Assembly: GCF_036373705.1 (NCBI RefSeq)
Contig: NC_089866.1
Location: 4,101,001-4,165,000, forward strand
Length of the DNA stretch: 64,000 nt
Reading direction: 5' to 3'
Origin: Amia ocellicauda
Taxonomy: Eukaryota > Chordata > Actinopteri > Amiiformes > Amiidae
Made by a program: the position numbers and the translations under genes
Notes under the pieces: model-generated
Seen by the model: only the letters and a program-made list of their open reading frames with translations
Told to the model about the DNA's origin: nothing
Database searches by the model: none
Shown: one piece after another, positions 1 to 64,000 of the stretch
Numbering within the stretch: position 1 is the stretch's first letter
How the letters are laid out: each line of letters opens with the position of its first letter

Positions 1-1147
1 GTGCACTGTTGTTGTAAGTGGAAGATACTGAATATAAGTGTAGAATGACTTGTTCCCTTTCTTCTGCCGATAGGAGAAAACAGAATGCATGATAGAAATA
101 AGCAAAATAATGAAGTGTCATGGGGTCAGCGGGGTTTGGCAACAGGCTGCCTGCTCTGGTGCAGCGTAAATCAGAGATACATGAAGATCTCCGCAATCAG
201 GGGGATCTGAGAGCACTCATCCTGCACCGCGTGTGACCTCTGCACATTTGGTTGTGCTATGTTTGTTTTAACCTTAATCAATATTGACCATCTGTGGTAG
301 TATTTGACCTGCTGAGGCCAAAGATTGCAGTTAACACTGGAAACCCGAACGGGAAGGAAAACAACAATAATTGTATGATTCTTCTGGACCAGAACGTATC
401 TAGTGTATGTGAGTGAATGACAGATTTTCTCTCCCTGCTGTGCGGTGACCCGGCAGGGCAACCTTCCTGTCCAGCAAATGTCAGTCTGAAAGGACCCCCC
501 CCATGCACCGGCTGCGTCGGCTTTAAAATCTGCAGCAGGAGAGTCGAAATGCAGTGCCCTTTAAATGCTCCACACAATACCCAAAACCCCCATCTCGCCT
601 TGCTGTCAGTGGCTGCTGCTTAAGCTGTACATAAAGGGCTGTAGGGAAACTGGGAATAATGAGAAAAGGGTTTGTTTCTGTGGCAGAGGCTCCACTAGCT
701 GTTTTTCGATAGTAGAACTGCATGCTTCAAATTGACCTTTCAGGAGACTGTAAATGTGGCATAAGAAAAGGTGAAAATAAAATCAGGAATAGGCCTTCCG
801 TGGTTTATTATTCTATTCTATTATTGCATCCCATTCGAGTCCACTTCCAAGTCCGAACTTTAGGAGAGCTGAGCCTTCCAGTAATTATGATTTATCTGAT
901 GTAGGAGTCTGGAGATCTGTGTAAATCCGCCCCACAGATCAATATGGATTATGGAGACCTTGTTAGCTTGAGTGACAATGAAAGAAGAATCGTTTTCACA
1001 AATGCCCCCTGCTTTTCGGGAATAAGCACAGATTATTTCTGGTCTCAAAATCTGAGTAGATATATATGTATTATTTTTGTCTGGGTGGCTTAAGAAGAAA
1101 CCATTTCATGATTAGGTTTCTCGGTCTGTGTGCACCGTGTCTTACAG
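1..1147. other. Intron of baiap3 (left edge)
   Basis: This is non-coding sequence before the first exon I can recognise, which begins after a CAG acceptor at 1145-1147. No reading frame here resembles the BAIAP3 N-terminus that precedes C2A, so the upstream exons and promoter are probably outside the window. Confidence 0.7.
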
Positions 1148-4100
1148 CGGGCGAGTTACTCTCTGAAAGTCTCGGTGATGAAAGGCAAGAACCTTCTGGC
1201 TAAAGATGCCAACGGTAAGTCCTACCTTTTTTTGGGTGTGTTTTTGTGGTTGATGCCAAGCTTGGGGCTTTGTCCACTCTTTTGGAAGTTAGTGCCATCC
1301 AGTATTTGATGCTGTCTATCATATAATTACATTTTGAATCAAGTTACCTCAGTGATGTAGTATTTGAGCTGAATGATGTATATTGGTATTTTTTTAACCC
1401 CGCTGTTTGCTCATTAAATGGGAAATTCACTGGATTCCTTCCTTAGTTTGACCACCTTGAGTTTTCCTCCAGGCTACAGTGACCCGTACTGCATGCTGGG
1501 CATCCTGCTGGGCCAGAGCCCCAGGGAGACGGAGGAGAAGAAAGAGAGGAAGTTTAGCTTCCGAAAGAAGAAAGACAAGGCCGAGAAACGGTCCAGCGTC
1601 AGGGAGGTGCTCCCCGCCAAGTACATCCAGGTCACCGAGGTCAAATCCCAGACTCTCAATCCCGTTTGGAATGAGCATTTTGTTTTGTGAGTAGATGCTC
1701 TTCTCTTCTTTTTCTGACATTCATTGGCAGCATCTGTGTAGGCTTTGTGATTCCAAGATCCAAATGCCGGAGCCAGATTTCTCCAAAAAGCTGATATCAT
1801 GTTCTTCTCTGATCTAAATCTCCGGTGCCCTCGCTCTTGCAGTGAGATTGACGACGTCTACAGCGACCTGCTCCACCTGGACATATGGTGAGACATTTCT
1901 GTATGCGCTACACATTCACCCACGTCCAGCCTACGTGTCAGCAGTGCATTGTCGCTTCTCTTAATGTGCTTCCAGGAAACACTCGGTGTGGCTCTTCACA
2001 TTTAAACTTGATTGTTATCGTGTCCCCAGGCTCCTCCATCAGTTTAAGCCCCAAAACACGCAACCTGTATACTGTTAGTGCTGATTGAAATCACTCGGAC
2101 AATAGCTAAATACATCTCCAAGAAACTAATGATTAAATTATCCCACACCTATAGAGAAAGTAGAAAATCCAAATGAATGATTGCTTTAGAAACTAAAGGA
2201 ATTTAAGAACATGTAACAGTCACAATATAAACGATACTGCCTGAATAACTCTTTGTGGCTCTGGTCTGTCCAGGGACCACGATGACGATGTCTCGGTGGC
2301 AGAGGCCTGCAAGAAGCTCAACGAAGTCAGCGGCTTCAAGGGCATGGGCAGGTACTGTGTGAGAGTGCAATGTTTTATTATTCTTAATAATAATATTATT
2401 GGTGAATGCATGACTGCTTTCTTTTGCTTCCTGTTCTCTTAAAATGGATGACTTCAAAAAAGAAGAATCATTGTGCTGGGTTCAGTCCATAAAAAAGATT
2501 GTAACCTTGTATGCTAACTGTATGGGTTTTTTAATGTTTTTTTTTCCTCTGGATCCTGTTTCATTAAAAACAACACAAAGCTTCTTACCTCCCTAGTAGC
2601 ATATGCATGCAAGTACTGAATATTGAATGAATCGCATTCTCCTCAGAAAAACAGAAACAGAATGCACATGATGTAGATTTAGCTAGAGGTGCCTCTATTA
2701 TCATGCCAAACGATAATTAAGGCCCCGAAATCTGCATCTGACAAAAGAACAAAGCGGTTTTGGAACGATATCGTCCTATTATCTCGTGGTGGTTATCGTA
2801 AATGTTTTATGCTGTTGTTGTCATAGTAATAAGCGCATTCAAAAACGAGCATGGTGATATACTTGTCAAAGATATGATCCTGCGGCCTACGTGTGAAAGT
2901 GTCCCATTGATTTACAGGTATTTCAAGCAGATTGCCAAATCTGTCCGAACGAATGGGACGGCAGCTTCGGTGGAAGAGAACGTGGATGACTTTCTGGGCT
3001 GCCTCAATATACCCATTAACGTAAGCGTAGAGCAGGGGATGAAAGCAGCCATTAAATACAGACACGCATTCATCTTTCCAACGCTGGAATGCTACCAGTC
3101 AAAAGCTGTTGACCTCGATTAAGCATGCTGATATCTTGGCAAAAGCACAACATTGCATGAAAGCAAATTACGGTTTACTAAATGGGAACACTAATGTGCT
3201 TAGCACGATCAAGAGCTTCCCTTGTCTGTGAGGCTGTCACACCTTTGCCGAATGGTTTCTGAATTCAGTCGTTTGAATGCAATGGAACAAGATCACTGTG
3301 ACTCAAACGGGGGAGATGGCCGGCCTTGGCAGTGATGTTTACAGTTCTGAGGTCCTCCTGCTGGGAAGGTGAATCCCTCTGAGAGAATCATGAAGTGACA
3401 CCAGGGGTCAGGGGACGAGAATGCTGAGTCCCACTAACTTCTGGGTTTAAACCTGTCCGTTTTGCTTCCCTTGTGCCCCACCCTGACTGGTGTAGGAGAT
3501 CCCTGCGAATGGTTTCGATAAGTGGTTCAAACTGGAGCCCCGATCCAGTGCGTCCAAAGTCCAGGGAGAGTGCCACCTCATCCTCAGGCTGGTCACAACC
3601 CAGGTAGGCAGGGTTTCCGCTGCTCCAGAAACAAAGAACTAACATTGTTAGAATACCACGGTAATGTCACCATGATCCGCCGGTCTAAACATAGACTGTA
3701 ATACCAACCTCAGACACTTGGTTAAAACTGTTGAATAAAACAGTGTTTCCTTAGATTTTTTTATGCAACTGACCCCCGCTCTGCTAGGCCCCGGGAGGTT
3801 CAAGGAGGCTCAGTCTGTTGACGGGAGTGAAGCTTGCTTTTGTTTGTTGTGAAAAGCGTGTGTTGATGCAAATTGACGGCTGGCGTTTCCGTTCCCTCCC
3901 CCAGAGAGACACAACCCTGGGGAAGAAGGACTCCTACGCATCCATTCACGAGAGGCTGCTGAGTCGGGTCCTGCAGTACGAGCATGCGCAAGTGAAGGTA
4001 ATCCAGCTGCTGTGTCTGATGCATCTTGCCAGCCTGGGGGTGCCTCCTCTTTATGATGAAGTAACAGCTTGTGATGGGGGTTATTGATAAGCATGGTTGT

Positions 4101-7100
4101 GTTTGAAAGAATGTCCAGTTTTTTTCAAGCAGACCTTTGGGCTTTCCTTCCAGACCGAGCCCTACAACTGGGAGGGAAAGCTGAGCCAGCCGGCATGGAC
4201 GCTGATTTCCCATCATGCCGTGCAGACTGACCTGTCCGCGCAGCAGAAGGCCATCATGTAAGCTTTTGTCCCGCAGTCACGTCCTTCCCAGCTCCGCAGA
4301 GTGCTTATTCATCGGGAAAGTAATGGCGAAGATAAACTAAACTAAATAATAACACATAGAGGTAGCATAAGGATAGATCTCAGGTGTCTTCTAATTAAGT
4401 TAATTGATTTTGCACGAAGATGCCTTGTCCGGGATTAACCTTTCAAAGCGCACAGCAGCTGTCTGTCTGGTGAGACAATCTTGCAGGTTGCACTGTGATT
4501 CTTCCTGTTTCTCTCTGCGATGTGTAGTTAATCGTGCCTCTCGCATCGCTACACCAGACGCTCAGACGATTAATGTTGTTCTACTTAGATCAGTTCCAAG
4601 AAGATAAAATATAGTTTTAACCATCTTAAAACAGTCCTTCACCCCAGAAAACTCGATTTAATATATACATTTTATATTGTTCATGTCAGAATCTCAAACA
4701 AAATCCCTGTGAGTCTCTAGTTTCCCTTTCACAAAGAGGAACTTCCTTTTTAGCTAATGTTCCACTCCATTGTCCGTTGAGATGTAACGAGATGGTTTTT
4801 TCATTAAAATCTTCTTGGCATTATAAAGGCTCGTCTTGATGAAATGTGATTGTGAGAAGCTTCTGAGGGGGAACATCTTGAAACATCCTTTTTCTCTCCT
4901 CTGAATACCTGATAAGAAGTGATATTATGTGTGAAGATTGACAGTACCCAGACGCTCCCACAAATCTTTGCTGTACCTGTGGCATTAACCTGAAACCTAC
5001 TATGTAACACATACGGATTTCAAATTAATATAGAAGCCGTGCACACTCCAGCTAGCCGTGCTTCAGGGTATGCCGTTAATTACTGTCGATATCTCCTGTG
5101 ACTCCCGTATCACTGCAATATCTCACTTTCCCCGTCGCTCACGTCTGAAGCAATACTTTCTGTTGTCTTAATATGAGTGGCGTGTCACTCCAGAAGCCCG
5201 TTCAGAGGCGATACTGAGTTCATCAGCTGCTCCCAGTATGTTACGTCCCTCTCTGCGCTCTCAGTGCCGAACCCAGATCTCGTTGAGAGAGTGGTTCTGA
5301 GCCCGCCGGGCCTGGCCGCTCCCCAGTTCTCGGGCTGATCCGCGTTGCCTCCTCTCCTGCAGACGGTGGCAGTGCTACAGCCAGCACCACCGGGCGCACA
5401 CCATGGCCTACACCTTCCTGCTGGAACTGCTGCGCAACGTGGAGCAGGAGTGGGACGACTCGACCCTGCAGCCGGAGATGGTAGGTCGCCCTCCTCCACT
5501 CTTCATCGGCGCCAGAGTTTTTGTTGCGATTTTTGTTTACATAGTTTGTTTTATTGATTGCAAGCATTTATTTGCATAGCTGCTGGTGGTGTTCAGAGTT
5601 GAGCCTCTTTACACGATTCCTGTTTTCCGAGTAAACGTAAAGGATAGCCGAGTTGAGCTGCTGGGTGTAAATTCAGAGCTTGACATCCATTGAGAACATT
5701 ATGACATGGATCTCCTGCATTCATTGATTTAATTTTTAATTAATTAATTTACTTCCTTCCTTCTTTATCTATCTGTCGTCTCGTGTCTCTCGGGCGCCCG
5801 CAGGAGCAGGGCCTGGCAGACAGTTTCGGCCTCTTCGTGGAGTATTGCCTGGCGCTGCTGAAGAACATGCGCCAAGTGTTCCCCTGCTCCAGCGCCGCTG
5901 CCGTCGCTCGCTGCGAGTTCATGCTGAGGTAAATACCGCCGAGAGACCGCCCCCCTGCCCTGCCACCCTCCCTGCCACCCTCCCTCTCCTGTCTATTCCC
6001 TCCTTTAACTTTAAATCATCGTTTTTTGTGAATTCTGACTTAGAGAAATCTAGGACAAACAAGGGACATACTTACAGGCCTCGGGCTGTACTTATGCTTT
6101 TATTTTGTGTGAATTGAACAGTGTTCCTGGATTGGAGGCGCTCGGTAAGAGTAACCGTTTGTGTTGCTGTTTGCCCCGCAGGTGTCTGGGACAGATCCAT
6201 GCCATGCAGACCTTCAAAAAGGTGTGTCCGTTCCACAACGAGCTCCATGTGGAGATCGTCACCGTTATCAAGGTATGGGCCACCGCACAGTTCAGTAATT
6301 GTCCTGGAAATAATGTGCCAGTAAATACAATTACACTCGCTGACTTGTGCTGAAGATGTGTTTGGTTTTTTCACTGCAATGTTGTCCCTCTAAAATGTAG
6401 ATTTTAAATAAGGGATGTCTTATAGCTGTGCAGTGAGGCGGCTGTGATTCCCAGCCCTGAGGACAATTCCTTAATAAGACAGATTTGTGTTCTCCGTCCT
6501 GCAGAAGAGCACGCTGGAGTGGTACGAGGGGACGATCTCCACCTTCAAGCCGGAGGAGGGGGTACGTAGGCGCAGGTTTCTTTCCGTGTCCGTCAAAGAC
6601 CGCCGCAGTTCCTCAAACGACATTGATACACAGGGAGTACAGAAAGGAAGGGGCATTTTTTTTAATGCATCCTGACTCCATCACCTACTGATCTAACCGC
6701 TGCAGCCCACGGGGGCAGAACTTCAGCCTTTGATAGGTTTGCCAGGTCTCTCGGATCATCAGCACTTTAATAACTGAGAAATTGGTGTTAAGTAGGTCCA
6801 GACAGGTCAGTAATGACTTGAATTGGGTACTTTAAAAGCCTGGGCAGCATGAAAACACTGCAGGGGCTCAGCTGTATATATATAGTCAGTAATCTTACAT
6901 TATTGAAGTAAAGTGAGAAGAAAAAGAAAAGAAACACACAGAAATTGAGGACAGGGGCTGAACACCTCTGATCCAGACGAGCAGAAGCCTGACCCCAAAG
7001 CCATAGCTATTTCCATGTTCATGCTGATCAATGCCATTTCCTCACCCTCGTGTGTTTCGCTCAGACCCTGGAGGAGCAAATGAAGCGCCTGGTGCTGGTG

Positions 7101-10100
7101 GTGGACGCAGTCAGCGCTGACGTGCAGAAGAGCCAGAATGTGTACAATAAACTGTTCAGCAGGTAACAGTCTCTCGGCCATTCATTACACTTCCCTGTCA
7201 GACTGACGAGATCAGCCGGAGATCACATGACCGCCCCGGAGCTGGGCTGCATTTGAAAAGTCCTGCACTGAGAGAGGGATTATATAGCGGTGATATTAAA
7301 CTGGGAATTGTTCTGACAAACAGTTTTGTTCCCCTCCCCCCCCAACCTCTTCACAGTGCCGTTAAGATAGATTTCTTCAGCATCTCCTATCGGCAGCTGG
7401 AGAAACTGGTAAGAATCTTTTATTCCTTTTATCCTTTATCGTGTTTGATAACCCTCAAGATGGGCATGTCAGTGTTCCGCTCAGAGTAAGAGAGTGTGAC
7501 ACCTGCCAGACGCCGGGTAAACAAGGCCTCTCCCTGGGGCTCGATTGTGTCGGTGCGATTGCCTGACCCCGGGACCCTGTCCGCCCCCCCGCCAGGTCGC
7601 CGATGACGTGTGCGCTGCCACAGAGAAGGTGTGCGGCTCCCTGGAGCAGGAGGGCTCCCGCCTCACGCAGGGCATGGGGGAGACGCTGTTCGAGCTCTAC
7701 ATGTCCCTGAAGACCCTGAAGCAGTACAGAGAGTTCCTCCCGCTGAAGTAAGCTGTGCGCGGCCCCCCCGCCCCCTCACACCACCGGCACGTTACTGTTT
7801 AAATAACGAGGAAACCTGCGCGGCTTCACACTGCGTCCGAAACATTTAAAAATCAAATTAATACTCACTGTTTTGATTAACGGAAATGGACCAGTGGGAG
7901 AAAACGTGGAGTAGTAAGATTTACATATTTATTACTGAATTAATATTGAATCATCTTTTTTCAGCGCAAGTAATTGAATTGAGTGTGTGTGTCTATATAA
8001 TATACATGATATGAGCATGAGCATGATCATGAGCATCTTCTCTTCGCTGTTCTCCACATGTTCATGTCGAGCCCTCGTGTTTGTGTTGTGCGGCACCATC
8101 GAGGTTCAGCGTCGCAGTGCTGATTGTAGGAGGACAGCATGGATCTGACTTTAATTTCTGCATCTCAGGGACACCAAGGCACTGGCCCTGTCTGGCTTTC
8201 ACGACTGGTTCAAGAGCTCTATCCACAAGTGGCTGCAGATCGTCCATGAGAGGTCCTGCGACCGGATCCGCAAAGCGGTGGAGGTGGACAAGGTAACGGT
8301 CGGGGAGTCTGAGCACTCAGGCGGTCCACTAACCCCCCCTCTTTCATATGTAAAGCCCAAAAACAAATCAATGTGCTATATGGGATATATTTAAAAACTT
8401 TAAAAAGTCTTTATCGATAAATATATTGTATATGTTGAAAATACACTGTAGAAATTAACCTCACCTCATATGTTCAACCTATAAAAGATTACAGACTTGA
8501 AAATATAGTCCATATATTAAATATATAATTTTGGATGATGACAAATCTAAGGATTACACGATTCCACCACATAAGAAATATATTTCGTTAGTGTGGGTGA
8601 AACTACCTCCATCCAAATAAATTGGCATCTCAGTGTGACTCCAATCAGAGCAGTTTTAAGAATGTCAGAAACGGCAAAAATGTTTCCTTTCAATGTTCCA
8701 TCTTACAACTTTTTAAAATCCGCCTGTCAATCACTCCGAGGTCTCTTAGTTTAATAGAACTCCCACTTGGAAAGAAAAAAAAGATTTAAAAAAAAGTTGC
8801 TAATTGCGAGGCGGACAGAAAAGACTTTGGAAGTCAATCCCAGCGGAGAGGGAAAGTAGTTCACAGGATGAGGCATCGTGTGGAATAAAAGCCTGCTTGC
8901 TCCCTGTGGGTCCGTGTCTTTGTGTTGTGTTTGGAACAGCTGGAACCTGTTCACCCTTTATCGAAGCACAGCACCTCGGCGGTGGACGTGACCACCTGTT
9001 TCAATCAAGTCAGGGAATTCTGGGTCCAGCTGGCCTGGCCGGATTCTGCGGGGGCTTTTATCTTCGTCACTCGGCTGACAGACGTGAGTAACGCCGCCAG
9101 TCTCCTCTGCTTCTGCTGCCCGCTGGCCAGCCTCGCCACCGTGATGTATTTTAACAGTAAATGATATCAACGGAAAACACTAACCAAAGCCCAGCGGCAC
9201 TCGAGTTATGTTCGGTGTTGTTAGAGAGACGATCCTCCCGTTACTCACAGATCTGGAGATATTGTGTCCCGCTGTGGGGGAAAGTACTGTCGAGTGATTT
9301 AAAATGTCAGCTCACATGACAGACTGGCCTCTGTGTTCCTCTTCGATTTGCAGGATGTGTGCAGCGCGGCCGTTTGTTACTCCGAGCTGATCAAGCGCAA
9401 AATAGAGAGGAGCCAACAGCGACCGGACAGCAAGAACCTCACCAACCAGGTAACGCAGCGTCTGTCGCACCACTGCATGACGAGAGGGGGGATTGAATGA
9501 AGCGGTCTCTCAGATAGAGACGTATATAGGCAGGACGCACTGCTCCTCTCCCCCTCGGCTGACTAAACAAGTTCCCTCACACCCTCACACGGGTGCACAA
9601 CAGCCTTCATGGATTTTCATTCTGCCTGAACTCTCGTTCCTATAATTGAACTGTTTTTGTTAGTTCTTTCTGCAGTGAACCATTCTGCAAGTGTTAAGCT
9701 GCGTATAAGTAATTTAATAGTCTCCTGTACCCAATGCCAATTAGGGGTGGGGCTGTGGGGGGTTGCAGTGGGTCCATGGCAGCTACAACAGCAGGGGAAT
9801 GTGTCAGAGCCCCGTTCCCCCAGGCCGTGCCAGTGACCAGCGTCTCGTGACTCTCCCGCAGCTCTGCATCGCCCTCAACAACATCGAACACGTGCGCAAG
9901 TTCATCAGCAACCTGCCCAAGGACCTGGACTGGAAGGCCCTGGAGCAGGCAATGGAGGAGTCCTGTGGGGCTGACGGAAAGGAGCAGGTCCAGAAAGCCC
10001 TCAATGCCCAGCTCCTCAACATCGACATGGACCTGCAGCGCGAAGCCAAGCGCATGATCGCCAACCTCACGGACAAGGTGACTGCGTCGTCTTACCCAGG

Positions 10101-13100
10101 ACGGACTCCCATTTATTCTGTGTGCAACTCCAGTGTCGAGTTAATCGTGTCCGTTGATTTTTGCCGTTTCAGATGGTGCTGGACTTGAAGAAGTACATCC
10201 AGCATATCAGTCTGTCCCCGGACTCCATCAACAACGATGACGTGAGTCCCGCTCTCTCCCCCTGCCGCCTGTGGCCTGAGCTCCCGACGTCTTCACAGTC
10301 ATAGCCCTGCAATGTGCTGTCGGCTGTGTGGAGTCCTAACTCTAGAGGAGAGAGATCCGTGTAATTAGGTAGATAGTGGGCTCTCCGGAGATTGAGACTT
10401 CAGCTCGGTCACACTCGGTCACACACCAGGGCCCCGGAGTCCTCGCCACGACTGCATTTTGACAGGAAGACAAAAGCAACCAGGCAGAGCGGCACAGCGT
10501 GGAGAGCAGACTCACCGGCTCCTGTTGGGAGGCAGGCTGGCAGCGCGCTTGCTTCAGCCCCGTGGCAGCTGCTTCACGGCAACGTCTCCTCACCGCTTTT
10601 TCAGAAATGAACTGTAGACGTTCAAGTGTGGCAAGAGGCAAGGGAGAGGTAGCAAGAGGAGCTCGATGAGCGCAAATGACAGTCTGGGGGGGGTTGCAGA
10701 GAAAGGAAAAGCGCAGATGCCGTGTTTGCAAACTTTGAAAACCGCTCATGTAAGAGTGCTCTCTCTCTCGCCCCGCAGGCCGTGACTCCTCTGATGAAGT
10801 ACCTGGATGACACTTTGGTGATCCTGAATGAGTCGTTGGTGAAGGAGAATCTGGACAGGTGATTTTATGTTTTATTTTACCCCTTTTACCGAAGCTTGTA
10901 CCAAAACGGCATCATGAAAAATCCCAGTCCCATATCAAAGGCAGATAAAATTTATTGATTGATAAAAGCAATGGTGTAATTGAGTTAACTGATATTAATC
11001 AGTTAACAATACCGCTCTTACACACACACCTAATATACACACATATAAACTCTGATCACCTCCCCTCTCTCTCCTCTTAGGGTGCTGCATGGCCTGTGGC
11101 GCCTCCTCCTCAGGCTGATCTTCGACACAGTGGCCGAGAACCGAGGCGTGTCGGTCGAGTTTTACGGGCGGTTCCACTACACTGTGGAGGTCAGTGACCG
11201 CACAACAGCTCACAGGTGGGGGAGGGGGGGATTAGTATTAGTATTAGTATTATTATTACCGAAATATCTTGGCTCTTGGTGCTGCTGTGTTTTCGAACGT
11301 GCTCTAAATTGTGAAATCGGCCCAATCAAACGCTCATCAAGGCAGCGACAGCAGCTCCTCAGCGCTATTAGCAGGATTTGCTCTGCGATTAAGATTTAAA
11401 TATTTAAATGGAAAAGAACTGAAGCAGCTCCCAGTGGGGGGCCAGGATGGCAGCAGTTACTGCTCCTCGGCTGCCGGCGCCACGGTGCCGGGTACAATGG
11501 TGGGAAAGGTGGGGAGCCGAGGCACAGAAACCGCAGCGACTCCCGTATTGACAGTGCAATCTGGAGCAGGAGGAAAACTTAGGAAGTGCCTGCTGGGCTC
11601 GTCGCCTGCTTAGCTAATTCATGTGCATGAGACCTGCCTCGAGAGTGTAAGTGACTGTCAGAAACGTCCTCGAGTTTCCTCAGATGGGGAAGAACAGGTT
11701 CGCTCTGTAGGGAATCATCTTCAGTCTGAGAAACGCAGCCTCTGCACACGATAAACACAGACGGAGAAGAACCACGCCGCTGTAGTTCTTTTGTTTTAGG
11801 ATCAAGGCCTGGGTTTGGTTCCAGTCCGCTAATTTATCCCATTAGCCCCTCGCATGAACTAGATGATGTTTCTGGTGCTTTACCCCACACCCACATTGTG
11901 CCCCCCAGGCTCTGGTGGAGTTCTTCCATGCCGAGGGAGAGGGTCTCACGCTTGAAGACCTCAGGAACGAAGACTACAAGGTAAACAATTTGCTACAGTA
12001 CTCACAGCAGTTTCTCTCAGGACACCGATCGATGCTTTTTTGAATTACATACAACAATTAAAAGATAATTGTAATAATATATACACATTTTATAACAAAA
12101 ATAATTAATTATGATTTGTGTTCTTAATCCTGTCTCTAAACTTTATTGGTATCTTCTGAGTAAAATGTGCTAACCTCTGTTTTCAGGCGCTGGAGGAGGA
12201 GCTGAGGCTGAACAAGTGCTCGTCCAATGAGCTGATAGAGCAGTACTTCCTGGAGAAGATCTGTCAGCAGGTAGGGCTGCTTGTTTGGCCGTCCGCTATC
12301 ATACTGAACAACAACAGCACTAAAATATTAAGCACTATTGCACAATTCCCAAGGGAACAGCAAGGGTTGAACATAAGAAAGTGTCCAGTCGAGAGGAGCC
12401 CATTCGCCCCATCGTGCTCGTTTGGTGTCCATTAATAACGAAGTGATCAAGGATCCTATCCAGTCTGTTTTTGAATTTTCCCATATGGTCTCTTCAGCCA
12501 CATCGCTGGGGAGTTTGTTCAGATTGTGACGCCTCTCTGTGTGAAGAAGTGTCTCCTGTTTTCTGTCTTGAATGCCTTGAAGCCCAATTTGCATTTGTGT
12601 CCCCGGGTGCGTGTGTCCCTGCTGATCTGGAAAAGCTCCTCTGGTTTGATGTGGTCGATGCCTTTCATGATTTTGAAGACTTGAATCAAGTCCCCACGTA
12701 GTCTCCTCTGTTCCAGGATGTAAAGATTCAGTTCCCTCAGTCTCTCAGTAGGACCGATGTCAACATAGTCCTTATAGTCATCACAGAAGCTCCTCCAGCC
12801 ATGCCACAGGGCTCCCACCTCCAGGACCATTTTTAAAGTGATGTTAACTATATGGGGTGCATCTGTGTATATATTTTCTTCCATTTTTATTGTCCTCTGC
12901 AGAGAACTCTGAAGCACAGTAAATTCGGCAGGATCAGCGTGAAATGTTACTACGAGGCGGCCGACCAGAGGCTCACAGTGGAGGTCCTGCACGCGGCCGA
13001 CCTCATCGCTCTGGACGCCAACGGTAGGGGAATGAACCCAGGAGCGTGGAGTTTCACCGGGAGGCAGGAGGGAGGCACTCTCTTTGTGAGATCGTGCCAT

Positions 13101-14268
13101 TCTCTACGATAACCATCAAACCTCCCTGTGGGGCTGATCACGGCCAGGCGCAGAGAAGCCCTCTGTGAGAGACGCATGCTTTGAAATGCACACTTCATTC
13201 ATTGCGAAGCGCAGGGAGTGGTGGCAGATGCGTCACATGGATGTCATGCTTGGTGGTTAGACGGTGCCCGAGTCACGTGCTAGGCAGCCAAATAAACTCA
13301 CACGTGACACACCCACCGCCAGCATTGTTGGCCCGTCTCCTCCCCTTTCAGTCTAAAGGTTACTATAATTATTTTTGATATAATTACTAACAATAGTATA
13401 ATTATGTTTCTGAATAACTCACTGCAGAAACATCTTCATTTGTCTCAGGAAGCTCTTTTCATCCACCGTCGGGCGTGTTTATTCTCCGTCATCCTTTCTC
13501 CACAGGTCTCAGTGACCCCTTTGTCATCGTGGAGCTGTGCCCACACCACCTGTTCCCCACGACCAAGAGTCAGCGCACTCAAGTGAAGAATAAAACCCTT
13601 CACCCCGTGTTCGACGAGCTCTTCCAGTTGTGAGTATGAGTTCGACAGTACAGCCCACAGGCGTCATGCGGGGCAGAGAAACGGCTCCTCGGGCTGATTT
13701 AACAGACCGCGATAAAGAACGGGCCGGTCGGCTGCCGAGTCCGTGAGCGAAGGAGGTCGTCGTGGTCAGATTAGCGAGGCTGGACGCTGTCGATCGCTCA
13801 CTGACCCCCCGCGTTTCTGTCCCCTCAGCCACGTCTCTCCGGAGCAGTACAGGAAGAAGTTCGCCTGCATCGAGTTCACGGTCATGGACCACGACTGGCT
13901 GTCCACCAATGACTTCGCCGGGGAGGCCACCGCGCCCCTCAGCGACTTCTGCGGCCCGGACAAGGCCGTCCTGCCCGGGGGAGGGAAGGCCGTGCAGCCT
14001 CTGATACTGCAGCTGTCCAGACCCAAGCCCAGCGGTAAGGCGGACGCTCAGGGGGTATAGAGGAAAATAAACACCCTTTTATTTTTTAAATCCTAATTGA
14101 TTGGTTGCGTCTCCTCTCCCCACTTTCAATCCACACCCTCCTCCATTTCCTCCCGACACAGACAAGCCTATCTTGAAGATGCTGGAGGCGAGAGCCGGGG
14201 ACAGGGAGGCCCAGGAGTTCGTGAAGAAGCTGAAAGAGATCGAGAAGTCGATGGCCGAAGAGGACTGA
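1148..14268 (+). CDS. baiap3: BAIAP3 (Munc13-like C2/MUN protein), 5'-truncated by the window edge
   Basis: BAIAP3 is a Munc13-family factor in SNARE-dependent dense-core vesicle exocytosis and endosome-to-Golgi trafficking. I read 28 coding exons: 1148-1214, 1473-1686, 1843-1887, 2274-2351, 2918-3020, 3496-3603, 3905-3997, 4154-4257, 5363-5480, 5804-5928, 6182-6272, 6505-6561, 7065-7162, 7357-7408, 7596-7747, 8169-8292, 8940-9083, 9354-9449, 9862-10077, 10173-10241, 10779-10858, 11081-11189, 11909-11980, 12187-12270, 12903-13023, 13506-13629, 13829-14034, 14162-14268. They join in frame to 1018 residues plus TGA. Visible domains are C2A (about residues 1-190, with KDANGYSDPYC and DIWDHDDD calcium-loop aspartates), the MUN region with MHD1 (about 450-620) and MHD2 (about 720-830), and C2B (about 840-975, LDANGLSDPFVIVE and VMDHDWLSTNDF). 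Conserved stretches such as QVTEVKS and ACKKLNEV fit BAIAP3, not its paralogue UNC13D. Human BAIAP3 is about 1187 residues, so roughly 160 N-terminal residues lie upstream. Confidence 0.95.
12335..12770 (-). mobile_element. Decayed non-LTR retrotransposon 3' end (CR1/L2-like) in a baiap3 intron
   Basis: On the minus strand, frame-broken translation gives a reverse-transcriptase C-terminal tail typical of CR1/L2-type LINEs: RLRELNLYILEQRRLRGDL, then a TRGHKCKL-like motif, HFFTQR and finally NKLPSDVAEE in another frame. The break near 12530-12590 moves the tail to a different frame, so this is a dead fragment. It lies in the intron between the exons ending at 12270 and starting at 12903, antisense to baiap3. 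The boundaries are approximate and the clade is inferred from recognised motifs. Confidence 0.75.
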
Positions 14269-15834
14269 GCGGCGGCGTGACCGGACCCCCCGGCCCCCGG
14301 GTCTCTCCAGCCACTTCACCACAGTGTTCCGAGAAAAAGTCCTGTTGTACATTTAGTTTTTATTGAGCGAAGAACCCTGTCTGTCTGGTTCCGTCTGCAG
14401 GTGACCTTGCGTTGTGGTCGTGCGTTGTGTTCCCCTACAGCCCAGGGGTCTGCAAACCCCATCCTACGAGCCAGGCTTCTGGCTTTCTTTCCTGCTCAGT
14501 AATTAATCGCTTAATTACTACAAATCTCACACTAGAAACTGCACTGCACACTTGTTTACACTCATTGGAAATCGTTAGACAGACATCCAGGCACAGACAT
14601 TGCATGTGCGTAACATTTTTTTTTCTGGAGTGAGCGGTCTTCTTTACTGGCATTTTACTGTACTCTCTACTGATCCTCTTTCAATGTTTTCTGAATTAGT
14701 ACAAGTTAGCACCTTTTCCAGGTTTCAACGTGGACCTCTGGAAGTGAGGCGTGGGAGTGCGTCTCCGCAGGACCCCCGTGCTGACCCCTGGCCTGGCCGT
14801 TTTCCTTTGCTAATCCCCGAGCCAGTCTTCGCGCAGCTTCACGTTTTAACATTTGCTCTATAAACGCCAGGCGAGCAGGAGGAGAGAGACGACCTTGCAG
14901 ATCAATTATGTGATGAGAACTATGAATGTATTATAAAAGACATGGCTTTTTTTTTTCCTGTAAATAAGTGTCATTTAAAGAAAAGAGAAAAGTAAGTATA
15001 ACATTTGGTGACCTGTAAAGACAATCTGCTTCAAAGGTGGTTTTCTTGTGCAAAGTGTAATGGAGTTTCTATTATATAATGTCGTCTTCTTGGAATCTAT
15101 AAATGTGACGGATCCTTTTAAGAAGAAGAAGAATTTCTGTATTAGTCTGAAGTAAACTCCGTGCCCGTTGATGTTGAATAGTTGTCCTTTGAATTGATGC
15201 ATTGTACGATTTTGTAACTGTTGAAATCAAAAGGATCGTTTATTTAAAAAGGCCTTCTGCGTGTGTCCTTGGCTGAGAGTTGCGTTTTTATACGTGTGTG
15301 TTCAGTCATCTTGTTGTAAAGACCCGGGCGGCTGCAGAGTTGCCGGTAATGAAAGCGCCAGCCGCGCTCGGGTCTCCGGCGTTGTGTGTGCGGTGCAGCT
15401 CGGCAGCCTTGAAACACGCAAACCCCCGTCTGGGGTCACAGAGGGTAACAGCACGGATACGGGCTGCACTTCATGTGACCTTATTTAAGTCCACAGATAA
15501 TGTAGTGAAACTGGAAGGACCTATTTGAGTGAGCTAAAGTCACATATTTTCACATTTCCTAGTGGATATTAAAACTCTTCCTATGTATGGAACTTTTCCG
15601 ACACCCTGGCAGCTGTTCCAGATGTTGAAATGTGTGTAAAAGAACCAAGAGAGAATGTCTTGCATTACACATTACACTTTTTCATTACATTATACAAACA
15701 TTGCTGCAGTGGCGAGGGGATATTTTGTGTACAAGTGTGTGAACATAAGGAACAGGGTTCAGCAGAAGAGGAATCAACCAGACAACAAAAGACCAACCAA
15801 TGAGACGCCACGAATCCTGACACGATCGCAGCAC

Positions 15835-15840
15835 TTTAAT
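15835..15840 (-). terminator. Candidate tsr3 poly(A) signal ATTAAA
   Basis: The first common variant hexamer I found downstream of the tsr3 stop on the minus strand, about 190 bases past it. This would give a short 3'UTR for tsr3. Confidence 0.35.
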
Positions 15841-15973
15841 GGTTTGAAGTTAGGTGGGGATCCACACATACAGAGATAAATTATTCCACATGATCTTCTA
15901 ACTTTACTGTTTTTGGCATATTTTAAACTACAAAAATAAGCCCCTACCTCCACATGCTTTCAGCTATGGTTCC

Positions 15974-15979
15974 AATAAA
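15974..15979 (+). terminator. Candidate baiap3 poly(A) signal AATAAA
   Basis: A canonical hexamer on the + strand, 1.7 kb past the baiap3 stop and 54 bases before the tsr3 stop. An ATTAAA at 15568-15573 is a plausible alternative. Neither site has independent support. Confidence 0.35.
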
Positions 15980-16032
15980 GACCACGGCCAAACACAGTCT
16001 TTACAGCTGAAGTCCACAGGGCCGAGAGGCGG

Positions 16033-19000
16033 TCAGCGCCTGTTCTTTTTCTTGGCGCCTTTCCATATGGCATCGGCGCTGGGGGCGGCGCAGGACAGCT
16101 TCCCCTCTTCCTCCTCGTCGCTCCCCTCCTTCTCATCCTCACCCTCTTTCTGTGGAGGCGCCTCCTGCTCTCCCTCAGGGCCTCCCTCCTCTTCCTCATC
16201 AGATTCCTCCTCCTCACTATCGCTCTCCTCCTCTTCCTCATCGGCCCTGAGGGATGGCACAATGGCACAGGTTAGATTGAGGTGGTGAGTATCTTCAGGA
16301 CAATTCAGATTCACAAATCATACAAAGATAGAAATATAGAAAAATGAGGGGAAACAGATTGCTGGATAGACGATTGGAATATCAGTCTCTCTCTCTCATA
16401 CATATATCAAATTCAATTTATCCATTTGAAATTCAGCCTCCAGACACTGAAAAGCTAACCTTCACCCGAGACCCAGTACTCGGGATTCAGGACATCAGGA
16501 GTGAATTCTGAGCACAAAGGCGTAATTTACCATCGGGGTCTGTTGGGGTTTGAACACACTCTGCCCGAGTCCACGTCGAAGGGATCTGAAAAGAAACGGG
16601 GAACACGAGAAACTGTTGCCGAACATGTGACTCAAATCACCGAACATGTCCCTTACAGTGCGACACAATGCAAATCAATATTGTCATGTTTTAAGGGGGA
16701 ATTCAAATTCCAAAAAGCAAGTACAGACTATTTAATATTGACCTTCAGTGGGCACAGGAGTGATACACTGCATTAAATATATCAATAGCACATACAGAAT
16801 CATCTCCCATGGAGGACTATTCAACAACATTCAATTAAAAACGATAAATACATCTCCAGCTGCGTTAAAAGGCTTTGAGAGACCAGCGATCAAGGTCGAG
16901 TGGCAGACAAGACGGCACTGTTGGGAGTTTTTGTCCGTGCGATGACACGCACTGACGGCTTCATCTGATTACGTTACAGAGCTTCATTGAGAGGGCATTT
17001 GCACTTCATATGCTGTAACTGGTATAAAGTTTGTCTTGCAAAATACTGAGCCAGGTTAAGATGCATGCACCCACCCTCCCTGCTCAGACAGGCAGAAGCA
17101 CCAGGGTGCACGCCAACAGGCCACCGCACAAATCGCACACTATGCCTGTTGGCCTGCACCCTAGTGCTTCTGCCTATCAGAGCAGGGAGGGCCTACATTG
17201 CTGCTGCTATACTGTACCAATGTCCTCCTCCTCGGGCTTGGCAGCCAGGAACTCCCTCTCCACCATCAGCAGCTCCTCCTCGGACTGACAGGCCGCGTAG
17301 CCCTCCAGCAGGGTCTGGTTCAGGTCCAGAAACACCTTCCCCCACTTGAACTTCCTCAGCAGGATGACAGCCAGGTCCCTGAACCCTGCGTTCCGATCAC
17401 AGACAACACCGTCACTGCCCTCGCCCTCACAAGGGGCCGAAACATGTACGAATAGGATGCAAGCGCACGACCCAACCCGCCGGCCGGTCGTGGAATCAAC
17501 AAAGCGGAGATGCCTCGCTTACCAACGATGCAGAAAGTGGCGGCAAAGGCCTCGACGCAGGACAGCTTGCAGGGGCGGCCGTAGTTGACGGGGTTGGCGG
17601 CCACCAGGTAGGGCAGCAGCCTGGGGTGAGTGCCCTTCATCTTGCTGAAGGGCGTCTCCTCCAGCTTGGCCCAGGAGCAGTCAATCACCGCCACGCCGCT
17701 CTGGGCCACGATCTCCCTGGAGGAGAACGCATTTCATCACCACACTGGGGGGCCACGATGGGGAGAGTTGATCCCGACACCCACACACCCTCTGATTAAT
17801 GAAAATAAATGACCCCACACACACACCCACACTTTCCAGATCATGCGGATTTCATGGTGGCCAGTTTTCAAAAGGGTGAACGATACAGTAACCGTACAGG
17901 GGTTTGCTGGTAACAGCAGGCAGTGCTCTGTATCAGATGGAATATTATCTAAAACAATAACAGACCCACAATGCATCAGTCTCAGGCACAGATGCTGCTC
18001 GCTGATTACTGATTATAATCCCGCTCGGTGGAATACTAATAAGCCCCTGCAAATCCGAAAAAAGTATCTTTGCCTACATTTAAATCACTTTGTACTGTCT
18101 GGCTTGGCATGCTGTCGCTTCAGGAATTGATTTTGTAACAGGAAATTAAAAAACGCCAAGCTGTCTGCACCGCTACCGATGTCAAAATAAAACCTCAAAC
18201 AAAACCCATTCTCACATAGTCATGCCATCGGGCCAGGGGTGACTCACCTGTCCAGTGGGGACACGTACTTGGTGCCCATGGGGCTGAGGATGAGGCCGTT
18301 GAACCTCTGGTTGAGCCTCAGGGTGCGCACCAGCCCCTTGCGCACCAGTTTGCGCCCCGTGCAGCGGTTGGGGTCGCAGTGGCCCAGCTCCCACATGGCC
18401 AGGGGGCAGGGCAGCCGGAACTGCGTCTCCTCCTTAGCGCCGTCTCCCTCGACACAAGCTGACGGGACCGGAGAGGCAGACGTGTTACATAGTGGGACGG
18501 GCCGCTCACTACACTGCCAGCGTGTTCGACTCTTCATCCCACCTGGGTCATTCATTGGTTAATTGGATTACCGGTCTAATTATTTAATGAACTGCTCAGA
18601 TTTAAACTTTTCTTTGACCTCCTGGAATTTGGGGATCTAAAGACCACTGGCACATAGCGAGTAGACTTTCAGCGTGTTTTTATCACATAATTATAACCTG
18701 TAACGGGCAAATCGTACAACAGCCCAGCCGACCAACAGATAAGTCAGGCTAAACATGAAGCTGATCTATAATTCTGCCTGGTATATAAAATCAAGCTACA
18801 CTGAAAAACAAACCCTGAAACTCTAGGCAGACAGTTTGCACGGGTCTGCTAATAATATTATTTAAAGTAACAGCATGTGGGAGTACATTTTCTCAAGGGT
18901 CTTTTATATAAACAGTACTGAATGATCTTTTTTTGTTTGAAGGACGTTTGAAACTAGATAAGTAGCATTTCAGACTGCAGCACTAAGCAGTGCCGCTCTG

Positions 19001-21419
19001 TGGCGAGACTTGTGTTAAGTGATGGTAAACGGGAGCAAAGGTCTCTACTGCCCTCTGCCGGTGTCAGCGCAGCACTGCAATCGCCTCTCCGGTCTCAGTT
19101 TATAAACACTTTGGCCAATGTGGCGACCAAGCCGGTGGCAGGACAATGGTGTGGCTGTGGAGATGGCTGGAGAGGGCAGAGAAGTGGTGGCATCTGGTTT
19201 AATTCACTGCCATCAGAACACCAGACGACACACTCGCACTGGGGTGAGTTTCCACAGCTTCTGGAGTGGGCTGTTCGCCGGCTGTGGAACACTAGGCCCA
19301 TTGTGTGACTGCGGTGCCCAGTGGACGCTCTCCACTTTGTTTCCTGAACTGTGATCAGAAACAGAGCGACATCTCTATTCACATGAACTGCACAGGGCTG
19401 ATGTGTGGGCTCACAATTACTTGCAGCCCAGTTCTCTGCTTGGGTTTGGGATCATGTTTTGCGTTGTTGTTGTTATTTAAGATATAGTTTTTCTATAGCC
19501 CTTCCTTGTCTTCACATTGGGCTACAGCATTTATATTGTGTTTCTTAAATAAATGTAACGTTTACAGTGAGGGAAAAAAGTATTTGATCCCCTGCTGATT
19601 TTGTACGTTTGCCCACTGACAAAGAAATGATCAGTCTATAATTTTAATGGTAGGTGTATTTTAACAGTGAGAGACAGAATAACAGCAAAAAAATCCAGAA
19701 AAACGCATTTCAAAAAAGTTATAAATTGATTTGCATGTTAATGAGGGAAATAAGTATTTGACCCCTTCGACTTAGTACTTGGTGGCAAAACCCTTGTTGG
19801 CAATCACAGAGGTCAGACGTTTCTTGTAGTTGGCCACCAGGTTTGCACACATCTCAGGAGGGATTTTGTCCCACTCCTCTTTGCAGATCCTCTCCAAGTC
19901 ATTAAGGTTTCGAGGCTGACGTTTGGCAACTCGAACCTTCAGCTCCCTCCACAGATTTTCTATGGGATTAAGGTCTGGAGACTGGCTAGGCCACTCCAGG
20001 ACCTTAATGTGCTTCTTCTTGAGCCACTCCTTTGTTGCCTTGGCTGTGTGTTTTGGGTCATTGTCATGCTGGAAAACCCATCCACGACCCATTTTCAATG
20101 CCCTGGCTGAGGGAAGGAGGTTCTCACCTAAGATTTGACGGTACATGGCCCCGTCCATCGTCCCTTTGATGCGGTGCAGTTGTCCTGTCCCCTTAGCAGA
20201 AAAACACCCCCAAAGCATAATGTTTCCACCTCCATGTTTGACGGTGGGGATGGTGTTCTTGGGGTCATTCCTCCTCCTCCAAACACGGCGAGTTGAGTTG
20301 ATGCCAAAGAGCTTGATTTTGGTCTCATCTGACCACAACACTTTCACCCAGTTCTCCTCTGAATCATTCAGATGTTCATTGGCAAACTTCAGACGGGCCT
20401 GTACATGTGCTTTCTTGAGCAGGGGGACCTTGCGGGCGCTGCAGGATTTCAGTCCTTCACGGCGTAGTGTGTTACCAATTGTTTTCTTGGTGACTATGGT
20501 CCCAGCTGCCTTGAGATCATTAACAAGATCCTCCCGTGTAGTTCTGGGCTGATTCCTCACCGTTCTCATGATCATTGAAACTCCGCGAGGTGAGATCTTG
20601 CATGGAGCCCCAGACCGAGGGAGACTGACAGTTATTTTGTGTTTCTTCCATTTGCGAATAATCGCACCAACTGTTGTCACCTTCTCACCAAGCTGCTTGG
20701 CGATGGGCTTGTAGCCCATTCCAGCCTTGTGTAGGTCTACAATCTTGTCCCTGACATCCTTGGACAGCTCTTTGGTCTTGGCCATGGTGGAGAGTTTGGA
20801 ATCTGATTGATTGATTGCTTCTGTGGCCAGGTGTCTTTTATACAGGTAACGAGCTGAGATTAGGAGAGTCCCTTTAAGAGAGTGCTCCTAATCTCAGCTC
20901 GTTACCTGTATAAAAGACACCTGGGAGCCAGAAATCTTGCTGATTGACAGGGGATCAAATACTTATTTCCCTCATTAACATGCAAATCAATTTATAACTT
21001 TTTTGAAATGCGTTTTTCTGGATTTTTTTGTTGTTATTCTGTCTCTCACTGTTAAAATACACCTACCATTAAAATTATAGACTGATCATTTCTTTGTCAG
21101 TGGGCAAACATACAAAATCAGCAGGGGATCAAATACTTTTTTCCCTCACTGTAGATGTATCATGAGTACAGGCAGCTTTTTTATATAAATGACGAGACTG
21201 AGAGAGAGGCTTGCACTGTGATTGTGACCGCTAGATCTAAAGTATAAGAGCAGCTGACTCTGGACAGAAGGACTGTGACCGACCTTGCAGGGCGTCGTGC
21301 ATCTCCTCTGTGAACGCCTCCAGGGACTTTCCTTTGTGCCGGTGGCGGGCATCCTTCCCCCGGGCAGAGGTGCCCTCTGGTTTGCCATGCTGCGGCTGCT
21401 GCTTCTTCTTTTTGCCCAT
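16033..21419 (-). CDS. tsr3: TSR3, 18S rRNA aminocarboxypropyltransferase
   Basis: TSR3 transfers the 3-amino-3-carboxypropyl group of S-adenosylmethionine to the hypermodified pseudouridine of 18S rRNA, a late cytoplasmic step of small-subunit maturation. Exons on the minus strand in transcript order: 21419-21284, 18458-18248, 17716-17523, 17385-17218, 16585-16531 and 16246-16033. All phases agree, giving 325 residues. The basic start MGKKKKQQ is followed by the family core: [17 protein letters not shown], the segment ending [61 protein letters not shown] and LRKFKWG. Next comes a DPFDVDSG box on the 55-base exon, then a very acidic Glu/Asp/Ser tail ending [11 protein letters not shown]. Human TSR3 ends similarly (VWKGIKKRQRD). 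Intron 1 holds a full Tc1 element in the same orientation. Translation from 21419 is chosen because it is the first ATG in the open exon. Confidence 0.95.
17074..17191. repeat. Foldback (inverted repeat) in tsr3 intron 4
   Basis: Two 48-base arms, 17074-17121 and 17144-17191, are reverse complements at 44 of 48 positions, separated by a 22-base loop. On the tsr3 (-) strand the hairpin begins 27 bases after the 5' splice site at 17217. It may be a small MITE, or simply a transcribed hairpin. No target-site duplication was recognised. Confidence 0.75.
19772..20785 (-). CDS. Tc1 transposase, intact, 337 residues
   Basis: The protein binds the element's terminal repeats and catalyses cut-and-paste transposition into TA. 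The N-terminal paired-like helix-turn-helix region spans about residues 1-115 and includes a [17 protein letters not shown] helix-turn-helix. The catalytic DDE triad is complete: D153 in LWSDETK, D241 in QHDNDPKH and E276 in [11 protein letters not shown], with 34 residues between the last two. The length is normal for the family, and there is no frameshift or stop. A TATAAAAG at 20842-20835 lies about 50 bases upstream of the ATG on the same strand. I see no obvious inactivating lesion; activity is not shown by sequence alone. Confidence 0.95.
20827..20924. repeat. Perfect 40-base palindrome at the transposase 5' end
   Basis: Arms 20827-20866 and 20885-20924 are exact reverse complements separated by 18 bases. 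Each arm contains TATAAAAG, so one TATA-like box faces the transposase (20842-20835) and the mirror copy faces the right end. The palindrome lies between the transposase ATG and the right inverted repeat. Confidence 0.9.
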
Positions 21420-22030
21420 CCTGAGCCACCCACGCTGCCCAAAGCCTCACAGCTCCCCGCTACACGCACACACAGCCGCCCCTGAGGGAAAGAGCCCCAG
21501 TGAGACCAACACGCTGCCTGACAGGAGAAGGAATGACAAAGATGATCCATACAAAAGACAGGCAGATAATCTCAGGGTATATATTCTAATTGAATTGTTT
21601 TTATATGTAAACGTAAAATACTATACACAATAAAACAGTATATATTCTAATTATTTGTTATTTATTTCCAAATTCTCCATGCTACCCACCCAGGTGTCCC
21701 TGCTTCATAGTTTAGGAAAATATCAAGCATCCAAGTTGCTATACTAATGATGAACATGTCAATATTGCTGAACATTGAGCAGTTTGTTCGTTAATATGAC
21801 TCTGCTTAGAGATCTTTCTCTGGTCACTCTGAGATGTGAAGTCAGTGTGGTTTATACAGTGTTGTGTATTGCTACTGCTACACTCTGACTGTGCTGTATG
21901 ACACATGGGCTGGATTTACATTGTTTGGACAGTATTTACATGTTAAAGGGATATTGATAAATTGCACTGCACAGTATGATCCATTATAGAAGGAACATTC
22001 TCATCGGTTCATAGACTGATTGGACTATAC

Positions 22031-22240
22031 CAGTGGTTTTCAAACCGGTCCTGGAGTACCCCCTGCCCTGGTTTTTGTTCCAGCAGAGGTCTTAATTACT
22101 TAATTTAACAGTATATCACGTTGTTAGTTCAATTAAGGATTCAAATAAGCAATTAAGGCTTCAATTAAGCAATTAAGACCTTAGTTGGAACAAAAACCAG
22201 CAGGGCAGGGGGTACTCCGGGACCGGTTTGAAAACCACTG
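22031..22240. mobile_element. hAT-like foldback MITE, 210 bases
   Basis: The element begins CAGTGGTTTTCAAACCGGTC and ends with its near-perfect reverse complement. The inverted arms extend through a GTACCCCCTGCCCTG block and a TTTTTGTTCCA block on each side. It is flanked by near-identical 8-base sequences, gactatac (22023-22030) and gactacac (22241-22248), as expected for hAT insertion. It has no coding capacity, so it must have been mobilised in trans. Confidence 0.85.
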
Positions 22241-23278
22241 GACTACACTACAGTCCTTCTCAACCCTAGCTTTGCACAAAACCCATAAATTACTTCATTG
22301 AGATGTTCATGGAATTAACATTTTGCTTAATTTTACCTGTTAGATTGTTTGTTTGTTTACGTTGGAGAATGCAAGTGCGTGACATTTTATATTTAACTTC
22401 AATTCTACCCCCTATTAAAATAATGACAAGGCACTGATGAGGCCAGTCACGAGTCAAATTGGGAAATTGACGTTAGTTGGACCACAATCCAGCAGGATGG
22501 GTGAGAATGGCTGCTTTACTATACTGCACTGAACACACAATAATCAGAAATAACCCGCCATGGCAAATGAACGACCCTGACACAATGATGAAGACACGGC
22601 AGCGCAGAGGCAGTAAAGCTGCAGCTACATGCGCAGGGCTGTGCGCTCATTTCTCTCTGGATGCACAGGCTCTCGAGTAGGCCAGCCTAGCCAGCCTATT
22701 TGATCTTAAATGCATGTTTAAGCGAACCCAGGCCTCTCGTTTCAACACCGTATTAACTGCCTCAAGCTACAAAGGGTGTCAAAGGTGAGATATTGAAATG
22801 CATCGATAAACTTACACTGTTTCTCAGTCGCCACGCTTATAAACAAGCGCGGCCATTTTGTCGTTTTCTTTTCTGTTTAACGGATCCGCCCGCCTGCAAC
22901 GCCAGTCCTTTGGGAATTAGACGGTCCTGTAAACACGCACTTTTACAAAATGATGCTAACTCTATTAATTCAGTGCGTAGCTTACAGAGGGGTTTAAAAT
23001 AAAAATAAAAGGTTAAATCAGTAAGAAATACGTCGTTATGGAAATATTACAAAATAGTGGGTCAAACTAAAATAAAACTTTAACTTAAAAAAAACGACCC
23101 GCTGCTAAACTGCCCAATTACGGATGTATGTATTGGCTGCGCTGTGCTCACGGTGCTCTCCCATTTTATATTCGTGTTGTTTAGAAGAACAATATATAAG
23201 ATTAACTTTCTGGACGTCTCGACACGTCAAACGTAAGATTTACTCTGGTCTCCGGCTTCCTGTTTGGGCGGAGCGGCG

Positions 23279-23286
23279 GTCACGTG
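23279..23286 (+). promoter_or_regulatory. CLEAR-like E-box (GTCACGTG) in the gnptg promoter
   Basis: GTCACGTG lies about 90 bases before the gnptg ATG, in a GC-rich stretch that also holds GGGCGG and, at about 23301-23308, an ETS-like ACTTCCGG. The CLEAR consensus bound by TFEB/TFE3 is GTCACGTGAC and is enriched at lysosomal gene promoters. GNPTG acts in lysosome biogenesis, so the site is biologically sensible. Function is inferred. Confidence 0.5.
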
Positions 23287-23376
23287 GGTCCTCATCGGCC
23301 ACTTCCGGGTTCGCAGGCGGTGCCGCGTTTCTGCCGCTTCTGTATTTGATGTTATTGTTTTAAGATTGGATACAGG

Positions 23377-26300
23377 ATGGGATTAGACGTGTTCATTTCT
23401 GGATCTGTGCGTCGTGGTTGGCACATCCTGGCGCTGCTGTTTGTGGCGCTGCAAGGTGAGTGTCTGCTCGGGTGTAGCAGCTGCAGTGTTGGAGATGCGT
23501 TGGTTAGAATTGAAAATAATGATTGAAATGATGGCGTAATGCTGTGAAGTGATAACAGGAGTATGCGTATTCCCGTGTCGTTTGTGACGCAGTGCTGGTC
23601 TGCTCTGGGGGGAAGATGAAGATCGTGGAGGAACCGAATACATTCGGGTGAGTGAGAGTCACCGTGACGTAAATGATCACGTCATGATGTACCTTTACTC
23701 CCGTGCAAAGTGTACGTGCACTCATCCCACTACCTCACATACCAAAGACATTAAATGACAAAACCAGAGACCTCCCGTCATGTCAAATCACATTTTATTT
23801 GTTTATATTGAAGGCTTAACAGTCCTTTGCTGGCTCAGGGCAACAGGCTGCAGCCCAGGGCGACTCCATCTCCTGTGTCGGGTAATTGATCTGTTTTTCA
23901 CTTGTCTTAACAGCTGCTGTTGGTGTTTGACTGTGTGTGCACAAACATGGGGGCACATGTTTTGAATGCTGTGCTCTTCTGTTTCAGGTCCAGCTCACCT
24001 GCAGAAATTAGCCGGGAAGTGTTTCAGCTTCATAGAATCCACGTACGTATGGCAGCCATCATTGCACTCATCATTCACTGATGCGTTTGCTCTCCATTGC
24101 TGCTAAAGCTGTGGGGAGACTTTATTATTAAAGCTTGGCCTTCATTATTTATATTGACATGATTAATACATTACATTTGTATTTCAACGTCTTTGCGTTT
24201 GCCTAACAACAGGTACAAATATGAGTTCTGCCCATTCCACAACATCACCCAGCACGAGCAGTCCTTCCGCTGGAACGCCTACAGCGGGATATTGGGGTGA
24301 GTGGTCTTTTTCACACTCTGCCTTCAGCTGGGATAGCTGGCTGTCCCCCTCACCTCACCTCACTGCAGCTCTGTGTGTTCCACATCAATAGCATTTGGCA
24401 GGAGTGGGAGATTGTGAACAACACCTTCACCGCCATGTGGATGAGAGAAGGAGACTCCTGTGGCAACAAGAACAGACAGACAAAGGTAGGGGCCTCTCGC
24501 ACTCCGGTCAAGGTGGATTTTCCTCCAGCTGCCCTCGTGGTGGTCCGCACACTTCTGTCACACCCAAGACGAGTGTGGGGGATTATGTTGTTTAGAACAA
24601 AATGATGATGACACTATTAGTGAAGTGACTTATGTACCTGTCTACAGAAACAACACACTGAGTGACTCGTGGTTATTGCCTCACATTCTTGTATATATCG
24701 CAGGTCCTCCTGACCTGTGGGCAGAGCAGTAAGCTGGCACAGGTGTCGGAGCCCAGCACCTGCGTTTACTCACTGACCTTCCAGAGCCCCCTGGTCTGCC
24801 ACCCACACGCGCTCTTAGGTAAGGCAGCCGGGCCAGCAGGGACACGGGGCGAGCGATCTCTGTGGACACTGTGAGGGCAGCGGTCTCTGTGGGACACCCC
24901 GTCCAGACTTCATGTGCAACAGGACGTCTCCACAGCAGGAGACAGTGTCCTGAGTTTGAACACAGTGTATGAAACACTTCACTGAGGACTCTTGCATTTC
25001 TCCGCAGTGTATCCAACACTCCCCGAGAGACTGCAGGAAGACTGGAACGAAGCCGAGCAGGCCCTTTACGACGGGCTCATCACAGAGCAGGTCAGAGGAG
25101 CGCAATACCACCGCTGGACTGCAGCACATCTGTATAGAGATGTCTATCTATATCTGTGTCTTACTCAGTTAGAGAAACATGCCCTCAGTAGGTGAGATGG
25201 AGTCAAAGATCTACAGATATCTGTATACGGACACGGCCGGTCATTGTCATGTGCTACCAAACTGTTAAAAACAGATTTCTGAGAGAAGTCTGTCCATCCC
25301 TGTTTATTGAGCTCATGGGGACAGAAAACATTTGCTCCTGTTTTTGGAAGGGCTACAATAAGATGCTGAAGGAGATCTTTGAAGAGGCCGGGTTTCTGAA
25401 AAACAAAAAGCTGAAGGAGAAGCAGCCGGTCAGCAATCCCTCGAGGAAGTTCGATACCCTGGAGCAGTGCGGTGAGGTGCGTGAGCTGGGGGGCTGGGGA
25501 GACGGTTCTGCTGCTCCTCTGGGAGTTTGCAGTGAACATCGCCTCCTTCCACCAGTTGTTTTACTAATACACACACTGTGCACGTCGGCTTTAGTGTGTG
25601 ACATTTACTATGGAGTGATTGAACAGCGAATATAAATCTAAAGCCTGATTACAGTTAATGAGTGATTTGTAGTCAGATGATTACTATGAACTGAAGCAGA
25701 TTTAAAAATAGAAGTTGTAAGCATTTTATCTATTTTTAAACCATCCACGTAACATCTAGGTAGCTAAATGCTCATGAATAAAAGGGCCTCGGGGCTCCTG
25801 GGCGCAAGATCAGACCTCGGTTTGTGCCGCTGTGTAGAAACTGCCCTTGTTAAAATGGACTGGATTGAACTACAAGAGCCCCCAGCAGAGTTCTTTACAT
25901 TCATAATGTCCCTGCTGCAGAAATCCAGCACTTTCCTGTAGGTAATCCCCCCCCACCCCCAGGCACTGCAGCATCTCCCGCCGCCTCCGCTCATCAACAC
26001 TCCCACAGCTCCATATTAAGAGCCATCAGTTTCATCTGAAACATTTAATAGATTCGCTGAGCCTCGGGCGCATGGCTTGGTTTTGGGTTTTTTGGAACTG
26101 CAGTTTCATTGAAATAATTAGCCCTTTGTTCTCCATTAAATGGGGTGTGTTTTCCTCCTGAAACCTCCCTGTTCAATTTAGATTTAGCAGTAATGTGTAT
26201 TATTAAATACACAGCTTTCCCAATCCCAATTACCTGTCTGGCTTCTGAAGGATCAGAGCTCGGTTACAGCCGTGACCCAGCGATATCCCATTTGAGCAAC

Positions 26301-27058
26301 CTGGTAGATCCTGGTATCGTGAGGAGGCCGTGTGAAAGGTTTGGGTTAGTTTCTTTCAGCAGGAATTGACACTGAAGTCATTCCCACTAAAATCGAACTG
26401 CCTAAATCCCTGTTCAGATCTTTGGCAGATCTTCACAATTCAAACATGTAAGACTGAATAATGGGGTGTTTGCTTTGTAGCACGAGCATTACAATGTTTC
26501 ACAACGTCAACGGTAACCTCTCATTTGTCCCCCTGTTGATTCAGTCTTAATGGGGGTGTGGCGTTCTTACGCAGGCTGGTGTCATTCTGACAATCACTTG
26601 CTGGCAGCCGTGTGTCCAGCGATCGTATTAACTGCAGGCGCCTGCCGTTTGTGTCTCATGCAGGAGGTCCGGAAACAGACGGAGGAGGTGGAGAGGCTGA
26701 AGGCGCTGCTGTCTCAGCACGGCATACAGCACAACACACAGCCAGGTGAGGCGGCCCTTACGGACACTCTCCGCTCAGTGAATATCTGCTGCTTGTAGAC
26801 ATGGCCACTGCCTCAAGTTCCTTACAGTGTAAAGGCTCTGCGGCTCCTTCCCCAGGAAGCTTCGCCAGGCGTTCTTAGGCCTGGTCTGAGAATTGTGTTG
26901 TGAGAGGCACTGCTGATTGTGCACACGTTTATGTGTTTATTCCCTCATGGACAGGAGCCACAGAGCCGCCTAACAGCCATCAGCCCACAACCACCACACC
27001 GGCATCCAAAGAGAGGCACCTGCGTGGCGACACAGGGCTGCTAAGCGACGTGCTCTGA
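23377..27058 (+). CDS. gnptg: GNPTG, gamma subunit of GlcNAc-1-phosphotransferase
   Basis: GNPTG is the soluble Golgi subunit that helps the GNPTAB-encoded alpha/beta subunits recognise lysosomal enzymes and start mannose-6-phosphate tagging. Exons: 23377-23455, 23593-23647, 23823-23881, 23988-24042, 24213-24296, 24392-24485, 24704-24818, 25008-25090, 25351-25476, 26664-26745, 26955-27058. Phases close to give 311 residues. A hydrophobic signal peptide ([15 protein letters not shown]) is followed by [12 protein letters not shown]. The MRH (mannose-6-phosphate receptor homology) domain follows, with [36 protein letters not shown], a cysteine-rich core and [21 protein letters not shown]-glycosylation sequons occur at HNIT and NNTF. 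A DMAP-interaction-like and coiled-coil C-terminus ends [11 protein letters not shown]. The third exon uses the acceptor at 23821-23822, because other nearby AGs break the frame. The segment is shorter than human around VNNPFLP. Confidence 0.95.
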
Positions 27059-28331
27059 GGGAGACGAGAGGAGCGCGGGAGAGAGGCGCCCACAGCCCCG
27101 GGAATGAACAGAGACTGCTGCAGAAAGACATATTTTGTAGTGTGGGAGGAGGTCTGTCCTTAAACAAACTTCCAGGGTCACTGCTGTTCACATGATCAGC
27201 ATTAAGAGTTAAAATATGGTTGGTTTGCAGGGCCAAATGAAAATTGCACATTCACGATTGTGCAGCAGAACGAGACTGGGGTCTTCCTGTTTATGTTCCA
27301 GAGATAACGGTCAGTGCTCAGCGCAGGTGCCAGGGACAGGAAGACAGGCAGTGTAAAGTAGCTGCTCTGTGCTGGTTGTTGACATTTAAATCAGTGGCAT
27401 TACAACATTTCTGCTGTGCAGAAAAACAAAACAAAAAATGGTAACCCTTTTGTATAGTCGGCAAACTTTAATGTCTTAAAAGTAATGCTATGCTGTGATT
27501 TTGGATTAACATGGAACGTCTGACCTGTTAAATTAAAAAATCTTGTAAATGCTGTGCAGGTCTTTTAAGTAAACCCGTGCAAAACAGTTTATTTTCACCC
27601 CAAAGTAGAGAATATAATGTGTTTAATCCTGCGCCTCATTTGGACAAATCCCTGCTAAACCACCGCCTTCTCCGATTATTAAAAGTAATTAAAAGTGTGT
27701 GACTCGCTCTGTGATCCAACTCGGTCACCGCAGACGTGATGTTACAGCTCAGTTCTCGCACACGGTGGCAGAATTCATCTGTCTCCCCCCAACTGTGTCC
27801 TTATCCCCCACTCGTCTGATCACGGAGACCCAAGCATTGTTAGAAGATCACTGCAAACTTTCTTGAATGGTGCTTTTTAAAGCGTTATCTACCATGCTGG
27901 GACAGAGTCGGAAGTGTCCCCATCTCATGCGCCTGGACGTGACCCGACGGCACAGTTTTTCAGAAAGGAAATCTGTTCAGAGTCTCGTGTCTATAATTAC
28001 AATGAGAAAGCCGACACTGCACTAGCGGAGGGTGGGAGTAAGCCAGCTCTAATATTATCCTGTGAGGCACACAGCAAGGGACTTCCCCTAGCATGATGGA
28101 ATCAATGGTATTCGACACATTTAACCCAGAACTCAGTTTAAAGATGAAACAATTACAGAAGGGGGTTGTGATTCACCAGTACAGACTAACACCACATGCC
28201 ACAGAGGGACGGTCACAGAACGGCTGTCCCAGCTCCCTCCCGTCCGTCGCCATCAAAGCAAACTAGAGCCGCAGTTCAGGATTTGGAAACGTAGATCAGA
28301 GACATCTAGTCACTACCCAACGCAGCAAGCA
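27059..28331. other. Convergent 3' regions of gnptg and the ATF gene
   Basis: No coding sequence is seen. An ATTAAA at 27532-27537 on the + strand is a possible gnptg poly(A) signal. AATAAA on the minus strand at 27593-27588 is a possible signal for the ATF gene. The two predicted ends would overlap by a short distance. Confidence 0.5.
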
Positions 28332-29090
28332 TCAGTTATCTCCCGTCTTGCGCTCTACAGCAGAGTCACAGCTACCAGTGCCACCCTGGTCCGCCCCCGC
28401 GCTCCGGATCTCGGTCAGCAGGCCTCTCAGACACCGGGTCTCGGCCGCCAGCGAGGCCAGTCTCTCCCGCAGCGCCTTGTTCCTGCAGAGCAGCTCGCCC
28501 AGCTCCCCTTCCAGCACTGCTCTCTTGGTCCTCTGCTTCTGGCGATACCGGGTCGCTGCGGTTTTGTTCTGCTCCTTCTTCTTGTGCTTGCGGTTAGGGT
28601 TGGCAGAGGAGGGAGCGGCAGTGGCCTCCGTCACTCTACACGGAGAGCCGCCCCCACGGAGGATTTTGGGCGGGCAGTGAGCGGGATGTTTCAGCGGTAC
28701 CTGGCCCCGGTCATCACACTCTGAACTCTCGGCGTCGGAGGGAGCTGCCGGCCCGGTGCTGCTCAACAAAGAATCGTAGGCCAGTTTCACCACCCTCACG
28801 GGTGCGTACGCCAGGAGCCTGCTGGGCTGAGCGGAGGCCAGGGCATACGGGCCGTTGGCTCTATGCACCGGAGAGTCCGGGGAGCGGGGAGGCGTGTAGG
28901 GAGCCACCTGATCGCTGGCCCAGTCCCGCCACGCTGGCGACCCTCCGTCTGCAGGAGGAGCGGCTGAGATTTCGGCCTGGACTTTCACACCCCTCCGCAC
29001 CCCCCGCGGGAGGTCCTCGGAGGGCATCGGCCCATCTTCGATGAGGCTATCCAGGAGGTAGACGTCCATCCTCTCGCCCATCCAGTCCAT
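28332..29090 (-). CDS. ATF4/ATF5-family bZIP transcription factor, 252 residues
   Basis: The protein should bind C/EBP-ATF or CRE-type DNA as a dimer in the integrated stress response. It opens MDWMGERMDVYLLDSL, matching the DWM-E-MD box near the N-terminal third of ATF4 and ATF5. The middle is Pro/Ser-rich with an acidic SDAESSECDD patch. The C-terminus has a basic region KKKEQNKTAATRYRQKQR, very close to ATF4, then a leucine zipper with several substitutions. The coding part is on one exon whose acceptor CAG is at 29104-29102, just 11 bases before the ATG. A codon-free 5' exon probably lies near 30311. The protein is shorter than ATF4 (about 350) and ATF5 (about 280). I cannot decide between the two from sequence alone; synteny suggests a third member (see findings). 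Confidence 0.88.
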   Translation of the reverse strand: MDWMGERMDVYLLDSLIEDGPMPSEDLPRGVRRGVKVQAEISAAPPADGGSPAWRDWASDQVAPYTPPRSPDSPVHRANGPYALASAQPSRLLAYAPVRVVKLAYDSLLSSTGPAAPSDAESSECDDRGQVPLKHPAHCPPKILRGGGSPCRVTEATAAPSSANPNRKHKKKEQNKTAATRYRQKQRTKRAVLEGELGELLCRNKALRERLASLAAETRCLRGLLTEIRSAGADQGGTGSCDSAVERKTGDN

Positions 29091-30130
29091 CTCAGAGATG
29101 CCTGCAAAATTAAACGCAAGTTCTCTCTACCCTGGTACCCTCTACTAACCCACCCACCCTGCAAGATCTCAAAAAACATCTCAGAAGTTCACACCCTCAT
29201 TCAGTTTACAATGGAATACATCCTCACCTAAGGCAGATATTTAAATGAAACCCTTAGGTGCCTACTGGGAAGCACTGTTAGAGGAGTTGGGCCAGTTGCC
29301 GCAGGAGTATAAAAGTAATGAGGCGCCTGTATTGAAATACCATGAATGAGAACAGGTGGTGGATGCAACATGGTAACCTGGAAAAGTGAAGTATAGAGAC
29401 CAGTAGCCAAGACCTACTTTGTGAGCCAGACTGGAGGAGACTGTGAGAAGCTGACGCTGCCCCCCCCTCTGGCTCGCAGTGTCCACCGGGACCAGTCAGG
29501 GCACCCAGCAGCATCTCGGGCTCAGCGGTCAGTGAAACAAGTTCTGGATACAGGCTCTCTGGCCACAGCGTCTCTGTCCACTCCATGGGCGCGGGTCAGG
29601 GCGGCGAAGGCTCCGGCTGGGACTGACCCACGGGGGTAAGAGGTCTTCTCCGGCAAGGCACGAGTCACAAGGTGGGCGGAGGTGCCATCGTGAAGCCTGC
29701 GGAACACAGCGGGACATGCACACAGACAAGACAGGAGACCGGAGAGGACCGGCCTCCGTCAGGAAATGCTGAGCAGCTGTACAGAATAGGCTGTCACTAT
29801 CAGGAGGTTTAGATGTGTTGTAATATGATTAATTATTCACTAAATTCAGTCCAAAACTAAAATTAAAGGACTCTAGAATTGAAATGTAGTCTTAAATCTA
29901 AAGTAAAGGAGGTTTTAGCTTAGTTTTTAATACAGCTCATCCAAAGAGGCCAGCAAAGGAAATGTGCTAAAGCTGCGTTGCAATGTGCTGTGCAATCATT
30001 ACCCTGCCGGCGCCGGCACCCCCACCCCCCCCACAGCATGCCTGTCTTTTTCCTGCACTCATGGCAAGGAAACATCAGTAACATACAATGAAAATCTAAT
30101 TCCGTTTAGAGAAAAATCTATTCTTGAAAA

Positions 30131-30131
30131 A

Positions 30132-30165
<34 letters not shown>
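30131..30165. repeat. (CT)n(CA)n microsatellite
   Basis: A CT run passes directly into a CA run of about 12 units, inside the intron of the ATF gene. Confidence 0.95.
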
Positions 30166-30310
30166 CACCCTTCTGCAGCTTCTTTAAATACATATCTTTT
30201 GATAAATGCCTCTATATGTACAATACTAAACTTTCACTTCCCTCACACAACATGCCCACAAAATCTCCCAGCAGTGGAGATTCCCCGCGCAGGATTCCCA
30301 GGATACTCAC

Positions 30311-30420
30311 TCCATGTTGGGGTGTGGGTGCTGGACGGTCTAGGCGAGGGAGTCCATGGCAGAGTGCAGCCGCCGTGCCCGACCCAAGGACACTGACAGC
30401 GCGCTCCAGCCGACTCGGCA
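30311..30420 (-). other. Probable 5' exon of the ATF gene with short upstream ORFs
   Basis: A GTGAGT donor on the minus strand at 30310-30305 ends a candidate 5' exon. It contains ATG-GAC-TCC-CTC-GCC-TAG at 30357-30340 and a second ATG at 30315-30313. When spliced to the acceptor before 29101, that second frame reads ATG-GAG-CAT-CTC-TGA and stops one base before the main ATG. Short upstream ORFs are characteristic of ATF4 and ATF5. The exon start is a guess and the splice is a model without transcript support. Confidence 0.5.
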
Positions 30421-30442
30421 CACTCTCCCAGCCCTGCGGCGG

Positions 30443-30532
30443 ATTGGCCAGCAGACCACCAATCACAGAACCGCAGCCCACTGCCTCTGCCAATCAGAGG
30501 AGCCTCAAACTGCAGCACGGGGATGTGATTGG
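30443..30532 (-). promoter_or_regulatory. Cluster of four CCAAT boxes, likely ATF gene promoter
   Basis: CCAAT occurs on the + strand at 30459-30463 and 30490-30494 and on the - strand at 30447-30443 and 30532-30528, within 90 bases of GC-rich DNA. It lies just upstream of the candidate first exon. NF-Y clusters of this kind mark TATA-less stress-gene promoters. No TATA box was seen. Confidence 0.5.
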
Positions 30533-30899
30533 GCTCAGATTACAGGATCTGTAAGCAATCCACAGCAGGATTGTTTTTCTCCCCCTTTTATGCTTTCCAG
30601 CCACTTCCCACTTAACTCATTAAACCGGAGACTACAAAACTAAAGATTGACAGATTGCACCAAAGAACAGCAACATGATGCAATTTAAGGCAATTCTGGG
30701 CCATCCAGGCTGGTGTTTTCTGCATCACAGGCTGTACAAACTGGAAACAAAGGGATGAAGAAGATTGGAGTGGTTTATATCCCTGTTAAGCAATGAGCTG
30801 TTAGTTTTTAATTATTGGACTAGTTTAATTTAATCTGTAATGTTGTGAACCGAGTAGTTTGAAGCAAGAAACTTAAAATAAACACTCACACACGTTTAA

Positions 30900-33800
30900 G
30901 ATCAAAAATTATTTTAATTCCCATAATGATAATAAAAATAATTCCATGAATTCTGTAAACCATTGCATAAATGCTATAGTGTAAAAATTTTAACAAGTGT
31001 TAACAATTTTAAACCATACACTACAAGTAAATGATTATGCATTATAAATAATGCCTTCTACTTTTTAAGAAAAAAAGCCATTCCGGTCTTCAATCTCTTC
31101 TATAGACACTCAGCTACACCATGTAAAGGCTTCCATAAATTAAACATATGAAAAATCCCATAATATGCAATTAAGGTCTTATGTTGACAACACGTACACA
31201 AAATTAATATACTGACAGTAATATTTCTAGGAATATTTAAACACTAATTAGGATATGAGCTATTCTATATATCAATACATAACAAAATAAGGGATATGTT
31301 TCAATCTCTATAATAAAAGGTCTACCCCAATTCAATAATGCAAGTAAATCTATGAAATGCAGCTTAAAGTCTGTAAGAACTTAACACCTTTCTTTATTCT
31401 ACAGTTATTACTGTAAAACCCTGAGAAAATAAACTGAATTCTTTTTCCCCCTCTTCATATCGTTAGGCTGATAAATACGCAAACTTGAAAAGCTGCATTC
31501 ACATTAAATTCTTATTTCATACTTTTGAGTTTGTATTTTATAGCCATTTCACAAAACTAATGCTACATCTAAATAATTTAAACGTTCTGCTTTTCAGAGT
31601 GGGCTATATTCAATTTGTGAATGGTACATTCAAGGTTGGGTTTAAATATAGAAAAAACTAGAATGTAAAAAAAAAACATCAGAAAAAACTAATTATAGGG
31701 AACAGTGGTTCCAGTAATTTTAACATCATTTAACATTTTTGTTATCCTTTAAGAAGAGAATTCATATTTAATGCTTTGATAAACTTTATATTCTAAAATT
31801 CTTGGAAATTCTAGTCAAAACAGAGCTTTAGGTTTCCATACAGGATTGCATAAAAGTCCTCAAATTTAGTAACAATAATACCAACAAAAAAACAAAAAAA
31901 ATTCATGTGAATGCAAGATCATTCACACCCAAGACTTTATACTTTTCAAATACAGTTCATTTAAAAGCTGCAAACAGTGAGATCTCCATCGGGTGTGTTT
32001 CTCTAGTGACAGTTGCCTGCTTTATAGATCTGAAGTTCTCTCGGGGGGTTTGCATGCATAAAACTGAAGAAATACAAATAAATAAGCCCTGGAGTAAGTG
32101 CTGTGCTGTAATCCTAGGGTGGCAGATGTAGGCAGGACGGGGCACGGTGGGACACAGAGGCATTGTGGGAACGGTTCGGGGAATAAGTGGTTCGCACTGA
32201 CTCAGCATAAGCACCTAGTTACGATACTGGCCAGGATACCACAGTGAACACCAATACAGTCCAATACCAGCTCAACCAGAGGGGCATCACAGGAGACTGG
32301 GTTTCCTGTGACACCAGCTTTGATCTCCGGCAAGAATCGCTTAATACCATTCCAGGCCCAGACCACAACGACCGACCTCGGCACCGTTCTCCAGCTCCAC
32401 CCATGGTAGAGCTTAACTACAGTGGACTGCCACGCTCAACAGTTCATAGTCGTGTAAGGTGTGCAGGACCACCGAGCTAGCCTCCCCCGGGGTAAGTAAA
32501 GGCAGGAGGGGAGTTGTAAGTCCTAAGACCCCCAACAGAAACCGCTGGGCTGCCTTGTCGCATGAGGCACTGAGAAAACACGCTGAATCACTAGCAGCCC
32601 TTATGAAAGGGGTTGGGGGGAAAAACACAGTTGGCACATGATACGGGTGCATCTGTGCCTGGATGAGGGGACAAGCCACCGTCCACCACCAACATCTACA
32701 GTGCTGTCCAGGTCACCTCTGGCCAGGCCACAGCAGCACAAACGTGGCATCTTCATACCGAAGGCAAGCCCTCAAGACGATGTAGAGGTACAGTGCAAAA
32801 GCAAAAGAAAAACCAGACATTTCCTGATCACACCTGATCTTGAAATGAAAGAATCAAACAGACCTTTCGGTTGAAACTGCAGTTTCTTTCGGAATCGTGA
32901 GAATGAACTCCCTTAATTTTTTAACCAAGAAATATGAATGACGTGAATGACTCAAGGGAAACAGACTTTTCTGGCTCCACTGTAAAGCATCTCTGCTCTC
33001 GCACAGCCCCTTCACTGGCATCTCTTGCCCGTATCCTGCAAGAGACTGGAACCAAACGTTGAATGTTTCCTGAGAAAAGAACAAAAACTTTGCCACGAAA
33101 CACCAAGCAAGCTACCAGCAAGCAAACTGAAAGGCTAGGAGCTGGAGCGCTCTCTTTAGCAAGGAGAAGCTAGAGGGAACAGTCACCCAGGGAGAGCTCC
33201 CCTCTCCTCCTCCACAGACATCAGACAAGGTTATGAATCGTAGACCCGTCTTCACTTGTTTTTACTACCCTTGCCACTGGTCCGAGGGTTTCCTCCCCAG
33301 GGACCACCCTGCCCCCACAGCTGCAGTGTGAAAATCCGGTTCATTCATGTTCGCCCTGCGCCCTTTCAACACAAACGGGAGATCCAAACCGCGTCTGAGC
33401 GGCAACGTTTACGCAGGTCTATCCGGGAGCGCGCGGTGTCGTTCAGGACACGGGGCTTTTTTGTTTGAGGTGGAAACTGCAGCTGCCTCTGTTGCTGCGA
33501 CTCCGGCCCACCTGCATTGCCCAGAGAAGGGTCGGTCTAAATCTCTTCCCAGATCATAACTGGTCAAAGGAGCCACTCTAGTGGCATTTCTGAAAATACA
33601 GCCACAAAGATACAAGCACCATTTTGGGGGGGGGAGAACAAATAAAATAAAAATACATGAATAACTCAAATGGATTGGTAACATTTCTTGCTAGTTTATG
33701 TACTTCTGGTTGTAGAATTAAATATAAAATCTATATATTGTGAATGGCGATCATAATAAACCAGTCAAGTGAAAACTAAAGAAAGCACCTTACAGTCCAA

Positions 33801-36787
33801 ATATATTTACTCCCGACTGCAAATAGTAGTGCACAACCATTAATATGCAATATAGATTAAGAGGCTTACAAATAAGTGAGTTTAGCACAAAATAAAAACT
33901 GTACTATTCTGTTTTACCAAGTACTGATCCGTATGGCCACTTAAGAATTTCAACACAAAATTCATTAATTTCTCCAACATTTCTTCACAATTAACTGCTG
34001 CCAGTTTAAACTGCCATGTATTTTTGTGTTGCTTTTTTCCCCAACTTGTGCATTAAATAATTACACACACGAGAAAAAAAAAGAAAAAAAACAAAACAGA
34101 GCATTATTGTTATACATGTTCTGATACACAATACACAATTGAACATGACATTAAGTTTGGTCATTTCTCAAAAATCATGTTCTAGCCATTTCTTGCTTAG
34201 AATGTTACAATAATAATAATTAAAAGAAAAGAACAATCACAAAATAATCATTGTAGAACAGTAAAGGTCTTTGGCAAAAAACTACAAAAATGGGCTAAAA
34301 GTCCATTAATATTGTCAGCAAAAGCAGTTGGCATAGTCATTTAGATTAAACAAGGGAAGATATATATTTCATGATACCATTTTTTTTATTACTATTGTTA
34401 AATATTTGAAAGTGACACTAAACACGAACTAAAAGCTATAGCACTTTGGTTTATTTAATACAAATGCATCAGCTGTAAAAGTCTAGTCCTCAGCACAGAA
34501 ATGTCTTCAAGCTGCACGAGATCATTTGAATCTAATAATTTGTTGATTAACACTCAATTATAAAAGCTTTTAACGGAACAGATGAAAAGCTGGCCGTGTG
34601 AACTGGGTTATGCAAGAGCTGTCGGACCCCCACACGGGCTGAAAAAATAAACTTTGCTCCACTTTTAAAGTACTAGGTTGCATTTTGGATCCGACTGAAA
34701 TGAGTGCCTGGGGAAGAAAAAAAAAAACCTAACATAGTCTTTGCTTTTGTATTCCTGATGATCATCGTATATATTTGCATGTTTAAGTAGTAGTAGATGA
34801 ATTTGCCAACGATCTGACCAACAAGTGAATAAAAAAAAAAAGATCTAAAGCTTTCATTGTATTATAAATTAAACGACAACTGAACAACTTGTAACAAGAA
34901 CCTACAGCTATTCTATGATGATGTGTTATTCTTATATTTTTGCACTAGTGATATACCTTGCCATGTAATGAAATTAACTGGCCGATATAAAATCTTCTGG
35001 TCTGTCGTGCAAATGGACTCCGGTGCAATTCAGGTTTTTGTTTTTTGTTTTTTAAAAAGGTTTTGTTCCTTAAAATCTACACAGATATCTCCCAGCACAA
35101 CGCATGTCAAAATCAGGAATGGGAAAATCTCCTCTTTCTGCTGAACGTACTCATTGCTGTAAATATTAAAGGACCATATATAGAGTAAAGAATATGAACA
35201 CAAATACTTTTTTGTGAACACAGTAGTAGGTCATTTCAATTAGTTTAACCTAAGCACATTACACGGTCGCATTTGACAACACAGATTACAGAATTTAACA
35301 CCATTGATTTCTTCTGTAAAGACAGTACAGAATTATATTTTTTCCACATTTAAAACAAAAACAAACAAAACAAAAAACAGTGCCAGTTTTTACACACACA
35401 TTAAGATATCCTGAATTGCATACTCCTAACCAAGTAAATTAAAGATGGTTAACACTTTGAACTGATACTGTAGCGACACCAATAAAAACACCAAAATGAA
35501 GCACCATTGCCCATTAGACATTGAAAATGGGGACAGGACTTGTAAGCCTGGCGTCAGGATCCCACACTGACAAGATCAATGTTCTTGTTTAGATTGAAAT
35601 GCCTATAGAGGAGAACCCAAAGTGGTTCACAGGCAATTCTACAGTAAGTTTTTATTGTTGGTTTGTTTTTCTGATTTCAAAATGCAATTAATATTTGACT
35701 GAAATTTGTACAAGCTTATCGTTACCTGTAGCCATTTTACTACAATCTTGAGTTGCTCACAGATGCTTAAGATTTTCTGTGCAAGGCACTTAAAAGAACG
35801 AGTGGCCAAGTATCAGGTATGTTCACAACAGTTCCAAGAGGCTAGGAGTTATACAAAACATTTCTCTACAAAAACAGTTACAAAGCACCACAGGGCTGGT
35901 ACCTGCAGCTGTTAGAAGTAAAAAGTTGGTTCCTCCAACAACAAAATATATATATAAAAAAAAAAAAAAAAAAAAAAAATTTAAATGGCAATTGATTTCC
36001 TAAATGCTTTAGCATATGTGCCTTTATGATATCACTATACTTGCTGGTTATGCTTATAAGCATTAAACATTTGCACTTGTTTATTTTTTTTATTTTTTTA
36101 TTTTGATTCAAAAATGTAAAAATCCTAATCAAGTTCAACAATACTAATATTAATATTTATTTATTAAGTACTATTTTGTTTTTTAGAATATGAAATCTTT
36201 AACAATATATTTACTATACCATGATTTAACAGTAAGAAATTGAATATGAAATATTCTATTATGTTTCACAGTACACAAACAAAAGCTTCATATAATAGCA
36301 TATTTAGAGAAAATGAAATAAAACTAAAAACAAACAAAAATAATTCTACAAAGCAGCTTGAAGCAATTTTCTAAAGTAACTTTTTAACAAATCCCCAGGT
36401 CAACAAAGTGCTTTTACAAGAAATCAATCTTCTTCACATAACTAGTAGCGCTAACAGTGTTTGACTGACACCTTTAATCAAATGTGTTATCAATTATCAC
36501 ATGCGGTATTGGAATGGGAATTATATAGACCTAAGTAATCAAAATGAGCTGAGGGGGAGCTTCTGAAATATCACAATGCTCACGAATCCTGACAGACCCC
36601 CTGGATGATTTGAGATCCACAGATGTATCAGTCAAACACCATTAATAATTTCTAATAAAACTATCAATTCAATTACTATATGAAATACTGAGAACACAAA
36701 ATGCTGTACTTAAACTGTTAACATAATATATTAGTAGTAGTTCTTCAAAGAGCTAGATCCAGAACGGGTACCTTGAATATCTCTACA
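30900..36787 (-). other. Probable long 3'UTR of unkl
   Basis: About 5.9 kb of AT-rich DNA past the unkl stop codon shows no coding potential on either strand. It is simplest to read this as unkl 3'UTR plus flank, but the true end is unknown. Variant hexamers are present, for example ATTAAA on the minus strand near 30915 and AATAAA near 31396. A poly(A/T) run of more than 20 bases lies at 35957-35979, and a relatively GC-richer island at about 32130-33560 is unexplained. Confidence 0.45.
35957..35979. repeat. Poly(A) tract
   Basis: A run of A on the + strand follows a short TA repeat, in the predicted unkl 3' region. On the transcript strand it is poly(U), so it is not a retroposed poly(A) tail of unkl itself. 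Confidence 0.9.
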
Positions 36788-39700
36788 TCACCACTTCAGT
36801 ATCTTCGTCTGACAGTAGGGACATTCGGATTTGCTAGGCGCGCAGTTCTCACAGAGTACATAATGCTGGCATGGCTGCAGGACGATGCACCGGTCATGCT
36901 TTTGGCAAACTATACATTTCTTTGACTGAAGCTGATATATTACCTGTGTGGAGAAAAGAAGGATCAGTCACAGGACCAGAGAGAAGACCAAACAAGACAA
37001 TCCACTGAGTAAAAGCGAGATCTCAGGAGGGCACGGCGAGGGCAGGTTCGGAGCTCACCCCGTCTATGAGGTCCAAGTCGGCCCGCAGCTGGCTCTGGAG
37101 GGCGTGCAGCTTGGGCAGGGGCATCTGGTCCAGATCGCCGTAGCTGCGCAAGAGCGGCACGTTGGGCGAGCGGCACACAGAGTCGAAGTCGTCCTGCAGC
37201 TGCTTGAGCCGCCGGTCCGCCTCGTCCCGCTTCTGCGCCGCCAGCAGCCGCTCGGCCTCCGCGGACTGGGCCTGCTCCTTCGCCTCCTGCGCCTCCTTCT
37301 GCCAGGCGTCACAAGCCTGCCAACACACACGGGGGCGCACAGTCAAAAACTCCCGTCTAAGACCTGTGTTCAGACATAGTGTTTCGGGTAAGCATGTCTT
37401 TATGGGCAAACTAACTGGGGTACTAAACAGGTCAGGGGATTGAGTGCGGCCCACTGCCTACCTCAACCTTGCATGGATCGACCTGCCCACCAAGAACCGC
37501 GACGCTGTGCAATCGGCCGCAATAAACGAAGGCGTCCATCGTCTCGGGCACTGACCTGTTTTACCTGCTGCCACGAGTCTTCCCACTGCTTGATTTTCCG
37601 CTTGGCTTCGTCCAGGTCCCTCCGTAACCTGACGAGGTCAGCGCTGCTGGAACTCACAGTGGTCGAGGTGACGTTGCTGAACACGGGCGACGGGCTGGGT
37701 GAGAAACTGCCGCTCACAAAGTCCCATATGCTGCCAGCACCCCCGTTTAAACCTGTCACGTCAAGAAACCCATCAAAAGGTTAGTCTCCTAACAACCAGC
37801 ACTAGCAAAACATGTCTAGGGCTCCTCGTTTTCTCACCGAGGGAGTTCTGGGAGGAGGCGGAAGTTCCCAGGAGGCCGTGCTCTGCTTTGGTTGGGTGGG
37901 CCTGGGGCTGACTCTGCTGGGGGGCCATTCCTGCGGAGAGGAGCGACTGGGACAGGGACTGAGAGAGCGAGCTCAGCGGGGAGGCAGAGAGCGAGGAGGA
38001 GGAGTGCAGCGAGGAAGAGCGGGCCAGGGAGCCAGGAATATTGACGGGAGCCGAGCCGCCTAACAATCTCTGATCTGTGGGGTGGAGATGAGAGAGGGAG
38101 AGAGGGATGAGAACATGCACAGGTGACACGATCGAGTGCAAGACGTGCTTCGGGAGCTGCAGGAGAGAAGTTCGGAGGTTGTCTGCAGTCTGCATCGTAT
38201 AGGTCTACGCTTAAATACAGAGTGCAAGGGGGCAGGTACGGGGTCCCACTAGGCGATAGTTTTATTTTTCCCCAGTCTAACCAAAACATCTCACTTACTT
38301 GTCAAACCAAGGTCGCTGTTCTCTTGGTCTTCTAATTCTTTGTCTAGAGAGACGTTGATGTCACTGAAATTTAGATCCAGAGCAGAACCTGAAAGAACCA
38401 GTTTAGAGATAATTTGCAGTTTGAATGCAGATGCCGTTTTCCTGCAGCAGGAAGGCAAGCAAAATAAACAGTGGAGTATTTTACATGGTATAAAAAAACA
38501 AGCCGAGTGAAATATTGGAGCACAAGAAAGAGCAAGAGGAGTGACAATCTGCGCATCTCGCTCGTGTGAGAGGAACTATTGCCAACAGGCAGGAAGTCCC
38601 CTGGGATTGTGGCCAAATGCCCCCAGAGACTCCGCAAGCATCCACGGCCGGGCTCGGCCCCCCCGCTCCTCGTAACACAAAGCCCTCTGTGTGAAGCACC
38701 GCCGTTCCTGAACGCAGTTGCACTTCATTGCTATTTATAACCCTCTGCTCCGGCCGCTTCACTGGCACGTTCACTCCGGACATGTCTTCTCCCTAGACCG
38801 TCCGTCTGCACTGTCCACCCTCCACTCGATTCACATCGCCCAGCACCAGAAATATGTGCCGTGCTGCGCTCTATGCAGATTCACATACGCTGTATCACAG
38901 TACAGTCACTTCCAGGCAGCAGTGCCACTGTGACACAGCATTTAAATCATGCTGACAGTAATACTAAATAGCAATACTCCCTTTGAAAGTCACACTAACA
39001 ACAGATACAAGTCTTTCAATTCAATAGTCACCAAGCACAGAGAACTCCAAGACCAATTTGAGCCACTCTACAGTTATGCATTGTAGATCTATAAAGATAT
39101 ATACACACAGACTAGCCACCATCAGTTGTACATTTAAAACGAGATCACAAACATGAAACAACTTGGCAGTGTGCTAGTCACAACAGATGCTCGTCCTGTC
39201 CATTATAAACCTCTCGACACACACAAGTTTCACCAATTTCCCGCGGTGAAGTCACCCTACCTCACTGGCAGAGAGCTAAGGAGTTGTTAGAGAGAATTAG
39301 TATCCACCCTGCTAAGTGCTGACTCACCGGCTGCTGCAGCAGCCAGCGCGTCTCTCTCTCTCTCTCTCCCTCCCTCCTTCACTCCATCCCTCCCTCTCAG
39401 CACAACCATTCAAACACAGACCCCTTGCACATGCACGTTTAAGCACAACAAGCCCTGGTCATGTGACCACAGCTGCCTAGCAGCACCAGGGAGCCAGGTA
39501 TAGAGGCAGACAAGCTAGCAGTTTTCCACTGGGTTTAGGCGTACAGTTACTAGAGTACTGAAGCACCATTGTACTCCTTAGGGCTGCAGGCAACAACAGA
39601 CCCTGTTTAACCTTCTGCTGAACCAAACTCTGTTGTCTCACAGTCCCGACCACCACTATTTATTTCCTCCAATCCCTCCAAAGCCCCGTAGCTGTCATTT

Positions 39701-42700
39701 CAGGACAGACCTCGAAACCTAATGGAGCAGCAGTGCCAAACCTCATTCACAAATGCCAGTACCATGCAGTTTCCACTGTCCACACTTAGGTACACCTCAG
39801 CCTGTCCATACCACACTTTGGACTGAAATGTTGTTGCGATATCTTAGTCTCATATTTGTGTGTATTTATACCACCAAAAAAAGGTAAATGTGTTTGGTCA
39901 CGACACGCTGTAATGCAGCCCAATGCAGTCTTTTTGCAATCTTTTCAAACACCTTTTAATGTCTTACTGCTCCAAGCAAATCGATTGTGTGTGGCACTTT
40001 CCCACCATACATTAATAAGTGCTCTAATTTCGTCATCTACTCAAGGTAAACACCCACAGTCTTTCTTGGGAAAAGTTTCTACTGCATCTCGCCCATCGAT
40101 AGTGGCCGCTACGTAAGGTGTCCACGATGTACAAAACTAGTCTGGGCCCAGGCGGAGGTGCACCTAAACATGGCCAGTGTAAACGGGGCCGACAGCCTCT
40201 TCACACGACGACACAACCTTCCTGAAGGGTGCATGCCTCCCACAGTTTGAAACAGCATCCGGTTCGCAACGCTTACACACTGACACAAGCTCAAACACTG
40301 GACTTACCTATCACCGATTCAACAGTATTGCTACCAGGGTAGAAGGGGGTAGCTTTTGCATTCATCGTTGACAGAGTAGTCGGGGACGAGCTGTCCGAGC
40401 CAATACTGGAGGCTAGGCTTGAAGTTATACTGGATGTTATACTCGACGCCAGTGGGTTTACCACTGAAAAAACACTAATAAGATTCTGCAAAGAAGAAAG
40501 AACATGGATTTTCGTTAATTATTTCAAACTGACTCCACAAAAATAATCATAATTCTACTCTTAATATTGTAAAGTCTTCTTTTTCAAATGCTATACAGTT
40601 TCCAGCATGTTTGCATATCTGAACTCAGTAGTGCCCCCAGTGGACCTAACAGACAACACTCCTGTCTTCAGTACTAGTCAAAGAAAATATACAGAAGCCT
40701 CTTATGCCAGTGTTTCTAAACAACGGTTCTACAGGACACCGTATCCCATCAACTTTTGTTCCAACCGAGCTCTCTATTACTTAATTGAACCCTTAATTGA
40801 AGTAATAACTTTCTTATATTTCACTTTTTTAATTGTGTAACTGATATAAAGTTGGTTCCTTAATACCCCAACTGTTTAAAATATTTAAAAGGCTCCGATT
40901 TAGAACATTTAGAAACTGGGAGCTCGGCTGGAACAAAAACCAGCAGGTAGGGGGTCCTCCAGGACCAGCGTTGAGAAACACTATTATATGGATGAAAATT
41001 ATTAAAATATAGTTTCCATAAATCTCCTGCCATCTCATCCGACAGATTGTCTGAAACACCAAACACATACAGTACTGTACTCATCCAGCCTGCCGTGAGA
41101 CGCACCTGTTTTTCGTGGTCCATTAACTTTTGACTACCATCCATTGGATGAACCTTCATGTTTTTGGCCTAAAAACAGAAACCAGAATCCATTAAGTCAC
41201 ACCACATCCAGCTACTGAACACAACACAGCCTGAGCGATTCTTCAGGACAAGAGAGACAGTATAAACATCAGTAAGTCTTTACACTATGGCTGCAGTTGA
41301 GAGCAAAGAGGATCCCTGGGATGAGATTACTTTCCCAGATGCTAGTTACACACAGACACAGATCAGTGAAAGGATAACGGTACTACAGGTCTAGTCCATC
41401 TTCATTCTTCTAGGACACTGGTTCTCAACCCTGGTCCTAGTGACACCCTGCCCTGCCGGCTTTTGTTCCAACTGAGCTCTCAATTACTTAATTACAAGTA
41501 GTGTAACTTAATTGAACCCTAATTTAACTCAATTTCCCTAATCTGAGATCATACATTATTTTAAACAGTTGTAGAATTAATGTTGAATATGAAACTGTAA
41601 TTGGAGCTTGAAATCTTAACCTTTTAATAAGCCACACAATTTAGAAAGTCAAATGAAGCAAAACAGTTAAATTGAGGGTTAAATTAAAGAATTGAGAGCT
41701 GGGTTGGATAAAAAAAAAAAACAGCAGGTCAGAAGGTCCCCAGGACCAGGGCTGAGCAGCTGTGTTCTAGGAGGTTTTACTCAATGTAACATGGTTAAAT
41801 GATCACTGCAAAGTCAGATTAGCCCAGGCAGGTCTCGGGTGCATTTTCATTAACTTCCTCATCCCCCCCTACACAGATTGAACTATTAGGAGACAAGGAA
41901 GTAAACAGTCTTTTGCACACAAAAAAAGTAACAACGCTAAACAGCACAACAGAGCTGAATGAAATCAGTTATTTTGGTTTTAATCATCTGTCAAACTCAT
42001 CAAACAGCAGCAGCCAGATGTATAATCCTACATTGCATTTCTAAGCTCCTTAAAAAAGATTCAGACTGGGAAATATGTACAATAATAATAGTAATAACTT
42101 TTTAAGAAAAAAATAACCAACAAATGATAAATGCACAACACTGATATGTTCTTTGGTACAAGGACATAACACAGCAATGCTTTGAGAAGTACACACCCAT
42201 TAAAAAACAAAAACTTGACATGGCAGCTAACCTGGGAAAACTACATGTTGAAAACTAAGGTAGTTAATACAAATTCAATATTTTGTGCCAACACCCACCC
42301 GCCACCCCCTTGCTAAAATACCCTGCCATTGGAGTAAAACAAAACTCTTTAGTAAAAACCAGTGGGTCCCCAAACAACCTGCTAAACTAATAAATAATAA
42401 CAATAAATAATACATGTATAAAAATAAAGTTGTGTGTACAATCCGTCTGATAACTAGGCACTTTCGGAGAACCCTTGAATGAAGTTCTTACTAAAGAGAA
42501 TTGAGTGATCGTAGACAAGATGTTGTGCTGGGATGGAAGCCGTCTAAAGCAAAATGCCCTTGGCCAAAGGGCAAAAGTCAAAGGTCAAAGGCCTGCCTGC
42601 CTGCTATAGCGTCACTGAAGCCTCCCGGGAGGGCAGGAGGGGTAAAGAGAAATTAATCTTTATATACCTGATCCTCACGTTCAAACCCCGGTGCTTTGGG

Positions 42701-45700
42701 ATAGTTAGACGTCGGAGACGAAACATTGGACGTGGTGGACTCTGAACATAAGCTACCATTAGTAAAGCATTTGGGCCTGCTGATGGGTCCAACTGGGGAC
42801 AAAGAACTGTTGCTTCCTGAGCCTGACGTTACAGTCGGACTACTAGTGCATGAAACCTGAAGGAGAAAAGTACAGAGGATCTTAAGTAGGTTTCAAAGCC
42901 AGAGAAATGTGCTCGCTGTTGTGTGCGTCTCAGTTAACCGACAGCTGGACAACTGGCAGCAACTTACTTCATGCGACCTGGACTTAAATGGTATTTAACT
43001 GGACTGGCAAAACAATACAGTAGTCATAAAATAAAGAAAAATAGAATGCATAAAATAAAGCTATATCTTATTTGGTAGAACAACAGAAATATTGAATTGA
43101 GTTATACACCTAATCCCCTTAGATTTATTTGTTGACTAGTGTATGATGGAACAGAAAAAAAAATAATAATAATAAAAATAAACATTGGCCTTACTCAGCC
43201 TCTCCCCTACTTTATGTCAGTATGCAAATAAATGGATAATCACACAAATAAAAAAACATAAAATGAAGAAATTACTTGCTCACGTGAGGTCAGGGGAGGG
43301 AATTTAAAGACTTCGAAATACTCTTCACCTTGAGGATAGTGCAATTAGTTATAAATTAGTCATCAGATTCTCAGTTGATCATGCTGGTTTGTGAATTTAC
43401 TGAACCCTGGCACTGCAAAGAACCCGCCATGCAGCGCTGAACTAACACTGGTGAAACTGTACCCGTTAAAAGCATCCGGCCTACCATTTGTCAAGTCTGT
43501 TTGGTGTGAAGACAAGAAAACAAAATCCTTAGAACTACACAGAGAGAGGAAAAGAAAAGGAGGCGTCTACGTACATTCACCATTTGACCATTGTTGTTGG
43601 CAGTACTGCCTATAGAGTTTGCGTTGCCACACCACTCACTGACCGGACACTCAGAATACTGCTGGGAGCCCGGCTTGGACTGGGACCCAGAATGCATCAC
43701 AGTAAGCAACGAACTCATGGGCTCATCGGAGGAAGATATTCCTGCAACAAACGACACAGGGATTAGACTTGCCGACTCATCAAAACAAAACAACTGCAAA
43801 AAATTTGAGTGCCACAAAGCTCCGACATTACACAGGGAAATCTATGCAAATGGTGCCGTTTCAACAAACTGATGATATACACTCACCTAAAGGATTATTA
43901 TGAACACCATACTAATACTGTGTTTGACCCCCTTTTGCCTTCAGAACTGCCTTAATTCTACGTGGCATTGATTCAACAAGGTGCTGAAAGCATTCTTTAG
44001 AAATGTTGGCCCATATTGATAGGATAGCATCTTGCAGTTGATGGAGATTTGTGGGATGCACATCCAGGGCACGAAGCTCCCGTTCCACCACATCCCAAAG
44101 ATGCTCTATTGGGTTGAGATCTGGTGACTGTGGGGGCCAGTTTAGTACAGTGAACTCATTGTCATGTTCAAGAAACCAATTTGAAATGATTCGACCTTTG
44201 TGACATGGTGCATTATCCTGCTGGAAGTAGCCATCAGAGGATGGGTACATGGTGGTCATAAAGGGATGGACATGGTCAGAAACAATGCTCAGGTAGGCCG
44301 TGGCATTTAAACGATGCCCAATTGGCACTAAGGGGCCTAAAGTGTGCCAAGAAAACATCCCCCACACCATTACACCACCACCACCAGCCTGCACAGTGGT
44401 AACAAGGCATGATGGATCCATGTTCTCATTCTGTTTACGCCAAATTCTGACTCTACCATCTGAATGTGTCAACAGAAATCGAGACTCATCAGACCAGGCA
44501 ACATTTTTCCAGTCTTCAACTGTCCAATTTTGGTGAGCTTGTGCAAATTGTAGCCTCTTTTTCCTATTTGTAGTGGAGATGAGTGGTACCCGGTGGGGTC
44601 TTCTGCTGTTGTAGCCCATCCGCCTCAAGGTTGTACGTGTTGTGGCTTCACAAATGCTTTGCTGCATACCTCGGTTGTAACGAGTGGTTATTTCAGTCAA
44701 AGTTGCTCTTCTATCAGCTTGAATCAGTCGGCCCATTCTCCTCTGACCTCTAGCATCAACAAGGCATTTTCGCCCACAGGACTGCCGCATACTGGATGTT
44801 TTTCCCTTTTCACACCATTCTTTGTAAACCCTAGAAATGGTTGTGCGTGAAAATCCCAGTAACTGAGCAGATTGTGAAATACTCAGACCGGCCCGTCTGG
44901 CACCAACAACCATGCCACGCTCAAAATTGCTTAAATCACCTTTCTTTCCCATTCAGACATTCAGTTTGGAGTTCAGGAGATTGTCTTGACCAGGACCACA
45001 CCCCTAAATGCATTGAAGCAACTGCCATGTGATTGGTTGGTTAGATAATTGCATTAATGAGAAATTGAACAGGTGTTCCTAATAATCCTTTAGGTGAGTG
45101 TACACTTTCCAGCAGGTGATTGACAGGAGTTAATACAGTGACCTCCTTTACAGTGATACGCAACTCAGCTAAGTAAAGTTTCCATCTATTTTAACACTTC
45201 CTGTTCACTACACATCCTAGAGGGGTTTTCACATCAGATAATGACATCTGTATCCATCTTGACAATTAACTGCCAGACCTTTCTTGTTTTTCAGACTTTA
45301 AATAGCATTTTACAACAAGGCTGTGGTTAACGTTTGAACAAACTGGAAGAACAAGGAAAGAACTAGTGCCAAGAAGATTTTATTTCCAAAAAGCCCCCCA
45401 GATCTCACGACCCCTGCCAGAGAGTAAAGACTTACTTTCCACGTGTGCAAACGCACAGAACGGCCCCCGTGGACAGTAGCCCGTTTGACGCATGTCATTG
45501 CATTTTGTGGATTTGTAAATCTGAAAAACACAACAGAACAAGACACTTACTTAGGTGAGCTGGATTAAAAGGTGTACATGGTTAGATATCCTTAATACTA
45601 CAATACTACTACTGATCGGAGGAACGGACATGTCAGGCCCGGTCAGCTTTTCTCAGAAGGCAAGCAACCCCAGTCTCTTCTGATAAACAATAACAAAAAA

Positions 45701-48700
45701 CTCAATGACTTGGCTCAAGAAAGGCCCTGCTATTAAAAGGTGTTGAAAGTCTTGATTCAGATCAGGTTTAATCAGGTGAACTCCAGCCATCGCACTAACG
45801 AGGTCCAGTCCCACTCTCATCAGTGGCTCGTGTGCCACCCGGTCCACCGACCTCCGGATGGAACTGCTGCTCCGTGCGCGAGTGGCAATACTGGCAGCTG
45901 TCTCCGCTGTCACACTTCGAAGGTTCGCCCCATTCATCGCCATGCTTTACATTCGGACAGGGGGTGGACCTGCAACCACAGAGAGGACAGGATGCGTTGG
46001 GCAAAGATCGATGAGAGAGAAAATAAAACCTCAAATCAGTTCTGAATTATTCTTCAGAAACCAAATAGCTGGAAATACAAAAAATTGTTTCCTGGGTCGG
46101 AGCACCGGCGAAATCTAAATCTACGCTGTCGAACAACAATTATAATTACTTTAATGGATTATTATAATAGCCATTTTCTTACCTGTATTTAAACTTCCTG
46201 GGGTTTCTTCTCCGGTCTCGACTGTTGTGATAGTGTGGGCAGGCATATCCTTGTCTGCAGAGGCGTGGAGGTTTGGTGCACTGTTCCGTCTTGTAGTTGG
46301 CGAGAACAAAGTTGGTATCTGTTCAAGACAAACAGTGTTCCCATGCAGAGTGAAACAAATGTAATCGTACTGTACCATCTGGTGGAGAATATACAAGAAT
46401 AATAATAATATATAAGTTATGATCGCTGAGATAAAGAAATCTAAGTGAAAGTAAGGGGAGCCAACTCACACATTTAGATTGCAACAACTGCCTTTTAAAA
46501 TGCTTTTCAAAAGGTGCAGATTTATAAATGCTATCGATGTTATTGTCTATTGCTCCACTAGAGGGCGGCACCCCCTCCATGAACAGAAAAACTAATTTTA
46601 TCCAAACCACCTTCATTTACTTGGTGTTATTTTATAGGAAAGGCTTTACTGGTGGAAAATCAAATGTTTCCACAGGGGCAGATGCGCCTGCAGTACAGAC
46701 CACGCAAAACCACAAAACGAGCAAAATAAAACCCATACAGCAGAGAACAGGAGGCAGCAAGAAGGAATAGGGAAGGGAGACAAATTTAAGTGAAGAAAAC
46801 AACCAAACCAACACAGTGACGTTTGTTTACTTTATCGGGGCGCACTTTGATGGCTCAGCAGGGTTAAAGTAATGGGGGTGAATGCCGACGGGCTCAGGAG
46901 CCGAGGTCTGGCCCACCTGGCCGTCTCAGGGGGGCACGCTTCCTTACCCTGCCACCTGGGGTCCTCTGTGAGCGTCTTCTCGATCATCGCCTGGCTGGCC
47001 AGCACTCCGGGCTGCAGGTCGGGGATCCCCTCCCCAGCGCCCAGCTGTCCATTCTGCAGGGCCTCCTGCGCTTGGATTTCTCTGCAAATCGATTCAAAAG
47101 ACAGTCCCTCAATGACAGGCAGCAGCTTAGTCTGAGCAGACAGAATACAAGTTGATAGGAAACGGCAGAATATCCTTCAGCAGTGTTTTTTTGTTTCGCC
47201 TCAGAACAATCACAATCATTTCACTCTACTGATTTTCATTGCTCTCTCTTCTGATTTAAACCGTTTGCCGAGTTTTCATTTCTCTCTCCCTAGGCGCTGA
47301 AGGGTGAATCTGCCTGAAGAGCAATTCTTGCAGCCGGGTAACACCAGATCGGGATACACTGAAGTACGAGAAAGCAATGCAGCCAATAGAAAAGTAAACG
47401 TGAAACAGGCCTGATTTCAGAGTGGCATCAATTTACCCACCAGGCACAAGTGGGACTAAGCCGAGTATCAGCACCCACCTACATCACTGTCCCTAATTGA
47501 ATTGGGCGGGTCGGGGGGGGCAGCGGTCTCCTGGACGTGCCCGTCACACGACAAAGACCGACCTCACCAGGAGGGGAAATGGACTAGAGCAGTACCTGTT
47601 TTTTGTGCCCACATGTATGCGTTTGTTGCTTTTGCTTTGTGACCGAGCTGTGTGTCACACGTGTATCCAAAACTACAACTCGTGGGCTTTCAAACATTGC
47701 AAACACTGGGAACCAACTGAAACCCCTGGTCCAACACGCCAAGACATCCTACGAGACGTGACTGTTAAACCCAGAGTGAGAAGAAAAACTTGTCAGCAGT
47801 CCTGAAGGGGCAGAAAACCCCAGAGGCAGAGCTCCACGTTCACACTTCCTCGTCTCTGCCCGCCTTCAATTTCAGTTTGTTTAATATCAACGGCTTCATG
47901 TGGATTAAGATGCGTGTGGTTTTGGAGATAGGCATGTTGATTATTTTATCACTACAACAATGATTCCCTCAGGCATGTGTTAAAAAACGGTATTCGTTTT
48001 CTGGTCAACAGTAGTAATTCACAGACAGTGCCCCACATGTGGTTTCCCTCCCACCATATACCGCCCCCCCCGGACACTGGCGTCCCTCCTGGGAGATAAA
48101 CAGTCAGGCCTGTGCTTACAGAGCGGGGGGGTGGGGGGGGCACAAACCGGTCAGACCTGATTGGGAGCCGTGCCGCCTACTGCGCCAGCCAAGAGAAATA
48201 AATGATGCAAAAACAAGAGAATTTTGTAAACACTCAGTTCTGCCAGAGAACTCGAATGGTTTTTATGGAACAGAAAAGAAAAGTTCAAACGGTGCCTTTC
48301 TTTGATTTCTTTATTTGTATTTATTTAGATTCGACAGCAATAATACTGGGATTTCGTTTAAGCAGCCAAAAATAAATAAAGGAATAAAACTAACTTATTT
48401 AAGGGTCTGGGGTGCCATGAGTGATGTGCCTGGAGACAGTATTAGATTTTATTTTAAAACTTTAGAGAAACACACTGATCAGCAACTTTTTAAACTTCAC
48501 GTGCCCAGAAGCCACGGTTGGCGCTTCGGCAGGGAAATTCCCTCCCTCTGCAGCAACAGGAGTTTCCTGGATTAGAGCTACACACTTTGGTCGGGTCACT
48601 TCCTCTATCTCCCGTAGTTGCCTCCGGGCTCAGCCATATTGCAGCGGCCCTTGACTGAATATTCCTAATTCCTCAGTCCTTTTCTCACTTTAAATTGTGT

Positions 48701-49724
48701 ATTTCATGAATACATCAAATAAATCATGAATATATCAATTATGAAGATGGAATTTTATGGAGCCTTAACGGTTATTTTCAAACCTGGATTTCCTACCAGT
48801 TATTTAATTAAGATCACTGCAAACAAATAAATTAGAAAATAACAGGAGTTTACGTTTACAATCAGGACAGACCTACTCTTGGGAATGAAATAATTTACAC
48901 CCAACCATCACTCTGCAGGGATCAACATCTAATCACCCTTCCCATGTTCATTACCCAGCATTCACAGCCGCGTCTGTGGGCCAGGCGGCGTATTTCGTAA
49001 AGCTTATAACTATACAGAAAAAACTATACGTTTCTGTTAAATTCCTTACTCGATACGTCCTGCCAACACAAGCTCCCTACGGAAACAAGCCCACGCGACT
49101 ACGCCACTGCCTTCGGTTACAGTTGGTCTGAGCAGCCATAAAGGAACTACTGCTGTACCTCGTAATTGAGCATACTGCCGCGATTAGCTGGCAATGCTCG
49201 TCAAGAGACACATGCCTGTACTCATGTTCATGCAAATATAAACCACGTACAGCACTTGATTCCTTATTCATGCATTCGCTATGACCAATTAACTAGCACA
49301 GCCGCACGCCTGTTAGAGCCCTGCAGCTGGCAAGTGTAGAAGGGCACAGATTACACACACGGCTCTTTATCTTCTTCACTCTCACACAGAAACACAAGTT
49401 CAAGCAGAACAGCCAAAGCAGGCTGGTGCGTAGGCACACGTGTGAACATCGAATGCATCTTCACAGGCTGGCATCCTCAAATTAGAAAAACTAAATCACA
49501 CACACACACACACACACACAGCCTGCTTGGGTCTTCGGTCCCGTACCTGATGTCGTAGACCGGAGGTCGGAGGTCATGTGGGCCGTGGGCGAAGGCGCAG
49601 TGGAGGCCGTTCTTCACACAGTGCCCCCGAGCGTCTGTCTCGTGGATACAAGTCCCAGTCTTGTAATAACGCAGATGGTACTTCCGCTCTGTATCACCGG
49701 TCGTCCGGTGCAGATAAGGACAGC

Positions 49725-49764
<40 letters not shown>

Positions 49765-52700
49765 GGGGGAGGGCAGAATGTGTGTTTTGTTTTTAAATAA
49801 TAGGAATATTGTAAACTTTGTTAAATCCCTGACCACCCTTCTCTTTCCTGTTCTGGGAGGCGTGCAAACATTAGCTCGGCCTTACTTTGACTGAACACTT
49901 AGAATTTTGTATGTTGTGCAGGCATGAAAACAGTTTAATAAAACTCAAAGACAGCACATTTATAAACTAGGAACCCAGCAGATTTTCAAAGGCCTGCCCT
50001 ACTTCAGCAACAAACATGTAAATAACTGCACACCCCTCCACCCCTGCATTAGGTAGTCAGAATCAGATAATCACACCAGACAGCAGCTACAAAGCACCAC
50101 ACCTCCCTTGTCTTGTAAAGATGGACATTTTCACAGGCAAGTTATGGGGAGGGGGGGTTTCCATAATGTAAGTATAAAATTAAATTAAACTAGACAATTC
50201 TGCACTATGGTACAATCAGACCCAATATCCTCCTGCAGTTCAATACTCTGCGTGTGTGCTACAGTCTCAAAGATGGTACCAGAAGGAGCCAGAGCTGATC
50301 CGAAACCCCCACGACTGGGAGATTCCCAATTCTACAGATTATCTGCATTTATTATTTCACCACCTCTCGCATCTGAGCAAAACTCCCAAGGAAAGCACCA
50401 CGGAGAGACGCAGAGGAGAAAGGAAGAGGCCGCCGATACAAAAGTGGATTTTACCTAGCATTCTTAAACAAGGAGCTCAGTCATGTCAACCTGACCCACA
50501 CAGACCTGCTCAATTGATACAACCATCAATAACAATTCCTGCAAATACAAGTTGACATCATCTCTCTCTGTGCAGTCTCCTCTTCAGACACCCTTTACTG
50601 GCTTTAATCAATGCTCTTCTCTCTCACACATCACCCAGCGCTTCTACAGCCTGTTCCGATACAGTCTCAACAGAACCAGGAACAAACCCATCACCTCTAG
50701 CACTGCGTCCCTTCAGTGAACCAAGTGACAGTCATCCTTTTCCATTTTTGGGAAAGTTCATGAACACACACAAACATGTTTTTGTGGGCTAGTTATTGGT
50801 CTAAATTGTTAATTAAAATATAAATTGTTCCATAACTGCATAATTGGTATAACCTGCCATTTATTAGCAAGGAAATAAAAATCAATACATAATATGCGAG
50901 ATAAATATTTTAACTCCATGTAAGAAACTGAATTCAGATAAATGTATCATATTCCACCCAATCTACAATTGATCTGCTCAATTTTATCAAAAAAACTAAA
51001 ACTGATTAAAAAAAACAAAAACACAAGGAGTTCAGTGTGAAAAAGAAACGGCAGATTTTTCATTGGCAAATTAAACTCTTTCAGCACCACACAATGTACT
51101 GTGCCCTGGAGCTCAGCCAAAGCCTTCACGTATTGTAACTCATCACAATTTAGGATAAAGACACCAGCACCAGTGACAGAGCAGCACCACTTCAGTGAAG
51201 CATGCCAAACCGAAACCTTCATCTTCTGGCATGCAGAGAGAAAGCAAAACGTGGGGGAACAATAGCAGCCACCCACAGACGGACAGACACAGTCACAGTC
51301 AGATACACACACACAAACACACAGAGTGTTGATATTTACAGAATATTGACAGAACCGACAGAACAAGGCACATTAACAGTGTCTCAAAGTTTAACAACGT
51401 TAACGCAAACGACAGACACATATTGTCACTGTCAAATCGCGAGAGCTAAGAGTCAGTGTCCCTGTGGGGGGGACGGGGACGGTTGTGAATTCTCACTGGT
51501 TACAGCCTGCTAGGTCCTTTACCCCACAAGGTCTCCTACAGACAGTGCTCAGCTTCACTACCAGGCTGACTAACTGGACAAGGCCCTGCCCTGAAACGGA
51601 GAGACAGGTCAGTTCAGGGGAGGGCTGCAAGTGTGCAGAGTGAACCGGACATGGGGAAAGGCACCGAACGAATAGCAAGGGCTTTGTCAGTGGTCAGCGT
51701 GTCCTTGTACACCGAACGACCGAGGTGAACGTGTGGCGTCGTCCCCACAAGTCACCTGCACTCCTACTCTCTAGCCCAAGACAACGTGCTCGGGCTCAGT
51801 CTCAGTCAATATACTAATCGCTTCCCTCCTCTGATGAGAGATCCCAGCATCCGTTTGTGGGCAGAATGAAACTCGCTCTATTGTAAACAAAAAAAATAAT
51901 CCCTCCCTCCAAACCCCACCAATGTAAAACCTCCGAGTGCTGAATTCATGTCACGCATTAATTACCTCCAAGAAGGAAAATAAGAGCGGAACACGAGCCA
52001 AGTCTCTGCTTAACCGCTCGGAGGGGGTAGAAACACGTAGGCTTAAGAACGACAAACACGTGTGACGAGAGGGGAAGGGCAGCGGCGTTCAGTCATCCTG
52101 GGAGGGCGAGGTGACCAACAGACCGCGCTCAGGCAGAGCCAGCCTACGCCACCCAGAGCCGTTACTATGGCAACACCAGCGATGGCAGGGGCCGGCCGTC
52201 ACCGAGCTCTCGTCTCCAGTTCCTCCGGGACTCATGTAGATCTCAACCCTCCCGGGATTTCACGGCTTTGCGCGGCTGTGTGAAACCCGTTCTGACCCAA
52301 TTCCAATGGCACTCTCCAGTTGGGAGTGCTGACACCCCCTGCAAACCAGCTCAGGAGGCAAATTCCCCACTAATTCTTACAAAGCTGCGGAGGAGGACAA
52401 CAACAAAAACACACAAACAAACAAAAGGGGTATTCGATCCTTTTAGAGAAAACGTTAACCCACAACTGAGTAGAACCGACTTTTCCTTTAAGAATCTGTA
52501 GGGACCTGATTGGCACTAAATCCATGTCAAATGGACTGGAAGAACACGACCACCCTCCGTTACCCCACACCACCGCAACATCATCCTTACCACTACACTT
52601 ACAGAGCAGATTGCATCATGTCATTATCATTACAATCATTGACGAGCCGCGATGGTACAGATGCGAATCACATTCAAAAACTCTTGTAATGCGGGATGTT

Positions 52701-55700
52701 GTTAATCTTCTGCTGGAATCACAGACTCTGCCAGGCCAGTCGATTTAAAAAACAACAGAAAAACAACCACCAGGTCCAATTATTACCACGGTGAGATCAT
52801 TCAACAGCGCAGTTTAAGAGAAAGCGAGGGACTGGTCATCACGTGGCCAAGAGTCACTTTTAAGGACAATAAACAGCACGCAGGAATCGGCACGAATAGG
52901 AAGCCGTGCCCTGCTTCTGATCGAAGAAACAGGAAATTAAAGAGACGCTCTCGAATAAAACGCGATTTCTGAGTGCCAGCGAATGACTTAATGGGAAGTA
53001 ATCAATCATAACAAAGGGCAAACCAGGTTAAGGAAAGGAATGCCATCCAACTCCAGGTGTGCATTTTACTCTCAGTGCACAAAACTGTTTTCTACAGCAG
53101 CTCCGGCAAACAGACTCAGTAAAGGTGGGATAAACAATACAGGGAGGAAAACAATGGTGTTTAAACCTGTCAACTTCCTTTGTGTGACCTCAATAGCGCA
53201 CTGAATATTTAATAGCAAAGGTTAAACCGGCAATTTTAGGTGAGGAGCAAATATGAAGGAAAAAATACATTTAGGCTAGCTCATAACAATTTAAACAATG
53301 CCTGGATAAAATATTCTGCATCACTTTACACAGTTGCGTAAAAGAAGAGAATGGGATTAACGACACTGGTCAGGACAAGAGGTCGTAATCTAAGCTTACT
53401 TTACTGCTGTGTTTTTTTTAGGGTATTGATCTACTCAACTGTAGTTTTCCAAATAAGGCAGGGAAGCAGAAATTCACTGATTTGAAGCACGCACTGCTAG
53501 GCACTTCATTAGACAATCATTAAAAACAACTGTGAGGGAGAAAGTGCAATGACCATCACATTCAGAAGAGCCAGTAGCAAAGTCATTGTATAGTTAAATG
53601 CAAATAGACTGAAGCGGTTCATTACAGACCGCCTCCTGCAAGTCGGTGCACATACAGTATGCTCGAAGTACGATCTCTCGAATTCCTACAGTAAGTTCAG
53701 TATTAATTTACATAAGTTACTATTTTTAGTGGCAGAAGCGACACAGTTTGCATTCTGAACTTGCAGTGAACTAGCTGGATGAGCAGGTGCGTTGCGATTT
53801 CAGATATCAGAGCCACTTGACTGCGGGGTGACCACGCTTCCCAGCACCGATAACCTCTTTCATACCCATTACAAATTCAGAGTCCAGTAGTTTCTGCCGT
53901 GGAGATAAACTCTACAGGAATGGGAAGAGAGTTGAAAAAGGAATCGCCTCTACCTTACCCTGACTGGGGAACAGTCTAGGGGTCTCTAAATGATTAAAGT
54001 CATTAATACACAATGATAATACATGCAGAAAATTCAGGTTTAAAAATGTATTTGTACACACCCTATCACTTCAGTGCAGTTGGTGTCAGCTGATGACAGC
54101 TGATGACAGCCATGTGGCCAAAACACATGGGCTGTTTGCAAGGCGATACTTTTCACACTTTATCTTTATTAAACATTAACTTATGAAATCAGCTAAAATA
54201 AAACCGGTACTTGGAATACAAAAAAAAATTATGTTGTGTTTTTTATTATTTTTATTTTTTTTTAATACCACCTAACACCTGCTTTCAATTTAATGTTCCC
54301 TGCCTTTTTTTTCCCCTTGCAGATAGGTCTGGTTCCCCTATGTTCCCAACTACTGAAGTGAAATATTTTCAGTTATGTACAGCGAGTGTTGCGAAACATT
54401 TTAAACTCGACTGTTCTGACATATTCTACTCAATCTACAGCAAACCTACACCTCTGTAAGCCAGCAGTTTTTTGTCCCATGTACCGACTGAATATGTAGA
54501 AGGACTTCAACATTGCAGCCAACCAGTTATCTTAAAAAAAGAGGCAGAAAAACAGGTGGCCTCTCTCTTACAATAATCTATTACTATATATTATAATACA
54601 GTAACCAGTAAAAGGACCTGCCTAAGGGACTGGTACCTACAACAGGAGGCAGATGTTCTGGGGCTTGTTACAACTGAATTGTCTATAGCTGACAAGAATT
54701 TTTTTTTTTAATTAGAATTGGGATCAAAACTCCACATGTAAACAGCAAGTGCTTGTTTACAGATTAAGAGGAGATACTTTTTACAAAAGTCAAAACTTCT
54801 TGTGAGGGCCTTCATCCAGCAGTGCATCAACATAGGCTGATAAGGATATATATACAATTTAAACTGTCATTAAGCACAATGGAATAAACTCTTCCACCTC
54901 CAATCTCTGCATCACCACAGATCAACAGCAGTAACACCAAATCTCATTTTCAGAGCGTCTTTCTCTCATCACCACACTAAGCAGGACCGACTTGGGTAGG
55001 CTACTTAATAAAATTGCTGGTGCATTTCTTTAATGACTACCAGCAGCCCTTCACTTTAATGACCTTGAAAATAAGAATAAAATCAAACAAGTTCCTATTT
55101 ATAGGTAGATGCACAGTTAATCTATTCATATATTCATCCTTTTGAAGTCTCATTTTTTCCCCCCTGCACTGAAGAGTCCTGTAGAAGCTGCCTCTTCACG
55201 AACGACGGTCACAAATTTGAACAAAGCTGCGGTGCATCCTGGAGAAGCCTCCATTACCGGTCAGTGCAGCAATCCAAACAAGTGACAGAGGCTGAATTAG
55301 CCCAGACGCTCCTGGCAACAACAGTAACTACTAACCAGCACTAAATGTAGTCTCTCGCACTGTATGGTATAATTCTCAACATTATTAATCCCAGCTCATG
55401 CCTTGTGATTACCACTCATCAGCAGTATCTAGCTCAAGTTATACAATTGCCAATGCTTTGCAGTGTGTGATCTGAAGACAAATCAACCCCAGACGACCCA
55501 CAGAAGAATGGGGATCAATGTTACTGTACAATCCTCATGAAGATGTTTGCGGTTTGTGATGGCATGTAATGAAAAAGGACATTGATGCTACTGGTATTAT
55601 GCAACATCGAGATCCTCTATAAGTAGAACACCCAGCACTGCGACACACAGGGAAGCAGAGTCTCAAAGCACTGGATGGTTAACATCTGACAGAACTTGTT

Positions 55701-58700
55701 ACTGCAGTCTTGGGGTCACAGGTCCTCTCCCCCCCACCCCCCAGGTCACAGACATTATTGTTTTCTCTTTTTTTTTCCCCTTCTTGTGATGTTTATATAA
55801 GCCTATGAATGCTAACAGCCTGCATTGAATGGTCTCAGCTGTGTGGGGCTCTGTCAGTCTGGCAGAGACGTGTTTGCAAAACGATTACAGCTGAAGGATT
55901 TTTATTTATTTATTTAAAAATTTCACAATGCTCAGTATCAGATTTGGAAAGGAGTAAGAACGGACTCTCAGACGCCAATTTATAACATTTTCACCATACC
56001 AAGATTCGTCTGGCTTGTTATACTATCAGTTACAGCATGGCCACTACATCTCACCCTCAGAGGCAAAGATCGCTCAGAAGACAAATGTCTGTCACCGTAT
56101 GTTGCAGTGTACGAGATCTAGAAGAAGTTCACCACCAACTAGAATGTATGCGTCACTCTGCCTGTCCATTCAATGCAGCCTTCACTAAAAAACAAAGCCA
56201 GGTTATTCGAAGACCAGGCTGTTTAAACATTACAGACTGACCTGCAAACGCCTTAAAGATGGAAGTGCACAAGTGTACAAGCTTTGTGCTCATCAGTTCT
56301 GGCCTAACGTAAGGGTTCTTCATAGGCCTATCTGTTTTTTCGAGTTTGGAATTTTGTACCTGGTCAATATATATAATTTTGATAATCTAATTTTACATCA
56401 TTTTGATCACCAGACTGTAGGAAATGGTTCCACAGAATGGCCTTGATGATGATGATGATGATGATGGAGAAGCTACTATAATTAAAGCGAACAGTTAGTG
56501 AATACTGGGGGCTCCACGATGCTCCGATCACCCTGGCTCCTCAAACGGTACAGTCATTCCAAGCGGACTTGATCCCCCCCCTCCACAACAGCCTTTAAAA
56601 GGGCACTATTGTACATGACTCCTTCAGCTTCTTAAACAAAACCACCCAACAAATGTGTTACAGATCTGTGGAATAGGATTTTGCACACGTTAGCAGTTCA
56701 TATCACATACCCACAGCAGCCTGGTTAAAGGGATAGAAAACAGAATCTAATGATGCAGAAAATAAACTGGCTTCTGCAAAAAGGCTGGTTGGTTTCCCTA
56801 TACAGGCTCTCTCTGCCCGATACAGATCTTTATCATTTACTTTTCTAAATAAGGAAAAATTCTAACGTATCAGCCTTCAACACCAGGTGATGTCAAATGT
56901 TGTGTAACCCTCTCCTCGTTTAGCAAAGGATAATTTTCCTACAAAAGAAACTAAACTGGAGTGTGTGTGCAATCAATTAAGCAATGTGCTGTATACACCA
57001 CGGAGATAAACCCCCTCTGAGTTTCATTAGCGCTTATTTACAAGCGCTGCAGAATTCCCCAGGTTTGCATGTAGAACCAATTTACAGGATTAACTCCAGT
57101 CTGGGCACACAGAGGACCTTCATTCAAACTACAGGGTATTCCACAATCAAGTGCAATGGTATCACATTATGCTGTGTTACCCCTTTCAACTCTAACAAAC
57201 TAATTGAAGATCCCAGATGGAAAGTTCCCTCACAGCTCTAAATTCCCCACATTGAATTACTACTTAAAAGAAACTGTAACCACTTGTTTGTCCTTCCGTG
57301 TTACAACAGCTTTCCCAATTCATGAAAGCAAACTATTTCAGGTTTGAAGATCTATAATCTTACAGGTTTGCCTGTAAAAGTGCCTGCATGTTGAAGTGTC
57401 TTTAAATAACACCAACTAGTAAAATAAATAAATACACATCACTGCTGCTACTACAATGAGATTGACATTTACTCCAAATTCCTGAAGGTCTTATTTTTCT
57501 AGGCATTTGAAACAATCTTGCATAATTTATTTACACCTCTGTATTAATAATGGACCGTGCAATTTTTTCTTCATCTTACACCAAAAGGTTCAAAGGTGCA
57601 TGGGCAGATATTTCCAGTTTACAAACTGTCTTTTCGTACCCAGACTGCACCATGACACCTGACAGCATGCAAGTCGCACAAGCCGAAACTGTAGCTTATA
57701 TCTTTCATGACATGGAGTTATATTAGTGACTTGTCATTTTCATTTTGCTAAAAACGGTGCCTGGCTTTTCTTGAACTGCACTCGCCCTAATCATGCGTGT
57801 TACCTTTACTAACAATTGCGACCAGAACAAATCACGTGTCTTAACAAATGTATAGCTAGCCAAAGGCAATTTCCCTCCAAAACACAACAAACGACTTCAT
57901 GTCGGTAGGGATATGCCTAACAAAGGCGGAAGACTACAATAAAACAGATCCATTTTCAACCGCAGGTATTCGAATGGCACACAGCAATGGAATGGTAAAC
58001 ATTATTTGAACCAATAGCAAGGCTCCGTGCGACGGGACAGCCAATCACAAGCCAGAAAGAAAGGGGGTGTGTACCTTCCCTCCGCGTCCCGCACAACAAA
58101 GCCAGATCATATTTCAACACAAAACGTTTATTTAATCCAGTATTTTAATATGTGGGTTTTTCGCACCCACAAAAGACGGTGCATTTACAGACGACAATCG
58201 CCTAAAACAGTTCGCTCTTCCCCCCTATACACACCCACACACAGAAAGAGAGCAAGGCCAGACTTCCGCATTACAAAAATGAGATGTACTAGCACTTCAA
58301 AGCCCCATGCAGCTGTATAACAAGCATGGCAGCAGCCAGAAGGGGTGTGTACGTGCGTTATACCCCAGAACAATAGACACGACCGCCCGCATTTTCGACC
58401 ATTTCTATCAGGATGCACTGCTCGTTACAGCCATCGTAATGGAAACACCGCCGCGAAAAAACAGCAAATACAGAATACGCGTTTGCTTTTTTAATACCAC
58501 ATATAGGCTGCACGGAGCATGCAGGTGCTTTGAGGATCGGGTCATATCTGCATTATGTGCACCCAAGATAGTGGGATTTATTATATGCGCACCCCGATAT
58601 TTAATGAGCAAATATACTAAGTGTAACCGCGCTACAACATAATGCACAATGTTGAGCAGGCAATACGCCACACCATTAGCTCTTCACATACAGTAATACA

Positions 58701-58805
58701 GTACTGCTTGCATCGCAAAACAATCAACTCCCACGTTTCTTGGGATTACAAAAAGCACACCTCTATACAGTGCATGAAATCAGGCCAATGTGGAAAGTAC
58801 CACGT

Positions 58806-58841
<36 letters not shown>

Positions 58842-60123
58842 TACCTGATTGTTTTTAACACCGACAAACAAACCAATAAACCCATAATAAAAACCAATAT
58901 ACACCAATTCTCTCAAATAAGAGCCCCATTACGAATAGCGAGTCGAGGTGCAAGAAACAACACATCCATTAAAAACAAATGAACCGAAGAACTTACTCGT
59001 CTCCATCCGGGCAGATGCCTGTCGTTTCATCGTATTTTGTACAATAAACGTCGGGGCTGTAGTTAAAAGTCCCATCTCGTCTCCTGATAGGTCTTCGTCT
59101 CCGCTGGTTTAGGAAATGCCAGTGAAAACATGTAAAAGGTCTGTGCTGGGTACACTTGTGCTGCAAGAAGAGGGGGCATTGCTCGGTCCTAAACTCCTTT
59201 AAATAGCTGCAAAGTATCAGAGACCAGTGTTAAAAAATGCTCTTGTCAACATGAAGAAAGAGAGAAAAGAAGAAAAAAAACACTGAAGCACAATCTGTTG
59301 GCCACTCGGATTTTATCACGGCTTACACTGCGCGCAGAAAAGCAACGCCACACGCATCCTATAGCTTTATATAATTAATTTAATTGCTGTCTTTATGGAA
59401 GCAGATGCATCAATATTTTCCCCCACACGACTAAGCTGAAGAGTTACACAAACTAAATAAGTCCTAATCCACGCATAAATACAGCCGCAATCAAGTGGCC
59501 AAGAGTAAAACATACTTAAAACACACAGCAGAGCCGGACCACATTTCATCGTCGCTCATTGTTGCAAGAAATGTTACTCCATGCTGCCCAAACTCTGGCG
59601 CTGCGCTCTCGACACTGGGCTATTCCGGTAGCACTTGCGCCAGATTTCCAGCGTAGGCGCCGTGCTGCCCGCGAGTGCGTACGTCAGGAAAGACACGTAG
59701 GGACTTCAGCAAATCAGGCCGAGATGGAAGAAGGAAAAATAAAAAAGTAAAAATGCAACTTAGCTGCTGCCCGTTCGCGCAAATCGCCACGGTTTCGTGT
59801 TGGCCGTGTGGCGAGGGGTGTCCCGCCGTCGCAAAACATGCCTTTCCGTAGCTGTGCCCACCTCGCCGTTTTCAAATCGCCTTTTTAGTTTACTTACGTG
59901 GTTGTATTCGCAAGAATTTACAAAAGGGAAAAAAGCACCATTTTTAAACCCACTCTTGGTGCCCAAATCTACAGTGCTCTGCCTCTGCTGCGGCCAACAA
60001 GATCTGCACGGAGGGATTTTTAATGCATTTTCTACGCTTTCAATCTGCCTTTACTTACGTGTAGTGGGTTGGTTTCTCGGTTTGAGGAGAAGCGCTCGCC
60101 GCCGTTTTCGAAACCGACGGCAT
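36788..60123 (-). CDS. unkl: UNKL, unkempt-like CCCH zinc-finger/RING protein
   Basis: UNK/UNKL proteins bind UAG/U-rich mRNA through CCCH fingers and repress translation; UNKL also has a degenerate RING. Exons in transcript order: 60123-60059, 59206-58997, 49723-49547, 47081-46948, 46318-46183, 45969-45852, 45520-45436, 43741-43575, 42841-42668, 41168-41106, 40485-40308, 38388-38299, 38074-37838, 37752-37556, 37316-37059, 36943-36788. Every phase agrees, giving 814 residues. The start MPSVSKTAASASPQTEKPTH matches UNKL rather than UNK. CCCH fingers fill about residues 30-308 (YRSTPCPNVKHGDEWGEPSK, KYHLRYYKTGTCIHE, CPRGPFCAFAHVE). A Ser-rich middle follows, then a coiled coil (LRRDLDEAKRKIKQWEDSW) and a C-terminal RING (CIVCQKH, PCQHYVLCENC, CPYC). 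Exon 8 could end instead at 43581, also in phase. Exon 9 must use the TAG acceptor at 42842-42844, because an upstream CAG leaves a stop in frame. Confidence 0.95.
40708..40983. mobile_element. hAT-like foldback MITE, degraded, in an unkl intron
   Basis: The left end CAGTGTTTCTAAAC and the right end GTTGAGAAACACTA are inverted. The interior shares the TTGTTCCAACCGAGCTCTC and TACTTAATTGAA core with the element at 41416-41762. Flanking 8-mers match at only about 5 of 8 positions, so the insertion is old or the ends are a base off. Confidence 0.65.
41416..41762. mobile_element. hAT-like foldback MITE with a perfect 8-base target duplication
   Basis: The element starts CACTGGTTCTCAACCCTGGT and ends in a degraded inverted copy. 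It is flanked on both sides by ttctagga (41408-41415 and 41763-41770). Inner parts resemble the elements at 22031 and 40708, including TTTTGTTCCAACTGAGCTC and TTACTTAATTA. It has no coding capacity. Confidence 0.8.
42561..42594 (+). promoter_or_regulatory. Tandem DR1-type nuclear-receptor half-sites
   Basis: AGGGCA-a-AAGTCA-a-AGGTCA-a-AGGCCT gives four half-site-like hexamers with one-base spacing at 42568-42594, preceded by TGGCCA-a at 42561-42567. DR1 spacing is bound by HNF4, PPAR/RXR and COUP-TF. It lies in an unkl intron, about 75 bases past the exon 9 donor. Function is inferred. Confidence 0.35.
43880..45100 (-). mobile_element. Full-length Tc1/mariner-type transposon, DD36E
   Basis: The 1221-base element is bounded by TA at 43878-43879 and 45101-45102. 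The 29-base terminal inverted repeats start CACTCACCTAAAGGATTATT and differ at one position between ends. One uninterrupted transposase fills almost the whole element. It lies in the unkl intron between the exons at 45436-45520 and 43575-43741, same sense as the gene. The near-identical ends and open frame suggest a fairly recent insertion. Confidence 0.95.
43912..44952 (-). CDS. Tc1/mariner transposase with DD36E spacing, 346 residues
   Basis: The protein has an N-terminal helix-turn-helix (LSISQSAQLLGFSRTTISRV, about residues 23-42) and a second DNA-binding region with RRMGRLIQ. The catalytic core has D155 in AWSDESRF, D246 in FQQDNAPCHK and E283 in [11 protein letters not shown]. Thirty-six residues separate the second Asp from the Glu, where classic Tc1 has 34. 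That spacing defines the DD36E (Incomer-type) group reported in animals. No stop or frameshift is present. Its C-terminus KAKGGQTQY is typical of the superfamily. Confidence 0.93.
   Translation of the reverse strand: MGKKGDLSNFERGMVVGARRAGLSISQSAQLLGFSRTTISRVYKEWCEKGKTSSMRQSCGRKCLVDARGQRRMGRLIQADRRATLTEITTRYNRGMQQSICEATTRTTLRRMGYNSRRPHRVPLISTTNRKKRLQFAQAHQNWTVEDWKNVAWSDESRFLLTHSDGRVRIWRKQNENMDPSCLVTTVQAGGGGVMVWGMFSWHTLGPLVPIGHRLNATAYLSIVSDHVHPFMTTMYPSSDGYFQQDNAPCHKGRIISNWFLEHDNEFTVLNWPPQSPDLNPIEHLWDVVERELRALDVHPTNLHQLQDAILSIWANISKECFQHLVESMPRRIKAVLKAKGGQTQY
49497..49520. repeat. (CA)n microsatellite beside unkl exon 3
   Basis: A run of about 12 CA units ends 26 bases before the unkl exon that lies at 49547-49723. 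On the transcript strand it is a (UG)n tract just after the donor. Confidence 0.95.
49727..49760. repeat. (GA)n microsatellite forming the unkl exon 3 polypyrimidine tract
   Basis: About 17 AG units on the + strand read as (CT)n on the transcript strand and run straight into the TTAG acceptor at 49727-49724. The microsatellite therefore is the polypyrimidine tract of this exon. Confidence 0.95.
56444..56466. repeat. (GAT)n microsatellite
   Basis: A run of about seven GAT units in unkl intron 2. Confidence 0.9.
58808..58840. repeat. (AAT)n microsatellite
   Basis: A run of about eleven AAT units in unkl intron 2, about 160 bases from the exon 2 donor. Confidence 0.95.
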
Positions 60124-60587
60124 TTTCAGTCAAAACAATGAAAGGCGCCTGCGCGAAGGCCCTCGCCGCTCCTCGCCCTCTCGTACACTGCAGCAGGGCA
60201 GCATGGGCCACTGGCGGGATAAACGAACCGGCCCGCGTCCGGCGCAGGGACGCCTTGCTCTCGTCTGTGTGCTTTCATTTGTCCCTACACAGATATACAT
60301 GCTAACTGGGCTGAGTTTAAAATGATGTGCTTCTCTTCTTTTTAGTGAAATCAGTTGCTCCCCCTTTTCTCCAAACACGTTTTAATCTAGTAAACAACAA
60401 CCTGACTCTGTTTTATTTGATCTGTGTTTAAAAGCTGCAAAGAAATGCCCTTTTAAATTGAAATCGTGAGTAGTTCGTCTGTGTTAATATACTGGTTAAA
60501 GCAGAACTGATTTTGCCAAATTCATATTCCCCGTTTACATGTTGACAGGTTTTCTGAAGAGTCACTTGGACAGCAACTGTCTTAATG

Positions 60588-60591
<4 letters not shown>

Positions 60592-60637
<46 letters not shown>
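60592..60637. repeat. (TA)n microsatellite
   Basis: About 23 uninterrupted TA units in the unkl upstream region. Confidence 0.95.
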
Positions 60638-60639
<2 letters not shown>

Positions 60640-61810
60640 GTATATGTACATGTATCTAAATGTGAATGGACACAACTCTGGTCTAGTTGTCGCATATGTT
60701 ACAGAATGGGATCTTAGGTCTTCAGTGATGATGTTTAAATGTCAATTGTTAACTCCAGGATAAACATTTTTAAACCAATTGCTGAAGGAAACTGTTTCAC
60801 TTCATCACGAAATCCGTTATTCTCTGCATTAAAAACTGTCGTTGAATATCCAAAAAGGGTCTCTAAACCTTATCTGCCCACTAACTGTTCTATGCTCATC
60901 TGTGCTGTCCATTTGTAGAGCTGTTACTTCGTCCTGCTCAAGGGAAAACGAAGATGCACTGTTTGTGGTTTGATTTTGAATCAACCACACATGTACACCT
61001 CGCATACTGCCCTGTTTGCAGCAGCTGCACGGTCGTGAATAACGCATTTATATCCGGTTTAATAAATGTCAAGCAGGATGAAAAAGCAGAAATGTCCTTT
61101 CATCGCGTTTACTCTGACCTCCAGCTCCTTCAATACAGCCACAGGTCGTTACAGGTTCATGGCATGCCTCACCTCATCAGACAGGGTTGCTACCTTTGAT
61201 TACCAATATATCGAGTTAAACAAATAACATTCTACCCAACGTTTTATATTATCAAATGATTGATGTTGGTAAACGTTTATGCCCGACTTCGCAACATTCC
61301 CCTGAAAATGCACTGATTATGACTGACACGCCATCATGTGGTAATGTATACAATTGCAACAGAAAGCTATGCTAATTACATTGTGGCGTAGAAATAAAGG
61401 TGCGTACACGTCATCATATCTGACCTAGTCGCTCTGGATCTCGTTTTCCACTGCAAACATAATCAGCAGCATATAGGATAACCATGTCCCTTCTGTGCTT
61501 CTGCATTTAGGCCATAGACGTAATGCTGACAAGGCAGATAATTACAAAGCATAATTTAATAATCGAGTTAGGCCAAACTAATTTATGTCTGCCCCTCATG
61601 TTTGTTCATACTTGGCGGGGGAAATATTTTTTTTTCTATTATTATTCGCTGCATATAATATCATTCTAATCCTCCACCTCATCTCCTACTACAGGGCTGA
61701 CTTACATTGACAGTCATGACTTGGAAGAGAGAGTAACGCAACTAAGCCCTGTTGCCACCCGCTATGGTCCCTGTATTCTGGCGAGATGGAGGTCTGGTAG
61801 TCTCAGAAGC

Positions 61811-61811
<1 letters not shown>

Positions 61812-61846
<35 letters not shown>
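61812..61846. repeat. (CA)n microsatellite
   Basis: About 17 CA units in the intergenic region. Confidence 0.95.
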
Positions 61847-61849
<3 letters not shown>

Positions 61850-62199
61850 CTACTGGTGTTGTGGTAACATAATCGGATGTAGGCCTACTATGTGGGCCAA
61901 AGAAGAGCCTGCACTTTTGTCCCCTATGGTATGCAAACATACCTTTGTCCCTTATGACATGCCTGTGTCCCCTATTACACGCTATTGTCCTCCAGAACAC
62001 TTTTGTGACTGATTGCCTTACTAATACAATGGTTCCGTCACTTGTGCGGGAGTTAATTGTGTGCATGTGACAACACGCACAATCTGACTATCATCTCTAA
62101 TATGCAAATAGGAGCCCGAAATGAAAACACAAATTGTGGTAGAAGGTAGAAGTGTCATAAGGGATCAAGAAATGTCATTTGAGAACATGGGCCAAAAAT

Positions 62200-62510
62200 G
62201 AGTCTGTGACACTACAGAAGTAGAGTGTAGTGTGGTGTACTGTTGTAAAAATACAGTAAGCTGTAGTGTTGCATGCTAAATAAGTGGTCATGTATAGTTT
62301 ACCAAGGTACTAAAAATGTTAAATGTGGTAAAGTGTAGTAGAGTGTAGCATGGTGAAAACGTGGTAAAATCATTGTGAAAATGTGGCAACATCATGGTAC
62401 AAACACTGTAAAAGAATGGTTACATCTATGTTAAAGTCATGGTAAAAATGTAGTACAAATGGTAAAATAATTATACGAAGGTGGCAAAATCATGGTAAAG
62501 TACAGTAAGC
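62200..62510. repeat. Degenerate short-period tandem repeat (TGGTAAAAT-like)
   Basis: Many imperfect copies of a unit like ATGGTAAAAT or GTGGTAAA recur at irregular 12-20 base spacing, and the left part has GTAGTGTGG/GTAGAGTGTAG variants. It looks like an old minisatellite. The unit and boundaries are approximate. Confidence 0.55.
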
Positions 62511-63388
62511 TGATAACATTGTATAGCAGGTAAACTGTAGTGTGGCATAACGTATATTATACACACAGACCAGTGATGGTGTTGTTATACCGGGTCTAAC
62601 TGCAATACTGTGCCCTAGGAACGCCCCCTGATAATCTAATACATGCACTACTACTGTACTACCAAATGGTGATGGCTTGGACACTTTGTAGTAAAGACCG
62701 CATTGAGTTAGGATCCATCTGACAGTACGGTTGATTTGCTAACATATTTATCCAAGGCGACTTGCAGCAGTTAAAATAGTAGATTATATCCACATTATAT
62801 ATGATTCAACCAGAACGTGTAAAGCTATTGATTGGTGTTTCTATTTTTAACTCTATAATAATGTAATGCCTGATGCAACCTGGAAACAAAAGCTATATTG
62901 CATATTTGTCAGTCTTCACGGGGTAAGGCTTATGAGGGAAATTCTAATTAAAATAGACCAGAGAACGCTTTTCTCTTCGTTTTCAATTGCATTATTGTAT
63001 TTTTTTTTAGGTTAGTATTATTGAATGTATCTTGTCGTGTTTCGGGTATAATGGATCACATTTCAATGGTGTAGTTTACACAACTAAACAACAAAAGCTT
63101 TAGAAGAAAGCATTGAAAGAGGTGTTAACTACTTGATTTGTCACTGACTGCAGTTTTTCTCAACCCCCAACACCACAGCCCGCTACACACGCTCCCGGCG
63201 CACACGTATCCCTTATACACACATCCACCAACAGCACTGAGAATCACTGAAAGCAAAACACAGAGCAAATGTGTCGTGAAAGTAACCAAAGCGGGCATAC
63301 TGTGTGTTTTATTGATTTAGGATTACAATGTGTTAGTCTGTGGGAAGTACGAAGCGGTTCTGTTTGGGTTTTGTTTTGATTTTCGTGC

Positions 63389-63407
63389 AAAAAAAAAAAA
63401 AAAAAAA
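63389..63407. repeat. Poly(A) tract
   Basis: An A run of about 19 bases just upstream of the right-hand promoter. Confidence 0.9.
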
Positions 63408-63488
63408 TCACAAGGGGTTAACGTCTACTCCATTGCGTACTACACCGCTACACCAACCATAACATCGCCACCGGAGCGGCGACGATGA

Positions 63489-63603
63489 CGGGGCGGGGAT
63501 TTCCCTTTCATTCAACATTATGATATCCGTCTCTCCGCCAATGCGAAAGCAAAAGCAACGGCAGTGGGCGTCACAGGTGCAGTGACGTCACAAGCGCTAT
63601 AAA
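63489..63603 (+). promoter_or_regulatory. TATA/CRE/CCAAT promoter of the right-hand gene
   Basis: In order: GGGCGG within a GGGGCGGGG stretch at about 63489-63497, overlapping a kappa-B-like GGGGATTTCC; CCAAT at 63538-63542; a full palindromic CRE, TGACGTCA, at 63583-63590; and TATAAA at 63598-63603, eight bases after the CRE. The spacing is what a strong, regulated polymerase II promoter shows. Human H3F3B is known to have a CRE/TRE element in its promoter. Confidence 0.8.
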
Positions 63604-63627
63604 GAGTAGCCCGGCCTCCTCAGCTGC

Positions 63628-63693
63628 TACACAGTCTAGTGTTGCAGTCGGCAGCGGAGGAGCGCGGAGTTGTTTCTTTTGCGGAACGTTCGA
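63628..63693 (+). other. Candidate non-coding first exon, probable H3.3 histone gene
   Basis: About 30 bases past the TATA box a short GC-rich leader without an ATG ends at a strong GTAAGT donor (63694-63699). Vertebrate H3.3 genes have a non-coding first exon, and H3F3B lies head-to-head with UNK in human, as this gene does with unkl. The coding part is past the window, so the identity is inference. The start is placed from the TATA box only. Confidence 0.45.
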
Positions 63694-64000
63694 GTAAGTG
63701 TTTTGTATCTATTTTTTCTCCAGCGTGTTTTAACACTTTGCCGGGTTTTAATATCACGAATTATATCCGAAACGATCGTAGAACAGGTCGGAAGTAGTTT
63801 AATTTGGGGGCGGGGGGGTTGTGTGTTTCTCTAGTGGAAGGACAGTTTTCCTGTCTCCGCACTAGAGCGAACTGCGCTGAAAATAGAAACTGCGCCGAAT
63901 AGAGGGAGCGCTTTTGTTTCGTGTTGGTTTTTAATACGTACCGAAAAAAAAACCCATTGAAAACGGATATTTCTACGATTTTGAAATCCACATGGACACC
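63694..64000 (+). other. First intron of the right-hand gene (partial)
   Basis: Sequence after the GTAAGT donor up to the window end. I see no H3 coding start or second acceptor exon in it. Confidence 0.4.

Follow-up and report, generated by a model that had tools for sequence, protein, structure and literature searches.

A third ATF4/ATF5-type bZIP gene between gnptg and unkl in Amia ocellicauda, probably kept from the vertebrate genome duplications

Introduction

ATF4 and ATF5 are among the main transcriptional outputs of the mammalian integrated stress response. A further bZIP gene of their type lies between gnptg and unkl in the fish Amia ocellicauda, and its presence there raises the question of whether it is an old member of the family or a later copy of one of the other two. 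To our knowledge, human 16p13.3 has no bZIP gene between gnptg and unkl. The locus was analysed in a stretch of 64,000 nucleotides (contig NC_089866.1, positions 4,101,001 to 4,165,000 of the forward strand), referred to below as the window, and by searches of the fish's own genome, whose chromosomes are designated by C and a number; the window lies on C23. In the open-licence literature, no paper was found that ties ATF4 and ATF5 to genome duplication, ohnologs or lamprey bZIP phylogeny, and nothing was found that treats any three of the paralogues atf4a, atf4b, atf5a and atf5b jointly.

Structure and neighbourhood of the gene

The gene is intact, is located on the minus strand at 28332-30357 of the window and encodes a bZIP protein of 312 amino acids in three exons, whose structure was deduced from splice signals (Table 1). 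The joined coding sequence (CDS) has 312 codons, with the start at 29586 and the stop at 28332-28334, and exon 3 makes up most of a 264-codon open frame. The preliminary description had reported a bZIP gene with an ATF4-like basic region and a DWM box between gnptg and unkl; with its intact frame of 312 amino acids this gene proved to be real, and the range given for it fits as well, the stop at 28332 being the lower end and the inferred end of exon 1 at 30311 falling inside. Since the gene retains its introns, an origin as a retrocopy was discarded. Besides the candidate polyadenylation signal, ATTAAA occurs downstream of the stop at 27472 and 27627. No tandem repeats were found in window positions 27000-31500.

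Table 1 Features of the bZIP gene between gnptg and unkl, in window positions
Feature	Position	Strand	Remarks
CARE-like motif TGATGCAAT	30676-30684	+	Upstream of exon 1, some 320 bases ahead of the uORF1 start codon
Exon 1, 3' end (inferred)	30311-30357	-	uORF1 at 30357-30340, then uORF2 up to its fifth base
Intron 1	29697-30310	-	In the 5' leader, GTGAGT...CAG; splits uORF2 after its ATG and two bases; placed from splice signals alone
Exon 2	29418-29696	-	Remaining uORF2, main ATG (A at 29586), CDS codons 1-56 plus one base
Exon-2 part of uORF2	29522-29696	-	The 65-nt CDS overlap counts the stop codon
Intron 2	29102-29417	-	GT...AG, phase 1, immediately ahead of the DWM box
Exon 3	29101-28332	-	DWM box right after the splice acceptor, middle region, bZIP domain, TGA stop at 28332-28334
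bZIP region, residues 226-291	28398-28595	-	ATF4-identical basic core EQNKTAATRYRQK; by eye, five heptad leucines
Candidate polyadenylation signal AATAAA	27588-27593	-	Motif only; 3' UTR of about 740 nt

The flanks contain TSR3 domains and two UNK/UNKL zinc fingers above the Pfam cut-off, as well as a GNPTG-type PRKCSH match of 25.7 bits, just below the cut-off of 27. Ten stretches were compared with Pfam; one baiap3 stretch fell just under the cut-off, one baiap3 and one unkl stretch matched nothing, and reading by eye contributed to the naming of baiap3 and gnptg. The order of the flanking genes is presumably that of human 16p13.3. The window also holds two frames of Tc1/mariner-type transposases on the minus strand, one at 19775-20887 with Sleeping Beauty HTH, Tc3-type HTH and DDE_3 matches in Pfam, and a second, recognised by eye, at 43915-44952.

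Membership of the ATF4/ATF5 family

Pfam bZIP_1 was matched by the protein with 29.9 bits against a cut-off of 27.6, and bZIP_2 was also above its cut-off. The best match among PDB structures was ATF-4 (1ci6; E 1.4e-11), followed by C/EBP beta with E 0.26. When the fish's own genome was searched with the protein, all seven candidates were scored and three matches with E up to 0.1 were obtained, namely the two exons of the gene itself and atf4 on C6 (E 2.8e-10). The DWM box reads MDWMGERMDV in this gene, MDWMAEKIDL in atf4 and TDWMTEKVDF in atf5 of the same genome, and a phase-1 splice site directly ahead of the box is common to the three. Outside the bZIP region and the DWM box almost nothing could be aligned to the fish's atf4, the next local match, which spans the box, having E 1.0. 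By its sequence, the gene is a member of the ATF4/ATF5 bZIP family.

The fish's other members were located by an own-genome bZIP search, in which 150 of 381 candidates were scored and at least 27 matches were obtained; one of these was the gene in the window and nine regions were read. This placed atf4 at C6:40260426 and atf5 at C1:53754301, both of which we name from the bZIP sequences. A stretch taken as human ATF5 matched the C1 exon at E 5e-15 in a search of 200 kb. It was observed that an intron within the basic region of atf5 (AAHR|YRQ) splits its bZIP domain, which is probably why atf5 was missed in the own-genome search with the protein. That same search, in which atf5 itself went unlisted, revealed no fourth ATF4-type gene on C5. 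A scan of splice phases for exon 1 of atf4 found one candidate donor, and a search for exon 2 of atf5 did not locate that exon, so the uORFs of these genes could be compared with those of the gene between gnptg and unkl only in part. About 2 kb downstream of atf4 lies a frame of 343 codons that includes a HIT domain (L009:6789-7817, plus strand); we know of no HIT-domain neighbour of human ATF4.

With ATF4 the gene shares the basic core, the five heptad leucines, the phase-1 intron before the DWM box and, by eye, a D-S-L segment following that box. It differs from ATF4 in the following: the protein is shorter (312 against 444 amino acids in the fish's atf4), the identity in the zipper is low (16 of 38 residues after position 24, compared with the fish's atf4), and the two genes lie on different chromosomes of the paralogon. 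With ATF5 it shares the DWM box, the phase-1 intron and a related bZIP region, but it lacks the ATF5-type zipper end and, in comparison with the fish's own atf5, the extra intron in the basic region. DSGxxS/DSGxxxS is the motif of the beta-TrCP degron; no match to it was found in the 312 amino acids of the protein, unlike the fish's atf4, which has DSGVGS. There are also ten bZIP sites at which this gene departs from a residue common to atf4, atf5 and the solved ATF-4. Because of the missing degron motif and the ten divergent sites, both the stability of the protein and its choice of dimer partner may be different.

Distance to ATF4 and ATF5

Over 62 bZIP residues, the gene shares 32 with atf4 and 28 with atf5 of its own genome, and 34 with the solved ATF-4. 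The other pairs share 36 (atf4 and atf5), 47 (atf4 and the solved ATF-4) and 35 residues (atf5 and the solved ATF-4). Hence, the gene is about as distant from atf4 as atf5 is.

Trees were calculated under LG+G4 from these 62 residues with four or five sequences, the set of five including one stretch taken as human ATF5. With five sequences, the gene stood outside ATF4 and ATF5 in the best of 15 trees (RELL 0.71). Nesting it inside ATF4 cost 1.8 units of lnL and was not rejected in this small tree (AU 0.19). The two trees that nest it with ATF5 had delta lnL of 8.1 and 7.7, with AU of 0.0225 and 0.086, respectively. The four-sequence tree gave a result of the same kind (RELL 0.79; alternatives AU 0.15-0.16). 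The tree thus favours an old third lineage, with which it agrees without deciding against a copy within ATF4.

Upstream open reading frames and proposed control of translation

In the inferred mRNA, two upstream open reading frames (uORFs) precede the CDS. The first, uORF1, encodes MDSLA in five codons plus a stop, and its start lies 157 nt ahead of the CDS. The second, uORF2, has 59 codons, begins at 30315 on the minus strand, 115 nt ahead of the CDS, and runs 65 nt into the CDS out of frame. The spacing between the two is only 24 nt, the context of the uORF2 start is strong (AACATGG), and a uORF of seven codons in another frame lies inside uORF2. In the fish's own atf4, a frame already open at the acceptor of exon 2 extends 74 nt into the CDS before it stops.

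In two reviews, ATF4 is described with a uORF1 of three codons and an overlapping uORF2 of 59 codons (PMC9208314; PMC3434475), the overlap with the CDS being 83 nt (PMC3434475), and a third describes an overlapping out-of-frame uORF2 for ATF5 too (PMC9971878). The overlaps of 65 nt in this gene, 74 nt in the fish's atf4 and 83 nt as reported for ATF4 are equal modulo three, which gives the upstream frame one and the same register towards the CDS in all three. A short uORF1 followed by an overlapping out-of-frame uORF2 of 59 codons is the arrangement of ATF4. The layout in the leader of this gene is new here, and as it is of the ATF4 type, translation of the gene is likely to be controlled by stress.

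The following course of events would be expected. In unstressed cells, ribosomes would read uORF1, reinitiate at the overlapping uORF2 and bypass the CDS. Once eIF2 has been phosphorylated, reinitiation would be slowed, which would let a part of the ribosomes skip uORF2 and translate the CDS instead. The protein would then dimerise through its zipper, probably with partners of the C/EBP type, and the dimer would be predicted to bind composite C/EBP-ATF sites at its putative targets. The C/EBP-ATF response element is known as CARE, and a motif resembling its consensus is located upstream of exon 1 (Table 1). As the window as a whole contains 11 matches of this kind, this one included, its position is possibly due to chance and little weight is given to it.

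Chromosomal linkage and origin

The chromosomes that carry the ATF4-family genes were compared by means of other gene families. For GRIN2, all 18 candidates were scored, and eight exon matches were assigned to four genes, at 6.47 Mb on C23, 31.69 Mb on C5, 47.49 Mb on C6 and 63.54 Mb on C1; one of the C5 matches has an internal stop codon, which was taken as an overrun past the end of the exon, and the identity of the query was checked by its PDB match. For the T-type calcium channel, with a checked query and all 31 candidates scored, six exon matches were obtained, corresponding to three genes at 13.04 Mb on C23, 39.61 Mb on C6 and 33.70 Mb on C5. The UNK-type zinc finger was matched twice (four of four candidates scored), in the window on C23 and at 34.60 Mb on C5. 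Exon pairs of the synaptogyrin type were found on C6 (40.635 Mb, 375 kb from atf4) and on C23 (13.09 Mb), these being the two genes read among 21 MARVEL matches; we take them to be SYNGR1-like and SYNGR3-like. As a separate observation, weak MARVEL matches on C5, C3 and C7 might be further synaptogyrins. The four GRIN2 genes, one on each of C1, C5, C6 and C23, form a clean four-way 2R set that could be used for other families as well.

Against this background, the ATF4-family genes are distributed with atf4 on C6, atf5 on C1 and the gene between gnptg and unkl on C23. It follows from the GRIN2, T-type channel, UNK and synaptogyrin markers that each of the three occupies a different member of a single four-chromosome 2R paralogon; the neighbours of atf5 on C1 were read by eye only and do not enter this linkage evidence. 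On C6 the order is cacna1i-like exons (39.61 Mb), atf4 (40.26 Mb) and the syngr1-like gene (40.64 Mb), so the placement of ATF4 beside CACNA1I, which the preliminary description had drawn from human 22q13, is found in this fish as well. The 22q-type position, with CACNA1I and SYNGR1, is therefore taken by atf4, and the gene on C23 is by position not the ATF4 orthologue. The proximity of CACNA1H to BAIAP3, also invoked there, does not hold in this genome: the window lies at 4.1 Mb of C23, and the cacna1h-like (13.04 Mb) and syngr3-like (13.09 Mb) genes are about 9 Mb off. A parallel placement of SYNGR1, SYNGR3 and SYNGR4 had likewise been suggested, and it was borne out for the first two, on C6 and C23, but not for SYNGR4, of which none was seen on C1 among the 21 MARVEL matches. 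That each marker is present as a single copy per chromosome also argues against a further, teleost duplication having taken place here, although subsequent losses could conceal it.

The proposal that the gene is the 16p-type copy of a whole-genome duplication is supported by its location on C23, the 16p-type chromosome of the 2R paralogon. We are fairly confident that this third ATF4/ATF5 member is a 16p-type 2R ohnolog that was kept in this fish, is not known from the human interval, and most likely acts as a transcription factor of the integrated stress response. The gene was probably lost in mammals. Points that weigh against this reading are the tree nested in ATF4 that was not rejected, the distance of about 9 Mb to cacna1h and syngr3 on C23, the scarcity of alignable sequence beyond the bZIP region and DWM box, the missing degron motif and, for the control by uORFs, their close spacing, the additional seven-codon uORF and the frequency of similar arrangements in shuffled leaders.

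Alternative explanations

A different origin would be a segmental duplicate of atf4 with its introns, which moved to C23 in the lineage of this fish and then evolved fast. It would explain why atf4 was the sole other match of the protein in the own genome, in a search that missed atf5, why ten sites are common with the fish's atf4 and not atf5 against six in the reverse sense, and why trees nested in ATF4 were not rejected. Against it, only 32 of 62 bZIP residues are common to the gene and the fish's atf4, whereas the fish's atf4 and the solved ATF-4 share 47, and the gene sits exactly on the 16p-type chromosome of the paralogon, in what is presumably the gene order of human 16p13.3; we regard this origin as improbable. 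The gene could also be already known in other fishes as an ATF4-like gene or as atf5b, in which case it would not be new even if its origin had been misread there. Zebrafish atf5a and atf5b are only 40% identical and are assigned to the teleost duplication in the table of a review (PMC11612004), and an identity of that size would also suit an older split; the protein nonetheless fits ATF5 worse than ATF4 in the tree (delta lnL 7.7-8.1 against 1.8), and we regard a prior record of this kind as unlikely, if worth bearing in mind. Most improbable is a decaying or silent gene whose frames were kept by chance and which is not expressed. Its long branch and the ten sites at which it alone differs would agree with decay, but a frame of 312 codons is preserved over two canonical introns, and the ATF4-identical basic core, the five heptad leucines, the DWM box and the polyadenylation signal are all intact.

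A further alternative leaves the third gene in place and questions its control: the uORFs could be coincidental and translation independent of stress. The frequency of such arrangements was estimated from shuffled leaders, with 3000 shuffles for each length. A short uORF and, behind it, an overlapping one of 45 or more codons occurred in 1.0% of the leaders of 200 nt, 5.5% of those of 290 nt and 24% of those of 400 nt; with no length set on the overlapping uORF, the values were 2.7%, 14% and 46%, respectively. Given these frequencies, the arrangement is suggestive and not proof. Coincidence is favoured by the value for 400 nt, by the short spacing between the uORFs and by the peptide of uORF2, which by eye has no evident likeness to the upstream frame of atf4. 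It is opposed by the low values at 200-290 nt, the strong start context, the length of 59 codons that is reported for ATF4 too, and the single frame relative to the CDS that the three overlaps keep. We consider coincidence rather unlikely, yet it carries some weight, and stress-controlled translation remains the preferred reading of the leader.

Significance

In a broader view, vertebrates would have begun with at least three stress-translated factors of the ATF4 type, of which the third, the 16p-type one, would persist in some fishes as a subfamily apart, with a zipper specificity of its own and lacking the beta-TrCP degron, while it would have been lost towards mammals and not been described as such. 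On balance we lean towards this view, by a modest degree. A third branch would alter how the stress response of fishes is read, namely the assignment of orthologues, and it would help to show that uORF-based control is older than the vertebrate genome duplications. The gene between gnptg and unkl also offers a natural comparison for the change of zipper and degron after duplication.
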